NCBI RefSeq assembly: GCF_040362765.1
Contig: NZ_BAABWK010000001.1
Coordinates: 734,990 to 798,989, forward strand
Length of the DNA stretch: 64,000 bases
Origin: Pyruvatibacter sp. HU-CL02332
Lineage (GTDB): Bacteria > Pseudomonadota > Alphaproteobacteria > CGMCC-115125
Direction: 5' to 3'
Shown here: one piece after another, positions 1 through 64,000 of the stretch
Position numbering within the stretch: the stretch's first letter is position 1
Layout: each line of letters opens with the position of its first letter
Position numbers and translations under genes: made by a program
Notes under the pieces: model-generated
Database searches by the model: none
What the model was told of the DNA's origin: nothing
The model's input: only the letters and a program-made list of their open reading frames with translations

Positions 1-3000
1 ACCCCGACTACATCCGCGCTGACTACAACGGCCAGGATGGCGACAGCTCCTCCGACAGCATCAGCGATCGGGGTCTTGAAACGGATTCAGCCGTCGTCGC
101 TGTTTCATTCACAACCTCAGAAGACACCAGCGGCGCGCAGACCCTGTTCGAAACAGGCGGTGGCGGCACCGGCCTCAACGTCGTGATCGAGGATGGTCAG
201 CTCAACGTCTATGCAGGGTCAGGAAACAACCTGGAACTGAGCGTGCCCATTGACGGCGCCACATCCTACAACCTGGCCCTGGAGCTCGACAAAGCCAGCA
301 ATACACTGAAACTCCTGCTTTCAGACGAGCTGTCCCCCGGCGACATGACCGAGGCGAATAGCCTGGTTGCATCCAAGACAGACTGGAACGACAGCGATTG
401 GGACGGTGGCGACACAATGAGTGTCGGCCATACGACCAGCAGCACCCAGGGCAGTGTCGGCGGCGAGTTTCTTGGCACCATTGACGGACCCGGTGTCCGC
501 GTGTTTGCCAATGCTGATCTGGACTCCATCAAGGCAAATAGTGTCGGCGGTACTGTTGACGAGAATGATGCCGGTGCTGTGATTGGCAAGCTTTCCACAA
601 CGGATGTGGATGCTGGCGATAGCCACTCATACTCCGTGTCCGACGCTCGCTTTGAAGTTGTCGGTGGCCAGCTGAAGCTGAAAGATGGCGTATCCCTGGA
701 CCACGAAACAGCTGAAAGCGTTTCCATCGACGTCACAACCACCGACGCTGGCGGCCTGTCGCACACAGAAACATTCACCGTCACCGTCGGCGATGCAAAC
801 GAAGTTGCAACAGACATCAGCCTCGACAACACCACCGTCGCTGAAAATGCTGCTGGCGCCGTGGTCGGCACCCTGTCCACGACTGATGTAGATGATGGAG
901 ATACCCATAGCTATGCCGTTTCCGACAACCGCTTTGAGGTCGTTGATGGCGAACTGAAGCTGAAAGACGGCGTGTCCCTGGACCATGAAGCAGGCGACAG
1001 CGTTTCCATCGACGTCACCACCACCGACGCGGGCGGCCTGAGCCGCACTGAGACATTCAACATCTCTGTGGGCGACCTGAATGAAGTCGCCACAGACATT
1101 GCGCTCGACAACACCTCCGTTGCTGAAAACGCGGCGGGTGCCGTGATCGGTAACCTGTCAACGACAGATGTCGATGATGGAGACACCCATAGCTATGCAG
1201 TGTCCGACAACCGGTTTGAAGTTGTTGATGGCCAGCTGAAGCTGAAAGACGGTGTCGCACTGGACCACGAGTCTGGCGACAGCGTGTCCATCAACGTCAC
1301 CACGACGGATGCTGGCGGCCTGTCACGCACAGAGACATTCAACATCTCTGTTGGCGACGAAAACGAAGTCGCAACAGACATTGCCTTGGACAATACATCC
1401 GTCGCCGAGAATGCGGCGGGTGCTGTCGTTGGTGCACTTTCCACAACAGACGTGGATGATGGCGACACCCATACGTACAGCGTGTCCGACGCGCGCTTCG
1501 AGGTTGTCGACGGCAATCTGAAGCTCAAGGACGGCGTATCGCTGGACCATGAAGCTGGCGACAGCATTTCCCTCGATGTCACCACTACAGATGCAGGTGG
1601 TCTGTCCCGGACAGAGAGCTTTGACATTGCAGTTGGCGACGTCAACGAAGTTGCGACGGACATTGCACTCGATAATACATCCGTTGCAGAGAACGCAGCC
1701 GGCGCTGTTGTTGGGACCCTGTCCACAACTGACGCAGACGATGGCGACACGCACAGCTATGCCGTGTCCGACAATCGCTTTGAGGTCGTGGATGGCGAAC
1801 TGAAGCTCAAGGACGGTGTCGCGCTCGACCACGAAGCTGGCGACAGCATCTCCATCGACGTGACAACCACGGATGCAGGTGGCCTGAGCCGCACGGAGAC
1901 GTTCAACATTTCCGTGGGTGACGCAAACGAAGTAGCCACCGACATTGCGTTGGACAATACGTCCGTTGCTGAAAACGCCGCTGGCGCTGTGGTCGGCACC
2001 CTGTCGACTACTGACGCGGATGATGGCGATACACACAGCTACAGCGTTTCAGACGCCCGCTTCGAAGTGGTGGACGGCGAGCTGAAGCTGAAAGATGGCG
2101 TCAGCCTTGATCACGAAGCCGGTGACAGCGTCTCAATTGACGTAACAACCACCGATGCAGGTGGCCTTGCACGTACCGAGACGTTCAGCATCTCTGTTGG
2201 CGATGAGAACGAAGTCGCCACCGATATCGCCCTGGACAACACCTCTGTTGCCGAAAATGCTGCTGGTGCAGTTGTAGGCACCCTATCCACCACAGACGTG
2301 GATGATGGTGACACACATAGCTACAGTGTCTCAGACGCTCGCTTCGAGGTGGTCGATGGCGAACTCAAGCTCAAGGACGGTGTCAGCCTCGACCACGAAG
2401 CTGGCGACAGCGTCTCCCTCGACGTGACGACCACCGATGCGGGCGGCCTGTCACGCACAGAGACATTCAACATCTCCGTCGGTGATGCGAACGAAGTTGC
2501 CACGGACATCAGCCTCGACAACACCTCCGTTGCGGAGAATGCAGCAGGCGCTGTGGTCGGCACACTGTCCACAACGGACGTGGATGATGGAGATACGCAC
2601 AGCTACGCGGTTTCCGACGCGCGCTTTGAAGTCGTTGATGGCGAACTCAAGCTCAAAGACGGTGTCAGCCTCGATCACGAAGCTGGCGACAGCGTCTCCC
2701 TTGACGTCACAACCACCGATGCGGGTGGCCTGTCACGCACAGAGACATTCAGCATCACTGTGGGCGACGTCAATGAAGTCGCTACTGACATTGCACTGGA
2801 CAACACATCCGTTGCCGAAAACGCAGCAGGCGCCGTCGTCGGCACCCTGTCCACCACCGACGCAGATGATGGCGATACACACAGCTACAGCGTTTCAGAC
2901 GCCCGCTTTGAAGTCGTTGATGGCGAGCTGAAGCTCAAGGACGGCGTATCGCTGGACCATGAAGCAGGCGACAGCATCTCCATCGATGTCACAACAACCG

Positions 3001-6000
3001 ATGCAGGCGGTCTGTCCCGTACAGAAAGCTTTGATATCGCCGTTAGCGATGTGAATGAAGTTGCGACAGACATCGCTTTGGACAACACCACTGTTGCCGA
3101 GAACAACGCCGGTGCCGTCATTGGCAACCTGGCCACAACAGATCCCGATGCGGGTGATACCCACAGCTATTCAGTCTCAGACGCCCGCTTTGAGGTCGTC
3201 GATGGCCAGCTCAAGCTCAAGGATGGCGTAAGCCTCGACAGCAACGATGCAGGCACTGTCTCCATCGACGTCACGACGACGGATGCAGGCGGACTGTCTC
3301 GTACAGAGAGCTTTGACATTGCAGTCAGCAACGTCAACGAAGCTGCGACCGACATCTCTCTGGACAACACGTCCGTAGCAGAAAACGCCGCTGGCGCCGT
3401 CGTTGGTACCTTGTCCACGACAGACGCAGACGTGGGCGACACACACACTTACACGGTCTCCGACGCGCGCTTTGAGGTGGTCGACGGCGAGTTGAAACTC
3501 AAAGATGGCGTGTCCTTGGACCACGAAGCCGGTGACAGCATTGCAATCGATGTCACCACGACCGATGCCGGAGGCCTTTCATTCACAGAAAGCTTCGACA
3601 TTGCCGTTGGCGACGTGAATGAAGTCGCGACAGACATCTCGCTGGATAACACCTCCGTTGCTGAGAACGCAGCCGGTGCCGTCGTCGGCACCCTGTCCAC
3701 AACGGATGTGGATGATGGCGACACCCACAGCTATTCCGTATCCGACGCCCGCTTTGAGGTGGTCGACGGCGAATTGAAGCTGAAAGACGGCGTGTCTCTT
3801 GATCACGAAGCCGGCGATAGCCTCTCGATTGACGTGACAACCACCGACGCCGGTGGCCTGAGCCGCACAGAGACCTTCTCGATCTCAGTCGGTGATGTGA
3901 ACGAGGTCGCAACGGACATTGCGCTCGACAACACGTCTGTTGCTGAAAATGCCGCAGGCGCCGTCGTTGGAACTCTCTCCACAACAGACGTTGATGATAG
4001 TGACACCCATAGCTACAGCGTCTCAGACAGCCGCTTCGAGGTCGTCGATGGCGAACTGAAGCTCAAGGACGGCGTGAGCCTGGACCACGAGGCTGGCGAC
4101 AGCGTCTCCCTTGATGTCACCACGACCGATGCAGGTGGCCTGTCCCGCACCGAAACGTTCACGATATCCGTCGGCGACGAAAACGAAGTTGCGACGGACA
4201 TCAGCCTCGACAACACAACTGTTGCGGAGAATGCAGCCGGTGCCGTTGTGGGCACCCTGTCCACCACAGACGCGGATGATGGCGACACCCACAGCTATGC
4301 CGTGTCCGACAACCGTTTTGAGGTTGTCGATGGCGAGCTGAAACTCAAGGACGGCGTAAGCCTTGACCATGAGGCTGGCGACAGCATTTCGATCGACGTC
4401 ACAACAACAGATGCCGGTGGCCTGTCTCGCACGGAAAGCTTCGACATTGCCGTTGGCGACGTGAATGAAGTTGCGACGGACATCAGCCTGGACAACACAA
4501 CTGTGGCTGAGAATGCCGCTGGTGCCGTGGTTGGCACTTTGTCCACCACCGACGTGGATGACGGTGATACCCACAGCTATGCCGTGTCCGATAACCGTTT
4601 TGAGGTTGTCGATGGCGAACTGAAACTCAAGGACGGCGTAAGCCTTGATCACGAAGCTGGTGACAGCATCTCGATCGACGTGACCACCACCGATGCGGGA
4701 GGTCTGGCACGTACCGAGACGTTCAACATCTCTGTTGGCGACGAAAACGAGGCTGCGACAGACATTGCCCTCGACAACACGTCGGTGGCCGAAAACGCAG
4801 CCGGTGCTGTTGTTGGCACCCTGTCCACAACCGATGCAGATGACGGAGATACGCACAGCTACAGCGTCTCCGACACGCGCTTTGAAGTTGTAGGTGGCGA
4901 GCTGAAACTCAAGGATGGTGTATCGCTGGATCATGAAGCTGGCGACAGCATCTCCATTGATGTCACCACAACGGATGCGGGTGGCTTGTCCCGCACCGAA
5001 AGCTTCGACATTGCCGTCGGCGATGTGAATGAAGTTGCGACGGATATCAGCCTCGACAACACCACTGTGGCCGAGAATGCCGCGGGTGCCGTGGTGGGCA
5101 CCTTGTCCACCACTGACGTCGATGACGGTGACACCCATAGCTACAGCGTCTCCGATACCCGCTTTGAGGTTGTAGACGGTGAGTTGAAGCTGAAGGACGG
5201 CGTCTCTCTCGACCACGAGGCAGGCGACAGCGTCTCAATCGACGTAACAACCACTGACGCAGGCGGCCTGACGCGGACAGAGACGTTCTCGATCACCGTC
5301 GGAGACGAAAACGAAGTTGCAACGGACATCAGCCTCGACAACACCACTGTGGCCGAGAATGCCGCAGGGGCCGTCGTCGGCAATCTGTCCACAACTGATG
5401 TGGACGATGGCGACACCCATAGCTATGCCGTCTCGGACAACCGCTTTGAGGTTGTCGACGGCGAACTGAAGCTTAAAGACGGCGTCGCGCTCGACCATGA
5501 AGCAGGCGACAGCGTCTCGATCGACGTCACAACAACCGACGCCGGTGGCCTCTCACGCACTGAGTCCTTCAACATCTCCGTCGGCGACGTGAATGAAGTG
5601 GCCACGGACATCTCCCTGGACAACACGTCTGTTGCTGAAAATGCGGCTGGCGCTGTCGTTGGCACGCTATCCACGACAGATGCAGATGACGGCGACACCC
5701 ATAGCTACGCCGTCTCCGACAACCGCTTTGAGGTTGTCGACGGCGAACTGAAGCTTAAAGACGGCGTCGCGCTCGACCATGAAGCAGGCGACAGCGTCTC
5801 GATCGATGTCACGACAACCGATGCCGGTGGCCTGAGCCGCACAGAAACCTTCTCCATCTCTGTCGGTGATGTGAACGAGGTCGCAACAGACATCGCTCTC
5901 GACAACACGTCCGTTGCAGAAAACGCGGCAGGTGCCGTGATCGGCAATCTGTCCACCACCGATGTGGATGACGGTGACACCCACAGCTACAGCGTCTCCG

Positions 6001-8507
6001 ACACCCGCTTTGAGGTTGTCGATGGCGAATTGAAGCTGAAAGACGGCGTATCACTCGATCACGAAGCCAACGCGACTGTTTCCATCGACGTGACAACCAC
6101 TGATGCCGGTGGCCTGTCGCGCACGGAGACGTTCAACATATCTGTAGGCGATGTGGACGAAGTTGCATCCGCTCCGACCCTGGATGTCGGCAGCACCACC
6201 CGCACGCTCTTCTCAGAAGACTTTGAGAGCTGGACTGGGTCAGTCGTAGATGGAGGCGGCGACCACATTTCCGCTCAGAATGGCTGGTCGTCGGATGGCG
6301 TTGTAGAAGTGCGCGACAACGGCACTGGCGGCAACGGGTCTGAAACCGGATCAATCCACCACATCGAGCTGAATAACGATCCAACCGACACCTATGACGA
6401 TGCACCAAACATCGCACGTTCGGTCGATACAGTGGACGGCGGCACTTACACCGTGACGTTCGACTACGCGCCCCGTCCTGGTTATGACGCAACGGTCAAC
6501 CAGATTGAAGTGGTGTGGGACGGCCAGGTCGTGGCCACAATCTCCGCAGACGGCACGAGCGACAGCGCCCTCAACTGGCAGTCTCACACACTGACGCTAT
6601 CAGGTGACGGCAATCCAGCGGAAATCGAGTTCCGCGAAGCCGGCACGGATACCGACTATGGCCGCGGCATGATGCTCGACAACATCCAGATGGTTGAAAC
6701 CCTCGACAATGCCGCAAGCGGCATTGAAGGCGGAACGATTGATCTTCCCGACGTCTCTGCATCACTGACTGACACAGACGGCTCGGAAACATTGGCAGTT
6801 ACGATCAGCGCAATCCCTGAAGGCGCTGTCCTGACCGATGGAGCAAACACGTTCACCGCAAGCTCTGGCAACACTTCCGTTGATGTATCCGGCTGGGACA
6901 TGGACGGCATGTCCATCACCACACCGGACAACTTCACCGGAACAGCAGCCCTGCAGGTGACGGCAACATCCACCGAGTCTGAAGGTGGGGCCACGGCTTC
7001 TACCTCGACCACATTGAACGTGTATGTGGAAAACGTCGAAGAAGCCGCAACCGACATGGCTCTGGACAGCACAACGATTGCTGAAAACGCTGCGGGGGCC
7101 GTGATCGGCGCACTCAGCGTGACGGATGCCGATGTGGGTGACACGCACACCTTCACTGTCTCCGACAGCCGCTTTGAAGTTGTGGATGGCAACCTGAAAC
7201 TCAAGGACGGCGTCAGCCTCGACCACGAATCTGAAGCAACCGTCGATGTATCTGTCACAGCAACAGACTCAGCAGGTCTGACCTACACAGAAGCATTCAC
7301 CGTCAATGTGTCTGACGTTGATGAGACGGTCACGCTGTTCAGTGAAAACTTCAACGGCCTGAGCAATGGCACGCAGTCTGACAACGGGTCTTCCGCATGG
7401 AGCACTGACGACGAGCAGACGGAGTACGGTTCCTCGTCGGAACATGGCGTCAACAACAACGCCTATGAGTTCAGTCAGACCACTGACGACAGCAACGACA
7501 ACGATTCGGTGGCCGTATGGCGCAGTGAAGAGATTGATATCTCAGGTCAGTCTGGCGTTGAACTAAGCTTTGACCTCACCGCGAACGGCGACATGGAAGA
7601 AAGCGGCTCCTGGCACGACTTCTTTAAGGCATATGCGGTTGTAGATGGTGAGCGGACTGAACTCATGGTCCAGGACGGCGACGCGGGCATGTCCGGGACA
7701 CAGACTTTTACTTTCACCAACATTCCCGAGGGTGAAAAAGTCACTATCGAGTTTGAAGGCAAAACCACATCCAGCACGGAAAGCTTCACGCTGGACAACG
7801 TGGAACTAACGTCCAGCGGCGGCACGAATGTCAATCTGGGCGATGCCGGCACACCGGACGGTTGGACACCTGATGACGTCATCTATGCAGACGGCGGTGA
7901 TGACGAACAAGGCAGTTCATCAGACGAATTGATGATCGGTGGCTCCGGCGACAACAAGCTCGAAGGCAAGGACGGCGACGATGAACTTCGCGGCGGCGCC
8001 GGCGAAGACGAACTCAAGGGCGGTGACGGCGACGACACCCTCTATGGCGGTGCCGACGACGACAAGCTCAAGGGCGAAGACGGCAACGACTACCTTGACG
8101 GTGGCTCCGGCGACGACAAGCTTGAAGGCAAGGATGGCGACGACATTCTGATCGGCGGTGCTGGCGACGACGAGCTCAAGGGCGGCAAGGATGATGACGT
8201 CCTGCGCGGCGGTGCCGGCGACGACGAAATGAAGGGCGAAGACGGCAACGACCTCTTCCTCTTTGGCACCGGCGACGGCTCCGATGAAATCGAAGGTGGC
8301 GGCGGCGGTTGGACCGACACCATCCGGCTTGAGAACGAAGACGGCACGTCACTTTCATCCGGCGACTGGACCCTGACCCTCGATGACGGCTCCATCCAGA
8401 GCCAGGACGGTGACTCCATCGATCTGTCAGAAGATGCGTCAGGCATCATCACGCTGACAGACGGCAGCGAGATCAGCTTTGAGGGCATCGAACGCATCGA
8501 GTGGTAG
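1..8507 (+). CDS. Giant RTX adhesin with tandem cadherin-like repeats (5' end outside window)
   Basis: The reading frame is open from the first base, so the N-terminus lies upstream; about 2,834 residues are visible. The order is a LamG/concanavalin-like segment (nt 60-515), 20 contiguous cadherin-like repeats of 94 residues (516-6155), a jelly-roll-like domain starting LFSEDF (about 6205-6705), a VCBS-like segment (6720-7030), a divergent 21st repeat (7038-7319), a second jelly-roll starting LFSENF, then glycine/aspartate-rich RTX nonapeptides of GGxGxDxLxG type (about 7930-8270). The acidic C-terminus fits an uncleaved type I secretion signal. Each repeat carries the probable calcium ligands DVDDGD and LDHE. 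By family analogy this is a calcium-rigidified surface adhesin or biofilm protein exported by an ABC/MFP/TolC system; no such exporter is seen in the window. It is not a protease or toxin by any visible motif. Function is inferred from architecture. Confidence 0.9.
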   Translation, partial: PDYIRADYNGQDGDSSSDSISDRGLETDSAVVAVSFTTSEDTSGAQTLFETGGGGTGLNVVIEDGQLNVYAGSGNNLELSVPIDGATSYNLALELDKASNTLKLLLSDELSPGDMTEANSLVASKTDWNDSDWDGGDTMSVGHTTSSTQGSVGGEFLGTIDGPGVRVFANADLDSIKANSVGGTVDENDAGAVIGKLSTTDVDAGDSHSYSVSDARFEVVGGQLKLKDGVSLDHETAESVSIDVTTTDAGGLSHTETFTVTVGDANEVATDISLDNTTVAENAAGAVVGTLSTTDVDDGDTHSYAVSDNRFEVVDGELKLKDGVSLDHEAGDSVSIDVTTTDAGGLSRTETFNISVGDLNEVATDIALDNTSVAENAAGAVIGNLSTTDVDDGDTHSYAVSDNRFEVVDGQLKLKDGVALDHESGDSVSINVTTTDAGGLSRTETFNISVGDENEVATDIALDNTSVAENAAGAVVGALSTTDVDDGDTHTYSVSDARFEVVDGNLKLKDGVSLDHEAGDSISLDVTTTDAGGLSRTESFDIAVGDVNEVATDIALDNTSVAENAAGAVVGTLSTTDADDGDTHSYAVSDNRFEVVDGELKLKDGVALDHEAGDSISIDVTTTDAGGLSRTETFNISVGDANEVATDIALDNTSVAENAAGAVVGTLSTTDADDGDTHSYSVSDARFEVVDGELKLKDGVSLDHEAGDSVSIDVTTTDAGGLARTETFSISVGDENEVATDIALDNTSVAENAAGAVVGTLSTTDVDDGDTHSYSVSDARFEVVDGELKLKDGVSLDHEAGDSVSLDVTTTDAGGLSRTETFNISVGDANEVATDISLDNTSVAENAAGAVVGTLSTTDVDDGDTHSYAVSDARFEVVDGELKLKDGVSLDHEAGDSVSLDVTTTDAGGLSRTETFSITVGDVNEVATDIALDNTSVAENAAGAVVGTLSTTDADDGDTHSYSVSDARFEVVDGELKLKDGVSLDHEAGDSISIDVTTTDAGGLSRTESFDIAVSDVNEVATDIALDNTTVAENNAGAVIGNLATTDPDAGDTHSYSVSDARFEVVDGQLKLKDGVSLDSNDAGTVSIDVTTTDAGGLSRTESFDIAVSNVNEAATDISLDNTSVAENAAGAVVGTLSTTDADVGDTHTYTVSDARFEVVDGELKLKDGVSLDHEAGDSIAIDVTTTDAGGLSFTESFDIAVGDVNEVATDISLDNTSVAENAAGAVVGTLSTTDVDDGDTHSYSVSDARFEVVDGELKLKDGVSLDHEAGDSLSIDVTTTDAGGLSRTETFSISVGDVNEVATDIALDNTSVAENAAGAVVGTLSTTDVDDSDTHSYSVSDSRFEVVDGELKLKDGVSLDHEAGDSVSLDVTTTDAGGLSRTETFTISVGDENEVATDISLDNTTVAENAAGAVVGTLSTTDADDGDTHSYAVSDNRFEVVDGELKLKDGVSLDHEAGDSISIDVTTTDAGGLSRTESFDIAVGDVNEVATDISLDNTTVAENAAGAVVGTLSTTDVDDGDTHSYAVSDNRFEVVDGELKLKDGVSLDHEAGDSISIDVTTTDAGGLARTETFNISVGDENEAATDIALDNTSVAENAAGAVVGTLSTTDADDGDTHSYSVSDTRFEVVGGELKLKDGVSLDHEAGDSISIDVTTTDAGGLSRTESFDIAVGDVNEVATDISLDNTTVAENAAGAVVGTLSTTDVDDGDTHSYSVSDTRFEVVDGELKLKDGVSLDHEAGDSVSIDVTTTDAGGLTRTETFSITVGDENEVATDISLDNTTVAENAAGAVVGNLSTTDVDDGDTHSYAVSDNRFEVVDGELKLKDGVALDHEAGDSVSIDVTTTDAGGLSRTESFNISVGDVNEVATDISLDNTSVAENAAGAVVGTLSTTDADDGDTHSYAVSDNRFEVVDGELKLKDGVALDHEAGDSVSIDVTTTDAGGLSRTETFSISVGDVNEVATDIALDNTSVAENAAGAVIGNLSTTDVDDGDTHSYSVSDTRFEVVDGELKLKDGVSLDHEANATVSIDVTTTDAGGLSRTETFNISVGDVDEVASAPTLDVGSTTRTLFSEDFESWTGSVVDGGGDHISAQNGWSSDGVVEVRDNGTGGNGSETGSIHHIELNNDPTDTYDDAPNIARSVDTVDGGTYTVTFDYAPRPGYDATVNQIEVVWDGQVVATISADGTSDSALNWQSHTLTLSGDGNPAEIEFREAGTDTDYGRGMMLDNIQMVETLDNAASGIEGGTIDLPDVSASLTDTDGSETLAVTISAIPEGAVLTDGANTFTASSGNTSVDVSGWDMDGMSITTPDNFTGTAALQVTATSTESEGGATASTSTTLNVYVENVEEAATDMALDSTTIAENAAGAVIGALSVTDADVGDTHTFTVSDSRFEVVDGNLKLKDGVSLDHESEATVDVSVTATDSAGLTYTEAFTVNVSDVDETVTLFSENFNGLSNGTQSDNGSSAWSTDDEQTEYGSSSEHGVNNNAYEFSQTTDDSNDNDSVAVWRSEEIDISGQSGVELSFDLTANGDMEESGSWHDFFKAYAVVDGERTELMVQDGDAGMSGTQTFTFTNIPEGEKVTIEFEGKTTSSTESFTLDNVELTSSGGTNVNLGDAGTPDGWTPDDVIYADGGDDEQGSSSDELMIGGSGDNKLEGKDGDDELRGGAGEDELKGGDGDDTLYGGADDDKLKGEDGNDYLDGGSGDDKLEGKDGDDILIGGAGDDELKGGKDDDVLRGGAGDDEMKGEDGNDLFLFGTGDGSDEIEGGGGGWTDTIRLENEDGTSLSSGDWTLTLDDGSIQSQDGDSIDLSEDASGIITLTDGSEISFEGIERIEW
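516..6155 (+). repeat. 20 in-frame 282-bp tandem repeats
   Basis: The codon for Asn of the recurring NEVATD motif recurs with a period of 282 bp. The distance between the junction of copy 1 (nt 792) and copy 20 (nt 6150) is 5,358 bp, exactly 19 x 282, so no copy has gained or lost a residue. Copies differ mainly at synonymous sites and at a few variable positions (DNR/DAR/DTR, ETFNIS/ESFDIA). A further divergent copy of the same length lies at 7038-7319 after two inserted domains. Such arrays can expand or contract by recombination, and short-read assemblies can miscount them. Confidence 0.95.
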
Positions 8508-8533
8508 CCCACTTATGCTGCTGAGAAAAAAAC

Positions 8534-8570
8534 AAAGGCGCTGACCAGACCTGGTCAGCGCCTTTTGCTT
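8534..8570 (+). terminator. Rho-independent terminator after the adhesin gene
   Basis: A long inverted repeat (left arm 8534-8548, right arm 8551-8565) is followed by a T-rich stretch. An A-run precedes the left arm, so it could also stop transcripts arriving on the minus strand from the tRNA. Confidence 0.9.
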
Positions 8571-8604
8571 TTGGTTCCCACCGCCTTCTCTGCAGAGAAG
8601 AAAA

Positions 8605-8679
8605 TGGTGGGCGCGGCTGGGATTGAACCAGCGACCCCTACGATGTCACCGTAGTGCTCTCCCACTGAGCTACGCGCCC
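8605..8679 (-). tRNA. tRNA-Val (GAC)
   Basis: The minus strand folds into a 75-nt cloverleaf. The acceptor stem is GGGCGCG paired with CGCGCCC, the D-stem is GCTC/GAGC, and the anticodon stem is CTACG/CGTAG with loop GTGACAT, giving anticodon GAC (valine, GUC codons). The T-arm carries GGTTCAATCC. The discriminator base A73 and the CCA end (8605-8607) are encoded. It lies alone between the adhesin terminator and cpdR. Confidence 0.95.
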
Positions 8680-8819
8680 CTCGCCTGCCGCAGCAGGAGG
8701 TTGGACTGCCAGTTTCCTAGCAGGGCGAACCATATATCGGGATTGCTGACGCGGTGCAACCACCCGTCACAGCCAAAGCTGAAACTTCCCGATTGAATTT
8801 TTGAAAGTGTAAAAGCGCC

Positions 8820-9179
8820 CTAGGCCGCGAGCAACCGGTCAACTTCCTGCACAAGCTCACGCAGATGGAATGGCTTGGAAAGGACGCGGGCTTCTTTTGG
8901 GGCTTCTGACTCGGGATTAAGCGCAACCGCGGCAAAGCCCGTGATGAACATGATCTTGAGCGTTGGATCGAGTTCCGCAGCGCGCCGCGCCAGCTCGATG
9001 CCATCCATTTCGGGCATGACAATATCTGTCAGAAGGACATCAAACACATCCCCGATCAGCTTTTCGTGGGCCAGGTCGCCGCTACCATAGGAAATGACGC
9101 TATGGCCGGCTTTTTCCAACGCGTTGGCCAGAAAGCGCCGCATGCTCTCATCATCTTCAGCCAACAAAATGCGCGCCAT
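8820..9179 (-). CDS. cpdR: CpdR-type single-domain response regulator
   Basis: This 119-residue stand-alone receiver starts MARILLAEDD. It carries the acidic pair at residues 9-10, the phospho-acceptor Asp at about residue 52 in LLTDIVMPEMDG, the FITGFAAVAL segment and the conserved Lys in LSKPFHLREL. There is no output domain. In Caulobacter, unphosphorylated CpdR localises ClpXP and promotes proteolysis of cell-cycle proteins, with phosphate supplied by CckA-ChpT. The near-identical wording of the motifs supports orthology. An upstream in-frame start would add 17 unconserved residues, so the ATG at 9179 is preferred. A divergent N-formylglutamate amidohydrolase gene is its neighbour, an arrangement I recall from other alphaproteobacteria. 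Confidence 0.93.
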   Translation of the reverse strand: MARILLAEDDESMRRFLANALEKAGHSVISYGSGDLAHEKLIGDVFDVLLTDIVMPEMDGIELARRAAELDPTLKIMFITGFAAVALNPESEAPKEARVLSKPFHLRELVQEVDRLLAA

Positions 9180-9461
9180 GGTCTGAGCCCCCGAATTCCC
9201 GCTCTTTTTGACCGAATCGACGCTTCTCAACGCCCCCGGTATGGGTTCGTTTATAGGAACCGAATGGTAAACGCAGAGTTAGCGCCTGCCACCGACAGCA
9301 AATAAAACGCCTCAAAAACTGAGCTTTTGTGACACGCATCCGCCAAAAAAGCGGCGAAGGCATTAAATCCCGACCTGCGCGTGCTACATTAAGGTTCCAG
9401 CCGTGCTCCTCTAGGTGCCGGACATTTCGCACCATGAATAAGGCAAGGGCAGGAGCCTTGA

Positions 9462-10415
9462 ATGTCAGCTGACAGCACGGGGAACGAGACCGAAGGCGTA
9501 AAGGCGCATGAGGAACCGCGCCAGGATTTCAATCCGCCCTTCACCATCGCCGCACCGGATACCCAGACGGTGCCCTTTGCGCTGAATTCACCGCATTCAG
9601 GCCGCATCTACCCCCCCGCTTTCCTCTCCACTTCCCGGCTCGACGCCCTGTCGATCCGACGGTCTGAGGACAGCTTTGTGGACGAGATTTTTTCCGGTGC
9701 ACCGCGTCTGGGTGCTCCCATGCTCAAGGCCAATTTTCCGCGCGCCTATCTGGACACCAACCGCGAGCCCTATGAGCTCGACCCGGCCATGTTCCACGAC
9801 GCGCTGCCGCCCCATGCCAATACCCGCTCGGTTCGAGTTGCAGGCGGACTGGGCACAATCGCCCGCGTTGTTGCAGATTCCACTGAAATCTACCGCGCAC
9901 CGTTGAGTTATGCAGAAGCCGATCACCGCATTCGCACGCTCTACATGCCCTATCATCAGGCGTTGTCAGACCTGCTGGAAACCACATTCCGCCGGTTTGG
10001 CTGCGCCGTGCTGCTGGATTGCCACTCGATGCCGTCTTTGGCGGGACCGTTTGAAGACGACATGGGCACGTCACGTGCTGATATCGTGCTGGGAGACCGC
10101 TATGGCGTGTCCGCTGCGCCTGCCCTGACCGACACGGCAGAACGCATTCTGACGGATCTGGGATACTCGGTGGTACGCAACACGCCCTATGCCGGTGGCT
10201 TCAACACGGAGCATTACGGTCGCCCCGCACAGGGCCTCCATGCCCTGCAGATAGAAATCAACCGGGCGCTCTATATGGACGAGGCCCGGGTGACGCGGGC
10301 TGCAGGCCTCAACCGGCTGACGCGGGATATGGGAGAGTTTGTGGCGCGCCTGGCCCTGATGGACCGCGCATTCCTGGCCCCGACATCTCCACCCAGCGCC
10401 CTATCCGCCGAATAG
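9462..10415 (+). CDS. N-formylglutamate amidohydrolase family protein
   Basis: The 317-residue product matches the FGase (HutG-like) family. It has NSPHSGRIYP near residue 46, SFVDEIF, DTNREPYELD, a zinc/catalytic-type LLDCHSMPS, TPYAGGFNTEHYGRP and LQIEINRALYMDE. The family hydrolyses N-formyl-glutamate or related formyl amino acids to formate and glutamate. The protein lacks a signal peptide and is expected in the cytoplasm. No hut genes are adjacent, so histidine degradation is not implied and the true substrate is uncertain. An AGGAG ribosome-binding site precedes the ATG at 9462. Confidence 0.88.
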   Translation: MSADSTGNETEGVKAHEEPRQDFNPPFTIAAPDTQTVPFALNSPHSGRIYPPAFLSTSRLDALSIRRSEDSFVDEIFSGAPRLGAPMLKANFPRAYLDTNREPYELDPAMFHDALPPHANTRSVRVAGGLGTIARVVADSTEIYRAPLSYAEADHRIRTLYMPYHQALSDLLETTFRRFGCAVLLDCHSMPSLAGPFEDDMGTSRADIVLGDRYGVSAAPALTDTAERILTDLGYSVVRNTPYAGGFNTEHYGRPAQGLHALQIEINRALYMDEARVTRAAGLNRLTRDMGEFVARLALMDRAFLAPTSPPSALSAE

Positions 10416-10457
10416 AAGTCCGCTGAATAGACAATCCTGACTCGCCCGCATCCGAGC

Positions 10458-10491
10458 AAAAAAAGAGGCCGTCTGGAAAATCCAGACGGCC
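10458..10491 (-). terminator. Strong minus-strand intrinsic terminator
   Basis: An 11-bp perfect stem (10467-10477 with 10481-10491) and 3-nt loop are followed, on the minus strand only, by a run of seven T residues (10464-10458). The plus-strand gene ending at 10415 has no U-tract here, so the element is oriented to end a minus-strand transcript. Confidence 0.85.
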
Positions 10492-10700
10492 CAAGTTCAG
10501 GGAGGAAACGCCCAGGAAGGGCAGCGGCAAGGCGGGCTGAGCGCTCGCAATGCCGCGTTGCAACAATCTGGCATTGCGCTGCACAAAATTCAAGGCATTC
10601 CGCCTCAAATGCAGGAAAATCAAACGCATAGCAGCCGTGCGGACGTGCATTTCTGTGTGTAAGTCCGCAAGCCCTTGATTGCAGTGCACAATTCGAACAG

Positions 10701-10716
10701 GTGAATGTGTGTTCAC
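10701..10716. promoter_or_regulatory. 16-bp interrupted palindrome, possible operator
   Basis: The sequence GTGAATGTGTGTTCAC is an inverted repeat of five bases per arm with a six-base spacer. It lies about 150 bp upstream of the lytic transglycosylase gene and inside the putative small-RNA region. No regulator is assigned. Confidence 0.3.
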
Positions 10717-10866
10717 AAAAATACCAGCGTTTGGATGCCATGGGCTGGCCATCCCCTTGGGTAAGAGCCCGTTAACCTTTGTGACAGCAAAATAGACCCA
10801 GCAATTTTGCACCATAAGGGCCCAATACCGCCGTTTCCGGTACGGGTCGGGGCGGACAACGGGCAC

Positions 10867-11727
10867 ATGGCAAAAAGCCAGCCAGCAAGCACTGTTTCAT
10901 CTCGGCGCGGTTTTTCCGCGGCGATCGCATTCGTGTGCACCTGCCTCTGTGCAACAGCAAGCCACGCAGAAGATATCGCCAAGGCAAATGATGCTGACTG
11001 GCAGGCCTGCCGCACGGCGGCTCAAAAGGTTGAGCGCGCCAATGACATGCCACAGGCCCTGCTTCAGGCCATGTCACTGGTCGAGACCGGACGCCGGGGC
11101 CCAGACGGCAAACACACCGCGTGGCCCTGGACAATCAATTCACATGGCAAAGGCTATCGCTTTGCAACCAAGCAGGACGCCATATGGGCGGTGCGGCGGT
11201 TGCGAGCTGATGGCGCACGCTCCATCGACATCGGCTGCATGCAGGTGAACCTGCGCTACCATCCGCGCGCGTTCACAAGCCTCGAAGAAGCTTTCGACCC
11301 TGCAGCCAACATGGCTTATGCGGCATCGTTCCTGACACGCCTAAAAGACCGCCACGGTAACTGGCGCGCTGCCAGCGCCCGCTATCACAGCTACAATCCA
11401 AAGCTGCGCGAAAAATACGCCAGCCGCGTTGACAAGACGCTGGCGCGCGAACGCAAGTTGCTTGCATCTGCCGCACCGCTTCTCGCCACATCGCCTGAAA
11501 CAGCGGCCTCCTATATGGGGGCAGGTGATACTTCCATAATCACAGCGTCCCTGTCCGCAGACCCGTCCGCGAACTCCATTGCCAGCCTTGGTCTGCGTCC
11601 AACGCTGGTACCAGGATTGCGGCGCGGGCTGGATATCGCGCGTGAAGACGACACACAAGACACCGCTGCACTGCCAGCAAGTCGCCCGACAGGTGCACCT
11701 TCAGGCCGCCTGATCGCGGCGAGATAG
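10867..11727 (+). CDS. Lytic transglycosylase (SLT domain), exported
   Basis: From the preferred ATG at 10867 the product has 286 residues. An Arg-containing N-terminus and a hydrophobic stretch end at ATASHAED, a plausible Sec signal peptide. The core contains QALLQAMSLVETGR with the catalytic Glu typical of SLT folds, SIDIGCMQVNLRYH and NMAYAASFLTRL, then AASARYHSYNP. This matches the soluble lytic transglycosylase family that cleaves MurNAc-GlcNAc bonds with 1,6-anhydro products in the periplasm. The C-terminal 100 residues are Ala/Ser/Pro-rich and unrecognised. An upstream start at 10807 is possible but would hide the signal peptide behind 20 extra residues. A single-gene unit is likely. 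Confidence 0.85.
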   Translation: MAKSQPASTVSSRRGFSAAIAFVCTCLCATASHAEDIAKANDADWQACRTAAQKVERANDMPQALLQAMSLVETGRRGPDGKHTAWPWTINSHGKGYRFATKQDAIWAVRRLRADGARSIDIGCMQVNLRYHPRAFTSLEEAFDPAANMAYAASFLTRLKDRHGNWRAASARYHSYNPKLREKYASRVDKTLARERKLLASAAPLLATSPETAASYMGAGDTSIITASLSADPSANSIASLGLRPTLVPGLRRGLDIAREDDTQDTAALPASRPTGAPSGRLIAAR

Positions 11728-11902
11728 ACGTTTGGCGCGCGTCGCGCGTCAGTAACGGCCAGGTCACACACCCATCACAGTTTGTTGGTTGTGATGTGTA
11801 CCCACATCGCAGGGCGTTGCACTTAGTATCAGTTGCGTAACTTGGTTGATCTCGCCGCCTCTGCACCCATTTGTGCAGCCTGAGTGGCCAGGGGGAATAA
11901 CG

Positions 11903-13471
11903 ATGCAACAAATCATCAGCGCGCTTCAGGTCTCATCGGTGGCGGACATCGTAAATCTGTTTGCCGCTCTCTTCATCTTCGTAGTCGGCGCGAGCTTCAT
12001 CGTTGTCGTTGTGCTGTATGTCATTGACCGCACGCAGACAAAGCATGCCATCCGCCGGAACTACCCGGTCATCGGCCGCCTGCGCTACGTCGCTGAGGAC
12101 CTTGGCAAATACTTCCGCCAGTACTTCTTTGCAGATGACCGCGCAGAGCTGCCCTTCAATCGGGCGCAGCGCGCATGGGTGTATCGGGCCGCCAAAGGCG
12201 TCGACACGACAGTGCCCTTCGGGTCAACCCGCGCACTTGCTCATGTGGGCACCAAGATTTTCGTCAACTGCCCGTTCCCGCAACTGGGCGACGACGAAAC
12301 CCCTCCCAAGGAAATAACCGTCGGCCCCTATTGCCGCTCGCCCTATTCAACGGACAAGTTCTTCCACATTTCCGGCATGAGCTACGGTGCGATTTCCAAG
12401 CCAGCCGTTCAGGCCCTGTCGCGCGGTGCCAAGCGCGCCGGCATCTGGATGAATACCGGTGAAGGCGCTCTGTCCCCTTTCCATATTGAGGGTGGCGCAG
12501 ACATCGTTTTTCAGATTGGCACGGCGAAATATGGTGTGCGCAATGACGATGGCAGCCTGGACGACAAGAAGCTGCGCAAAGTTGCCGAACGCGACCAGGT
12601 AAAGATGTTCGAAATCAAGCTCAGTCAGGGCGCCAAGCCCGGCAAGGGCGGTATTCTGCCCGGCGAAAAAGTCAGCAAGGAAATCGCCAAGATCCGAAGC
12701 ATCAAGGCAGGACAGGATTCCATCAGCCCCAACCGCCACCCGGAAATCAATTCTGTGGGCGAGTTGCTGGATTTCGTCGCCCATGTCCGCGAAGTGACCG
12801 GCAAGCCGACAGGCATCAAGATGGTGCTTGGCGCTTATGGCTGGCTTGCGGGCTTCTGCGAAGAGATCAACCGGCGCGGCATTGAAAGCGCCCCGGACTT
12901 CATCACCCTGGACAGTGCCGATGGCGGCACGGGTGCAGCTCCCCAACCACTAATTGATTATGTCGGCCTGCAAATTCAGGAAAGTCTGCCCACGCTGGTG
13001 GATGCCCTGCTGGTGCACGGGCTGCGTGACCGCATCAAGGTCATTTCATCGGGCAAGCTGACCACGCCATCTGGCGTGGCCTGGGCGCTGTGCGCAGGCG
13101 CGGACTTCGTCACGTCTGCCCGCGGCTTCATGTTTGCGTTGGGCTGCATTCAGGCCCTTCAGTGCAACACCAATGAGTGCCCCTCCGGAGTCGCAACGCA
13201 CAAGAAACACCTGCAACGCGGCCTTGTGGCAACCGACAAGGCTGAACGCGTCTATCGCTACGCCACCACCATGCATAAGGAAGTCGGCACTGTGGCGCAC
13301 TCGTGCGGGGTTGATGATCCCCGCATGCTCAAGCGCCATCATTGTCGCATCATGGGTGCCAACAGCCGCACCATCGGCCTGCATGAAATGTATCCTCCCG
13401 GCGGCAGCTTTGCGCCGGCGGCGGAGAAGCCGGACACCCTTACGGATGGCTCGGGAATGGCAGCCCAGTAA
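11903..13471 (+). CDS. Membrane-anchored FMN-binding glutamate-synthase-like protein
   Basis: The 522-residue product begins with a hydrophobic segment (about residues 10-40), then an FMN-binding GltS central-like domain. Visible markers are SGMSYGAISKPAVQALSRGAK, NTGEGALSPFH, KLSQGAKPGKGGILPG, DSADGGTGAAP and the 3Fe-4S Cys cluster C-x5-C-x4-C in GCIQALQCNTNEC. The glutaminase domain and the C-terminal beta-helix of GltB are missing. The family (GltB2-like, YerD type) is widespread but its reaction is not established; ammonia- or electron-transfer chemistry on the FMN is inferred. An AGGGGGAA site at 11889-11897 supports the start at 11903. True GltBD is encoded at 54146-60312, so this is not the housekeeping enzyme. 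Confidence 0.85.
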   Translation: MQQIISALQVSSVADIVNLFAALFIFVVGASFIVVVVLYVIDRTQTKHAIRRNYPVIGRLRYVAEDLGKYFRQYFFADDRAELPFNRAQRAWVYRAAKGVDTTVPFGSTRALAHVGTKIFVNCPFPQLGDDETPPKEITVGPYCRSPYSTDKFFHISGMSYGAISKPAVQALSRGAKRAGIWMNTGEGALSPFHIEGGADIVFQIGTAKYGVRNDDGSLDDKKLRKVAERDQVKMFEIKLSQGAKPGKGGILPGEKVSKEIAKIRSIKAGQDSISPNRHPEINSVGELLDFVAHVREVTGKPTGIKMVLGAYGWLAGFCEEINRRGIESAPDFITLDSADGGTGAAPQPLIDYVGLQIQESLPTLVDALLVHGLRDRIKVISSGKLTTPSGVAWALCAGADFVTSARGFMFALGCIQALQCNTNECPSGVATHKKHLQRGLVATDKAERVYRYATTMHKEVGTVAHSCGVDDPRMLKRHHCRIMGANSRTIGLHEMYPPGGSFAPAAEKPDTLTDGSGMAAQ

Positions 13472-13490
13472 GGCTGCACGGGCAATACCG

Positions 13491-14384
13491 CTAAGGCATG
13501 ACGAGACGGATCTGGGGCGCTTTAGACACGTCCCAGCATTCAACTTCGATCGGCAGGGTGAACAGGTCATCGCCATCAACCTGAACCGGGTCCAGGCCCT
13601 GACCATCCGCAGGACGAATGGTGATGGCATTACTCGTCAGCACATTCACACCCGGCATTTTTTCCAGGCGGCCGAGCGCCAGACCAAGCAGAGCAAGCAC
13701 AAGCGATGCGCGGTTGCGAGCTGAAACACACAGAGTTTTCAAACCCACGGCATCAAACCGGGCTGATGGCGCAAGACTATACGCCCCCGCATAATGCTCA
13801 GCGTTCGCGACAACGGCCCATCCACAGTCAAACGACTGGATGCCATCGCTCACCTCAAGGCGTGGTCCTGATTTCCCGAACACCTGCTTGATTCCAGCCC
13901 AGACAAAAGCCAGCTTTCCGAATCTGCGTTTCATGGCCGGGTCGATGGCATGGACCAGTCTCCCGTCAAATCCGGCACCGACCCACAACAGGAAGAACCG
14001 CTTGTTGACGCGCCCTGCACCAATCTGCCGCGGCTGGCCGTTTAGAAGCAAAGCTCCCAATGCATCGCTCGTGCGCGGAAGACCGATTTCGATGGCCAGT
14101 ACATTCGCAGTCCCGGTGGGGATAACCCCAAGCGGCACTTCGCTGCCGGCAAGCCCGTTAGCAACTTCGTTGATCGTGCCGTCGCCACCTGCAGCAACCA
14201 CAATCTCGGCAGACCCATCAAGGGCCGCCTCACGCGCAAACAGTTCCGCATCACCGGGTCCTGTTGTCTCACGCAATGTAACCGTCGCGCCTTCGCGGTT
14301 CATTGCCTCTACAACATCAATCAATTTGCGCCTTCTGCGCCACCCCGCCGTTGGGTTGTAGATGACCGTTACCGCCCGCCGCAT
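13491..14384 (-). CDS. Diacylglycerol/lipid kinase (DAGK catalytic domain)
   Basis: The product of about 297 residues starts MRRAVTVIYNPTAG. It has the nucleotide-binding GGDGTINEVANGL and GVIPTGTANVLA motifs of the YegS/DgkB family, and a C-terminal half with VDGDDLFTLPIEVEC. The family phosphorylates diacylglycerol, sphingosine or undecaprenol-like lipids at the inner membrane face. A GTG at 14447 would extend it by 21 residues, but that region is Asn/Ala-rich and would place the start inside the Pho half-sites; no clear ribosome-binding site decides. It is divergent from plcP-agt, which suggests a role in recycling the diacylglycerol that PlcP releases. That role is inference. Confidence 0.85.
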   Translation of the reverse strand: MRRAVTVIYNPTAGWRRRRKLIDVVEAMNREGATVTLRETTGPGDAELFAREAALDGSAEIVVAAGGDGTINEVANGLAGSEVPLGVIPTGTANVLAIEIGLPRTSDALGALLLNGQPRQIGAGRVNKRFFLLWVGAGFDGRLVHAIDPAMKRRFGKLAFVWAGIKQVFGKSGPRLEVSDGIQSFDCGWAVVANAEHYAGAYSLAPSARFDAVGLKTLCVSARNRASLVLALLGLALGRLEKMPGVNVLTSNAITIRPADGQGLDPVQVDGDDLFTLPIEVECWDVSKAPQIRLVMP

Positions 14385-14440
14385 GGCAGGAGGCGGGGCA
14401 TTGTGGTTACCGGCGGTGCCTGCATTATCCGCGTACAAAT

Positions 14441-14469
14441 GGTTCACCTCAGCGTCACAAAACGTTCAT
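14441..14469 (+). promoter_or_regulatory. Three Pho-box half-sites at 11-bp spacing (putative PhoB site)
   Basis: TTCAC (14443-14447), GTCAC (14454-14458) and TTCAT (14465-14469) recur every 11 bp. The last two are separated by an AAAA-type spacer, as in the canonical TGTCA-type Pho box. GATAGT at 14480-14485, 10 nt downstream, is placed like a -10 element. The region lies between the lipid kinase and plcP, consistent with phosphate-starvation control of plcP-agt. Confidence 0.6.
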
Positions 14470-14601
14470 TCCCTGTCGGGATAGTCCCGCCAGATCACAG
14501 GCGGACACGCTTGATTCGATTGGTATTTTCAGCGCCGGACACAGTCGTGACGGCAAACACCAAAAAGATCAAGTACTCCGTATACGAATTATAAAACGCT
14601 T

Positions 14602-15762
14602 ATGCGTTTTGATGTTTGGCCCTTGGTACTTGCGGTTCCCATGACACTTACCGGCATGCTGACACGCACATCCGACAACCCGATTGTTGCCACGGCAAAA
14701 TCAGCCGGCAAGGCACTCCGGGCAAAACCCTTCCGGGACAGGCTTGCCCTGTTTGGACTACGCGCCCGCGGGCGAAAAAGGGTGAAGCGCAAGCATCTGA
14801 TCGTGCGCGAGCCTGTACACCACCGCACCCTTTTTATTTCCGATACACATCTGGGCACACCGGGCTGCAAGGCAGAACTGCTGGCGGATTTCCTGCGTCA
14901 CAATGAGGCCGACACACTCTACCTTGTGGGCGATATCATCGACGGCTGGCGCATCAAGCGGTCGTGGTACTGGAACGACGCCCACAATCAGGTCATTCAG
15001 GAAATACTGCGCAAAGCCCGGAAGGGCACACGGGTCATCTACGTACCCGGCAATCACGATGAAGCCCTGCGTGACTATATCGGCGTCACGCTGGCAGGTG
15101 TGGAAGTCATCAATGAGGACATCCACCGCGCTGCCGACGGAAAATCCTATCTGGTGCTGCATGGTGACCAGTTTGACGGGGTGGTGCGATACGCCAAATG
15201 GCTCGCCCATGTGGGTGACTGGGCCTACAACTTTGCCCTGGCCGCATCAGGGATGCTTCACAACATCCGCCGGACATTCGGGCTGTCTTACTGGTCGCTC
15301 TCTGCCTACCTGAAGCACAAGGTCAAAAACGCCGTCGAGTACATCTCGAACTACGAAGAAGCCGTGGCCCGCGAAGCGCGCGACCGCGGCGTGGACGGCG
15401 TAGTCTGCGGCCACATCCACCACGCTGAGGTGCGGGACATGGATGGCGTCACCTACATGAATGACGGTGACTGGGTCGAAAGCTGCACGGCGCTTGCCGA
15501 AGACATGACCGGTAATTTCACCATTCTGCACTGGACACGATTTGCGGCAGATGTGGACGCCGAGAAGGCTGAACACGAAAAGGCTCTGGGCTTCCTTCCT
15601 GCACCAGACCAGCCAGACGCAACACCCGCACACGAAGCATCACCTTCTTCCGAAGCCGAAGACGACCTCGACGAAGAGGTCGTCATAGATGGCAGCATTC
15701 CTGTCGCTGCACGCGACGAGGCTCCGCAAAAAACCATAAACCTAGCAAGCAGCGCAGCGTGA
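14602..15762 (+). CDS. plcP: PlcP-type phospholipase C (LpxH-like metallophosphoesterase)
   Basis: The 386-residue product has the calcineurin-like metal ligands in order: SDTHLG (about residue 81), GDIIDGW (about 112), GNHDE (about 151), HGDQFDG (about 190) and GHIHHAE (about 272). This is the COG2908 branch. In marine alphaproteobacteria and Sinorhizobium, the member next to a GT4 gene is PlcP, which cleaves phospholipid headgroups during phosphate limitation to give diacylglycerol. The immediate overlap with the agt-like gene supports PlcP over LpxH. The first 70 residues are basic and the last 80 are acidic/Pro-rich, making it longer than the usual protein of about 270-300 residues. The start codon is uncertain; later ATGs exist at 14641 and 14656. 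Confidence 0.8.
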   Translation: MRFDVWPLVLAVPMTLTGMLTRTSDNPIVATAKSAGKALRAKPFRDRLALFGLRARGRKRVKRKHLIVREPVHHRTLFISDTHLGTPGCKAELLADFLRHNEADTLYLVGDIIDGWRIKRSWYWNDAHNQVIQEILRKARKGTRVIYVPGNHDEALRDYIGVTLAGVEVINEDIHRAADGKSYLVLHGDQFDGVVRYAKWLAHVGDWAYNFALAASGMLHNIRRTFGLSYWSLSAYLKHKVKNAVEYISNYEEAVAREARDRGVDGVVCGHIHHAEVRDMDGVTYMNDGDWVESCTALAEDMTGNFTILHWTRFAADVDAEKAEHEKALGFLPAPDQPDATPAHEASPSSEAEDDLDEEVVIDGSIPVAARDEAPQKTINLASSAA

Positions 15763-16919
15763 CACACACCCAAACGTCGACCTCCGCCCTATCCGCCAGT
15801 CAAGCAACATCAACAACCCCCGTTGCTCATCCCGGTGGATTGCAGTTCAGCGAACCTGGCCAGCCCCTGCGCGTCCTGATTGTCACGGACGCATGGGAGC
15901 CGCAGGTCAATGGCGTCGTTCGCACATTGCAGCAGCTCGGCACTCAACTGGGCAAGATGGGGCACCAGGTACGCTATGTGACGCCCCTTGATTTCAAGAC
16001 CATTCCAGCGCCGACCTATCCGGAAATCAGACTTGCGCTCTGGCCATTGCGCTGGATGGCGAAAGTCGTACGAGAGTTTGCGCCTTGCGCGATCCACATC
16101 GCGACAGAGGGACCGCTCGGTCTGGCGGCGCGCAATTACTGTGTACGCAACGGGCTGCCATTCTCAACGTCGTTCCACACGCGCTTCCCCGAATACATAA
16201 ACGCCCGCTTCGGCACGCCTGTCGCCTGGGGCTATCGCTTTTTGCGCTGGTTCCATGGTCCGGCCACCACAATGATGGTCGCCACAAAGTCACTGCAGGA
16301 AGAGATGGCCGAGCGAAAATTTCCATCGACAGCCATCTGGTCACGCGGGGTGGACATTGATGTGTACAAACCCCGCCCTGATCTCAAGGAGAGTGCCTTT
16401 CTCAATCTCCCGCGTCCTTTGTGGCTGTATGTGGGCCGCGTGGCAGTTGAGAAAAACATAGAAGCTTTCCTGAAACTGGACCTGCCGGGAACAAAGCTTG
16501 TTGTGGGAGGTGGCCCGCAGCTGGACAGCCTCAGGCAAAAATACACCGACGTGCATTTTGTTGGCCCGAAGTTCGGTGAAGAGCTGGCCGAGCATTACGC
16601 TGCCAGTGACTGCTTCGTGTTTCCCAGCAAGACCGACACATTTGGCCTTGTCACCCTTGAGGCGCTCGCATCAGGTACGCCGGTCGCCGCTTACCCGGTT
16701 CAGGGACCAAAGGATGTGATTGGCGATGCACCTGTGGGGTGCCTGCGCGAAGACCTGCGCAGCGCCGCACTTACTGCTGTCAAAATCTCACCCGATCGCG
16801 CCCGCGCTTTCGCACTTGGTTACTCCTGGGAAGCCTGCACAAACCAGTTCATCAGCAATCTGGCAATCCAGCGACAGCCAGGGGTTGAGGGCAGCCGACC
16901 ACGTCTTCTCAGGCGCTAA
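15759..16919 (+). CDS. agt: Family 4 glycosyltransferase, Agt-like glycolipid synthase
   Basis: The 386-residue product starts at a GTG that overlaps the plcP stop by 4 nt, so translation is coupled. It has an N-terminal Rossmann half with DAWEPQVNGVVRTL, THxRxPEY-like STSFHTRFPEY, then the GT-B donor half with LYVGRVAVEKNIEAFL, VVGGGPQLDSL and the E-x7-E motif in SKTDTFGLVTLEALASGTPV. This resembles SQD2/MgtA and the Agt enzymes that add glucose or glucuronate to diacylglycerol, making phosphorus-free glycolipids. Together with PlcP it forms the known two-step replacement of phospholipids by glycolipids. Sugar specificity cannot be read from the sequence. Confidence 0.8.
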   Translation: MTHTQTSTSALSASQATSTTPVAHPGGLQFSEPGQPLRVLIVTDAWEPQVNGVVRTLQQLGTQLGKMGHQVRYVTPLDFKTIPAPTYPEIRLALWPLRWMAKVVREFAPCAIHIATEGPLGLAARNYCVRNGLPFSTSFHTRFPEYINARFGTPVAWGYRFLRWFHGPATTMMVATKSLQEEMAERKFPSTAIWSRGVDIDVYKPRPDLKESAFLNLPRPLWLYVGRVAVEKNIEAFLKLDLPGTKLVVGGGPQLDSLRQKYTDVHFVGPKFGEELAEHYAASDCFVFPSKTDTFGLVTLEALASGTPVAAYPVQGPKDVIGDAPVGCLREDLRSAALTAVKISPDRARAFALGYSWEACTNQFISNLAIQRQPGVEGSRPRLLRR

Positions 16920-17048
16920 GCCGTATTCTCCCAAAGCTGCTCACATTTGCGTTAGTGAACCACCGCCCTCTCCCGGTTTCACTGGTAACCGACCGCAAGC
17001 ATGTTAGGCTTTGCGGGAAAGTTGTGTTGCATACAGGGAGTTCAACGC

Positions 17049-17723
17049 ATGTCTCATCATCATCGTTCCAAGGCCCGCGCCAAAGCTGCGGAGCAGGACA
17101 CACAATCCACCCGCCTGTTTCTGCTGGTAACCGGCGCCCTCGCCGCCATTGCTCTTGTCTGGGCAGCCTTCTCGACGGTTGCACTGGCAGAAGATGCACC
17201 AGCGGCTGAAAGCGGCACATTCGCCATCGACGAAAGCCACGTGCACGCTGCCTTCAAAGTCAGCCATCTGGGCTTTTCTGAAACCATTGGCGGTTTCGAC
17301 AAGATTTCCGGCAGCTTCACGCTTGATGCAGAAAACCTGTCTGCCAGCTCTGTGAGCGTCACAATTGATACCGCCAGCGTGGATTCAGGCTGGGACGCCC
17401 GCGACGAACATCTGCGCGGCGACGACTTCTTCAAGGTGGAAGAGTTTCCGGACATGACGTTCGCGTCCACAAGTGTCGAGCCAACCGGTGACACGACTGC
17501 AAAAGTCACCGGTGACCTGACAATGCTGGGTCAGACCCACCCGGTGACCCTGGATGTCACCTTCAATCAGGCCGGGAAACACCCGTTCTCAGGCAAATAT
17601 GTGGCGGGTTTCTCAGCTACGGGCACACTGGATCGCACCCAGTGGGGCATGGAGTACGGCGTGCCGGCCATCGGCAAGGATATTGACCTGATGATTCAGG
17701 CCGAAGGCGTTCGCGCCGAGTAG
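17049..17723 (+). CDS. YceI family protein with N-terminal membrane segment
   Basis: The 224-residue product has a basic His/Arg-rich N-terminus, a hydrophobic helix (about residues 20-45, ending in TVALAEDAPAAE) that is a signal peptide or anchor, then a YceI lipocalin-like barrel. Barrel markers are FAIDESHVHAAFKVSHLGF, GGFDKISGSF, DARDEHLRGDDFF, TGDLTMLGQTHPVTLDVTF and the C-terminal MEYGVPAIGKDIDLMIQAEG. YceI proteins bind long isoprenoid lipids such as polyprenyl quinones in the periplasm; physiological roles vary. CAGGGAG at 17034-17040 fixes the ATG at 17049 over an upstream ATG at 17001. Confidence 0.88.
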   Translation: MSHHHRSKARAKAAEQDTQSTRLFLLVTGALAAIALVWAAFSTVALAEDAPAAESGTFAIDESHVHAAFKVSHLGFSETIGGFDKISGSFTLDAENLSASSVSVTIDTASVDSGWDARDEHLRGDDFFKVEEFPDMTFASTSVEPTGDTTAKVTGDLTMLGQTHPVTLDVTFNQAGKHPFSGKYVAGFSATGTLDRTQWGMEYGVPAIGKDIDLMIQAEGVRAE

Positions 17724-17805
17724 AGACGCATGGCAGTGTTGCGCCGCAACATTTCCTCGACATAGCGGCCTGCCGGGACTATACCGGCGCCAGCAAACGT
17801 CCTCA

Positions 17806-17852
17806 CAAGAAGGGCGCGGAAATGGGAGTTCCCCGATTCCGCGCCCTTCTTG
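17806..17852. terminator. 16-bp perfect inverted repeat between yceI-like gene and typA
   Basis: The arms 17806-17821 and 17837-17852 are perfect complements around a 15-nt loop. It is followed by a short T-rich stretch (TCTTTT) rather than a long U-run. It probably ends the YceI transcript, but it lies only 53 nt ahead of the typA start, so it may also shape the typA leader. Confidence 0.6.
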
Positions 17853-17904
17853 CATGCGTCTTTTGGAAAAAGGCGCGCACCGACCACCAGATGGATCAAA
17901 AGAC

Positions 17905-19740
17905 ATGGCCGCTCAAGAACGCCGCAATATCGCGATTATCGCCCACGTTGACCACGGCAAGACCACCATGGTGGACAAGCTGTTTCAGGCATCAGGCATC
18001 TTCCGCGAAGGTCAGGAAGTCGAAGACCGCGCCATGGATTCCGGCGATCTGGAACGTGAGCGCGGGATCACCATTTCAGCGAAAGTTGCGAGCTTCGAGT
18101 GGAAGGGCGTCCGCATCAATCTGGTGGATACCCCGGGCCACGCCGACTTTGGCGGTGAAGTTGAACGCATCCTCTCCATGGTGGACGGCGTGTTGCTGCT
18201 GGTGGACGCCGCTGAAGGCGCCATGCCGCAGACAAAGTTCGTGACCATGAAAGCGCTGGCCCTGGGCCTGCGCCCTGTCGTCGTGATCAACAAGATGGAC
18301 CGCAAGGATGCCCGTGCCGATTTCGTGCATGAGGCCGTGTTTGACCTGTTCGCATCCCTTGAAGCCAGCGACGAGCAGCTGGACTTCCCTGTGCTCTATG
18401 CATCAGCCCGCGAAGGCTGGGCGTCCGCAACCGAAGCAACAAGCGGCGACAACATGGACGCCCTGCTGGATGCCATCATTGAGCACGTGCCTGCCCCTGT
18501 GGACCTGGGCAATGAGGACGCTCCCTTTGAGCTTCTGGCAACCGGCATCGAGTCAGATCCTTTCCTTGGCCGCCTGCTGTCAGGCCGCATCAAGGCTGGC
18601 ACCATCAAGCCCAACATGAACATCAAGGTCCTGACCCGCGACGGCGAAGAACGTGAGCGCGGCCGCGTCACCAAGGTGCTGGCCTTCCGCGGCCCCCTGC
18701 GTGAGCCTGTGGACAGTGCTGAGCCCGGCGACATCGTCGCCATTGCAGGCCTCAAGAACGCCACCGTGTCTGACACCTTGTGCGATGTGTCCATCAAGGA
18801 ACCCCTTGATTCCAAGCCGGTTGATCCGCCCACCCTCGCCATCACCATGATGGTGAATGACAGCCCGCTGGCGGGCCGCGAAGGCTCCAAGGTTCAAAGC
18901 CGCGTCATTCGTGAGCGTCTGCTGCGCGAAGCTGAAGGTAATGTGGCCATCAAGATTTCAGAAGTCCCCGGCGGCGACGCCTATGAAGTTGCCGGCCGCG
19001 GCGAACTCCAGCTCGGCATTCTGATCGAGACCATGCGCCGCGAAGGCTTTGAAGTATCAATCTCCCGGCCGCGCGTGCTGATGCGCGAAGACGAGAACGG
19101 CAAGAAGATTGAACCTGCCGAAGAAGTCCAGATTGATGTGGACGAGGAATATACCGGCGTGGTCATCGACAAGCTGACCCAGCGCAAAGCCGAACTGATG
19201 GGCATGGTTCCCTCAGGCGCCGGTAAAACGCGCCTGACATTCATTTGCCCCGCTCGGTCGCTCATCGGCTACCAGGGTGAGTTCATGACGGACACACGCG
19301 GCACCGGCATCATGTCCCGCCTCTTCCATGGCTGGGTGCCATACGCTGGTGAAATCGGCGGACGTCATCATGGCGTGCTTATCGCCAACAGCGACGGCGA
19401 AGCTGTGGCCTATGCCCTTTGGAACCTCGAAGACCGTGGGTCCCTGTTCATCACACCGGGCACCAAAGTCTATCGCGGCATGATTATCGGTGCCAATTCG
19501 CGGCCGGATGATCTGGAAGTGAACCCTCTCAAGGGCAAGCAGCTGACCAACATCCGTACCAATTCGCGCGATGAAGCTGTGAAGCTCACAACGGTTCAGC
19601 CGATGGCGCTGGAACAGGCGATTTCCTACATCGGTGACGACGAACTGGTGGAAATCACGCCGGAGAACATCCGCCTGCGCAAGCGCTATCTGGACCCCAA
19701 TGAGCGCAAGCGTAATCGCAGCGCCGCCGCTGCTCAGTAA
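17905..19740 (+). CDS. typA: Translational GTPase TypA/BipA
   Basis: The 611-residue product is full length for the family. It has the GTPase motifs AHVDHGKTT (P-loop), DLERERGITI (switch I), DTPGHADFGGEV (switch II), NKMDRKDA and SARxGWA, followed by a domain II beta-barrel, EF-G-like domains III and V, and a C-terminal domain containing GYQGEFMTDTRGTGIMSRLF. TypA binds ribosomes and affects subunit assembly and stress or cold adaptation. The ATG at 17905 gives the standard start MAAQERRNIAIIAHVDHGKT; a longer frame from 17854 would put its start in the preceding hairpin. hisN follows 60 nt downstream. Confidence 0.96.
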   Translation: MAAQERRNIAIIAHVDHGKTTMVDKLFQASGIFREGQEVEDRAMDSGDLERERGITISAKVASFEWKGVRINLVDTPGHADFGGEVERILSMVDGVLLLVDAAEGAMPQTKFVTMKALALGLRPVVVINKMDRKDARADFVHEAVFDLFASLEASDEQLDFPVLYASAREGWASATEATSGDNMDALLDAIIEHVPAPVDLGNEDAPFELLATGIESDPFLGRLLSGRIKAGTIKPNMNIKVLTRDGEERERGRVTKVLAFRGPLREPVDSAEPGDIVAIAGLKNATVSDTLCDVSIKEPLDSKPVDPPTLAITMMVNDSPLAGREGSKVQSRVIRERLLREAEGNVAIKISEVPGGDAYEVAGRGELQLGILIETMRREGFEVSISRPRVLMREDENGKKIEPAEEVQIDVDEEYTGVVIDKLTQRKAELMGMVPSGAGKTRLTFICPARSLIGYQGEFMTDTRGTGIMSRLFHGWVPYAGEIGGRHHGVLIANSDGEAVAYALWNLEDRGSLFITPGTKVYRGMIIGANSRPDDLEVNPLKGKQLTNIRTNSRDEAVKLTTVQPMALEQAISYIGDDELVEITPENIRLRKRYLDPNERKRNRSAAAAQ

Positions 19741-19800
19741 GAGCACGCCTACGGGCGGTTTCAGCTTGTCGTTCCGGTCATTGGGCGTTACCCAAGGCCC

Positions 19801-20619
19801 ATGAGCGATGATCTGAAACACATTGAGTCTTTCATCCACTCCCTCGCAGACGCGTCAGGTGCGGCCATCATGCCGTATTTCCGCACACGGCTGGACGTGG
19901 ACAACAAACTGTCTGATGGCAAGTTTGACCCGGTGACAGAAGGCGATCGCGCCGGAGAGCGTGCAATCCGTGCATTGATCGACAGCGAGCATCCCGACCA
20001 CGGCATTCTGGGCGAGGAGTACGGCCTCAAGGAGGGTCCGTCACCGATCTCCTGGATCATCGACCCCATCGACGGCACCCGCGTTTTCATGTCCGGCCTG
20101 CCCACATGGGGCACGCTGATCGGTGCCATGCAGAACACGGTGCCGGTGGTTGGTGTGATGGATCAGCCTTATACCGGCGAACGGTTCTTCGGCGGGCCGT
20201 CTGGCGCCAGGCTGATAACGCGCGACGGCGAACAGGCAATGAAATGCCGCTCTTGTGAAAGCCTGAGCAATGCCGTGCTGGGCGCAACAGACCCGCGTAT
20301 GTTTGCCCAGTCACCAGACAAGGAAGTCTTCAGGACCCTCTCAGACAGTGTGAAGCTGCTGCGCTATGGCGGCGATTGCTACAACTACGCCATGGTCGCT
20401 CTTGGACAGATGGACCTCGTGGTCGAGGCCCACAATCAGGCCTACGACATTCTGCCTCTTGTGCCGATTGTCGAAGCCGCTGGTGGCATCGTCACCGACT
20501 GGGCCGGACGGCCATTGCGCTCAGGTGCTGATTTTGACCGCAGCAAAGGCAAGATGATTGCGGCAGGCGACAAGCGCATTCACGAAGCCGCGGTGAAAAT
20601 CCTGTCTTCGGCAGCCTAG
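19801..20619 (+). CDS. hisN: Histidinol-phosphatase, inositol-monophosphatase family
   Basis: The 272-residue product has metal-binding motifs GEEYG (about residue 77), IDPIDGTR (about 90) and YDILPLVPIVEAAGG with the second DxxP-type site, typical of the IMPase superfamily. The WIIDPIDGTRVFMSGLPTWG stretch is characteristic of HisN proteins that dephosphorylate L-histidinol phosphate in actinobacteria and alphaproteobacteria. Activity on inositol phosphates or other sugars cannot be excluded from sequence alone. No other his gene is nearby. Its stop codon overlaps that of the convergent hydrolase gene by 4 nt. Confidence 0.85.
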   Translation: MSDDLKHIESFIHSLADASGAAIMPYFRTRLDVDNKLSDGKFDPVTEGDRAGERAIRALIDSEHPDHGILGEEYGLKEGPSPISWIIDPIDGTRVFMSGLPTWGTLIGAMQNTVPVVGVMDQPYTGERFFGGPSGARLITRDGEQAMKCRSCESLSNAVLGATDPRMFAQSPDKEVFRTLSDSVKLLRYGGDCYNYAMVALGQMDLVVEAHNQAYDILPLVPIVEAAGGIVTDWAGRPLRSGADFDRSKGKMIAAGDKRIHEAAVKILSSAA

Positions 20620-21635
20620 GCCAACACGCTTTCCGCAAAGCTATCAAACGCCGTCCAGAACGGGGCCTGCAGTTCGTCACGCTCCATCAGAATTTCATGT
20701 TTGCAGCCGTCGCATTTGACATAGGTAGAGCCGCGCACGCGGCGCGCATAGGCGGCCACCTGCTTTTCACTTACCAACACATCCTTCTCAGCCCCCGCAA
20801 ACAGCACCGGCGTCTTGATGCTGGCGACAAAGCTGTCTGATTGCAGCAAGTCAATGCTCTCGGCGGCAGACCCAGCCCACCCAAGAGTGATCGACGCAAG
20901 CGCAAGTTCAGAGTTTGCTTTGACAATCGCGACCTGACGGGCGAAGCGCTCCGGGTCCGATGTCACGATGTTGTCGTCGAACGTATCAAGGCCCACCGCC
21001 TTGTCGTCCCCGCCGCCCGGCAAATACTTGTCTCCAAGCCCAAGCGCAATACCGGTGAATCCCATTAGCCGCATGCTGAGCATGGCACCAGTCGAAAGGC
21101 GCAAATCCACCATTGGTGCGCTCAGAGCGACGCCCTTCATCTTTGGCAGTCCCGCCGCAAGCGGTGCATCCGTATCTGCCAGATGCAGCCAGCGCATGAG
21201 ATTGTTGCCACCCATGGAGTGCGCCATGCCGACAAGAGGCTGAGGCAGGTTCCGCTCGCTGACAAGCTTCATGAACTTTGCCATGTCACGATCAAATTCA
21301 TTGAAGTGATCAATATGGCCTTTGAGACGGTTTTCGGTTCCACGCACCGAAAGCCCCTGTCCACGCCAGTCCATGGTGGCAACAGCAAACCCGCGCTCCC
21401 GTAGCTGGGTCACAACCTCAAAATACTTCTCGATGAATTCCGTGCGCCCGCCAAACAGCAGGACCGTTCCGCGTGCCTGTGAGCCGGTTGCCGGCCAGAC
21501 CGCTCCACGCAGCGGTTTGCCGTCATATCCATCAAACCAGAAAGCGTCCGCACCTTCAGGACAGGGATTTTCAGGAATGTCGGTCAGGTCTGCCCCGGAC
21601 GTTGGAGAAGGAGCAGTCACAGAAGGAGAGGTCAC
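20616..21635 (-). CDS. Alpha/beta hydrolase, lysophospholipase/monoacylglycerol lipase type
   Basis: The 339-residue product carries the oxyanion-strand context VLLFGGRTEFIEKYFEV, the WRGQGLS motif, nucleophile motif AHSMGGN (Ser in G-H-S-M-G form), a late-strand acid region PVLFAGAEKDVLV and catalytic His in CDGCKHEILMERD. This is the Hydrolase_4 (PldB-like) family. It has no signal peptide, so a cytoplasmic lysophospholipase or monoglyceride lipase is likely. Start is a GTG with AAGGA about 10 nt upstream. It is divergent from the DUF4838 gene and convergent with hisN. Confidence 0.85.
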   Translation of the reverse strand: MTSPSVTAPSPTSGADLTDIPENPCPEGADAFWFDGYDGKPLRGAVWPATGSQARGTVLLFGGRTEFIEKYFEVVTQLRERGFAVATMDWRGQGLSVRGTENRLKGHIDHFNEFDRDMAKFMKLVSERNLPQPLVGMAHSMGGNNLMRWLHLADTDAPLAAGLPKMKGVALSAPMVDLRLSTGAMLSMRLMGFTGIALGLGDKYLPGGGDDKAVGLDTFDDNIVTSDPERFARQVAIVKANSELALASITLGWAGSAAESIDLLQSDSFVASIKTPVLFAGAEKDVLVSEKQVAAYARRVRGSTYVKCDGCKHEILMERDELQAPFWTAFDSFAESVLA

Positions 21636-21772
21636 AGATAGTAATCCTTGCGGTTTTGAGCATCACAGTTGCTCAGCATTTTGTTGCCGGACTTTAGCAG
21701 GTAGGCTGCCTGAGTCTCAAAACCAAGGTCATTTGCCGCACGATCCGGCGCAAGACCTAAAGATCGCGCCAT

Positions 21773-23782
21773 ATGTCCACACCCGTTACTCTCGATTTTT
21801 CCAATGGCTGGCACATCGACGCAGCCCCCGGCTCCGGTCCGACCCAGGCAGCGGCCCAGGAACTTGCCGAGCACCTGGCCCTGATCGCTCCCCAGTCAGA
21901 GGGGCAAAGCGGCATCCGGATGTCTTTGGCATATCGTGATCAGGCAACCGACGGTTTCATCTGGAATGTTGCGGAAGGCCACGTTCAGCTCACCGGGAAC
22001 AGCGAACGCGGCCTGCTCTATGCCATCTTCAGTTTTCTGACCCAGCTTGGCTTCGGCTGGCCCGGGCACAAGCTTGAAGACATGTGCATTCCATCCGGCC
22101 TGCGGTTTTCACTCCCTGAAGCCTGCGCCGAAACACCAAGCTTTGAAGGTCGATGCCTGATCGTCGGCCACCACGTGTTTCTGGCGGAGCACGAAGCCTG
22201 GATCAAATGGGCAGCGCGTAACTGCCTCAACACAGTCTTTGTGCATACCGCCGAAGAAGGTCTGGCCCTCGGCGCTGCTCCGGTTCACCAATGGCATGAG
22301 GTCAGCAATGCCGTCCGCGCCCAATGCGATCACTACGGCATGACGCTTGAGGTAGGAGGCCATGGCCTGTCGCGCCTTCTGCCCCGCGCCCTGTTTGACG
22401 ATATGCCGGACGCTTTTCGCATGAAGGACGGCAAGCGCAGTCCCGACCACAATCTTGACCCCCTCAATGCGCAGGGAATGGCGGTCGTGCGCGACAATGC
22501 CCGGGCATGGTTTCAGCAAAACCCCGGCGCTGATGTCTACCACCTGTGGCCCGACGACATTCCCGGCGGCGGCTGGTCGCAAAGTCCTGAATGCGAGGGG
22601 CTAAGCGCATCCGACCAGGCCTTGATCGCCACCAACGCTCTTGCGGAAGAACTGGACCAGATCCACCCGGACGCGGAAGTCGCTCACATCGCCTATCACG
22701 ATACGGAGCCCGCGCCGGGATCAGCCCGACCACGCAGCAATGTGTCGTTGCTGTGGGCCCCGCGCATGCGCAGCTACGCGCAGGGGGCCTTTGAGAGGTC
22801 ATCCACCGTCAATGCGCGATACCCGCAGGAACTCGCTGCCAATGTGCAGCTGTTTCAAGACGCGCACGCCAAGCCGCTGCGCGTGTTCGAATACTATCTT
22901 GATGCGATCCTCTTTAAGTCCGTATTGCCACCGTTGGTCTCGCAGATGGCAGTCGATGCTATTGGCTACAAGGAAGCGGCCACACACACATTGCAGGCCC
23001 TGATGGTCGGCGGACGGCCATGGTGTGCACCACAGCTCAACGCCTATGCATTTGCCCAACTGGCCTGGGACAACACACTGTCGCCGCGCACCATCATTCA
23101 GCGCTTCGCGACCATGCTTGTCGGCGAAGCGGCGACAGGACATCTGGCAGATCACTACAATGCCCTGAGTGATGCGTTCTCACTTGCTCTTACCTTCGAG
23201 CCCCACGAGGCAAAGCCCGCCGCGGCTGCCGGAGCTGCAGACTTTCTGGACACACCCCCAACAGACATGGGCGACCCCTGGCACGCAACGCCGGACGACA
23301 TTGCCCTTCGTCTGAGCTGGAAGTCAGACATCGAGCTGCAATTGAAACACGCTGCGGACGCGCTGGCCCGTGCAGGTCAATCCGCCAACCCCACGAAACA
23401 CATTGTCGGCCTGCAGGCGGAATTTGCCCTTGCCCGCCTGTGGTTTGATTTCCACTTTGCCCGCCTGGGCCTCTATGACGCGTGGCACATGCGCGACACA
23501 GATGGGGGCAAAAAAGCGCAACAGGCTCTGGCTCGCGCCTACGCCATTTGCGATGCGGTCGATGACTGGGCCCAAACCCATATTGACGACGACCGATACC
23601 AGCAGAACACACAATTGCTGCACTGGTTGTTCTGGAGACTGCGGCTGGACTGGATACGCGAACAACTGGCCCCTGAAGGAGCGGAGCGCGACACTGTGCG
23701 GGCACAGCGCGTCTCTGACATGACCGCACGCTTTGCCATGGGGCGCACCCTTTGGACCAAACACACCGATACCAACACATAG
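21773..23782 (+). CDS. DUF4838-like protein (glycoside-hydrolase-like fold), no signal peptide
   Basis: The 669-residue product has an N-terminal domain resembling the non-catalytic alpha/beta domain before GH20/GH67 barrels, with NSERGLLYAIFSFLTQLGFGW near residues 76-96. It then has a barrel-like region with DVYHLWPDDIPGGGW near residue 253 and conserved Asp pairs, and a helical C-terminus. These are marks of DUF4838 proteins, which are usually exported and found in polysaccharide loci. Here there is no signal peptide and no sugar-utilisation neighbour. The gene ends 9 nt before an acyl-CoA carboxyltransferase gene, so the two are probably co-transcribed, an unexpected pairing. Family assignment is by motif recall; substrate and activity are unknown. 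Confidence 0.65.
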   Translation: MSTPVTLDFSNGWHIDAAPGSGPTQAAAQELAEHLALIAPQSEGQSGIRMSLAYRDQATDGFIWNVAEGHVQLTGNSERGLLYAIFSFLTQLGFGWPGHKLEDMCIPSGLRFSLPEACAETPSFEGRCLIVGHHVFLAEHEAWIKWAARNCLNTVFVHTAEEGLALGAAPVHQWHEVSNAVRAQCDHYGMTLEVGGHGLSRLLPRALFDDMPDAFRMKDGKRSPDHNLDPLNAQGMAVVRDNARAWFQQNPGADVYHLWPDDIPGGGWSQSPECEGLSASDQALIATNALAEELDQIHPDAEVAHIAYHDTEPAPGSARPRSNVSLLWAPRMRSYAQGAFERSSTVNARYPQELAANVQLFQDAHAKPLRVFEYYLDAILFKSVLPPLVSQMAVDAIGYKEAATHTLQALMVGGRPWCAPQLNAYAFAQLAWDNTLSPRTIIQRFATMLVGEAATGHLADHYNALSDAFSLALTFEPHEAKPAAAAGAADFLDTPPTDMGDPWHATPDDIALRLSWKSDIELQLKHAADALARAGQSANPTKHIVGLQAEFALARLWFDFHFARLGLYDAWHMRDTDGGKKAQQALARAYAICDAVDDWAQTHIDDDRYQQNTQLLHWLFWRLRLDWIREQLAPEGAERDTVRAQRVSDMTARFAMGRTLWTKHTDTNT

Positions 23783-23791
23783 TGAGACCAC

Positions 23792-25348
23792 ATGACCTGG
23801 GAAGATGAAGCCAAGGAAATTGCCGCCCGCCGCATCGAGGCAAAAGCACAAGGCGGCGATGAAGGCATTGCGAAACAGCACGCCAAGGGCCGCCTGACCA
23901 TCCGCGAGCGCATCGCCCATCTGACTGACGACAAGAGCTTTCAGGAACTTGGCGAAGGAGCTGGCGCACCGGAGTTTGATGACGATGGAAATCGCACTGG
24001 CTTCACGCCGGCCAACTTTGTGCTTGGGTTTGCCAAGGTCGGAGGCCGTCGCGTCATCATTGGCGGTGAGGACTTTACCCTTAAGGGCGGATCGCCCAAC
24101 CCCGCGGGCCTGCGCAAAAGCGTCTACTCAGAAGATGTGGCCCTGCAATACAAAGTGCCGTTGATCCGGCTGCACGAAGGCGGCGGCGGCTCCGTGGCAG
24201 GATCAGGCGGTGGCAAGGGAAGGTCCCGGCCCGTCGGCGACCCTGTTTTCTCCACACCGCGCTTCGTTTCGCTCGCCAAGACACTGGGCACCATTCCTGT
24301 GGCAAGTGCAGCCCTCGGCCCCGTCGCCGGGATGCCCGCAGCCCGTCTGGTCTCCTCGCACTTCACGGTGATGGCACAGAACGCACAGGTCTTGATTGCC
24401 GGACCGGCCGTTGTGGAACGCGCCACCGGGCACAAGATGACCAAGGAGGAGCTCGGCGGCCCGGATATCCACACAAAATCAGGCGTCATCGACAATGTGG
24501 CTGAAACGGAAGAGGCCGCCCTGGACGAAATCGCGCAGTTTCTCTCCTACATGCCTCAAAACGTGTATGAGGAAGCGCCCGTCATCTCCTGTGATGACCC
24601 GGTCGATCGCGCCGACGACAAACTTCTGTCCATCGTCCCGCGCGAGCGCCGCAAGCCCTACGCGATGCGGAAAATCATCAAGTCGGTTGTGGATGAGGGG
24701 TCTTGGTTTGAGATGACCCGCCGCTATGGCCCGTCTCTGATCACAGGCCTCGCTCGCATGGGGGGTCGGCCTGTCGGCATCCTCGGCAATGACTGCACCT
24801 ATTATGCAGGCGCCATGACAGCCGACGCCGCCCGCAAGACCCGTCGTTTCGTGGATTTCTGCAATACGTTCAATTTGCCGGTCATTGCACTGGTGGACGA
24901 GCCGGGCTTCATGATCGGCCCTGATTCAGAAACGTCCGGTACGATTCGCGCAGGCGCTGAAGCCATTGCCGCTGTCATGAATGGTCGCGTGCCCTGGGCA
25001 AGTGTGATTGTCCGCAAGGTCTTTGGTGTGGCTGGCGCCGCCCACTTTGCCCCCGGCGGTCACGTTTTCTCCTGGCCCAGCGCTGAAACAGGTGCCCTGC
25101 CGGTGGAAGGAGGTGTGGCCGTCGCCTTTGGCAGGCAGATCGCCGCTGCAGAAGACCCGGACGCCAAGCGGCGTGAACTGGAAGAAATGCTGGCATCCAG
25201 CCAATCACCCTTCCCCCGGGCTGAAGGATTTTCGGTTCATGAGCTGATTGATCCACGCGAAACGCGGGCAAAACTCAACGAGTGGCTTGATTGGACCTGG
25301 CCCACCCTTCAACACCAGCTTGGGCCCTACCTTCGACCGATGGCCTGA
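23792..25348 (+). CDS. Acyl-CoA carboxylase, carboxyltransferase (beta) subunit
   Basis: The 518-residue product is full length for the propionyl/methylcrotonyl-CoA carboxylase beta family. It has GKGRLTIRERI near the N-terminus, RLHEGGGGSVAGSGG in the first crotonase-like half, and GILGNDCTYYAGAMTADAARKTRRFVDFCNTFNLPVIALVDEPGF in the second (quoted as positions 327-372 in spirit of the fold; key residues GN, YAGA, DAARK, FCN, DEPGF). KVFGVAGAAHFAPG is also typical. These enzymes move carboxyl from carboxybiotin to an acyl-CoA. No biotin carboxylase or BCCP gene is adjacent, so the partner is encoded elsewhere and the acyl substrate is unclear. The start at 23792 follows the DUF4838 stop by 9 nt. 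Confidence 0.85.
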   Translation: MTWEDEAKEIAARRIEAKAQGGDEGIAKQHAKGRLTIRERIAHLTDDKSFQELGEGAGAPEFDDDGNRTGFTPANFVLGFAKVGGRRVIIGGEDFTLKGGSPNPAGLRKSVYSEDVALQYKVPLIRLHEGGGGSVAGSGGGKGRSRPVGDPVFSTPRFVSLAKTLGTIPVASAALGPVAGMPAARLVSSHFTVMAQNAQVLIAGPAVVERATGHKMTKEELGGPDIHTKSGVIDNVAETEEAALDEIAQFLSYMPQNVYEEAPVISCDDPVDRADDKLLSIVPRERRKPYAMRKIIKSVVDEGSWFEMTRRYGPSLITGLARMGGRPVGILGNDCTYYAGAMTADAARKTRRFVDFCNTFNLPVIALVDEPGFMIGPDSETSGTIRAGAEAIAAVMNGRVPWASVIVRKVFGVAGAAHFAPGGHVFSWPSAETGALPVEGGVAVAFGRQIAAAEDPDAKRRELEEMLASSQSPFPRAEGFSVHELIDPRETRAKLNEWLDWTWPTLQHQLGPYLRPMA

Positions 25349-25358
25349 CCCAGACACA

Positions 25359-25392
25359 AAAACGCCCGGGCAGAACCCGGGCGTTTTCTTTT
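25359..25392. terminator. Bidirectional intrinsic terminator
   Basis: A GC-rich 12-bp stem (left arm 25359-25370) with a short loop is followed by TTTTCTTTTT on the plus strand and preceded by an A-rich stretch. It serves the carboxyltransferase gene and the convergent secreted-protein gene ending at 25409. Confidence 0.85.
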
Positions 25393-25408
25393 TCGTCAGC
25401 CGTGCGGC

Positions 25409-26266
25409 TTAGAGGTAGCGGTAGCCAAGCACGCTGCCTGTGTAGGCACAGATCCGCAGATCAACGTTGCGCTTATTGTGCTTGCCACGGACCTGGTAGT
25501 GATCGGTCCAGTCATTGCCGCCCTGAACATACTGCGCACCGTGGAAGTTAGAGTAGTTGTGCTTGTTCAGGTTAGAGCGCCAGTGCTTGAAAGGCTTGCG
25601 CTGCGGCTTGACGTTGTTGGCCAGGTTGTAGCGGTTCGCATTGCGCACATTCTTGATGTGGCCGTTGCGGCTGTTGACCGTGATCAGCTTGGCCTTGCCA
25701 CGATGGTTGAGACCACGAACCTTGTAGACGTGACCCTTGAGGTCGACCCGGTCAAACCGCTTGAAGCCTTCGTGACGCAGACCAGCCAGCAACTTGCGGA
25801 CACCAATCACCTTGTGGTGCGGCACTTCGTTTGGGTTGGCACGGCGGACATCAAACAGACGACCGGTGTATGGATCTGCCTTGGCCTGGCTGAAGCGACC
25901 GTTCTGACCAAAGCCCTTCACATGGTAGACGCCGTTGCGGAACACGATGTCCGTTACTTTGCCACCGGTGCGCTTCTGGATCAGCTTCACCGTCTTGGGG
26001 ATGTAGTTGAAGCTCTTGCCGCCATGGCCGCCATTGCCCCAACCCTGCTGCATCTTGCGGGCCTGATGGTAATGCTCGGTGCGGTTCCAGCCATCATTGT
26101 AGCCGCCACGATTGTAGTTGTTGTTGTAGTGATGGACCTGACCGTTGCTGAAGGTCACACCACCACCGTGGCCATTGCTGATGCTGAATGAAAATCCACC
26201 GGCCTGGGCTGGTGCTGCGGCGGCCAGGGTGCCACCAACTGCTGCAAGGATAAGAAGCTTTTTCAT
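25409..26266 (-). CDS. Secreted His/Asn-rich protein with three PepSY-like modules
   Basis: The 285-residue product starts MKKLLILAAVGG and has a clear Sec signal ending APAQAGG (about residue 23). A Gly/Asn/His-rich segment (30-85) is followed by three related modules at about 88-141, 154-209 and 226-285. Each has a hydrophobic strand, a YxVxG core, and a V(D/N)xxTGxVxxxR-like end, as in PepSY domains. The third module ends RICAYTGSVLGYRY and matches the tail of the neighbouring gene at 26608. The protein is very basic, with one Cys in the mature chain. No enzyme motif is visible. Function is unknown; a periplasmic or extracellular binding role is possible. An upstream in-frame start at 26308 is rejected because it would bury the signal peptide. 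Confidence 0.75.
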   Translation of the reverse strand: MKKLLILAAVGGTLAAAAPAQAGGFSFSISNGHGGGVTFSNGQVHHYNNNYNRGGYNDGWNRTEHYHQARKMQQGWGNGGHGGKSFNYIPKTVKLIQKRTGGKVTDIVFRNGVYHVKGFGQNGRFSQAKADPYTGRLFDVRRANPNEVPHHKVIGVRKLLAGLRHEGFKRFDRVDLKGHVYKVRGLNHRGKAKLITVNSRNGHIKNVRNANRYNLANNVKPQRKPFKHWRSNLNKHNYSNFHGAQYVQGGNDWTDHYQVRGKHNKRNVDLRICAYTGSVLGYRYL

Positions 26267-26607
26267 AACGTGTTCTCCGTCTCTCATGTTGTGCCCGGAT
26301 GTGCTCAAAGCGGGCCTTGATGTGAGCCACCGGGACAGTGGGTGGCTGATGTCTCAGCAGCGAAGCGGTTTGCCCCGTTGCTTGAGGAGGAGAATGGCAG
26401 GGGCGCTGTGAACTCCTTCTGGGACACCTGTTAAGAAACGCGTCAGGAACATGAACCCCACCCGACCAAGGTCATCAGTAAGCTGATAGATGTCGTCCCA
26501 TGGCGCGAACGACATTGGGGTAGGCAAAAGAAAACGGGCGCCTCCGGTTCACCCGAAAACGCCCGCATTCAAGCCAAAAATCGTGAGCTGAGGCTCACTT
26601 GAATCAG
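26267..26607. other. 341-bp gap between the two secreted paralogues
   Basis: The gap holds the leader of the first secreted-protein gene near 26266 and the terminator of the upstream paralogue at 26531-26566. I see no gene. GGAG-type sites lie ahead of the 26266 ATG. Confidence 0.6.
26531..26566 (-). terminator. Minus-strand intrinsic terminator of the 165-residue secreted protein gene
   Basis: The arms CGGGCG (26535-26540) and CGCCCG (26560-26565) flank an internal loop, and on the minus strand the stem is followed by TTTTCTTTT. It lies 42 nt past the stop at 26608. Confidence 0.65.
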
Positions 26608-27105
26608 CTAGTGGTACCGCCAACCAAGCACATTGCCCGTATAGGCACACACCCGAAGGTTCACGCCACGACCATATCCGTCATAGGCGCTCACAAAATA
26701 GTGAGGTGTCCAGTTGCGTCCATGGCCATGAAATTGGGCCCGGCGGAAATTGTGATAGCCGTGACCCGTCAGCGCGCGGATAAAGTTCTTGAACGGCCGC
26801 ACATTGCCGTGATTCCGGTGATGATACCGGGGACCATAATTGTAGTTGCGGTTCTGATTGTAGTGTCGGCGATGCCAGTTCGACTGACGCCACCCGCCAT
26901 AATAGTTCTGACCGCGGTGGTGATTATTGCCGCGATGATGATGGCGGCTGTCATGAATAAGGGTGACAGCACCACTGGCATCAATCGTCGATGTCAGAGC
27001 TTTGCCTGCCGGCAGTGATGCAGCGTTGGCAGGCACGATGGCGGCCAGGCCAAGAGCAAGTGCTCCAACCAGTCCGCCTGCTGCGTAAGTGAGTATCCGT
27101 TTCAT
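26608..27105 (-). CDS. Secreted His/Asn/Tyr-rich protein, paralogue of the 25409 gene
   Basis: The 165-residue product has a signal peptide (MKRILTYAAGG to VPANAA, about residue 28). A low-complexity segment rich in His, Asn, Arg and Tyr (51-100) is followed by a C-terminal module (105-165) ending VCAYTGNVLGWRYH. That module aligns without large gaps with the third module of the adjacent larger protein, including NWTPHY against DWTDHY and the single Cys in the CAYTG motif. The two genes lie in tandem on the same strand but each has its own terminator, so they look duplicated rather than simply co-transcribed. The His-rich part could bind metal. No function is assigned. Confidence 0.75.
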   Translation of the reverse strand: MKRILTYAAGGLVGALALGLAAIVPANAASLPAGKALTSTIDASGAVTLIHDSRHHHRGNNHHRGQNYYGGWRQSNWHRRHYNQNRNYNYGPRYHHRNHGNVRPFKNFIRALTGHGYHNFRRAQFHGHGRNWTPHYFVSAYDGYGRGVNLRVCAYTGNVLGWRYH

Positions 27106-27451
27106 AGATGCACTCCTCGAGAAGTTTCAACGGGCGCGGGACCGGCCAAACTGCTCGACCCCGCCTTGCATCCGGCTTGTTGGTGATGCCGCACCACCGG
27201 ATACATGTCCCCACTCGTGAGTGTCGGTTTTTGGGCCTGAACCCAAACTGCACACGGCGTTAACCTTTTGGTCAGCTAGATGACCAAAAGCTAAGCTAGA
27301 TGAACAACTTACAGGGTTAATGCAGTGGTACTTTTGGAGTCCATGACGGCCAAAATGAGGCAATGCACAATGTCAGGCAAAGCGCTGCGAATGCGGCCTG
27401 TGCCGTGATACGGTTGCCGCCAACCACCAACACAGGTCCGGAAGCCGACAC
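27106..27451. other. 346-bp divergent intergenic region with a palindromic site
   Basis: No gene is seen. The region holds divergent promoters for the secreted protein (minus) and the TAXI-TRAP operon (plus). A perfect 10-bp inverted repeat lies at 27265-27290, and the flanking AGCTAGATGA is repeated directly about 21 bp on. Confidence 0.55.
27265..27290. promoter_or_regulatory. Perfect inverted repeat, possible operator
   Basis: CTTTTGGTCA and TGACCAAAAG flank a 6-nt centre. There is no following T-run, so a protein-binding site is more likely than a terminator. It sits 162 bp before the TAXI-binding-protein gene. Confidence 0.45.
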
Positions 27452-28489
27452 ATGCCTACCTTTGCCCGCTTCATCCGCTTCACATCTGCGGCAGCCATTC
27501 TTCTGAGCCAACTCGTGCTGGGACACACAGCACAGGCTGAGAACCGCCAGTACATTCTGGCGACAGCCACCACAGGCGGCACCTACTATCCCGTCGGCGT
27601 TGCGATCGCGACCCTGAGCAAGATCAAGCTGGAACCGACCAACGGCTTCTCATTGTCCGCCATCAGCTCTGCCGGATCCGGCGAGAACGTCAAACTGCTG
27701 CGTGACAACGAGGCCCAGTTTGCGATTCTTCAGGGTCTGTATGGCGCATGGGCGGCAACCGGCACCGGGCAGCTTGCCAATGACGGCCCGCAGGAAAACA
27801 TCCGCTCCATCTCCATGCTCTGGCGCAATGTCGAACACTTCGTGCTGCGCCAGTCGGATGCACAGACAGGTACGATCACAGACCTCAAAGGCCTCGGCGA
27901 GCCATTCTCCATGGGCAAACGCAACTCAGGCTCGGAAGGATCTGCGAAACACATCCTTGCGGCTCTGGGCATTGAGCCGGGCACTGACTTTGACGTCATC
28001 AACCTTGGATATGGTCCCAGCGCCGACGCCATGCAGGACGGCAAGGCAGCAGGCATGAACACCCCAGCCGGGGCGCCGGTGAGTGCGGTGACACGCGCCT
28101 TTGCCGCAGCGAATGGTGAGCTGGTCGTCCTGAGCTTCAGCCCTGACGATACAGCAGCCATCAATGCAGCCCTGGGCGACAACACCGAATTGTGGACGGC
28201 CTTTGAGATTCCCGCCGACACCTATCCGGGCCAGACAGAAGCCGCACAAACCATCGCACAACCCAATTTCCTGGCCGTCAATGCAGATGTCAGCGATGAC
28301 GACGTCTATGCGTTGACCAAGGCGTTGTATGAAAATCTGACTTTTCTCGGCGGCATCCACGCGGCAACCAAGGACATGAGTCTTGATAGCGCCATCACCG
28401 GCCTGCCGGTAGCGCTGCATCCCGGCGCTTTGCGCTACTACGAAGAAGCTGGCGTGGCGGTTCCTGACCGTCTCAAGCCGGCCGACTAG
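27452..28489 (+). CDS. TAXI-type TRAP transporter substrate-binding protein
   Basis: The 345-residue product has a signal peptide ending GHTAQAEN and the TAXI-family start ILATATTGGTYYPVGVAIATL, followed by SSAGSGENVKLLRDNEAQFAILQGLYG, PFSMGKRNSGSE and DGKAAGMNTPAGAPV. TAXI proteins are periplasmic receptors for the fused 4TM/12TM TRAP permeases, as encoded immediately downstream (18-nt gap). Known or proposed ligands include dicarboxylates and amino acids; the ligand here cannot be read. GGAAG precedes the ATG at 27452. Confidence 0.92.
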   Translation: MPTFARFIRFTSAAAILLSQLVLGHTAQAENRQYILATATTGGTYYPVGVAIATLSKIKLEPTNGFSLSAISSAGSGENVKLLRDNEAQFAILQGLYGAWAATGTGQLANDGPQENIRSISMLWRNVEHFVLRQSDAQTGTITDLKGLGEPFSMGKRNSGSEGSAKHILAALGIEPGTDFDVINLGYGPSADAMQDGKAAGMNTPAGAPVSAVTRAFAAANGELVVLSFSPDDTAAINAALGDNTELWTAFEIPADTYPGQTEAAQTIAQPNFLAVNADVSDDDVYALTKALYENLTFLGGIHAATKDMSLDSAITGLPVALHPGALRYYEEAGVAVPDRLKPAD

Positions 28490-28507
28490 AGCGCGAATCT
28501 ATCTCCC

Positions 28508-30628
28508 GTGTCATCACAGGACACCCAGGCACCAAGCCAACCTGATGTACCGACCGGCGGCATGCCGCGCCCGCAGCCATTGGGCCGACTGGGCATCGCC
28601 TTTGCGGTGACAATTGCCGCTGCCCATGTGTGGGCAAACGCATTTGCCACGCTGCCCGAGCTGCAGGCCGCTGGCTTTCATTTCGGTCTGTTTGCAGTGC
28701 TCTGCGTCCTGCTGTTTCCCGCGAGTAAAACCTGGTGGCTCCGTGTTGCCATCGACGGCACCATTGCGGTCACAGCCTTGGCAGCAGCGATCTATCTCTA
28801 TGTGGCCGAAGACGCGCTGTATGAGCGTGGCGTTGAATTCATCCAGTCAGATTGGGTGGCCGCCAGCGTCGCCATCCTGATTGTTCTTGAGCTTGCCCGC
28901 AGAACCACCGGTTGGACTGTCCCCATTCTCACGGGCCTGGCCCTCACCTATGTGGTTCTTTGGGGCCCCCTTGTACCCGGCGCATTCTCCTTTGCGGGGC
29001 TGTCCTGGGAAACGTTGCTGTTCAGAAGTTACTTCGGCACGGACGGTATGTTCGGCCCCATCGCCCGCATCTCGTGGACATTTGTCTTCATGTTCATCCT
29101 GTTGGGCGCGTTCCTTGTGCGCTCCGGCGCCGGTGACTTCATCCTCGCCCTTGCGCGCGCCGCAGCAGGCCGCATGACAGGCGGCCCCGGCATTGTCGCC
29201 ATTCTGGGGTCAGGCCTCATGGGCTCGATCACCGGCTCCGCCGTAGCTAACACTGTTTCAACCGGCGTCATCACGATTCCTTTGATGAAACGCGCAGGCT
29301 TCCCACCGAAATTTGCCGGCGGCGTCGAAGCCGCTGCCTCAACCGGCGGCCAGTTGATGCCTCCCGTCATGGGGGCTGGCGCCTTCGTGATGGCGTCCTT
29401 CACGCAGATTTCCTATCTCGAAATCATCGCGGTCTCAGTCCTGCCCGCACTGCTCTACTTCTTCACCGTCGGCGTTTTCGTGCGCATAGAGGCCGCCCGC
29501 ATCGGTCTTGTCCCAAGTCCGGACGTTGAACCCCTATGGCCCGTCATCAAGGCAGGGTGGCACTTCCTCCTCCCCATTGCGGCGCTTGCGGGTTTGCTCA
29601 TTGCGGGCTTCACGCCGGTCTATTCCGCAGCCATCGCCATCGCAGTGACTGTTGCCGCGTCCTGGCTGTCTCCAAACCCCATGCACCTGCGCGACATCAT
29701 CGGCGCGGCTTCTGACGGGGCCGTGTCCATGGCACCCACCGCCATGTTGCTCATCTGCGTCGGGCTTATCGTCAACGTCGTCGGCATGACCGGCGTTGGC
29801 AACACTTTCTCGCTCATGCTCTCAAGCTGGGCAGGCGGCAGCCTGCTGCTGACCATCATTCTCGTCGCCCTTGCGTCCCTGGTGCTCGGCATGGGGCTTC
29901 CCGTGACCGCCAGCTACATCGTGCTGGCCACCCTTTCAGCACCAGCAATCTATGGCCTGATGGTCGAAGCAGAACTCGTTACCTCCTTGATGCTGGGGGC
30001 CTCGACGCCGGAACTCTCGGCCTACGCCATGCTGGTGGCACCAGAACTGGTCACCAGCATCGGCAATGCCATGAGCGAAGCGGACGCGCTGACACTGCTC
30101 GCAGCCCTTCCCGCCGACATTCGCAGCGGTCTGGCAGAGGGCATCATTGCGCCCGCCCTCCTCACCTCCATGCTGCTGGCGGCCCACCTGGTGATCTTCT
30201 GGCTCAGTCAGGATTCAAACGTAACGCCGCCCGTGGCGTTGTGTGCCTTTGCCGCCGCCTCCATCGCCGGCACCCGCCCCATGGAAACAGGCTTTGCCGC
30301 CTGGAAAATCGCCAAGGGCCTTTATCTCGTGCCGTTGCTTTTCGTCTATCAGCCGCTGATTATCGGCACAGGCATCGAGCCATTGGTGACGGCCCTCATG
30401 GCAGTCCCGGCCTTCACGGCTTTGGCAGCCGCCCTGCACGGCTACTTCGCCCAGCCACTTTCAATCCCTCTAAGGGTCATCCTGGGCATTGCCGGCGCCG
30501 CCATCATTGCACCCTGGGGGGAGCTCTGGATGCATGCCGCCATGGCAGCCGCCCTTGCCGTCGCTTTAGGTATCCTCTGGCAACGCCAGGCCAAAAATCC
30601 CGCAAAAGAGCCGGTTTCAGCCTCTTGA
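28508..30628 (+). CDS. Fused TRAP transporter permease (4TM/12TM)
   Basis: The 706-residue membrane protein has an N-terminal small-subunit (DctQ-like) part and a large DctM-like part. Signature stretches are GGPGIVAILGSGLMGSITGSA, FAGGVEAAASTGGQLMPPVMGAGAF (split at about residues 223-300) and GMGLPVTASYIVLA near residue 464. This is the fused permease paired with TAXI receptors, importing a solute with sodium or proton symport at the inner membrane. Start is GTG. The stop codon overlaps the -35 of the putative heat-shock promoter for the next gene. Confidence 0.92.
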   Translation: MSSQDTQAPSQPDVPTGGMPRPQPLGRLGIAFAVTIAAAHVWANAFATLPELQAAGFHFGLFAVLCVLLFPASKTWWLRVAIDGTIAVTALAAAIYLYVAEDALYERGVEFIQSDWVAASVAILIVLELARRTTGWTVPILTGLALTYVVLWGPLVPGAFSFAGLSWETLLFRSYFGTDGMFGPIARISWTFVFMFILLGAFLVRSGAGDFILALARAAAGRMTGGPGIVAILGSGLMGSITGSAVANTVSTGVITIPLMKRAGFPPKFAGGVEAAASTGGQLMPPVMGAGAFVMASFTQISYLEIIAVSVLPALLYFFTVGVFVRIEAARIGLVPSPDVEPLWPVIKAGWHFLLPIAALAGLLIAGFTPVYSAAIAIAVTVAASWLSPNPMHLRDIIGAASDGAVSMAPTAMLLICVGLIVNVVGMTGVGNTFSLMLSSWAGGSLLLTIILVALASLVLGMGLPVTASYIVLATLSAPAIYGLMVEAELVTSLMLGASTPELSAYAMLVAPELVTSIGNAMSEADALTLLAALPADIRSGLAEGIIAPALLTSMLLAAHLVIFWLSQDSNVTPPVALCAFAAASIAGTRPMETGFAAWKIAKGLYLVPLLFVYQPLIIGTGIEPLVTALMAVPAFTALAAALHGYFAQPLSIPLRVILGIAGAAIIAPWGELWMHAAMAAALAVALGILWQRQAKNPAKEPVSAS

Positions 30629-30652
30629 AGAGCCAATTTGCGCTTCCCAAAT
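30624..30652 (+). promoter_or_regulatory. Putative sigma-32 (RpoH) promoter
   Basis: CTTGAAG at 30624-30630 and CCCAAAT at 30646-30652 are 15 nt apart, close to the CTTGAAA / CCCATNT heat-shock consensus. Transcription starting near 30660 would give a leader of about 125 nt ahead of hsp20. Confidence 0.65.
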
Positions 30653-30658
30653 AGTAGG

Positions 30659-30787
30659 GGTGGACGCCGATGTCGGGTCCACGCTGCAGGTCTTCTTCGC
30701 AAACCGCGCCACATTCGGGCGGATCATTTGAAGCGACTGGCAGGCCGCAGCTTTGAAACGCAAACCGCTCCTTGGAGGATTTGTCTT
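30659..30787 (+). promoter_or_regulatory. ROSE-type RNA thermometer in the hsp20 leader
   Basis: The leader begins with a hairpin (GTGGAC 30660-30665 with GTCCAC 30677-30682). It ends with GCTCCTTGGAGGAT at 30767-30780, the conserved ROSE element in which GCTCC masks the GGAGG ribosome-binding site. The distance from that site to the ATG at 30788 is normal (9 nt). ROSE elements upstream of small heat-shock genes melt at raised temperature to allow translation. The final hairpin agrees closely with the rhizobial ROSE sequences I recall; the middle stems were not folded. Confidence 0.75.
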
Positions 30788-31255
30788 ATGCGTGCTTATG
30801 ATTTTTCACCCCTTTACCGCAGCGCCATCGGCTTTGACCGTCTTGCAGGAATGCTGGATTCCGCCAGCCGCCTCGACGCTCAGGCCCCATCCTATCCACC
30901 CTTCAACGTGGAACGGGTCGATGAAAACGACACCCGCGTGACCATGGCCGTTGCGGGCTTTACCGAAGACGAGCTTGAGATCGAAGTGAAGGACCAGACC
31001 CTCACGATTTCCGGCAAGAAGTCTGAGGAATCCGACGATCGCACCTATCTGCATCGCGGCATTGCGGCCCGTAATTTCGAACGCCGCTTCCAGCTTGCAG
31101 ACCATGTGCAGGTCACAGGCGCCAAGCTTGAAAACGGACTCCTTCATGTGGATACCCGCCGCGAAATCCCCGAGGCCCTGAAGCCCCGGTCGATTGCCAT
31201 TCAGGCGGCAAATTCCGATGGTCAAAAGACCATTGAAGGCTCGCAGGCAGCCTAA
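30788..31255 (+). CDS. Small heat-shock protein Hsp20 (alpha-crystallin family)
   Basis: The 155-residue product starts MRAYDFSPLYRSAIGFDRL, typical of IbpA-class proteins. It has an alpha-crystallin domain with PPFNVERV, DELEIEVKDQTLTISGKK, YLHRGIAARNFERRFQL and a late strand GLLHVDTRREIPEALKPR carrying an I-x-I/PxxI-like tail. It acts as an ATP-independent chaperone holding unfolding proteins in the cytoplasm. The ATG at 30788 is fixed by the ROSE-masked GGAGG site; a longer frame from 30638 would run through the regulatory leader. Confidence 0.93.
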   Translation: MRAYDFSPLYRSAIGFDRLAGMLDSASRLDAQAPSYPPFNVERVDENDTRVTMAVAGFTEDELEIEVKDQTLTISGKKSEESDDRTYLHRGIAARNFERRFQLADHVQVTGAKLENGLLHVDTRREIPEALKPRSIAIQAANSDGQKTIEGSQAA

Positions 31256-31271
31256 ATCCAAACGATTCCTC

Positions 31272-31323
31272 GGGCGCAGTTTCCCCCTGTATTGCAGTGC
31301 GGGAAACTGCGCCCGTATGTTTT
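31272..31323 (+). terminator. Intrinsic terminator after hsp20
   Basis: A perfect 14-bp stem (31272-31285 with 31301-31314) is followed by GTATGTTTTC. It lies 17 nt after the hsp20 stop. Confidence 0.8.
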
Positions 31324-31475
31324 CAAAAGCCGCATATAGGGGCCGGAAACAACCATATATGTCGCAGTGCAGCATTTAGGCTGGACTCAGCCCATCTTGG
31401 GCGCAAAACTCTCACGACATTTTTGCGACATCTATTCAGGGATCCCGTCTATCCCTGATCTCCTAAGGACACCCC

Positions 31476-32486
31476 ATGGCCAGCTGGCAAAGCAAGCTCA
31501 CCAGTCTGTTTCTTCGCGCCGCCGTAAAGCGCAAAATCAACCCGCACGCCAACCCGGCCGACGCCCGCGCACGGGTGGATCGTCTGGCCGCGCGATTCTC
31601 CAAGGACCAGGACTGGATCAAGGTCACACCGGTCTCCGCCAATGGCGTGCCCGGTGAATGGGTTGATGTTGCAAGCGACACCCCAGCCATTGCTTCAGGC
31701 ACAGAACCAAAAGCCGGCAAAGTCCTGCTCTACCTGCACGGCGGCGGCTACATCGTCTGCAGCCCTGCAACCCATCGTCTGATGGTTGCCCGCATCTGCC
31801 GCGAAGCCGGCTTGAAGGCGCTGGTGATCGATTATCGTCTGGCCCCGGAGCATCCCTTTCCGGCTGCGGTAGAAGATGCCGAAGCGGCCTATCGCTGGCT
31901 CCTTGCTGCGGGTCATAAACCAGAAGACATCGTCATCGCTGGTGACAGTGCCGGCGGTGGCCTCACCATGTCGCTGCTGCTGACCCTGCGCGAACAGAAC
32001 ATGCCGATGCCTGCAGGCGCCGCACTTCTGTCTCCCTGGACGGACCTCGCCCTCACGGGCTGGACCATGCTCACAAATGCACGGCGTGATCCGATGCTGC
32101 GTCTCGACTCCGCATCGCTGGCCGTACGCCACTACTTGCAGGACACGACGCCGACCCACCCGATTGCATCGTCGATCTATGCGGACCTCACCGGCCTGCC
32201 CCCACTCTATGTGCAGGTGGGCGAGAACGAAATCCTGCTGGATGATTCACGACGTCTCGTTGCCATCGCGCAGAACCACGGCGTCGAGGCAAGCCTCGAG
32301 GAATGGCCGGGCATGCCACACGTGTTTCAGGCATTCGCCCATGTGCCGGAGTCAAAGCCTGCCATTGAAGGCATCGGCGCCTTTCTAAAGGCGCAGGCCA
32401 ACCGCTCCGCCCTTGCAGCACCCGACACTGTTCAAGCACCGGCTCAAACGCCAGTACAAACTGAAGCTGTCGAAGCAGCAGAGTAA
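31476..32486 (+). CDS. Alpha/beta hydrolase, hormone-sensitive-lipase (HSL) family
   Basis: The 336-residue product has the HSL oxyanion motif HGGGYIVCSP, the DYRLAPEHPFPAAVEDA segment, nucleophile motif GDSAGGG (Ser near residue 155), and a late PHVFQAF with the catalytic His. The Asp lies in LLDDSRRLV. It is a carboxylesterase or short-chain lipase with no signal peptide. The last 30 residues are an Ala/Pro/Gln-rich tail of no known role. CTAAGGA precedes the ATG. The gene is followed by the convergent Hpt gene. Confidence 0.9.
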   Translation: MASWQSKLTSLFLRAAVKRKINPHANPADARARVDRLAARFSKDQDWIKVTPVSANGVPGEWVDVASDTPAIASGTEPKAGKVLLYLHGGGYIVCSPATHRLMVARICREAGLKALVIDYRLAPEHPFPAAVEDAEAAYRWLLAAGHKPEDIVIAGDSAGGGLTMSLLLTLREQNMPMPAGAALLSPWTDLALTGWTMLTNARRDPMLRLDSASLAVRHYLQDTTPTHPIASSIYADLTGLPPLYVQVGENEILLDDSRRLVAIAQNHGVEASLEEWPGMPHVFQAFAHVPESKPAIEGIGAFLKAQANRSALAAPDTVQAPAQTPVQTEAVEAAE

Positions 32487-32500
32487 TCTGTGGATGACGT

Positions 32501-32959
32501 CTAGGCTGCGGGAAGCTGCTTGATGAGCGCATGAGCTGCCTCATCGCTATCCGGCGACACGCCGTGTACAGCCATGTGGGTGAGCAGCTCAAAAGCGGCG
32601 TCAAGATAGTCCATCATCTGCGGGTCAACCTCGCGTTTCCCACGCACACATTCGCACAGCGGATCACACAACGCAGTCGCAGCCTCATACCCAAATGATG
32701 CCGCCTGGCCCTTGATGTCGTGCAATACGCCAAACGTGTCCACACATGCAGCCGCATGCTCATCGGTGCCAGGCGCATGAAGACGCAACCGCGCAATGGC
32801 TGCCTTGAGCAGATCGGCATCCTGGGTGAGCATACTGGGATAATCTTCGGCCATCTCGCCAATGGCTGCTTCGGCCGCGGCAATAGCCGCCAGCAGTTCA
32901 TCATCAAGCTCTAGATCATCCTCAGCCAGTGCAGTTTGGCCCTCTTGATCAGCAATCAT
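32501..32959 (-). CDS. Hpt-domain histidine phosphotransfer protein
   Basis: The 152-residue, acidic, mainly helical protein contains LHDIKGQAASFG, which matches the Hpt phosphorylation motif (H-x-x-K-G with the following Gly), placing the phospho-His near residue 80. A helical N-terminal arm precedes it. It would relay phosphate from a hybrid kinase to a receiver protein. No kinase or receiver gene is adjacent, so its pathway is unknown. The gene lies just downstream of tamB on the same strand, and the tamB promoter region is not nearby, so it is probably its own unit. Confidence 0.7.
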   Translation of the reverse strand: MIADQEGQTALAEDDLELDDELLAAIAAAEAAIGEMAEDYPSMLTQDADLLKAAIARLRLHAPGTDEHAAACVDTFGVLHDIKGQAASFGYEAATALCDPLCECVRGKREVDPQMMDYLDAAFELLTHMAVHGVSPDSDEAAHALIKQLPAA

Positions 32960-33066
32960 CTGTGCACCCGGTTTGTTGAAAGCGAACCCCTGTCCGCCAC
33001 CAGATCACGAGACTAAACGCCCCCGGTTAACTTCACGATAATGCAACCTGACACACGAAAAATGGC

Positions 33067-36000
33067 TCAATAGTCCCGTTCCCAGGTCACTCCGACATCC
33101 GTATCGCCCGCAGCGCCGACCCCGCTTTCAAGGGAGACTTCATCCGTAAGCTCTACTTCCACGCTCACTTCGCCCGATCCAGAATCCAGTCCCTGACTGA
33201 CCCCCACATAGACGCCTTCACGCACATAGGACCCGACCTCGACACCACTCTCGCCCACTGACAGCACATCAACTCCCAAGGCCCGGCGCATGGTGTCGAG
33301 CACACCGGCTCCACTTGAGGCACCTGAAAGTGTTGCCGCCGCATCCGCCAACTGCACAGCCTGAAGCGCCGACAATTGGCCAGTGCTGGTGCCAAAAAGA
33401 ATACGCGCCAGAATTTCTTCCTGTGGCAACACAGGTTCCGAGGTCACAACAAGCGTTGGGTCAGACGAAAGCCCGCTGACCGACACAATGGCTTTGAAGC
33501 CGTCATCCTCATAGACCGCCTTCACATCGAGATAGGGATCAATCTCACGTCCCCCACTGAATTCAATGCGTCCGCCTGCCAGATCAAAGGTCTGGCCAAG
33601 GAAATCAAACGTGCCCCGTTCAACCTGAAACGCCCCGCGCAAGTCAGGCGCCGTTACAGATCCCAAAACCTCAAGCTGTCCCGACCATTCGGATTCAAGG
33701 CCACGTCCGCGCACGAAGGCTGAATTCGGCACATCAACATTCAGCGCCAGTTCAATAGGCGCCTCTTCATCTGAGCCAGCTTGAGCAGCATCAGGATCAA
33801 GGGGCTCTCCATCGGCAGACACCCGCGTCACATCAATTGTCTCAACGTCGGAGGCCAGCTGATCGGGGATCTGAGCCTCAAGCCGCTCAACCGTGATGTC
33901 GCCGCCAATCGTCAGCGGTTCAATCGCGCCATCAGCCCCCCGCGCCCACAAGACATTGATGTCGCCGCTTGCCAGAGCCGTAAGGTCATCACGCCCTAAA
34001 ATGCGGAACGACGACATATCAAGAGCAACCCGCAGTCTGTCTCTTGCACTGTCGCGCATGTCAAAAGACCCGTCGCCCATCAACGTGCCTGTCGAACCGT
34101 CCCGTGCAGACACAGTAACAGTGGCCTCCCCGCTACGCGTTTCAACAGACACATCAAGCGGCGACAAAACAACACCAGTCTCAAAGCCTTCATACAGACC
34201 ACCCTCCATCCGGGCAGTGCCTGCAAACACCATGTCAGAAAATGGACCACTGGCCGTGAGGTCCAGTTTCAAAAGCCCCGCCATCAAATGCCCGTCCACT
34301 GGCACCAGCGGCCACACGGCACCCACATCAAGTGTGCCTTTCAATTGCGCTTCAAGTCGGGACTTTGGTGCAAGGTAGGGCATACTACGGCGCGCCGTCA
34401 TGGGCAGCGAAGCTGTAGCAAAAAGATCTTCGGCACCCGGCATGTCAGCTGTGAGGCGTGCTGTGGCAACACGCCCGTCCCAGTCTGCATCCAGAGTGAA
34501 TTCAGGAATCTCAGAGGCACCGCCACCTCCCGCCAAAGACGAGAGCGTTACCGGCGAGACCACAATGTCCGCGCTGCCATTGCCCGTGCGGCCTTTGCCT
34601 GTGAGTTTGAGGTCGCCGCTGAGCGTGCCGCGCGCTTCGCTGGTTTGCCCCGCCAGCGCAATAAGCAGCCCCAAAGGCACATCCTGCGCCTGAGTGGTGG
34701 CAGCAAAAGCACCCGGCCGCTGCGCCACATCCAGAACAACACGCCCACTGCCAAGGGCAAGCGAAAGATCTTCAATACGCAGGCCATTGCCAAGCTGCAC
34801 CGTCACAGGTGCTTCAAGTGCAACAGCCGTGCGCGCCAGCATGCCTTCAAGTGTCGAGAGCACGATGGCTGAAGCCGCCCCATCATAAAGAGCCTTTGCA
34901 TCAAGCGTCCCGGTGCCTTGCTGCCCTTCAAAAGTCGAAAGACCATCCAAGTCTGCCGCAATGGCCAACTGCTCGACCTTGCCCGACACATCAACAACAC
35001 CGCTTGCCGCAGAAATGTTGGCTACAGCCATGCGCTGGAGCGTCACTTTCGCAGACAGATCTCCGGCAGGCGCAATGGCACCCTTTAGGCGCAGCTGTTG
35101 CACGTCGACACCGCCCGCCTGCACCTGACGCAAGGCAGCATTCACGGAGACCCGGTTCCCGCGATCACTCGGGCGGCTTTTCACCGCAAAGGACCCGGCC
35201 CCGCCAAGCGGCGTTTCCACAATACGTCCAACGGCTGCGAGCGACTGAATTGTACCATCTATGTCCGCCGTAACGGCACCACCTGGCTGTACAGATGCGT
35301 TGCCGGTAACGGCCATATCCAGCAACGCAGCCGTGATGTCATCAATGGACGTCGTACCGTCCAGCGCTGTCAGCTTGGCCGTCACGGTGGCATCGGCCCC
35401 GGCAATACTGCCGTCAAACGCCACTGGACCGCTGACGCCGGGCGCAAGCTGCAACTCCGCCCGCACCGTACCATCCAACGCAACGCCACCAACTTGTGCG
35501 CCACGCAAGGCAAGTTGCGCGTCCGTTGAAAGGTTGTCCGGCGCGCCCCCTATCGTAGCTGCAAGGGACGCTGCTCCTGTCAGGGGCGTCCCAGCCAGCA
35601 TCGAAAAAGGTAACAGGTCCTGTGCGGTGAAGTCCGTCTGAACGTCCAGCCGGGTCGGCGATACAGTGCCATTCACTTCAACGGTAAACAAAGCCGATGC
35701 AGGCGCGATGGAAAGCGCATCAATCCGAGTGCCATCGCCGTCCTTAGCCGACGCAAACCGTCCGTCCAAAACCAAAGACGCGCCAATCACCTCAGCCAAT
35801 CCGTCTATGGGCAGGTGGGTCGGCGCAAACTCCGCTGTGACGTCACCGTCAATGCGCCCGTCAAACCAAAGTGTCTGTATGTCAGCACGCGCCTGAAGTG
35901 CACCCGCAGCATCCACCTCAGTAAGCTCTGCCCATGGCGCAATGTCCGCGGTCTCAACAACAGCAAGACCGCTCATCAACCCCGCATCCAGATCAACCCG

Positions 36001-37221
36001 TCCGGCAAAGGATGCAGCCAAACCGTCTGCTTCAACACTCAGTGTCTCAACATCAATCTGCGTCATGCTGGCATCCGACGTCAGATCAACAACCAGACCA
36101 ATGATATCGGGTACTTGCACACCGGCGACCGCTGACAGCTTCACGGCATCGCCTGACAAAGTGAGATGCGGCGTGCCCAAGGGGTCTGCCAGCATCGCCT
36201 TGCCGGTGAGACCGGCATCACCCGCCACGATGTTCAAGCTGTCTGTTGAATAGACCTCACCGCTATGCGTAACGGCTGCCGTGACCTGTAGCGGCTGCGG
36301 CAAATCGCTAAGTGCAGAGCCGGGCACGAATGTAAGAGCAAGGTCCACCACCTCTCCTTCACGCCGGTCTCCCGCCAGCGATACATCCAGCACACCCATC
36401 TGGCCTGTCTGCGCGTTGACATGAGCATTCCATGCGTCAACCGGCCCCGACGCTTTGGCCGTGACCGTGACCACGGCGAGATCTTTGTTATCGGCAATCG
36501 ATGCAATCAACCCGGGCGCACCCGGCACACCGTCAACAAGCTTCAGATCAAACTCAAACCGCTCGGCCGCCGGCGCAATGTTGGCCATGACCGCGAGGTC
36601 AAAATTACCACCGTCGCTGCGCGTCGCCGTCAGGTCGGTTTGCACATTACCGCCGGCAAGCATCACATGGCCACGCGTGGTCAGCGTAACTGTCTCATCC
36701 CCGGCAATCCCCGCAGCCAGAATTACCTGGGGCAGATCAAATGCATCAACCTGCACATCAACCGGCAGTGTGGGGATCAGAGGACCGGGAGGCTCATTCG
36801 TCTGGTCATCACTTTGTGCCAGCGCATGAAGCTTGATCTGTGAAACATCAAAGCGGCGCACATGCACCGTCCCGCTCAACAAAGCCCAGGGCGACCATGC
36901 AATATCAATGGTGTGCGCTTCAGCAATCAGTGTCCCGCCGTCACGCACTGTCAGCTTTTCAATACCAAGCTGCACCGGCCAGATGCCGTCGTACCCATCA
37001 ATTTCAAATGTAAGCCCGTCGCCTTCGCCAAGCAGTGCAACAACCCGCGCACCTATGGCTTCACGCACCGGCGTGATCTGCAGCACGATGAAAGCGACCA
37101 GCGCCACGACCACGGCCAACGCCGCAAGGGACGCGGCACCGATGAGCACAAGGCGCAACAGCTTCGCAGCCAAAGCACGCACCCGCACCCAGTCCACATC
37201 ATCAAGAAAGGAAGGCATCAA
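33067..37221 (-). CDS. tamB: Translocation and assembly module protein TamB
   Basis: The 1,384-residue product has an N-terminal inner-membrane helix (about residues 13-50), a long repeat-rich beta-helical body and the conserved TamB C-terminal domain with LRGAFQVERGTFDFLGQTFDL, AGGRIEFSGG and PVLPQEEILARILFGTSTGQLSALQ. TamB spans the periplasm and works with TamA in outer-membrane protein insertion and phospholipid transport. Its start overlaps the tamA stop by 4 nt, so the two are translationally coupled. Full length for the family. Confidence 0.94.
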   Translation of the reverse strand: MMPSFLDDVDWVRVRALAAKLLRLVLIGAASLAALAVVVALVAFIVLQITPVREAIGARVVALLGEGDGLTFEIDGYDGIWPVQLGIEKLTVRDGGTLIAEAHTIDIAWSPWALLSGTVHVRRFDVSQIKLHALAQSDDQTNEPPGPLIPTLPVDVQVDAFDLPQVILAAGIAGDETVTLTTRGHVMLAGGNVQTDLTATRSDGGNFDLAVMANIAPAAERFEFDLKLVDGVPGAPGLIASIADNKDLAVVTVTAKASGPVDAWNAHVNAQTGQMGVLDVSLAGDRREGEVVDLALTFVPGSALSDLPQPLQVTAAVTHSGEVYSTDSLNIVAGDAGLTGKAMLADPLGTPHLTLSGDAVKLSAVAGVQVPDIIGLVVDLTSDASMTQIDVETLSVEADGLAASFAGRVDLDAGLMSGLAVVETADIAPWAELTEVDAAGALQARADIQTLWFDGRIDGDVTAEFAPTHLPIDGLAEVIGASLVLDGRFASAKDGDGTRIDALSIAPASALFTVEVNGTVSPTRLDVQTDFTAQDLLPFSMLAGTPLTGAASLAATIGGAPDNLSTDAQLALRGAQVGGVALDGTVRAELQLAPGVSGPVAFDGSIAGADATVTAKLTALDGTTSIDDITAALLDMAVTGNASVQPGGAVTADIDGTIQSLAAVGRIVETPLGGAGSFAVKSRPSDRGNRVSVNAALRQVQAGGVDVQQLRLKGAIAPAGDLSAKVTLQRMAVANISAASGVVDVSGKVEQLAIAADLDGLSTFEGQQGTGTLDAKALYDGAASAIVLSTLEGMLARTAVALEAPVTVQLGNGLRIEDLSLALGSGRVVLDVAQRPGAFAATTQAQDVPLGLLIALAGQTSEARGTLSGDLKLTGKGRTGNGSADIVVSPVTLSSLAGGGGASEIPEFTLDADWDGRVATARLTADMPGAEDLFATASLPMTARRSMPYLAPKSRLEAQLKGTLDVGAVWPLVPVDGHLMAGLLKLDLTASGPFSDMVFAGTARMEGGLYEGFETGVVLSPLDVSVETRSGEATVTVSARDGSTGTLMGDGSFDMRDSARDRLRVALDMSSFRILGRDDLTALASGDINVLWARGADGAIEPLTIGGDITVERLEAQIPDQLASDVETIDVTRVSADGEPLDPDAAQAGSDEEAPIELALNVDVPNSAFVRGRGLESEWSGQLEVLGSVTAPDLRGAFQVERGTFDFLGQTFDLAGGRIEFSGGREIDPYLDVKAVYEDDGFKAIVSVSGLSSDPTLVVTSEPVLPQEEILARILFGTSTGQLSALQAVQLADAAATLSGASSGAGVLDTMRRALGVDVLSVGESGVEVGSYVREGVYVGVSQGLDSGSGEVSVEVELTDEVSLESGVGAAGDTDVGVTWERDY

Positions 37222-39149
37222 AAAGCCTGACCCAGCGTCACGTAGAACTTGAGGCTGGCCTCTTCGTCAGAGGGGGTGGTGATGGGATAGGCAAGATCAA
37301 CACCCAGCGGACCAAAGGACGTGTAGTACCGAAAACCCAGCCCGCCTGCCCAGGCGAACTCATCCTTGAAGTCCGGGACGGATGCATCCGACACCGCGCC
37401 GCCATCAACAAACGGTACAATTCCGTAGTCATCCCAGAAGCGCCATCGCAACTCGTTGGAAAACTCGACAAGGCTGCGGCCACCTTCCTGCGTGCCGTCG
37501 CTGCCAAGCGGTGCAACTTCCTGAAACTCAAACCCGCGTATGGATCCGGCCCCGCCTGCAAAGAAGCGTTTGTCGGCCGGCAGTTCCCCCGTGCGTGCAC
37601 CCACGATGGACCCAAGCCGGCCACGGGTCGCAAAGACGAGACTCTTCGAGTTGTTCAGCGGCAGGTAAGTGCGTGCCTCCGCATCCGCCACATGGAACGC
37701 CAGAAAGTCATTGAACTGGCCCGCATATGGCGTGGCCCCCACCGTCAGGCGGTACCCGCTGGTGGGGTCCAGTGCACTGTTGGATCCATCATAGCTTGCC
37801 CTCAGCGGCACACCCACAAGCATGGAGGTTTCAGTTGGCTCGCCAACTTCATCAATTTCGGCAATGTCCAGTACAACGCCTGCACGGCCGGTCCATCGCT
37901 CGCCCAGAGGTCGCTCAAGCGCTGCGGACAAAGTGCCACCAATACGCTCATACACGTCAGTGGATTCCCGTCCTGCCAACGCACCCAGCTCAAGGGTCTG
38001 CTGCGGCAGTCTGAAACCGGATACCCGGTAGCGCGCTTCTGCTTCCTGCTCAATCTCTGACAGACGCAGTTCAAAACGCAGCTGCTCGCCTTCGCCCAGC
38101 AGGTTGCGGTTCTCCCAATGCGCTTCAACACCAAAGCCTTCCGTACTGGAATACTTGGCACCCACACCGACTGTGCGGTGGGCACGTTCCGTCACTTTCA
38201 AGGTCACCGGCAGGGAGCCGTCAGCAGCAACCTGTTTGGCCGTTTCAAATCGCACACCAGTGAACAGGCCCGAGCGCACGAGCGCAGCACGCATTTCGCT
38301 CAGTTTCTTGGTGTCGTACTCTTCGCCGGCCTTGAAGGTTGCACGCTCATCGATATAGCGCGGCTCGACCCGCTCCAGTCCCTCGACTGTGAGCGCGCCA
38401 AACGTCGCCTTGTCGCCAAGCTGCACATGGGTGGTGACGTCCAGTGTGTCCGTCTCCACATTCGCCAGCGCTTTACGGCCAGCGGTCTTGGCAAAGGGAA
38501 ATCCTGATTGCTGCAAAACCACAATCAGTTTCTTTTCCGCGCTCAGAATGGTGGACGCAATGGCAGGTGCTCCTGCCGCCACATCAAACGTGCCAAGCGT
38601 TGCGGGCAGGTCCTGGGTTGCGGCATCGGTATCGCGATAGTCAATCCGGCTGGCACCCATGACGAATTGTGGGCCCGGCGCAATGGACACCACAACGCCC
38701 ATGGGTCCCGTCGGCACGTCCGGCTGAACGTCCATATCCGGCAGCTGGTCCGTTTGCGATGAGGCCGTATCGACCGGTTGAGGGACCGCATCGCCCCGGA
38801 TGTCGATCTGATAGGCGGCGCTGCCTTCAAAGTAACCGCGAGACTGCAGCACCTTGGTCATGCGATTGATGTCTGATTGCGCCCGACGACGCAGGCCACC
38901 AATGCTGGGTGGCGGCGTATCGCGGCGCTGGACCAGTTGCGAGACGCTTTCCAGCCGCCCCAGCAGATCGCCGCTGACGCCTTCAAACCGCACCACGTAG
39001 CCACGCTCCGCCACAAGGCCCGGCGAGCGTTGGGCAGCGTCGGCCGGCACCGACGGAACGACAGCCATCGTCGGCAGCATCAATGCCGCAAACAGGTAAA
39101 GGACCCCGGTGCGCGTCACGCCGCTCCCAATCTGGCTGAAAGTTCCCAT
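37218..39149 (-). CDS. tamA: Outer-membrane assembly protein TamA (BamA/TamA family)
   Basis: The product, about 643 residues from the chosen ATG, has a signal segment (VLYLFAALMLPTMAVV... ending PADAAQ), N-terminal POTRA-like domains with RIEPRYIDE-type VEPRYIDERATFKAGEEYD, and a C-terminal Omp85 barrel. Barrel marks are SLEAHWENRNLLGEGEQL-like VEAHWENRNLLGEGEQ, FFAGGAGSIRGFEFQEVAP (with the RGF motif) and the terminal strand LKFYVTLGQAF. TamA inserts outer-membrane proteins with TamB. An upstream frame to 39260 adds 37 residues before the signal and is rejected; 39179 is a second option. Confidence 0.92.
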   Translation of the reverse strand: MGTFSQIGSGVTRTGVLYLFAALMLPTMAVVPSVPADAAQRSPGLVAERGYVVRFEGVSGDLLGRLESVSQLVQRRDTPPPSIGGLRRRAQSDINRMTKVLQSRGYFEGSAAYQIDIRGDAVPQPVDTASSQTDQLPDMDVQPDVPTGPMGVVVSIAPGPQFVMGASRIDYRDTDAATQDLPATLGTFDVAAGAPAIASTILSAEKKLIVVLQQSGFPFAKTAGRKALANVETDTLDVTTHVQLGDKATFGALTVEGLERVEPRYIDERATFKAGEEYDTKKLSEMRAALVRSGLFTGVRFETAKQVAADGSLPVTLKVTERAHRTVGVGAKYSSTEGFGVEAHWENRNLLGEGEQLRFELRLSEIEQEAEARYRVSGFRLPQQTLELGALAGRESTDVYERIGGTLSAALERPLGERWTGRAGVVLDIAEIDEVGEPTETSMLVGVPLRASYDGSNSALDPTSGYRLTVGATPYAGQFNDFLAFHVADAEARTYLPLNNSKSLVFATRGRLGSIVGARTGELPADKRFFAGGAGSIRGFEFQEVAPLGSDGTQEGGRSLVEFSNELRWRFWDDYGIVPFVDGGAVSDASVPDFKDEFAWAGGLGFRYYTSFGPLGVDLAYPITTPSDEEASLKFYVTLGQAF

Positions 39150-39360
39150 ATTCCGCCAATATAGAGAGACATGGGCCATTCTGCGACCCACGCGCGCGGG
39201 ACACAGCTGTGCCGGCCCAAAACCCGTAACCCCCTCAGAAAATGGGGGTTTTTGGTGCATTTTTCTGCGTCATCTGCCCGCGAAATTGCGCCGTATCAAT
39301 TCACAGTCTGGTCACATCGCGCATAATGCTCATCATGGGGAAATACCGGGAGGACAGACC

Positions 39361-40176
39361 ATGAGCTCGCAGGACACAAATCCGGATGCTATCGACCACT
39401 CGATGCCGCCGCCAAAAGCCCCGCCCGTGGTTCAAAGCATTGCCATGGACGCCCCCTGGCGCTGGCTCGCTGCCGGCTGGCGCGACATGTGGATGCGTCC
39501 CGGCCTGAGTTTGGGCTATGGCCTCGTCGCTGTCGGCACATCAGCCGGTCTCACCGCCCTGCTGATCTATCTGGAATTGTTTTCGCTGGTGCTGGTGCTC
39601 GCCGCAGGCTTCATGCTCGTCGGCCCGCTCCTCGCCGTCGGCCTTTATGAGATGTCGCGCAAGCTGGCAAAAGGCGAAACCGTCACCCGCAAGGACGTGG
39701 CCTTCGTCTCCACCGCAGCCCCCGTCCAGCTCGCCTTCATCGGCGTGTTGTTGTCCTTGATGCTGCTCGCCTGGATTCGCATCGCCACGCTGTTGTTCGC
39801 CATCTTCTTCGGCGTTGAATCAATCCCGCCCTTTGAACAGTTCTTCCCCGCACTCATTCTTGAGCCGCGCGGACTGGCCCTGCTCGTGGTCGGCACCCTC
39901 ATCGGCGGCGCTATCGCAACGGTCGTGTTCGCCACCGCTGTCGTTTCCGTTCCCATGCTGCTGGAACGCGACATCGATGCGGTGACCGCCATCATTACCA
40001 GCGTCAGGGCCGTGAAGGAAAACCTCGGCCCCATGCTGTTGTGGGCGTGGCTCATTCTGGTGCTGACAACTTTCGGTATCGCCAGTCTCTTTGTGGGCCT
40101 CGTCGTCACCTTCCCCCTTGTCGGTCACGCCACATGGCACGCCTACAAGGAGGTGATTGCACCCGAAGCGGGGTAG
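39361..40176 (+). CDS. DUF2189 multi-pass membrane protein
   Basis: The 271-residue product starts MSSQDTNPDAID and then has the DUF2189 signature PWRWLAAGWRDMWMRPGLSLGYG followed by six likely membrane helices. GGGAGGA at 39348-39354 fixes the start; an in-frame extension to 39109 lies in the divergent tamA leader and is rejected. Members are found near cbb3 oxidase or respiratory genes, but no role is established. It is divergent from tamA and followed by a small membrane protein gene. Confidence 0.85.
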   Translation: MSSQDTNPDAIDHSMPPPKAPPVVQSIAMDAPWRWLAAGWRDMWMRPGLSLGYGLVAVGTSAGLTALLIYLELFSLVLVLAAGFMLVGPLLAVGLYEMSRKLAKGETVTRKDVAFVSTAAPVQLAFIGVLLSLMLLAWIRIATLLFAIFFGVESIPPFEQFFPALILEPRGLALLVVGTLIGGAIATVVFATAVVSVPMLLERDIDAVTAIITSVRAVKENLGPMLLWAWLILVLTTFGIASLFVGLVVTFPLVGHATWHAYKEVIAPEAG

Positions 40177-40275
40177 CGGCGCTCATCCCCCGCTAACAGT
40201 GCGTTTAGCAAAAACACCTAGAATTCCCGTCTGCTCCTGGGGGACCACGCCCTCGCGCGCGAAAGGATTTCGAAG

Positions 40276-40554
40276 ATGCAAACGCCGGTATCGCCCTACT
40301 TTTTTGCAAGCTTTGCCGCCCTCGGTGTCTTGGGCGTCATGGGCTGGATCGCCCTGTCCATCGTGGCGGCCCCTGCCGATGAGCCGATGTTTCACTTTGG
40401 TGAGTCTGGTGCCGTCACCGCCCTGTCGACGGTCTTCATGGCCATGTCCAGCGCGCTCGCCCTTGCGGTCTTTTACCTGCGCATGGACGACTGGAAATCC
40501 GGCGCCTGTTTCTGGCGCTCTGCGCGCGGTTTCTTGATCTCGCCGACAGGATGA
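40276..40554 (+). CDS. Small two-to-three-helix membrane protein, possibly truncated
   Basis: The 92-residue product has two hydrophobic stretches (about 7-32 and 47-67), then LRMDDWKSGACFW and a short end GFLISPTG. GAAAGGA precedes the ATG at 40276. Similar proteins I recall extend through another helix after the GFL stretch. Near the end a one-base shift opens a different hydrophobic frame that stops soon after, so a frameshift or truncation is possible. Function unknown; convergent with ccoS. Confidence 0.55.
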   Translation: MQTPVSPYFFASFAALGVLGVMGWIALSIVAAPADEPMFHFGESGAVTALSTVFMAMSSALALAVFYLRMDDWKSGACFWRSARGFLISPTG

Positions 40555-40576
40555 AACGCCCTGATACCCCGCACGC

Positions 40577-40771
40577 CTAGAGCTTGTTGCGCGGCGGCTC
40601 ATCGCTTGGCTGATCGCTGGGCGGAAAGTCGTCGTCATCATCAAACAGGATGCGTTCCGCCGCGCCATCAAGATCATCAAACTGACCGCTCTTGAGTGCC
40701 CACAAAAAGGCGGCAAGCCCGAGCAGCCCCAGAAACAACGCAGCCGGGATGAGCATCGCCAGTACGTCCAT
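40577..40771 (-). CDS. ccoS: cbb3 oxidase maturation protein CcoS
   Basis: The 64-residue product has a single N-terminal helix (MLIPAALFLGLLGLAAFLWAL), followed by KSGQFDDLDGAAERILFDDD, the recognised CcoS pattern, and an acidic/Pro-rich tail. CcoS is needed for cofactor insertion into cbb3 oxidase. It overlaps the ccoI stop by 1 nt and is the last gene of the ccoGHIS set. Confidence 0.93.
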   Translation of the reverse strand: MDVLAMLIPAALFLGLLGLAAFLWALKSGQFDDLDGAAERILFDDDDDFPPSDQPSDEPPRNKL

Positions 40772-43017
40772 CAGTGCGCATCCTCTTTTGCGGTTTCAGG
40801 TAGCCCCATCCTGCCCCACCGTAGCCGAATGGCATTGGCCGTGACCAGAATGGACGACGATGACATGGCAATGGCCGCAATCAATGGCGTCACATAGCCC
40901 GCCACCGCGATGGGCACCGCCACCGCATTGTAGGCCAGCGATAGCCCAAAATTCTCCAGCACCAGCCGCTGGCTTCCGCGCGCCACATCAAGGGCCACGG
41001 TGACAGGCGCCAGCTCCTGTCCCTGGAACACCAGATCCGCCGCCGCCTGAGAGACATCAGCACCGGACGCAGGCGACATGGACACGTGAGCGGCCGCAAG
41101 TGCCGGGGCATCATTGAGACCATCGCCCACCATCAGCACCTTCGCACCCTGGGTCGCTAGCTCTTCAAGCCGGGCGATCTTGTCCTGTGGCAGCAAGCCA
41201 CCGGCAAAGTCTGAAATGCCAGCCTCCTGCGCCACGGCCTCCACCGTGGCCAAACGGTCGCCGGACAAAAGCACAATCTTCATGCCGCGATCAGTTGCCC
41301 AATCAATGACGGCCGATGCGTCCTCACGCAAACCATCCAGAAATCCAAACCGCACCGGAGCTGCATCTCCACAGCGGAACCATATTTCAGGTCCGGTCGC
41401 GTCACTCTCAGCGACATCGACACCACCAACGAAAGCCGCACTGCCAAGGCGCGCCGCCTGCCCCTCAACGGTGCCCATCAGCCCCTGACCGGGATGCTCG
41501 CTCACATCATCACACTGGGCGCCCACTCCTGCCGCCTGAGCCAGCCCGCGGCTCAGGGGATGGGTACTCGCCCGTGCAAGGGTTGCAGCGCGTTCGAGCA
41601 CCGTACGGTCAACACCCGCTTCATCAAGCGCAAGCCGCCCATGGGTCAGCGTGCCGGTCTTGTCGAAGACGAGCGTATCTACCTCCGCCAGCCGCTCCAG
41701 CGCATCGGAGGATTTGAGCAACACACCACGCGACAATAACCGCCCGCTTGCGACCACATGCACCACCGGCACAGCAAGCCCCAGCGCACAGGGGCAAGTA
41801 ATAATCAGGACCGCAATGGCAATCTTGAGCGAGCCGTCCCAAGCCAGACCACCCAGCAGCATCCAGCCGATAAACGTCGCTGCCGCCAGAATGTGCACAG
41901 CAGGCGCATAGACCCGTGCTGCCCTGTCAGCGATACGCACAAAGGTGTCACGCCCTTGCTCGGCGGCTTCCATCAGCCGGACAATCTCACTCAGCAGCGT
42001 CGCTTCATCTCCCTTGGTCACGCGCACCCGCAGCGGCCCGGACATATTCAGCGTTCCGGCAAAGACGTCAGCCCCCGGTGCCACCGCCACCGGTGCTGTC
42101 TCCCCGGTGATGAGGCTCGTATCCAGATCAGACCGGCCTTCTTCCACAACCCCGTCAGCAGCAACGCGCTGGCCTGTTGCAACAGCCACCACCATGCCCG
42201 GCTTCAAGGCTTCCACAGGCATCGCCCGCGCCACGCCGTCGTCATCAATCACCGTGGCCGCGTCAGCCCGCAGTGCCAGCAGGTTTTGTGCGGCCAGCGC
42301 CGCACGGCCACGCATCTTCATGTCCAGTGTGCGCCCGATCAGCAGGAAGAACAGCAGCATGATCGAGGCATCAAAATAGACGTGCTTTGCCCCGGCAATG
42401 GTCTCAGCCAGGCTCATGCCTGCCGCCAGCAACACGGCCAGCGATATCGGCACATCCATGTTCATGGCACCGACACGCAACGCCCGGACGGCCGAGCGAA
42501 AGAACGGCCGCCCCGCATAGGCAATGGCCGGCATGGCAATCAGCCCGGATATCCAATGGAACATGTCCCGCGTAGCATGCTCCATGCCGCCGGAATGACC
42601 CGCCCACACCGAGACAGACAGCAACATCACATTGGCTGCCGCAAAGCCTGAGACGCCCATGCAGGTGATGAGTTCTTTTTCATCCCGCGCCTGCTGGGTT
42701 TCCAGCGTCTTGGGATCATAGGGCCGCGCGCCATACCCCGCGCCGACAATGGCGGACACAATCTCGCGCGGGCGCACCAATGCCTGCTCAAACACCACCG
42801 TCAGTCGTTTGGTGGACAGATTGAGCCGCCCATTGGCAACACCCTCAAGCCCGTTAACCGCGCGCTCCACGCGCTTGACGCAGCCACCACAATGAACGCC
42901 ATCCACAACAAAATTGACGACGGACCCACCATCATCCAGCGCCCGCACATAGGTATCGGGAATGTCAGGAACATCCTGACCGATATCAGCACCACTGGAG
43001 ACCGAGGCATCAGCCAT
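40771..43017 (-). CDS. ccoI: Copper-translocating P-type ATPase CcoI/FixI
   Basis: The 748-residue product has an N-terminal heavy-metal domain with GVHCGGCVKRVERAV, eight membrane helices with the ion-pathway CPC in ITCPCALGLAVP, the phosphorylation motif DKTGTLTHG, and the hinge GDGLNDAPAL. CcoI/CtpA2-class pumps export copper to the periplasm for cbb3 assembly. The ATG at 43017 overlaps the end of ccoH by 8 nt; a longer frame to 43110 lies inside ccoH and is rejected. Complete for the family. Confidence 0.93.
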   Translation of the reverse strand: MADASVSSGADIGQDVPDIPDTYVRALDDGGSVVNFVVDGVHCGGCVKRVERAVNGLEGVANGRLNLSTKRLTVVFEQALVRPREIVSAIVGAGYGARPYDPKTLETQQARDEKELITCMGVSGFAAANVMLLSVSVWAGHSGGMEHATRDMFHWISGLIAMPAIAYAGRPFFRSAVRALRVGAMNMDVPISLAVLLAAGMSLAETIAGAKHVYFDASIMLLFFLLIGRTLDMKMRGRAALAAQNLLALRADAATVIDDDGVARAMPVEALKPGMVVAVATGQRVAADGVVEEGRSDLDTSLITGETAPVAVAPGADVFAGTLNMSGPLRVRVTKGDEATLLSEIVRLMEAAEQGRDTFVRIADRAARVYAPAVHILAAATFIGWMLLGGLAWDGSLKIAIAVLIITCPCALGLAVPVVHVVASGRLLSRGVLLKSSDALERLAEVDTLVFDKTGTLTHGRLALDEAGVDRTVLERAATLARASTHPLSRGLAQAAGVGAQCDDVSEHPGQGLMGTVEGQAARLGSAAFVGGVDVAESDATGPEIWFRCGDAAPVRFGFLDGLREDASAVIDWATDRGMKIVLLSGDRLATVEAVAQEAGISDFAGGLLPQDKIARLEELATQGAKVLMVGDGLNDAPALAAAHVSMSPASGADVSQAAADLVFQGQELAPVTVALDVARGSQRLVLENFGLSLAYNAVAVPIAVAGYVTPLIAAIAMSSSSILVTANAIRLRWGRMGLPETAKEDAH

Positions 43018-43552
43018 CGCTGTCGCGGCCTCCCGCCCAGATGCGTTTTTCAAGATAATAGGGCGCCGCCTCTTCGCGCTCGAGCAGCAACCGCATCTCC
43101 CAGTGACCACGTGCGGGTAACGACGCCTGTGCGCGATACACGCCCGGTGCTGTTTCAGTCAGCGGTGCCACCATGTCTTCACCGCGCACGACAGGGCGCC
43201 AGAATGTCAGATCGCCGCCAAGCCCCGTCAGGGCCGCACCATTGGCATCACGCACCTGCACCGCCACAGTGGCATCTGCGCCGTCAGGCGTTGCAGTAAA
43301 TGCCTCCTCAAAAGACACCTGCCACCCCAGCGCTTGTTGCGCGGCCGCCGCTTCCAGGCGTTCATTGTAGTCACGCCCGGTCTGATAGGCGTTCTGTGTC
43401 TCAATGCCTGAAAAGGTCGACAGCGCGATGTAGGTCATGATGCCGTTGACGGCAAAAATGACACCGAAGAACGCCACAAGCGCAGCCAGCGTATGAAAGC
43501 CGGTCCATCGGCGCTTGGCCTTGCTGGGTTTAACTGTCGCCGCCTCGGACAT
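43010..43552 (-). CDS. ccoH: cbb3 oxidase assembly protein CcoH/FixH
   Basis: The 180-residue product has one N-terminal helix (FHTLAALVAFFGVIFAVNGIM) and the FixH pattern YQTGRDYNERLEAAAAQQALGW, then a periplasmic beta-rich domain ending in GHWEMRLLLEREEAAPYYLEKR. FixH family proteins act with CcoI in copper delivery to cbb3. The ATG at 43552 has GAGGAG upstream and overlaps or abuts the ccoG stop region; a longer start at 43576 lies within ccoG. Confidence 0.92.
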   Translation of the reverse strand: MSEAATVKPSKAKRRWTGFHTLAALVAFFGVIFAVNGIMTYIALSTFSGIETQNAYQTGRDYNERLEAAAAQQALGWQVSFEEAFTATPDGADATVAVQVRDANGAALTGLGGDLTFWRPVVRGEDMVAPLTETAPGVYRAQASLPARGHWEMRLLLEREEAAPYYLEKRIWAGGRDSDG

Positions 43553-43556
43553 ATCG

Positions 43557-45110
43557 CTAGCGCTCCTCAGGACCACGGAAGGTGGTCGGGTTTTTCACCT
43601 GCAGCCCACTGGCAGTGTCGGTGATGACAAAGGCAATGTCAGCCCGCCCGTCCTCAAGCGTTTCCACCCGGTCAGCAGGAAGAGACAGGAACAGGCGCAC
43701 ATTGCGCAGCCGGTCCGATTGAACGGCGACAGGCAGCGTCTCGAGGTCACTCTCGGTCAGGGTTGAAATCCTGACACCTTCAAGCCCCTCAACACTCACG
43801 GTGAACACCCGTTCTTCCGTCACCTTGTTGAGAATCTTGACTTCATATCCATTGCGGATCGAGCCGTCAGACAGGGTCACGAACAGCGGGTTGCGATCCT
43901 TGAGGACATTCACGTCCAGCGGCGAGCGCGTAATCAGCACGGACAACATGATGGCCCCGACCACCACGATCAGCGCGGCATACAGCAATGTGCGCGGCCG
44001 CAGCAGACGCACCCGCATGGGCAGGTCTTTGGTCCGCCGGTCCATATTGTCGAAATTATCATAGGTGATCAGGCCGCGCGGGCGATCAATCTTGTCCATG
44101 ATGTCGTTGCAGGCATCAATGCACAACGCACACTGAATGCACTCAAGCTGGTCGCCATCACGAATATCAATCCCCATGGGGCACGCAACAACACACTGCT
44201 TGCAGTCGATGCAGTCACCACGGCCTTCCCACGTATCTCCCTTGCGGTGCGGCCCGCGCTGTTCGCCACGGTCAGCGCGATAGCTGACAAGGAAGGATTG
44301 ATCATCCACCAATGCCCCCTGAATACGCGGCCATGGGCACATGTAAGTGCACACCTGCTCGCGCGCGAGACCGCCCAGCAGATAGGTCGTGGACGCAAAC
44401 ACACCAATGAAGAGATAGGCAACCATGGGCGCATCCAGCGTCAGCAGGTCCCGCGCCAGCTGCGGTGCATCGGCAAAGTAGAAGACCCAGGCGCCACCCG
44501 TCGCCACCGCAATCAGCAGCCACACTGAGTGCTTGGAGACTTTCTTGAAGAACTTGCTCAGCGACATGGAAGTCTTGTCGAGCTTCAGCCTTTTGTTACG
44601 GTCGCCCTCGATCATCCGCTCAACCATGATGAAGAGGTCCGTCCACACGGTCTGCGGGCAGGCATAGCCACACCACACACGGCCAAACAGGGCTGTGGCT
44701 AAAAACAGCGCCAGCGACGCCAGCACCAGCAGGCCGGTCACGAAATAGATTTCCTGCGGCCAGATTTCGATGAAAAAGAAATAGAACCGCCGCCCAGGCA
44801 TATCCAGCAACACCGCCTGATCCGGCGCATTGGGGCCGCGGTCCCAGCGGATCCACGGCAGGATGTAATAGATGCCAAGGGTGACAGCCATCATCACCCA
44901 TTTGACGTTGCGGAAGAGGCCATGCACCAGCTTGGGGTGAATGGCCTGGCGGCTGACATACAGGGAGCGGGAGGCAGCGGAGTTCACCGCCTCAACGTCA
45001 TGCCGCTCGACCTTTTCATGCGCCTTCGCAGATGAAACGCCCGTCACATTTGCTGCAGCTTCCTGCGCAAGCGCTGCAAGACCGCCGCCGGTTTCATTCG
45101 ATGCTGACAT
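43557..45110 (-). CDS. ccoG: Polyferredoxin cbb3 accessory protein CcoG/FixG
   Basis: The 517-residue product has several membrane helices and two ferredoxin-type clusters, CIDCKQCVVACPMG and CIQCALCIDACND, each C-x2-C-x2-C-x3-C. A C-terminal immunoglobulin-like domain follows (RNGYEVKILNKVTEER). CcoG has been described as a cupric reductase that feeds copper to CcoI. AGGAGGGG lies just upstream of the ATG at 45110. It starts the ccoGHIS set, about 106 nt after ccoP, with no clear separate FNR box. Confidence 0.93.
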   Translation of the reverse strand: MSASNETGGGLAALAQEAAANVTGVSSAKAHEKVERHDVEAVNSAASRSLYVSRQAIHPKLVHGLFRNVKWVMMAVTLGIYYILPWIRWDRGPNAPDQAVLLDMPGRRFYFFFIEIWPQEIYFVTGLLVLASLALFLATALFGRVWCGYACPQTVWTDLFIMVERMIEGDRNKRLKLDKTSMSLSKFFKKVSKHSVWLLIAVATGGAWVFYFADAPQLARDLLTLDAPMVAYLFIGVFASTTYLLGGLAREQVCTYMCPWPRIQGALVDDQSFLVSYRADRGEQRGPHRKGDTWEGRGDCIDCKQCVVACPMGIDIRDGDQLECIQCALCIDACNDIMDKIDRPRGLITYDNFDNMDRRTKDLPMRVRLLRPRTLLYAALIVVVGAIMLSVLITRSPLDVNVLKDRNPLFVTLSDGSIRNGYEVKILNKVTEERVFTVSVEGLEGVRISTLTESDLETLPVAVQSDRLRNVRLFLSLPADRVETLEDGRADIAFVITDTASGLQVKNPTTFRGPEER

Positions 45111-45216
45111 TCACGCCCCTCCTAGCCGGGACAAAGATCGTCCGTCATCTATAGGGGCTCATGTGCCGGGCCTCCCCACCCGGTCATCCGCCTACAGACA
45201 GTCCATATGCAACGCT

Positions 45217-46116
45217 CTATTCACCGCCACCAAGCGAGTGAACATACAGCGCAAGTTTCGCAATGGTGGCCTCGTCAAGCCGCCCCTGCCAAGCGGGCAT
45301 GACGCCGCGCCGACTGTGAGCAATTGACGCATAGATGCTTTCTTCGTCACCGCCATAAAGCCAGATCGCGTCGGTCAGATCGGGCGCACCCAGCTCCTGG
45401 TTCCCGACGCCGCCTTCCATGTGACAGGTCACACATTGCGCACCGAAGAGCTCCTGGCCGCGCAGGGCCGCCTCTGCATCAACATCCTTGCCGGACAGCT
45501 GCAGCACATATTGCGTTGTGTCGCTGACTTCGGCCGCGGAGAAGATGCCGTCATCAAGGAACTTCGGCATGTCATTGAGCCGGGTGTCGTCATCAGCTTC
45601 CCAGCGAATGCCGTGACGCAGAGTCACGCGGATGTCTTCAAGCGTGCCGCCCCACAACCACGCATCGTCGTTGAGGTTGGGATAGCCCTTGAAGCCCTGC
45701 GCACCTCGCCCATGGCAGGCAGCGCAATTGTCACCAAAGGCACTCTCACCGCCGGCCAGCGCCACGGAATGAAGTTCCGGGTTGCCCGGCACGTCGCTCA
45801 GTTCGCCTGCCAGAATCTGATCGTCATAGACCCGCAATGCGGCCTGTGACTGTTCCACCTGCTCCGTCACAAGCGCGCGCTGGGAATAGCCCAGAATGCC
45901 CTGCGTGTAGCTGGAGGCAAGCGGCCATGCCGGGTAGAGCACCCAGTAGACGACCGCCCACAAAATGCAGGCGTAGAAGCTGTAGAGCCACCACTTCGGT
46001 AGCGGGTTATCCAGCTCGCGAATGCCGTCCCACTCATGGTCCGTGGTCTCGACACCGGTGTAGTCATCTACAAAGCGGCCGTCATCCGAGTTCTTGTTTT
46101 CACTGTTGTCACTCAT
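45217..46116 (-). CDS. ccoP: cbb3 cytochrome c oxidase subunit III, CcoP
   Basis: The 299-residue diheme subunit has an N-terminal CcoP motif (YTGVETTDHEWDGIRELDNPLP), one helix with WWLYSFYACILWAVVYW, and two CxxCH sites, NCAACHGRGAQG and QCVTCHMEGG. It accepts electrons from CcoO for oxygen reduction. It overlaps ccoQ by 4 nt. Confidence 0.95.
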   Translation of the reverse strand: MSDNSENKNSDDGRFVDDYTGVETTDHEWDGIRELDNPLPKWWLYSFYACILWAVVYWVLYPAWPLASSYTQGILGYSQRALVTEQVEQSQAALRVYDDQILAGELSDVPGNPELHSVALAGGESAFGDNCAACHGRGAQGFKGYPNLNDDAWLWGGTLEDIRVTLRHGIRWEADDDTRLNDMPKFLDDGIFSAAEVSDTTQYVLQLSGKDVDAEAALRGQELFGAQCVTCHMEGGVGNQELGAPDLTDAIWLYGGDEESIYASIAHSRRGVMPAWQGRLDEATIAKLALYVHSLGGGE

Positions 46117-46304
46117 TTGGACTGACCCCCGTTTGCCGAATTGGTCGCTGGCACATCGTCATCGTCGAGCGGCGCCATGGCCGCATGGTCAAAGCGCTGC
46201 TTGTTGCCGGGCCAAAGCGCGTAGGCAATGACACCGATGAAGCCGACAAACAGCATCACCAGGCCAATGGCCCCGCCGATACCTCTGATTTCGTCATATC
46301 CCAT
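46113..46304 (-). CDS. ccoQ: cbb3 oxidase subunit IV, CcoQ
   Basis: The 63-residue product has one membrane helix (IGLVMLFVGFIGVIAYALWP) and the CcoQ-typical ending with an acidic/Asn-rich tail. Position between ccoO and ccoP and the short length settle the call. CcoQ stabilises the oxidase. Confidence 0.9.
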   Translation of the reverse strand: MGYDEIRGIGGAIGLVMLFVGFIGVIAYALWPGNKQRFDHAAMAPLDDDDVPATNSANGGQSK

Positions 46305-46315
46305 GATGTCAGCTC

Positions 46316-47050
46316 CTAGCGCATGTTCTCGCCCTCAGCCTGATAGGCTGAGAAGTCGACAAGGGTGCCAAGCATCTGCATGTAGGCGATCAGGGCATCC
46401 AGTTCGGAGATCATCTCCGGGTTGCCGTCAAAGTCGCGGATCTGCGCCTTGGGGTACCGCGCCAGCAGCGCGTCATAATCATCCCCGAACGGGTCCACCT
46501 GTGCCTTGATGTCGGATTCGGCATTTTCAACCATCTCGTCCGTATACGGCACACCAATCAACTGGTTGGTCTTGAGGTGATCCTCAAAGCCTTTGTAGTT
46601 GAGCGGTGTCGTCGCCAGGAACGGGTAGTTCGGCATGATGCTCTCCGGCACCACCGCACGCGGATCCGCCATGTGCAGCACATGCCAGTCATCCGAGTAC
46701 TTGCCGCCGAGCCGCGCCAGATCCGGGCCGGTCCGTTTGGAGCCCCACTGGAAGGGATGGTCATACATGCTTTCCGCCGCCAGCGAGTAATGGCCGTAGC
46801 GCTCCACTTCGTCGCGCAGCGAGCGGATCATCTGGCTGTGACAGTTGTAGCAACCCTCACGGATGTAGATGTTGCGCCCCGCCAATTCCAGCGGAGAATA
46901 AGGCCGCATGCCGTCCACTTCCTCAATTGTTGAGGAGAGGAAGAACAATGGCGCGATCTGCACGATGCCGCCGATCGAGACCACCACCAGAATGGCGACC
47001 GTCAGGATCAGGGAGTTGCGCTCAAGTGTGCCGTGACTGAACAAGGACAT
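46316..47050 (-). CDS. ccoO: cbb3 cytochrome c oxidase subunit II, CcoO
   Basis: The 244-residue product has an N-terminal anchor helix and one heme-c site CYNCHSQM, with [19 protein letters not shown], the CcoO signature, and conserved MPNYPFL. It carries electrons from CcoP to CcoN. It lies 14 nt downstream of ccoN. Confidence 0.95.
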
Positions 47051-47064
47051 GTGTCTCGCCCTCC

Positions 47065-48765
47065 CTATGCCGGTGCCGCAACCAGCTCGCCCTGTGGGGC
47101 GCGGCCGGCTGTTGCATCAAGGGGTTCGCTCGCGCGGATTTCACCCTTGGCGGTTTTGTACAGATTGTAAGCCATGATCAGGGAGCCGACGACGAACAGT
47201 GCGCCCCCCAGTGCACGGATCACATAGAACGGATGCATCGCTTCCACGGTCTCAACGAAGGAGTACTCAAGGAAGCCCAGCTCATCATAGGCCCGCCACA
47301 TCAGGCCCTGCAGAATGCCCGACACCCACATGGAGGTGATGTAGAGCACGATGCCCAGCGTCGCGACCCAGAAGTGCCACTCAACCAGCGCCAGCGAGTA
47401 GAGCCGTTGACGACGCCACACCCATGGGGTGAGGCAGTAAAGAGCGCCAAAGCTCACAAAGCCGACCCAGCCCAGCGCACCGGAATGCACGTGGCCGATG
47501 GTCCAGTCCGTGTAGTGCGACAGGCCGTTCACAGCCTTGATGCTCATAAGCGGACCTTCAAAGGTGCTCATGCCGTAGAAGGCAACAGACACCACCAGCA
47601 TGCGGATCACCGGGTCCGTCCTCAGACGGTCCCAGGCGCCCGCAAGCGTCATCAGCCCGTTGATCATGCCACCCCAGGAGGGCATCCACAGCATGATCGA
47701 GAACGTCGCCCCCAGCGTCTGCGCCCAGTCTGGCAGCGCTGTGAAATGCAAGTGATGCGGACCCGCCCAGATGTAGAGGAAGATCAGCGCCCAGAAGTGA
47801 ATGATCGACAGGCGATAGGAATAGACCGGTCGCTCGGCACGCTTGGGAATGAAGTAATACATCAGCCCCAGGAAGCCGGCCGTGAGGAAGAAGCCCACCG
47901 CGTTATGGCCGTACCACCACTGGGTCATGGCGTCCTGAACGCCGGACATCAGGATGTAGGATTTGTCACCCGTGAACGACACCGGCACAGCCAGGTTGTT
48001 GACGATATGCAGCATCGCAATGGTGACGATGAAGGCGAGATAGAACCAGTTGGCCACATAGATGTGCGGCTCACGGCGACGCCACAGGGTGCCCAGGAAC
48101 ACCAGCAGATAGACGACCCACACAACGGTCAGCCACAGGTCGATATACCACTCAGGCTCTGCATATTCCTTGGACTGGGTAACGCCGAACACATAGCCGG
48201 TCGCTGCCAGCACAATGAACAGCTGATAGCCCCAGAACACGAACCACGGCGCAATGTCGCCCGCCAGCCGCGCCTTGCAGGTGCGCTGCACCACGTAGAA
48301 CGATGTCGCGATGAGAATGTTGCCGCCAAAGGCAAAGATCACAGCCGACGTATGCACCGGCCGCAGACGCCCGAAATTCAGCTCCGCAATCCCGGTCAGC
48401 AGATCCGGGTAGGCCAGCTGCACCGCAATGACGAGACCGACAACGAACCCGACAACACCCCAGAAGGTGGAGGCGATGACGCCCCAGCGGATGACCGCAT
48501 CATTGTACTGCACACCGTCAGGCGCCCGCGCGGTCGGGCCGCGCTGTAGAAAATCAAAGTGCCGGTCGCCGATCCACATGACCGCCAACAGGCAGAACAG
48601 TGTGATGAGGCCGCCATGCAGCATCATCGGACCACTGGATGCTCCGGCGATAACAAAAATGCCCAGAAAAGCCCCTGCGATGAACAGCGCAATCGCGCCC
48701 CACCCCATGGCTGTCAGTCGCCCATCATTGGCGATGGGAGGTTCTGGCGTATGTGTGTGCGTCAT
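47065..48765 (-). CDS. ccoN: cbb3 cytochrome c oxidase catalytic subunit I, CcoN
   Basis: The 566-residue multi-helix protein has the heme-copper oxidase histidines in stretches such as [54 protein letters not shown] and [18 protein letters not shown]. It is the oxygen-reducing, proton-pumping subunit. An FNR/FixK box lies about 96-110 nt upstream. It heads a cluster ordered ccoNOQP then ccoGHIS, all on one strand. Confidence 0.96.
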
Positions 48766-48860
48766 GACCCGTCGTGCCCCACTTCAATAGTCGCCCCCGC
48801 CGGTCATGGACAAAGGGGCTGTTATGTAAGGCTAAGTGCAGGAATGCTGGGGGTACAACA

Positions 48861-48874
48861 TTGATATCGGTCAA
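48861..48874 (-). promoter_or_regulatory. FNR/FixK-type anaerobox upstream of ccoN
   Basis: TTGATATCGGTCAA matches TTGAT-N4-ATCAA with one mismatch. It sits 96 nt before the ccoN ATG, consistent with activation of ccoNOQP by a FixK- or FNR-like regulator under low oxygen. Confidence 0.75.
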
Positions 48875-49005
48875 ATGGGCGCAAGAGTCGCACTTGCGCG
48901 ACCACGGATATTGCGCCGCGTCATCATGGTTTTTTCTGTCACAAACAAACCCGCCACCCAGAACGTGAGCGTGACAAAGGCTCAGAGCCTCATCCGCCCT
49001 CAAAG

Positions 49006-50049
49006 TCAGGCCTGATAGCCGACAGCAGAGTGCAGTGCAGCGCGAAATTGCCGCACCTCTTCGTCTGTCGTCTGAAAAGAAGCCACCAGCCGAATGATCC
49101 CCGCCGCCGGGTCCCACGGCACAAAGGACACGCCCGAGTCGCGCAGTGTCGATATGGCAGCCTTGTCCTCAAAACGGACAAAGACCTCATCGCTCTCAAC
49201 GGGATGAACCAGATCGACCCCTGCCGCCTCTGCCACGATGCCCGCCAGACCCTGAGCCTGACCATTGGCATGGGCTGCCAGCCGCAGCCATAGATCATCC
49301 GTCACATAGGCTTCAAGCTGGGCGGACAGAAACCGCATCTTGGAAAACAGATGACCGCCCCGCATGCGGCGCGCCTCAAACTGCTCCGCCAGGGACGGAT
49401 CAAAGAAGATCGCTGCTTCCGCCGCCATGGCACCATTCTTGGTGGCACCGAAACTCAGTGCATCCACACCCGCTTTCCACGTCGCCTCTGCATGAGTGCA
49501 GCCAAGATGTGCCATGGCATTGGCAAAACGCGCCCCATCCATATGCACCCGAAGACCTTCCTTGTGGGCGCGGTCACACAGCACACCCACATCCTCGACG
49601 CTGTAGACGGTGCCGCTTTCCGTTGCCTGCGTCAGGCTCAGCACCTTGGGCAGCACATGATGCACATCACCACGCGGCAGAGCCGCAAACGCCTCTTCAA
49701 GCCCGGCCACATCCATGCGCCCGTGTTGACCAGGCACGGGAATGAGCTTGGCACCGTTTGAATAAAACTCCGGCGCGCCGCCCTCATCCACATTGATGTG
49801 ACTCATCTGCTCACAGAACACAGCCCCCCAGGGCGGCGTGAGCGATGCCAGGATCAACGCATTGGCAGCCGTCCCCGTCGCCAGCGGAAACACGCGGACT
49901 TCGCGCTCGAATATCTCGGAGTACAGCGCATCAAGCCGCCGGGTAATCGCGTCCTTGCCATAGGCCCAGGCGGGCCCGTCATTGGCACGCGCAAGAGCGG
50001 CCATGATTTCAGGCGCAACGCCGCTCGCATTGTCAGATGAAAAATGCAT
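49006..50049 (-). CDS. ltaE: Low-specificity threonine aldolase / beta-eliminating lyase
   Basis: The 347-residue product starts MHFSSDNASGVAPEIM and has fold-type I PLP features: AYGKDAITRRLDALYSEIF, PLATGTAANALIL, HINVDEGGAPEFY, VHMDGARFANAMAH, and the PLP lysine in LSFGATKNGAM. The family cleaves L-threonine or allo-threonine to glycine and acetaldehyde. The ATG at 50049 is preferred over an upstream frame to 50139. It is on the same strand as ccoN, 240 nt upstream. Confidence 0.88.
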   Translation of the reverse strand: MHFSSDNASGVAPEIMAALARANDGPAWAYGKDAITRRLDALYSEIFEREVRVFPLATGTAANALILASLTPPWGAVFCEQMSHINVDEGGAPEFYSNGAKLIPVPGQHGRMDVAGLEEAFAALPRGDVHHVLPKVLSLTQATESGTVYSVEDVGVLCDRAHKEGLRVHMDGARFANAMAHLGCTHAEATWKAGVDALSFGATKNGAMAAEAAIFFDPSLAEQFEARRMRGGHLFSKMRFLSAQLEAYVTDDLWLRLAAHANGQAQGLAGIVAEAAGVDLVHPVESDEVFVRFEDKAAISTLRDSGVSFVPWDPAAGIIRLVASFQTTDEEVRQFRAALHSAVGYQA

Positions 50050-50075
50050 CCCGTCCCCCGCCGCCGGATTGTCGC

Positions 50076-50459
50076 CTAGTGGCCACCAAGCCCGAGAAAG
50101 GTCAGCACCCCACCGACCACAAGCGCCAGCAGCCCCCAAAATCGGATGAAGTTGCCGCTCATCACCGGATTGAGAAGCCGCATGAAGGACGACCCGACAG
50201 CAATGAAGATCAGCCCTTCAATGAGTGTCGCCGCGGCCAGACCGGTGACGACCATCTCAAGTGGCGTATCAATTTTATGATGGGTCACCAGCAAAACGGC
50301 ACCAATGAAAAATACCAGCACGCCGCAGACAAAAGAAAGCCCGGCGCTTTCACGCAGATCCGTCATCATGGCCCGGCTACGGTCAGGGGTCGCAACAAGG
50401 GCAATGCCCGCAGCAAGCATGTAGAGCCCAAATCCAAGGGCAATGGCTTCAGTCATCAT
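50076..50459 (-). CDS. Four-helix membrane protein of unknown function
   Basis: The 127-residue product has four hydrophobic helices (about 5-24, 44-60, 70-92 and 104-124) with polar loops and no catalytic motif. GGAG precedes the ATG. It lies 26 nt before the threonine aldolase start and 85 nt after the DoxX gene, on the same strand, so it may belong to the end of the bufferin operon. I do not recognise the family. Confidence 0.7.
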   Translation of the reverse strand: MMTEAIALGFGLYMLAAGIALVATPDRSRAMMTDLRESAGLSFVCGVLVFFIGAVLLVTHHKIDTPLEMVVTGLAAATLIEGLIFIAVGSSFMRLLNPVMSGNFIRFWGLLALVVGGVLTFLGLGGH

Positions 50460-50544
50460 GGGATTTGCTCCGCTATTGATTGATGTGTTTCAACCCTAGC
50501 AGCGCACCCTAACCCGACAGCCCGGTGCTGTCAGCGTGTCATGC

Positions 50545-51009
50545 CTATGCGGCGTATCGCTTGGCAATCAGATGATCGAGCGACAGCACACCCGGGCCAC
50601 GAATGATGAGATACAGCATGCCAGTGGCCCACAGCAGGTGCAGGTTCCACGCACCGGGATAAACAAACGTCTGAATGACCGCCGTCATCACCAGCAGGCC
50701 CAGTGCACCAAATCGTGTGCCAAGACCCAAAATCAGCATGATCGGGAACACGTGCTCCGCAATGGTGCCCATGACCGCCGCCCAGTCGGACGGGATGAGC
50801 GGCAAAGCGTACTCATACTCGAACAGAAAATAGGTCGAGTCCTTGAGCGCAAAGCCATCAACCTTGAGCCGCGCTGACGTCCAGAAGACACCTGCCACCG
50901 CAACACGGGCGGCCACGGCAATCACCCATTCAGGCAGGGACGACATCAGCGCAATGACGCGCTGAACAAGTCCCGCCAGTCCATTGAGGGAAGTGGTTGC
51001 TGCAGTCAT
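50545..51009 (-). CDS. DoxX-family membrane protein of the bufferin operon
   Basis: The 154-residue product has four membrane helices and the DoxX features [20 protein letters not shown] and [18 protein letters not shown]-type stretches. Its ATG overlaps the bufC stop (ATGA). DoxX genes are common fourth members of bufferin (gig-like) operons; redox or membrane support of peptide export or modification is only inferred. Confidence 0.82.
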
Positions 51010-51815
51010 GACGTCACCTTTGATGTGTGGTCCGGTAGCACAAAGCTTCCGGCATTGAGCAGTTCGGCAAAAACGATCTGCGGATCGCCCTCAGGCTCTT
51101 CTTCAAACGCTGCAATCAGCGCACGGCCCAGGGTGGCACCACCCTGAACAGCACACAGAAAAGCGAACGCGCCCGGCGAGACCCGGCGCACCTCAACCTG
51201 CGCCTGCGGCCGCACCACAAAGATGCGTTCGTTGCGATCGTCTTCGGCAATTGACAGCACGCCATCTCGGTCAGGCTGGTTTGCCTGCCAGATGCGCGAA
51301 ATGGGATAAGGCGACATCAAAAGTTGATGCGCTGGCGCAAGTTCAAGCACCAACCGGTCAAGCGCCTGCTCGCCCTGCACGTCAACAAATGCCTGGAGGT
51401 CCAGCGCGGTGAGCACGTCAGCATCCGCACCGTGATAGACCTTGTGCCAGGCATGCTCCAGCCGCGCGATATCAGGCAGATAGGGCACAGAGCGGGCGGG
51501 TTCAAAGCCTACCAGGAAGCCAGCAAAGTCCGGTGCAAACCCGATCAGGGAAGCAGCATCCGGCATGGAGCGCTCGAAATAGGCACGTGCCACGGCACGG
51601 AAAAACTCTTCACCTACAAGACGCTGGCAAACCGGATACAGCGCCGCCAGTGCATCTGTCAGGCTGGACGCGACATTATTGCGATAGACATCAAGCCGCG
51701 CACGATGGGGCAGCGGTTCATTGCCGATGGCCGCCAGGTCCAGCATCACCTGGCTGTTGGCCGGGTCGCGCAAGGCCGACGCAAAACTGGTCTGCAATTC
51801 AGCGAGCCGGGACAT
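51006..51815 (-). CDS. bufC: DUF2063 partner protein BufC
   Basis: The 269-residue product starts with the DUF2063 N-terminal helical domain ([55 protein letters not shown]) and has a C-terminal alpha/beta part. In other bacteria DUF2063 proteins act as partners of DUF692 enzymes in RiPP modification, presenting the precursor. It overlaps bufB by 17 nt and DoxX by 4 nt. Confidence 0.88.
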
Positions 51816-52788
51816 GACTCACCTCCTTTGTTGAAGTCTGTTTCAGCTTGCCGCGCGCGGTTGCAACTTCGCTCAGCAACACATCAAGCGCAGGCACGTC
51901 CTGGTCCCACTCAACAAGCGTTGGGCGCGGGCCAGCGACAGCGAGGAAATCGTCAAACAGCGTCCAGACATCCCCTGAGGGTGCCGAGCCATGGTCATCA
52001 ATCTTGAGGGTGACGCCGCTGCGGTCATCATCGGAGTGGCCACCCAGATGAACTTCGCCAACAGCCTCAACATCAAACCGATCAAGGTAGTCACGCGGCG
52101 ACGTTTGAAGGTTATGGGCGCTCACCACCACATTGTTGATGTCGAGCAGCAACCCGCATCCCGTGCGTTGCGCCATTGCGGAGAGAAACTCCGTCTCCGG
52201 AATATCGCTTTCTTCAAACGCCAGATAGTTGGACGGATTCTCGATGAGAATTTGGCGGCCCAGCGTCTCCTGTGTCTGGTCAACGTGGCGGCAGACAATG
52301 TCCAGCGCCTCTGATGTCAGCGTCACCGGCAGCAGATCATTGAAATAGGTGCCGCCATTTTCGCACCAGGCCAGATGCTCTGACACGAGGGCAGGCTCAT
52401 AGCGATCAACAAGCGCGCGCAGATTTGCCAGGTGGTCACGGTCCAAAGGCCCCGCCCCACCAATCGACAATCCAATGCCATGGATCGAAAGCGCAAACCG
52501 CTCGCGGATAGCGGTGAGGTACCGGTGCGGCGCACCGCCGTCGCTGAAATAGTTTTCCGCATGCACCTCAAAGAAGTCCGCAGCACTGCCTTGCGAAAAG
52601 GCCTCAGACAAAATCTGAGAATAGTGCTGCGGCTTCAAAGAGGTACCCGCAGACGCAAGCTCAAGCCCGGGCGAGTCAAAAGCAGACTGCCCGGATGACC
52701 GCACGGATGTATTGGTCGCGAGGGGGGTGCGACCTGCAGCAGGGGTGTCAGCTGCAAACATCTCAGGGGAATGGGTCATCCGGGACAT
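51799..52788 (-). CDS. bufB: DUF692 multinuclear iron enzyme BufB (MbnB-like)
   Basis: The 329-residue product has the TIM-barrel DUF692 motifs with metal ligands: FEVHAENYF, IHGIGLSIGG, SEHLAWCENGG, LIENPSNYLAF, CGLLLDINNVVVSAHN, GEVHLGGHSDD, DHGSAPSGDVW and VEWDQDVPAL. MbnB relatives convert Cys to oxazolone/thioamide; in bufferin systems BufB with BufC modifies Cys of the precursor. The gene starts 49 nt after bufA1. The first 50 residues are an unusual Ala/Ser/Thr-rich extension; ATGs at 52788 and 52779 are both possible. Confidence 0.9.
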   Translation of the reverse strand: MSRMTHSPEMFAADTPAAGRTPLATNTSVRSSGQSAFDSPGLELASAGTSLKPQHYSQILSEAFSQGSAADFFEVHAENYFSDGGAPHRYLTAIRERFALSIHGIGLSIGGAGPLDRDHLANLRALVDRYEPALVSEHLAWCENGGTYFNDLLPVTLTSEALDIVCRHVDQTQETLGRQILIENPSNYLAFEESDIPETEFLSAMAQRTGCGLLLDINNVVVSAHNLQTSPRDYLDRFDVEAVGEVHLGGHSDDDRSGVTLKIDDHGSAPSGDVWTLFDDFLAVAGPRPTLVEWDQDVPALDVLLSEVATARGKLKQTSTKEVSHVPAR

Positions 52789-52837
52789 GCTTCTTACTCG
52801 TTGAACTGGAGCGGTGCGTTGTTCGACGTGTCAGGCG

Positions 52838-53134
52838 TTACGCAGGCACGTTGCTGTCGCTGTCTTCAAGCGACCCATTGCCGAACGGTGTTTCGATGGA
52901 TGTGCAGGTGCCGGCAGGAACCAGCTTCCAGGCATTGGACTGATAATCGATCGTGGATGTGCCCTGGCATGAGGTGCCCGGACCGGCAGCGCAGTCGTTT
53001 TCACCGGCAAGGGCGACGCCGTAGCATTTTTCCATGTCAGCGGCGGCAGCAGGTGTGGCGGTCAGTGCGCCCATTGTGAGTGCGGCGGACAGGGCGCCGG
53101 CAGCGGCAAAGGCAGTTTTGGTTGCGGTCTTCAT
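52838..53134 (-). CDS. bufA1: Bufferin precursor peptide BufA1 (DUF2282)
   Basis: The 98-residue product has a Sec-type signal ([19 protein letters not shown]... ending TPAAAAD, about residue 33), then [35 protein letters not shown] and [11 protein letters not shown]. The four Cys at residues 37, 48, 56 and 77 and the NAW/GTC context match DUF2282 bufferin precursors. The peptide would be modified by BufBC, exported and bind copper. AAGAGGAGA lies ahead of the ATG at 53134. A longer frame to 53218 lacks support. Confidence 0.88.
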
Positions 53135-53895
53135 GGGGTGTCTCCTCTTGAGGTCATGGGGATCAGTGAGTTGGTCAGCGGTGTCTCTCACCGCCCCCAC
53201 AACCTCGGAAACCAGCACCCAAAAAGGAACTCACGAAGCCGTCGCGTGGCCTCAAACACCTGTGATGACCGAGTGAAGACGTGCAACCGCTCCATGTCCG
53301 GCAGTCAGAACAGCTCGAGGACAGGCCACGCCGCGGTCATATGCGGGCGGTCTGTCGCCATGACGGATTCGGGAAAATGGTACGCAAGAGGCCCGCAGGC
53401 CGGACAAACGCGGCGGGGGACACCGCCGACCCGCGAGCACCCTTGCGACACTTCGACAGTGCCAAACCCGCCAAAAATTGGGAAATCACGACCCGTGTGA
53501 GTGCAGTAAAACGAGTGTGAGACCGCGTGAACAGGGCCGTTAACCGTGTTTACGCCCGGTTTTCAGCGGATTTTGGCGCGAAAACAGGCCAAAAACATGG
53601 AAAATTAACCTTTGCCACTGCGTGAAAAAGGTCATCATTCCTGACCTTGATTCAAAGGGCCCGTCTCTGGCACTATCCCCCGGCTTCGCAAAAGCCTGTC
53701 GTGACGTATTCATGCAGGCACAGCAAAGCGTGGGCAAAGGGGGCCGCCGCCTCAAATGAGCGGCAGCCAGACAGAGGACCTCCTGGGAGAGCGTCCCGGT
53801 CAGGTTCACCCTCAAGCCCTCACGGCAAAGGCTTTCGTAGTCGACACCCTCAGGTGAGCACATTGCGCTCACGCAAATCCAAAGGGGGGCGGCTC

Positions 53896-53925
53896 ATGTT
53901 CGAAAGCCCCAAGGTCAATTTGTGA
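53896..53925 (+). CDS. Nine-residue leader-like ORF upstream of gltB
   Basis: AAAGGGGGG (53881-53889) precedes ATG at 53896; the peptide MFESPKVNL ends at TGA 53925. It lies 220 nt before gltB and just before a hairpin series. It could be a leader peptide, but it is not rich in Glu or Gln, and may be chance. Confidence 0.25.
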   Translation: MFESPKVNL

Positions 53926-53949
53926 CAAGGCGGCGTTCCGGCCGACCGC

Positions 53950-54091
53950 GTCCTCTTCTGCCCCGGTGTTTCAGGGCGTAGTGCAAGAGGACGGGCCATT
54001 CCGGTGACGCTGATTGTCGCGCGGACTTTTCGCTCCAGATTTGGAGCGGCCCCAGATTTCCGGGGGATAAGTCAAAACGGTTGGTTTTTTT
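53950..54091 (+). promoter_or_regulatory. Hairpin series in the gltB leader
   Basis: Stems GTCCTCTT/AAGAGGAC (53950-53957 with 53985-53992), CGCTCCA/TGGAGCG (54031-54037 with 54042-54048) and CCCC/GGGG (54050-54053 with 54062-54065) occur in series. The last two share a CCAGATTT element. A T7 run at 54085-54091 follows. An attenuator or RNA-binding site is possible, but the T-run is 19 nt from the last stem. Confidence 0.35.
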
Positions 54092-54145
54092 ACGGGCCTG
54101 CGCTGACATCGGCGCACTGCCCCGCAGTTTGAGAGGTTTGGCGGC

Positions 54146-57100
54146 ATGACAAAGACCAGTGAAGGTCAGTTCCGTCCGGCAGGTATGCCCGCAGCAAGCG
54201 GCATGTATGACCCGCGCAACGAAAAAGACGCCTGCGGCATCGGCTTCGTCGCCAACATCAAGAACAAGAAGACTCACAAGACCGTTCAGGACGGTCTGTC
54301 GATCCTCTGCAATCTTGAGCACCGTGGCGCCGTAGGCGCAGACCCCAAGGCGGGAGACGGCGCAGGCATTCTCATTCAGATGCCGGATGCCTTCCTGCGC
54401 GCTGTCACCGCAGACCTGGGCTTCACGCTTCCCGCTGAGGGCGAATATGCGGTTGGCCAGTTCTTCATGCCCAAGGACGATGCCGACCGCGCCAACGTCA
54501 TGGACCGCACGGAAAAAGTCGTGGCTGAAGAAGGCCAGGTTGTTCTTGGCTGGCGCGACGTACCGGTCGACAACTCAGACCTTGGCTATTCGGTTCTGCC
54601 GACAGAGCCCGTGCACATGCAGCTGTTCATTCAGCGCGGTCCCGGATGCGCAGATCAGGATGCGTTTGAGCGCAAGCTCTTCGTCATCCGTAAGGAAATC
54701 TGGAACCGCATTTACGCCGAAGACGTCAAACTGGCAGGCGACACCTATGTCACCTCCATGTCCTCGCGCGTGCTCAACTACAAGGGCATGCTGCTGTCTG
54801 ATCAGGTCGGCAAATACTATCTCGATCTCTCCGACGAGCGCATGGTCTCGGCGCTCGCGCTTGTTCACCAGCGCTTCTCAACCAACACCTTCCCGACCTG
54901 GAGCCTTGCCCAGCCGTTCCGCATGATTTGCCACAATGGCGAAATCAACACCGTGCGCGGCAACGTCAACTGGATGGCGGCCCGCAAAGGCCCCATGCAA
55001 TCTGACGTACTGGGTGATGATCTTGAAAAGATCTGGCCGGTCACCGTCGAAGGTCAGTCTGACTCGGCCTCCTTCGACAACGCGCTCGAACTCCTGGTGA
55101 TGGGTGGCTACTCGCTCGCCCACGCCATGATGATGCTCATTCCCGAAGCCTGGGCCGGCCATGAACTCATGGACCCCAAGCGTCGCGCCTTCTACGAGCA
55201 CCACGCAGCCCTGATGGAACCATGGGACGGCCCCGCCGCCATGGCCTTCACAGACGGTCGCCAGATCGGCGCCACCCTGGACCGCAACGGCCTGCGCCCT
55301 GCCCGTTACTTCGTCACCGACGATGACAATGTCATTCTCGCGTCAGAAATGGGCGTTCTTCCTTACCCGGAAGATCGCATCGTTGAAAAATGGCGTCTGC
55401 AGCCGGGCAAGATGCTGCTGATCGACCTTGAAGAAGGCCGCATCATCTCCGACGAGGAAATCAAGGAACAGATTTCCTCAATGGAGCCCTATCAGGAGTG
55501 GCTCGACGCCGCCCAGATCAATGTCGAGGATCTGCCGGACATCGGCGGCAACCCGCCTCAGCCAAATGTACCGCTGCTCAAGCGTCAGCAGGCGTTCGGC
55601 TACACCCAGGAAGACATCCGCACCCTGATGACTCCCATGGCCGCCACCGGTCAGGAAGCCATCGGCTCCATGGGTACCGACACGCCCATCGCGGTTCTGT
55701 CCGACAAGTCAAAGTCGCTGTTCAATTACTTCCAGCAGAACTTTGCCCAGGTTACCAACCCGCCGATCGACCCGATCCGCGAAGAGCTGGTGATGAGCCT
55801 CGTGTCGCTCATCGGCCCGCGTCCAAACCTGCTTGACCTGCACAAGCAGGGCGAGATGCGTCGCCTTGAGGTGCGCCAGCCGATCCTGCGCAACGAAGAT
55901 CTGGAAAAGATCCGTGCCATCGGTGACATCGCGGACAACCACTTCCAGACCAAGACCCTGGACACCACCTTCGCGGCCGACCGTGGCGCCGATGGCATGA
56001 AGCCTGCGCTTGATGCCCTGTGCGAGCGCGCAGAGCGTGCTGTCAACGAAGGCTTCAACATCATCATCCTGTCAGACAGGCTGGTGAGCGAAGACCGTGT
56101 TGCGATCCCGTCCCTGCTGGCGACATCAGCTGTGCATCATCACCTGATCCGCAAAACCCTGCGCACCCGTGTGGGCCTTGTGGTTGAAACCGGCGAAGCG
56201 CGCGAAGTGCATCACTTCTGTGCGCTGGCTGGCTACGGTGCTGAAGCCATCAACCCATACCTCGCCTTTGAAAGCATGATCGCCAACAAGCATCAGCTTG
56301 GCGAAGACCTGGACGATGCAACCGTCAAGTCCCGCTTCATCAAGGCGGTCAACAAGGGCATCCTCAAGGTCATGTCCAAGATGGGCATCTCCACCTACCA
56401 GTCCTATTGTGGCGCCCAGATCTTTGACGCTGTCGGACTCTCCACGCAGTTCGTGCGTGACTATTTCTACGGCACCTCCACCAACATCGAAGGTGTGGGC
56501 CTGTCGGAAGTCGCGGAAGAAACCATTCAGCGTCACCTGCGTGCATTCTCCTCAGACCCCGTCCTGAAAAGCGCCCTGTCTGTTGGCGGCGAATACATGC
56601 AGCGTGTCCGCGGCGAAGAACACGCCTGGACGGCATCTTCCGTTGCCGACCTGCAGCACGCCGTACGTGGCAACAGCCAGGACAAATATAACGACTACGC
56701 CAAGGCCATGAACGACCAGTCCAAGCGACTGCTGACCATTCGCGGCCTGTTCCGTCTGAAGTCCGCAGAAGAAATTGGCCGCACGCCTGTCTCCATCGAC
56801 GACGTGGAACCGGCACAGGACATCGTCAAACGCTTTGCAACCGGCGCCATGTCCTTTGGCTCCATCAGCCGCGAAGCGCACACGACACTGGCCAAGGCCA
56901 TGAACCGCATCGGCGGCAAGTCCAACACCGGTGAAGGCGGCGAAGAAGTCGATCGCTTCACACCCCTGCCCGATGGCGACAGCATGCGCTCCGCCATCAA
57001 GCAGGTGGCGTCCGGCCGCTTTGGCGTCACCGCCGAGTACCTCGCCAACGCGGACATGATCCAGATTAAGATGGCGCAGGGTGCCAAGCCCGGCGAAGGC

Positions 57101-58825
57101 GGACAGCTGCCCGGCCATAAGGTCGATGCGGTCATCGCCAAGGTGCGTTACTCGACACCGGGCGTGGGCCTCATCTCCCCGCCCCCGCACCACGACATCT
57201 ACTCAATCGAAGATCTGGCACAGCTGATCTACGACCTGAAGAACGTCAATCCGGCAGCAGACATTTCCGTGAAGCTGGTATCAGAAGTCGGCGTCGGCAC
57301 GGTTGCAGCTGGCGTCTCCAAGGCGCGCGCTGACCATGTGACGATCTCAGGCTTTGAAGGCGGCACCGGGGCGTCCCCGCTAACCTCCATCAAGCATGCA
57401 GGCTCCCCATGGGAACTTGGCATCGCCGAAACACACCAGACGCTTGTGGCCAACGGCCTGCGTGGCCGTATTGCCGTGCAGGTGGATGGTGGCCTCAAGA
57501 CGGGCCGCGACGTTGCCATCGGCGCCTTGCTGGGTGCCGACGAGTTTGGCTTCTCAACCGCACCGCTCATCGCGGCGGGCTGCATCATGATGCGCAAATG
57601 TCACCTCAACACCTGCCCTGTCGGTGTTGCGACCCAGGACCCCGTGCTGCGCAAGCGTTTCGTCGGTCTGCCTGAGCATGTCGTGAACTACTTCTTCTAT
57701 GTGGCTGAAGAACTGCGCGCCATCATGGCGGAGATGGGCTTCACCAAGCTCTCCGACATGACCGGCCTGATGGATGCGCTTGATCAGACCGAAGCCGTTG
57801 CTCACTGGAAGGCGGAAGGCCTGGACGTATCCAAGCTCTTCGCCCGCCCTGCTGACAAGGAAGGCGTTGCCATCCGTCACTCCGAAGAGCAGCAGCATCC
57901 GATCCACGACATTCTCGACCGTCGCCTCATCGAACAGGCCAAGCCTGCCATCGAGAACGGCACACCGGTGACAATTGATACGTCCATCAACTCGATGGAT
58001 CGCTCAGCCGGCGCCATGCTGTCTGGCCAGATTGCCAAGCATCACGGCCACAAGGGCCTGCCTCAGGATACCATCTCCGTGAAGCTGACCGGCACCGCCG
58101 GACAGAGCTTTGGCGCATGGCTGGCCCATGGCGTGTCCTTTGAGCTTGCCGGCGAAGCCAATGACTATGTGGGCAAGGGCCTGTCCGGTGGCCGTCTGGT
58201 CATCTACCCGCACCCCGACGCCAAGATCGTGCCGGAGAAGAGCATCATTGTCGGCAACACGGTGCTCTATGGCGCCATCACCGGCGAATGCTACTTCCGC
58301 GGCGTCGCAGGCGAACGCTTTGCGGTGCGCAACTCGGGCGCCATCGCCGTTGTTGAAGGCACCGGCGACCATTGCTGTGAATACATGACCGGCGGTGTTG
58401 TGGTTGTGCTGGGTGAAACCGGCCGCAACTTCGCAGCCGGCATGTCCGGCGGCATCGCCTATGTGCTGGATGAAGCAGGCGACTTTGAGCGTCGCTGCAA
58501 CCTCTCAATGGTTGAGCTTGAACACATCACAGCCGAAGACGATGCCATGGAACGCATGGGCCACCAGGGCGGTGACCTTGAAACCCATGGCCGCGTTGAC
58601 GTGAATTCGGACATGACGCGCTTTGACGCTGAACGTCTGCGCCAGCTGATTGAAAACCATGCACATCACACAGGCTCCACCCGGGCCCGCATGGTTCTCG
58701 ACAACTGGGAAACCTATCTGCCGAAATTTGTGAAGGTGATGCCGGTCGACTACCGCCGCGCACTTGAAGAAATGAAGGCATCGAACACAAACGACGCAAC
58801 TGCGTTCAAGGCCGCAGGCGAATAA
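54146..58825 (+). CDS. gltB: Glutamate synthase (NADPH) large subunit
   Basis: The 1,559-residue product is full length. A 29-residue propeptide ends before Cys30 in [10 protein letters not shown], the glutaminase nucleophile. Then come the glutamine amidotransferase domain, the central domain, the FMN-binding synthase domain with [13 protein letters not shown] and [15 protein letters not shown], the 3Fe-4S cysteines in [13 protein letters not shown] (C-x5-C-x4-C), and the C-terminal beta-helix with [22 protein letters not shown]. It makes two glutamates from glutamine and 2-oxoglutarate with GltD. gltD starts 59 nt on. Confidence 0.97.
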
Positions 58826-58884
58826 GCCTGCGCCAAACGCAATCCGCGCCACGAAACGACTACAGACTGTGAAGGATAAGCCAG

Positions 58885-60312
58885 ATGGGTAAAGTCACCG
58901 GCTTTCTTGAGATCGAACGTCAGGACCGCACATCCGCACCGGCATCAGACCGCGTACGGCACTTCCGCGAGTTCGTCATTCCCATGTCCGAAGAGGGCGT
59001 CAAAAACCAGGCAGCCCGCTGCATGGATTGCGGCATCCCCTATTGCCACAATGGCTGCCCGGTCAATAACCAGATCCCGGACTGGAATGATCTCGTCTAT
59101 TCAGAGGACTGGGAGGAAGCAGCACGCAACCTCCACTCCACAAACAACTTCCCGGAGATGACCGGCCGCATCTGCCCCGCCCCGTGCGAAGCAGCCTGCA
59201 CGCTGAATCTCATCGACGAGCCGGTGACCATCAAGTCAATCGAATGCGCCGTCGCGGACCGCGCAGCCGAAGAAGGCTGGATCCAGCCGCAGATACCCGC
59301 TGTCAAAACTGGCAAGACCGTTGCCGTTGTCGGCGCAGGTCCTGCGGGCATGGCATGCGCACAGCAGCTTGCCCGTGCCGGTCACGACGTCACGTTGTTT
59401 GAAAAGAACAACAAGGCCGGCGGCCTGATGCGCTATGGCATCCCCGACTTCAAGATGGAAAAGCACGTCATCGACCGCCGCATTGAGCAGATGAGCGCTG
59501 AAGGCGTGACCCTCAAGACCGGTGTCCACATCGGTGTCGACATCTCAGCCGAAGACCTGATGAAGGACTTTGATGCTGTCGTCATGTCTGGCGGCGCTGA
59601 AAAGCCACGCGACCTGCCAATCGAAGGCCGCGACCTCGACGGTGTGCACTTCGCCATGGACTTCCTGCCGCAGCAAAACCGTCGCAATGGCGACGAAAAC
59701 CTCGGCAACGTCGCGCCCATCCTTGCAGGTGGCAAACGCGTGGTTGTCATCGGCGGTGGCGACACCGGCTCTGACTGCATCGGCACTTCCTTCCGTCAGG
59801 GCGCCGTCTCTGTCACCCAGCTGGAAATCATGCCGCAGCCACCTGAAAAGGAAGACAAGCTGATGACGTGGCCCAACTGGCCGCTGAAATTCCGCACCTC
59901 TTCCAGCCAGGCTGAAGGCGCTGACCGCGACTTCGCTGTCATGACCGCCAACTTCAATGGCGAAGACGGTCACGTGACATCGCTCACCTGCGTCAAGGTC
60001 GATGACAAGATGCAGAAGATCGAAGGCAGCGAGTTTGAGATCAAGGCTGACCTCGTCCTCCTCGCCATGGGCTTTGTCAGCCCCGTCCACGAAGGCATGA
60101 TCGAAAGCCTCAACCCTGAAATGGACCCGCGCGGCAACGTGAAAGCCGAAACAGAAGGCGACAGCAGCTACAAGACATCCGTCGACAAGCTCTATGCCTG
60201 TGGCGACATGCGCCGTGGCCAGTCCCTCGTCGTCTGGGCCATCCGCGAAGGCCGCCAGTGCGCCCACACGGTCGACAAGGATCTCATGGGGTCAACGACG
60301 CTACCTCGCTAG
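58885..60312 (+). CDS. gltD: Glutamate synthase (NADPH) small subunit
   Basis: The 475-residue product has N-terminal Fe-S cysteines ([13 protein letters not shown] and CPAPCEAAC), the FAD Rossmann motif [33 protein letters not shown], the NADPH Rossmann motif [13 protein letters not shown] and the ending [20 protein letters not shown]. It supplies electrons from NADPH to GltB. Standard length; start GGTAAAG-preceded ATG at 58885 gives [12 protein letters not shown]. Confidence 0.97.
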
Positions 60313-60334
60313 GCCTGCGGACAATCAAAACTGC

Positions 60335-60366
60335 AAAAGCCCTTCAGCAATGCTGGAGGGCTTTTC
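60335..60366 (+). terminator. Intrinsic terminator after gltD
   Basis: A stem of about 15 bp (left arm AAAAGCCCTTCAGCA from 60335; right arm TGCTGGAGGGCTTTT ending at 60365) with a short loop ends in TTTTC. It closes the gltBD unit. Confidence 0.85.
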
Positions 60367-60384
60367 TATTGCGTTGTCACCCGC

Positions 60385-60522
60385 ATCCCCGGACTTGATC
60401 CGGGGCCTACTCGCATTTCACCTTGTCGAAGGGATCGAGGTCGGGCGGAAAGGCGGCTGCCAGACAAGCATTTGCTGCGGAGCGTTCGTTCTGAGAGTGG
60501 ACCCCGGATCAAGTCCGGGGAT
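60385..60522. repeat. Pair of inverted REP-like palindromes
   Basis: A 21-nt element at 60385-60405, itself a hairpin (CCCCGGA, CTTGA, TCCGGGG), recurs as its exact reverse complement at 60502-60522. They flank 96 nt that hold no gene I can support. This form is a common intergenic repeat in alphaproteobacteria. The two copies could also pair with each other into one long stem. Confidence 0.75.
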
Positions 60523-60541
60523 ACGGATGTGTTTTGGGCGC

Positions 60542-60940
60542 TTACTCAGCAACACCGCCGCGCAAATCATCTGGTGCGTCGCCCTGCTTCAGCCCGGCCA
60601 CAAACGCATCGAAATCTTCCCATGTCGCATCATGCAGCGCGGTCACACTGTCATCCATGAGCGTGAAAAGCTCGGTCATGCCGTTCTTTTCCATCTGCTC
60701 ATGCCACGCCTCACTCACCGCAATCACCGTGTCTTCCACAGGACCAATCGGCAGGCCGCGCACATAGTTCACCAGCGACGTCGAATGAAACAGCGCCAGA
60801 ATGAACATGCCGAACAGCATGGAATAGAGTGCACGCTTGAACGTGCGCGTGGTTTCCTGCTCTGCGTTGAGGGAGGCCTTGGGCTTCATTTCAAAGCCGG
60901 GCTCGTAAGCGTCGGCTTCAGGATCGATATGTTCCATCAT
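60542..60940 (-). CDS. Small membrane-anchored protein of the O-acylation cluster
   Basis: The 132-residue product has one membrane helix (about residues 37-58, ALYSMLFGMFILALFHSTSLV), a cytoplasmic acidic/basic N-terminus and a helical periplasmic tail with acidic patches. It follows the MBOAT gene by 15 nt on the same strand. I do not recognise a family. By position it may scaffold or regulate the acyltransferase. Confidence 0.7.
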   Translation of the reverse strand: MMEHIDPEADAYEPGFEMKPKASLNAEQETTRTFKRALYSMLFGMFILALFHSTSLVNYVRGLPIGPVEDTVIAVSEAWHEQMEKNGMTELFTLMDDSVTALHDATWEDFDAFVAGLKQGDAPDDLRGGVAE

Positions 60941-60955
60941 TGTCGAACGCCCTCC

Positions 60956-62431
60956 CTAGAACTGGAAATAGATGAATGGGGCAACGCCTTCAGGCGCCAT
61001 GGCTTCAATGGCAAGGATGCCAAATCCAAGCATCAAACCCAAGACCGGCCACGGCGCGCGCTGCAACAAACGTCCTGCACCGCTTGCCCAGTTGGATGGC
61101 AGGAACTGACCGGCCAATGACAGCCCAACAAGGCCGACGATAAACGGCGTCGCGAATTGCGCAGGCTGCGACCAGTCAAAGATGCCAATCACATAGTCCC
61201 ACGCGCCGGAGAATGTTGGCGCGCGGAAGAAAATCCACGCAAAGCACACGAGGTGGAACGTCAGGACGATACCCAGCACAGTGGCAAAAGAATTCTGGAT
61301 GCCGCGACCGACCCCAAGGAAGAAGGCCACTGCCCCGCCACCATAACCATTGGTGTCCTTGTTCAGCTCTTCCCAGCGTTTGGTCAGCGCCCGCTCGACA
61401 CCCAACATCGCGCCGTGGAAGGCGCCCCAGAACACGAATGTCCACGCTGCCCCGTGCCAGATGCCACCGAGGAACATGGTCAGGAACAAATTGCGATACG
61501 TCTTGAACGTAGAGCCGCGGCTGCCACCCAGCGGAATGTAGAGATAGTCCCGCAGCCAGGTGGACAACGAGATGTGCCACCGCCGCCAGAACTCCTGCAG
61601 GGAGGACGAGCGATACGGATGATCAAAGTTGCGCGGGAAGCGATAGCCAAGCAGCGCTGCTACCCCAATGGCAATATCTGAATAGGCCGAGAAATCGCAA
61701 TAGATCTGCACCGCATAGGCATAGACGCCCAGCAACAGATCACCGCCGCCAAAGGCTGTGGGATCAAAGAACACATGATCCACCACTTCCGTCGCCAGAT
61801 AGTTGGCAATCACCATCTTCTTGAAAAGGCCGACGAGAATAAGCACCACCGCCAGCGAGGCCATGCGGCGGCTCACATGGGGCTTGCGCTCAAGCTGCGG
61901 CAGGAAATGCGCCGCACGCACAATCGGACCCGCCACAAGCTGTGGAAAGAACGAGATGTAGAGGAAGATATCCAGCAGCGACCGCGAGGCGTCCACATGA
62001 CGGCGATACACATCCACCAGATACGAGATGCCCTGGAAGGTGAAAAACGAGATGCCGACCGGCAGGATCACTTCCAGGAATGGCAGGTCCCGCTCGATGC
62101 CCCAGGCGGTCAGAATGTCGGCCAGCGAATCCAGGAAGAAGCCGTAGTATTTGAAGAAGCCCAGCACCGCGAGATTGAGCGCAATGGCAATACCCAGCAC
62201 CCATTTGCGCGTGATGCCGTCATTCAGTCCGCCAATGACGCGGCCAGCCGCATAATTCAGCAGCGATGAGCCGGCGAGCAGCAGCGTAAAGCGCCAGTCC
62301 CAGTAGCCGTAAAAGAAGTAGGAAGCGAAGACGAGAACCAGCTTGCGCGCGTCCATGTCCCGTCGCAGTTCCCATGCAACTAGGAACACGATGACGAAGA
62401 ACAGAGCAAAATCCAGTGTTGGAAACAGCAT
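60956..62431 (-). CDS. MBOAT O-acyltransferase (AlgI/PatA/DltB-like)
   Basis: The 491-residue polytopic protein has the MBOAT pattern with SYFFYGYWDWRF, FFTFQGISYLVDVYR, PQLVAGPIVRA, FWRRWHISLSTWLRDYLYIPLGGS and the invariant His in GGIWHGAAWTFVFWG. It moves acetyl groups across the inner membrane for modification of a polysaccharide or peptidoglycan. With the SGNH gene upstream it resembles the PatA-PatB or AlgI-AlgJ/X pairs. The substrate is unknown, as no polysaccharide genes are in the window. Confidence 0.92.
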   Translation of the reverse strand: MLFPTLDFALFFVIVFLVAWELRRDMDARKLVLVFASYFFYGYWDWRFTLLLAGSSLLNYAAGRVIGGLNDGITRKWVLGIAIALNLAVLGFFKYYGFFLDSLADILTAWGIERDLPFLEVILPVGISFFTFQGISYLVDVYRRHVDASRSLLDIFLYISFFPQLVAGPIVRAAHFLPQLERKPHVSRRMASLAVVLILVGLFKKMVIANYLATEVVDHVFFDPTAFGGGDLLLGVYAYAVQIYCDFSAYSDIAIGVAALLGYRFPRNFDHPYRSSSLQEFWRRWHISLSTWLRDYLYIPLGGSRGSTFKTYRNLFLTMFLGGIWHGAAWTFVFWGAFHGAMLGVERALTKRWEELNKDTNGYGGGAVAFFLGVGRGIQNSFATVLGIVLTFHLVCFAWIFFRAPTFSGAWDYVIGIFDWSQPAQFATPFIVGLVGLSLAGQFLPSNWASGAGRLLQRAPWPVLGLMLGFGILAIEAMAPEGVAPFIYFQF

Positions 62432-62492
62432 GCCCGAGCGCGTCTCATTTGGGACAATGAGCCATGGAACGGGTCAAACCGCGCCACAAATC

Positions 62493-63848
62493 TTAATCCC
62501 TGGTTACCCCTGAGCCCGACTTGTCCCGATCTGGAACAGGTCGACCCTCCCTATCCCCCTGCCTTGCCACAAACGCGCCATTTAGCGCCTCAAACAGCGC
62601 CTTGGCGGATGCCTTGTAGCCGTCGCCGGTCAGGTGAACATGATCGGGCCGTGCGAGTTGGGGGTCCTCGGCCAGTCGCCAGCGATGGACCGAGCACGGG
62701 CCGCCCATGGCCGCCCGCCAGTCCCAGTGGGCAGCCCCCACATCAAGCGCCACGCGTTTTTGCAAAGCGAGTACGGCTGACAGCTGCGGTGCATCGTGCC
62801 AGCGCAGCAGCGCCTCGCTCTCCTCGGCAATCAGCTCCACATATTGCTGCCGCTCCGCCTCGGTGAGCGGCGCACACGTCCACTCATGAGGCTCGCGGGC
62901 ATCCGTATCCGCGTAGTACGGCAGCCGCGTCCCGTCCGGTCCACCCGTCAGCAGGATCGACGCACCGGGCGCGAAACGCTTCAGCCGCGCCAGCTGCGCC
63001 CGCAAAGCGGCTTCGTAGTCCCCAAGCTCCAGCTTGTCGTCAAAACCTTCATTGGTGCCGTAGCCGACAATGATCAGATCAGGGTCAAGCCGGGCAAGCT
63101 CCATGCGCAGCAGATCATCATCCCACCGCGCCATGATGTCTGCCGTCGCCCCCGGCCAGCCGGAATTGGACAGCACCGCCCCGCCCGCATCCGCTTCAAG
63201 TGCCAGGGAGAACAACGCCACCGGCCCGTCACCGGCGGCCGCAATCCGAACAATCTGAGTGCCGCTGGGCACCGGCAATGCTGCAAACGCAAATCCACGG
63301 TCACCTGACGTGGGCACCGCATGGATCTTGCTGTCCACATGCACCTGCAACACGCCGCCTTGCGGCTGGCGCTGATAGCTGATCAGCAACCGCTCAACCG
63401 GTGTTTCAAAACCTGAAAGGGCAATCCACGGGCTGGTGCCTGCCTCCGCCACCACCCGCGCATTCATCAGGCCAAAGGGCCCTGAGGCGTCCTCGTTGCG
63501 GGCCCGCACCACGTCCCATCCATCGGACATATCCATCTCGACGCCACGCGCCATGTAGAACGGATAGACAGTGCCCGCAGGCAGCATGCCGCGCGGCCCG
63601 GACTTGCCATCGGCAGCAAACAACGCCCGCAGATCACCGGAAAATGTGTCGCGCGCAATGTGGCTGTCGCCGATATGCAGAATGCGCACATCAGGACCGG
63701 CAGACTTCGCGTCAAAAAACGCTGACAGGCCTGCTGGATTGGAAATCGGGACAAAGGTCGTCTGCGGCACGCCCGCACCCATCAGCCCCACAGAGGCTGA
63801 CGCAAACGCAGCAGCCGCAGCCACCCGTCGCAAGGGAAGGAAAGTCAC
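62493..63848 (-). CDS. Exported SGNH-fold hydrolase/acetyltransferase
   Basis: The 451-residue product has a signal peptide (MTFLPLRRVAAAAAFASASVGLMGAG), then the SGNH blocks: GDSH at residues 60-63, conserved Gly region, GTNE near residue 262 and DHVHLT near residue 401 with the catalytic Asp-His. It fits the periplasmic acetyltransferase partner of MBOAT proteins (PatB/AlgX-like) or an esterase. Start is a GTG immediately after the stop of the upstream gene. A C-terminal Arg/Asp-rich tail ends it. Confidence 0.82.
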   Translation of the reverse strand: MTFLPLRRVAAAAAFASASVGLMGAGVPQTTFVPISNPAGLSAFFDAKSAGPDVRILHIGDSHIARDTFSGDLRALFAADGKSGPRGMLPAGTVYPFYMARGVEMDMSDGWDVVRARNEDASGPFGLMNARVVAEAGTSPWIALSGFETPVERLLISYQRQPQGGVLQVHVDSKIHAVPTSGDRGFAFAALPVPSGTQIVRIAAAGDGPVALFSLALEADAGGAVLSNSGWPGATADIMARWDDDLLRMELARLDPDLIIVGYGTNEGFDDKLELGDYEAALRAQLARLKRFAPGASILLTGGPDGTRLPYYADTDAREPHEWTCAPLTEAERQQYVELIAEESEALLRWHDAPQLSAVLALQKRVALDVGAAHWDWRAAMGGPCSVHRWRLAEDPQLARPDHVHLTGDGYKASAKALFEALNGAFVARQGDREGRPVPDRDKSGSGVTRD

Positions 63849-64000
63849 TTACTCAGCCGGTTGGCGCAGATCATCCGCCCGGCCGGGCTTTGGCTCAGGC
63901 AGCACAAACCCGCGCAGATCAGACAGCGCCCCGGCAATGGTAGACGCCACTTCTGACACACCCGCCCGTTCGGAGCGTTGCGGCGTACCGGAGACAGCAC
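63849..64000 (-). CDS. Partial gene at window edge, C-terminal 49 residues only
   Basis: The minus strand frame is open from the window end to TAA at 63851-63849. The visible tail is Ala/Gly/Pro-rich (GVSEVASTIAGALSDLRGF, then VLPEPKPGRADDLRQPAE). The TAA directly abuts the GTG of the SGNH gene, so the two are tightly coupled and probably co-transcribed with the MBOAT cluster. Too little is visible for a family call; a second SGNH-like or anchoring subunit is possible. Confidence 0.55.
   Translation of the reverse strand, partial: AVSGTPQRSERAGVSEVASTIAGALSDLRGFVLPEPKPGRADDLRQPAE

Follow-up and report, generated by a model that had tools for sequence, protein, structure and literature searches.

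The plcP and agt genes in the window (the whole stretch of DNA analysed, 64,000 nucleotides) most probably form an operon activated by PhoB, a reading to which we assign a probability of about 90%. It is supported by the anatomy of the DNA, its conservation and near-uniqueness, a complete Pho system in the same genome, the families of the encoded proteins and their catalytic motifs. The sequence-only reading had proposed a PhoB-controlled lipid-remodelling arrangement at this place, and the tests of motif, family, conservation and genome context are all consistent with published plcP-agt systems. The Pho switch of plcP-agt is essentially known; the less familiar part is the arrangement with a diacylglycerol kinase gene, which proved to recur at this locus as its third gene.

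Direct reading of the sequence identified TTCAC (14443-14447), GTCAC (14454-14458) and TTCAT (14465-14469) with a period of exactly 11, followed after 10 nt (14470-14479) by GATAGT (14480-14485, plus strand), a candidate -10 element; both the recurrence and the hexamer had been described beforehand and are present as stated. Written as 7-mers, the plus-strand array spans 14441-14469 as GGTTCAC/GCGTCAC/CGTTCAT with exact 11-bp spacing, and thus contains the two or more CTGTCAT-like 7-bp direct repeats at 11-bp spacing that define a Pho box, with the -10 element about 10 nt past the last repeat that is typical of a Pho promoter. The half-sites are degenerate, two of them carrying T instead of G at position 3. 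On a scale on which CTGTCAT scores 9.1 bits, half-site 1 (GGTTCAC, 14441-14447) is the weakest with 4.2 bits, and half-sites 2 (GCGTCAC, 14452-14458) and 3 (CGTTCAT, 14463-14469) score 6.7 and 6.0 bits, respectively. The E. coli phoA promoter shares the 11-bp period of the direct repeats and the 10-nt gap ahead of the -10 element (TATAGT there, GATAGT here), but it has two near-consensus half-sites instead of three degenerate ones. Among 66 boxes, -10-like hexamers were found at offset 10 in 15%, compared to typical values of 2-5%, and a second, unexplained peak was seen at offset 23 (14%). CTGTC at 14473 was considered as a fourth half-site and rejected, since it is out of register and the surrounding 7-mer CCTGTCG scores -13.

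A scan of the 64-kb window alone, allowing three mismatches, was not significant (3 matches versus 1.3 expected), so that the exact pattern in the whole genome and its conservation had to be considered. KTCAY-N6-KTCAY-N6-KTCAY has a single exact match in the genome of 3,445,148 bases and none on the other strand, and the reversed-pattern control gave no match in this genome. All three congeners searched carry the triple pattern once at the orthologous place. One congener alone contains an unrelated second triple half-site, GTCACGGAATGGTCACGGAACCTTCAC, at G002:C1:734966-734992 (L038). In the alignment of the intergenic regions of four congeners the best-conserved 30-mers start at 14431-14441, with 90% invariant columns versus 48% overall, and GGGATAGTCC, which includes GATAGT, is invariant. 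The plcP leader contains a second conserved untranslated block, AAATCAAGT.CTCCGTA.ACGAATT (14572-14591, plus strand), between promoter and start codon; it is 65% invariant, whereas the directly adjoining sequence reaches about 30% on its upstream and 5% on its downstream side, and it is not a Pho box. The two-repeat pattern TGTCA-N6-TGTCA, with one mismatch, occurs 199 times genome-wide versus 55 times in the reversed control; the few top loci inspected have low scores in the matrix described below.

A first motif search returned conserved coding sequence of the kinase rather than a regulatory motif; the coding part was therefore trimmed before the search was rerun. The Pho-box matrix was then obtained by EM on 44 kinase-plcP intergenic regions, all from other genera, with the consensus ttgTCATaaAACTGTCAC, and runs with random seeds on kinase-plcP intergenic regions recovered the Pho box de novo on both strands. 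Scoring with an alphaproteobacterial matrix had been suggested as a check of the sequence-only reading, and the matrix from other genera ranked 14452-14469 first over both strands of the entire window (15.8 bits, next 12.8 bits). For comparison, the E. coli phoA box scores 16.4 bits with a uniform background, and the pstS box of the same genome (CTGTCACTGAACCGTCAT, L059:6118), located 242 bp before the pstS start, scores 20.1 bits. This box belongs to a phoR-pstS-pstC-pstA-pstB-phoU-phoB locus (L059, genes read from translations), and PhoB reaches 361 bits against TIGR02154 (cut-off 296), showing that both PhoB and PhoR are encoded in the genome. In one congener the pstS array has up to four repeats. 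No Pho box of at least 10.5 bits was found near the second DAGK_cat gene of the genome (G000:C1:996347-996748, L260) or near its PF13444 (OlsB-type) gene.

The first gene downstream of the array, plcP (14641-15762, plus strand), encodes a PlcP-type metallophosphoesterase (PF00149, 2.8e-13). A longer reading frame begins at ATG 14602, but the start is probably ATG 14641 (MTLTG...), which is common to all four congeners. The motifs DTH, GDIID, GNHDE, HGD and GHIH are intact and invariant or nearly so in 15 homologues. The protein resembles LpxH weakly (29% identity to the E. coli enzyme over 121 aa), which could be taken to mean that it is a lipid A enzyme and the Pho box a coincidence. This is extremely improbable: it misses both NCBIfam equivalog cut-offs for LpxH (48.9 bits where 134 are required, and 44.4 where 190 are), it is 58% and 61% identical to the PlcP proteins of Rhizobium and Methylocystis, respectively, its gene is coupled to agt, and LpxI, encoded elsewhere in the genome, fills the LpxH step. 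On the cut-offs, the presence of LpxI and the identity comparison we rejected LpxH and retained the assignment to PlcP.

In each of the four congeners the end of plcP and the GTG start of agt (15759-16919, plus strand) share 4 nt (GTGA), in line with the proposed translational coupling of plcP to a GT4 glycosyltransferase gene (PF13439 1.9e-19, PF00534 2.1e-18). In the 84 plcP loci sampled from 42 families, agt follows plcP in 79. For the related GTcp of Pelagibacter, enzyme activity and essential His, Asp, Arg and Trp residues have been reported (PMC8231724). Agt carries the GTcp motifs GRVAxEKN and FPSxTDTFG (here GRVAVEKN and FPSKTDTFG) together with SFHT, WSRGVD and YSWE, and the essential residues are matched, including the His/Asp dyad and the Arg and Trp that contact diacylglycerol. 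The sugar donor is not readable from the sequence and is predicted to be UDP-glucose, UDP-galactose or UDP-glucuronate. The association of the YceI-family gene after agt (17034-17723) with the lipid genes is confined to this genus and its sister family f9.

Divergent from plcP lies a gene for a YegS/DgkB-type diacylglycerol (lipid) kinase (13491-14447, minus strand; PF00781 4.6e-29, YegS_C 7e-13), which matches DgkB in the PDB with 4.8e-22. Like the YegS/DgkB kinases (PDB 2qv7, 2bon) it combines DAGK_cat and YegS_C domains with the GGDGT motif; it differs from them in falling below the NCBIfam subfamily cut-offs (105.8 bits versus 118.65 for TIGR00147), placing it in the same superfamily outside the curated score. 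Its start is probably GTG 14447, a codon that reads GTG/GTG/ATG/GTG in the four congeners, with no frame-breaking indel between 14447 and 14384 in any of them. The in-frame ATG at 14384 is a possible alternative and is CTG in congener G001. No clear Shine-Dalgarno sequence precedes either codon and no kinase promoter was located, so that both starts are candidates. The probable GTG start falls inside the first half-site. Like the YceI-family gene, the glutamate-synthase-domain gene (11846-13471) adjoining the kinase has stayed with the lipid genes in this genus and in f9 alone.

Across the 84 Alphaproteobacteria loci the kinase precedes plcP in 48 (28 of the 42 families) and is divergent every time. 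The next neighbour, a glutamate-synthase-like gene, is common to only two families, so the link with the kinase is more than general synteny. Both genes are present in 63 of 289 genomes of the class, the kinase only in 19, PlcP only in 47 and neither in 160 (odds ratio 11, p = 2e-17, without correction for phylogeny), and they are adjacent in 50 of the 63 genomes carrying both. A set of named genomes has the kinase at 20 of 80 plcP loci, again always divergent. Carini and colleagues are said to have described a four-gene cluster from SAR11 in 2015, which may include the kinase. At a cut-off of 10.5 bits, Pho boxes in the 48 kinase-plcP regions face plcP in 26, the kinase in 29, both in 10 and neither in 3, against about 4-7% in controls. 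Since most of the same regions had served to train the matrix, there is some circularity in these rates. The named set, in which some records overlap, shows the same pattern, with a Pho box at 14 of the 20 kinase loci (control 2.5%). In the intergenic regions L134, L135, L136, L137, L141 and L096, from several families, the plcP-facing and kinase-facing boxes point toward each other, and the two 5' ends may thus overlap. The kinase is therefore no chance neighbour. The earlier suggestion was that the extra third half-site may raise PhoB affinity or serve the divergent kinase; in most relatives the kinase has a kinase-facing box of its own, which is absent from this genus, where only the plcP-facing array was detected at 10.5 bits or more.

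At least three half-sites in register were found in 15 of 45 regions, five facing plcP and ten facing the kinase, compared to 0.1 in shuffles. In other lineages third half-sites in register are over-represented beside Pho boxes, both upstream (p = 3e-9) and downstream (p = 5e-4). Since the third half-site is common at the plcP locus in other families, it is no distinctive device, and complex operators with varying repeat numbers are known (PMC4415409). That the extra half-site alters PhoB affinity is a fair guess. It could also be argued that half-site 1, the weakest of the three, coincides with the conserved GTG/ATG of the kinase and is retained solely through this overlap, unused by PhoB. 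We consider this rather unlikely: the over-representation elsewhere speaks against it, as does the sister family, where L096 has GTCTCAT at the aligned place and, as read by eye, a stop in the kinase frame downstream of it.

PhoB binding, induction and the substrates of the enzymes at plcP-agt are predicted as follows. Under low phosphate, phosphorylated PhoB would bind head-to-tail along the array of 11-bp repeats (14441-14469), stand in for the missing -35 contact and bring RNA polymerase to GATAGT, so that plcP and agt would be expressed as a translationally coupled pair. PlcP would strip the phosphate-bearing head groups off membrane phospholipids, and Agt would glycosylate the released diacylglycerol using one of the three candidate UDP-sugars. 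The divergent kinase probably turns surplus diacylglycerol back into phosphatidic acid.

How PhoB might affect the kinase can be read in two ways. PhoB may activate the kinase from the same region, which would allow diacylglycerol to be returned to phosphatidic acid while lipids are remodelled or the cell recovers. The always divergent adjacency in 28 of 42 families, the co-occurrence (uncorrected for phylogeny), the kinase-facing boxes and the PHO-dependent increase of DagK together with PlcP in Pseudomonas (PMC5082522) favour this, whereas this genus has no kinase-facing box of at least 10.5 bits; we regard it as plausible at somewhat less than even odds. Conversely, the array covers the probable start codon of the kinase, and PhoB could repress the kinase there: a single array would have opposite effects, activating plcP-agt and blocking kinase transcription over the start codon, downstream of the kinase promoter, so that diacylglycerol would be reserved for Agt and not rephosphorylated. 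The position of half-site 1 and the restriction of this genus to a plcP-facing array, compared to kinase-facing boxes at 29 of 48 kinase loci elsewhere, are consistent with such a block. The unlocated promoter, the uncertain start and the Pseudomonas DagK data argue against it, and the opposite-facing boxes of other lineages suggest co-activation, making the block doubtful. Broader still, and less likely than either, kinase and plcP-agt might constitute a three-gene switch routing diacylglycerol throughout the Alphaproteobacteria, with the orientation of the PhoB array setting co-induction of the kinase in most lineages or, where an activating array lies over the kinase start as in this genus, its shut-off.

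plcP-agt with upstream Pho boxes has been published for marine bacteria (PMC4796936), and a second paper reports plcP-agt in methanotrophs and loss of the glycolipid GADG upon deletion of plcP-agt (PMC9239053). The systems of Pelagibacter HTCC7211, Erythrobacter NAP1 and Methylosinus trichosporium OB3b resemble the present one in gene order, operon-like layout and PlcP/Agt families (PMC4796936, PMC9239053); an upstream Pho box is common to the marine isolates and this locus (PMC4796936), and the difference here is that three tandem half-sites are resolved. The portions of the open-access literature searched held no discussion of a divergent kinase with plcP-agt, an absence that is no proof of novelty. 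A phosphate-related genomic island of HIMB59 carries a diacylglycerol kinase, 'LpxH' and 'RfaG'/glycosyltransferase beside pst-phoRB, and the authors saw no direct function in phosphorus metabolism for its kinase and glycosyltransferase (PMC10734472). Likened by annotation, this trio is plausibly the same three genes under other names.

The array thus appears to be one further well-supported alphaproteobacterial Pho promoter. Diacylglycerol released by PlcP has two fates: when it is glycosylated phosphate is saved, and when it is rephosphorylated phospholipid is restored. A kinase gene regularly placed back to back with plcP-agt, with a common Pho control region, is the obvious candidate for setting this branch point.

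Follow-up and report, generated by a model that had tools for sequence, protein, structure and literature searches.

A probable Buf1-type bufferin operon and a conserved upstream RNA hairpin in a Candidatus Phaeomarinobacter-like alphaproteobacterium

Our analysis of a 64,000-nucleotide stretch of alphaproteobacterial DNA (hereafter, the window) revealed four adjoining genes that very probably constitute a Buf1-type bufferin (captophorin) operon, the product of which would be a thiooxazole peptide that binds periplasmic copper and buffers excess metal. Gene identity, gene order, the Cys pattern, the folds, the catalytic residues, and purifying selection all come from the analysis presented here. 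Translation of the window places bufA, bufB, bufC, and bufD, in that order, on the minus strand at positions 50545-53134, as follows:

52838..53134, minus strand: bufA, Buf1/DUF2282 precursor (98 aa, ATG start; PF10048, E=9.9e-26)
51799..52788, minus strand: bufB, MNIO (formerly DUF692) bufferin maturase (329 aa; NF050167 match)
51006..51815, minus strand: bufC, DUF2063 + RRE-like partner protein, PME-type 1 (269 aa; PF09836)
50545..51009, minus strand: bufD, DoxX membrane protein (154 aa; PF07681, E=1.8e-15)

A sequence-only reading of this DNA had proposed the same succession of a precursor, a DUF692 enzyme, a DUF2063 partner, and a DoxX protein on a single strand, and both translation and Pfam bear it out. 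Specifically, all four Pfam matches exceed the curated cut-offs (DUF2282, E=9.9e-26; MbnB_TglH_ChrH, the former DUF692, E=9.7e-97; DUF2063, E=1.3e-22; DoxX, E=1.8e-15), and the spacing that had been given, a gap of 49 nt between bufA and bufB followed by overlaps of 17 nt (bufB-bufC) and 4 nt (bufC-bufD), matches the translation exactly. The nearest named relative is a Candidatus Phaeomarinobacter MAG (L007), and the operon belongs to an alphaproteobacterium resembling Ca. Phaeomarinobacter, a candidate genus whose described member is associated with brown algae (PMC4110880). All four genes occur in each of the four genomes of the genus, a relative of BufB was found in 73 of the 190 sampled genomes of the class, and about 60 relatives' loci generally follow the order A-B-C(-D). 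The presence of the whole set throughout the genus, together with the same order in most relatives, argues that the operon is not a chance assembly.

BufB scores 356.5 bits against the NCBIfam model NF050167, MNIO_BufB ("MNIO family bufferin maturase"; cut-off, 310), and it falls below the cut-offs of the HvfB, ApyH, MbnB (47.5 versus 325 bits), and ChrH models. With this score, and with Cys spacing and gene order as in relatives, the earlier proposal of a bufferin-type operon is supported. The AF2 model of BufB (mean pLDDT 87) adopts an MNIO barrel, with the DUF692 structure 3bww as its best match, followed by TglH and MbnB. An alignment of 47 BufB sequences shows full or near-full conservation of the metal and catalytic residues expected of an MNIO enzyme; among these residues, D264 and H266 are invariant, and N218 is nearly so. 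Mapped through an alignment to 3bww, N218, D264, and H266 would correspond to HvfB N175, D242, and H244, each of which is essential for HvfB activity (PMC13419390). The AF2 model of BufC (pLDDT 92) resembles TglI (8hci/8hi7, chain A) and NGO1945 (3dee) along most of its length, and BufC is, as modelled, a DUF2063+RRE-type partner.

The precursor likewise retains the four Cys (Cys37, 48, 56, and 77) that had been noted from the sequence, and their spacing of 11/8/21 is near-universal among the ~60 relatives' loci, with rare departures to 7 or 9, and to 22. The N-terminus of BufA (MKTATKTAF...) resembles, as judged by eye, a type I Sec signal spanning about residues 1-31. A decayed operon, or a precursor that stays unmodified as a non-bufferin DUF2282 protein, seems to us highly improbable, given that the four reading frames are all intact, that mature BufA differs from two genus members by 15-20 silent codon differences and 0-1 amino acid changes, and that the dN/dS of the BufB core is about 0.07-0.10 in those genus comparisons where it is calculable. 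Further, the whole genome has no DUF2282 gene other than bufA and no MNIO gene other than bufB. Judged by these codon comparisons, mature BufA is under strong purifying selection and almost frozen. As a separate observation, a precursor frame in a Parvularculaceae locus (L013, about 3665-4063, plus strand) has seven Cys with a spacing of 11/8/46/11/8/21, as if a bufferin domain had been duplicated in part.

The mode of action of such a precursor can be drawn from published systems. Buf1 peptides are reported to carry Cys-derived thiooxazoles, to bind copper in the periplasm, and to be exported by a Sec signal (PMC12452194); modification falls on the two central of their four Cys, while the outer pair is joined in a disulphide (PMC12452194). 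The Sec signal also serves as the leader, according to later work cited in a further study (PMC13419390). From these published relatives, we infer thiooxazole chemistry, export, copper binding, and protection for the operon studied herein. In the mechanism we propose, the N-terminal Sec-like signal of BufA probably also serves the enzyme as its recognition sequence, and a cytoplasmic BufB-BufC complex, composed of an iron oxidase and its recognition partner, would oxidise Cys48 and Cys56 to 5-thiooxazoles. The modified BufA would then be exported, a disulphide would form between Cys37 and Cys77, and the mature peptide would bind periplasmic copper, thereby buffering the excess metal, with BufD (DoxX) presumably acting as an accessory membrane protein. 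By analogy with the published Buf1 model, Cys48 and Cys56 are the expected thiooxazole sites, and Cys37-Cys77 is the expected disulphide. Only the central pair, and not all four, is expected to be modified, which fixes the Cys to be tested.

One of the closest known systems is the buf1 operon CC3254-CC3257 (BufA1-BufB1-BufC1-BufD1) of C. vibrioides, with which the present operon shares its four domains, their order, and the four-Cys Buf1 precursor (PMC3511200 Table 1, PMC12452194). The two differ in that CC3254-CC3257 is under SigF/NrsF control, while here NrsF is absent and no SigF site was seen, and in that BufB here has an N-terminal extension of 46 residues and a genus-specific RNA hairpin lies upstream. 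Among other captophorins, the systems for fontiphorin, gonophorin, and oxazolin (Fon/Ngo/Hvf) have in common with it the pairing of an MNIO enzyme with a DUF2063/RRE partner, which places 5-thiooxazoles on exported Cys peptides (PMC12668002). However, their precursors contain EGKCG/Lys-Cys repeats, in contrast to a DUF2282 protein with four single Cys, and BufB lies under the NCBI cut-off for HvfB. The enzymes of methanobactin (MbnBC) and pearlin (TglHI) biosynthesis share the fold of BufB, and the partner TglI shares that of BufC, but these systems differ in precursors, chemistry, and product, and BufB, at 47.5 bits, is far below the MbnB cut-off of 325. The bufferin system is already well described, and the operon here is an ordinary one; what it adds to the known bufferin producers is one clean genus, probably marine and algae-associated.

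The metal that the peptide serves deserves separate consideration, as chromate and cadmium also induce the buf operons of C. crescentus (PMC3511200), and gold induces 'gig' operons (PMC12452194), such that the physiological metal here could differ. The surroundings of the operon bear on the same question. In the genus, as far as contigs reach, the order is gltB, divergent from bufABCD, then a threonine-aldolase-like gene, ccoNO(..)P, and fixGHI. In the window, ccoN, ccoO, ccoP, fixG, fixH, and a fixI-type metal P-type ATPase gene lie at 40771-48765 (minus strand), closely downstream of buf and on the same strand. The cbb3 oxidase is a copper enzyme, and fixI encodes a metal P-type ATPase. One could envisage that a thiooxazole peptide is made but acts chiefly in response to a different metal or stress, whether gold, chromate, cadmium, mercury, or oxidative or sulphur stress, or in handling copper for the adjacent cbb3 oxidase, with bulk protection from copper not its main task. 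We consider this unlikely: although buf adjoins the copper oxidase cluster and its P-type ATPase wherever a contig of the genus extends there, in relatives beyond the genus no cbb3 cluster was seen within 1.5-4 kb of buf, which makes the neighbourhood likely incidental, and the characterized Buf1 peptide binds Cu and protects against it (PMC12452194).

Two further neighbours were observed. First, between bufD and the aldolase gene, a small protein is encoded at 50076-50459 (minus strand) with a weak match to DUF2065 (20.6 bits; cut-off, 24.3), and tblastn found it in two of the three remaining genomes of the genus. Second, a divergent gltB also adjoins bufA in four alphaproteobacterial loci outside the genus (L042, L043, L044, and L057), making gltB|buf a recurring arrangement.

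The N-terminal extension of BufB had been singled out as an unusual Ala/Ser/Thr-rich stretch of about 50 residues. It is real, comprising residues 1-46, of which 20 are Ala, Ser, or Thr, with the conserved core starting at residue 47, and it is longer than in other relatives, where a usable BufB start mostly lies 10-25 residues ahead of the core. The word "unusual" must be tempered, as the extension is a genus-wide trait; its occurrence in all four genomes, three of which keep the sequence MSRMTHSPEM, argues against an accident of one start-codon choice. This persistence and the excess over the usual length could also be taken to mean that the 46 residues form a specific functional module, acting in export timing, precursor docking, or membrane tethering. 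We doubt this, since the dN/dS of the extension is 0.36-0.78, as opposed to about 0.07-0.10 for the core, its length varies, it has no family match, and nearly all of residues 1-36 are modelled as disordered (AF2 pLDDT <50). A weakly constrained stretch that is modelled as disordered offers no evidence for a new function, and we take the extension to be a tolerated tail that may carry a short conserved tip.

A further probable departure from known systems concerns regulation. In C. vibrioides/Caulobacter, buf operons are driven by SigF, which is held by NrsF, from promoters of the form GTAACC-N16-CGAA (PMC3511200). None of the four genus genomes contains NrsF, which was found in the Caulobacter control, and the 700 nt upstream of bufA contain no good or conserved SigF-type promoter, only poor, non-conserved matches. 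Together, these two results suggest that buf regulation here differs from that in Caulobacter, and the SigF/NrsF pair is probably not the regulator in this genus. That SigF/NrsF control of bufferins is not universal could matter more than the operon itself. Searches upstream of bufA recovered no CueR-like dyad, although a CueR gene sits elsewhere in the genome, no recognised copper-responsive promoter, no sigma-70 promoters, and no terminator-like sites above the level of shuffles.

Between bufA and the divergent gltB lies 1 kb of DNA in which conserved islands alternate with unconserved sequence. Two of these islands are listed here, on the bufA strand:

53215..53265, minus strand: conserved island (TCACAG.TGTTTGA...GACGGCTTCGTGAGTTCC), 80-130 nt upstream of bufA
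53383..53447, minus strand: covarying RNA hairpin of 65 nt, 250-320 nt upstream of bufA (26 bp, 5-nt loop)

The hairpin, which carries a one-sided 7-nt bulge (CGUUUGU), folds with a z-score of -5.0 on the minus strand versus -1.0 on the plus strand, and its G-U pairs hold on the minus strand only. Each of the three distinct genus sequences preserves all 26 pairs; nine of the pairs vary, and four have changed on both sides, whereas slid controls paired in 42-50% of cells. With three distinct sequences, the statistics are modest, and 23 of 500 shuffles reached the covariation score. The apical 29 nt are invariant in the genus. These observations support a genuine structured RNA on the same strand as bufA. 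The element is single-copy in its own genome and present in all four genus genomes, as opposed to none of 381 other genomes of the class. Rfam gave no credible match for the bufA upstream region or the genus loci, hairpin included; other buf loci yielded only weak matches, as chance would give (E 0.2-5); and no viral contig contained the hairpin core, nor any plasmid the element. In four other genomes, the gltB-bufA gap has long stable hairpins in places, with no shared element, though these are sliding-window maxima and a weak comparison.

The island nearer bufA, conserved in the genus and flanked by unconserved stretches, may be a promoter or leader element of bufA. It is tentatively possible, albeit not our expectation, that it and the hairpin are parts of a hitherto unrecognised regulatory RNA of the genus, either a leader or a small RNA, that controls bufferin production in place of SigF/NrsF. 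The genus always keeps bufA and gltB together, and the hairpin may act on buf, on gltB, or elsewhere. An undescribed conserved RNA hairpin beside the operon could matter more than the operon, and we regard it as a lead. A role for the nearer island as a regulon-wide promoter was rejected, its exact match in each genome being at the buf locus only. Finally, a further conserved island at 53625-53654 contains the inverted repeat AAGGTCA-N7-TGACCTT, which on the plus strand precedes a TTGATT...CACTAT-like stretch, and may be the gltB promoter with its operator.
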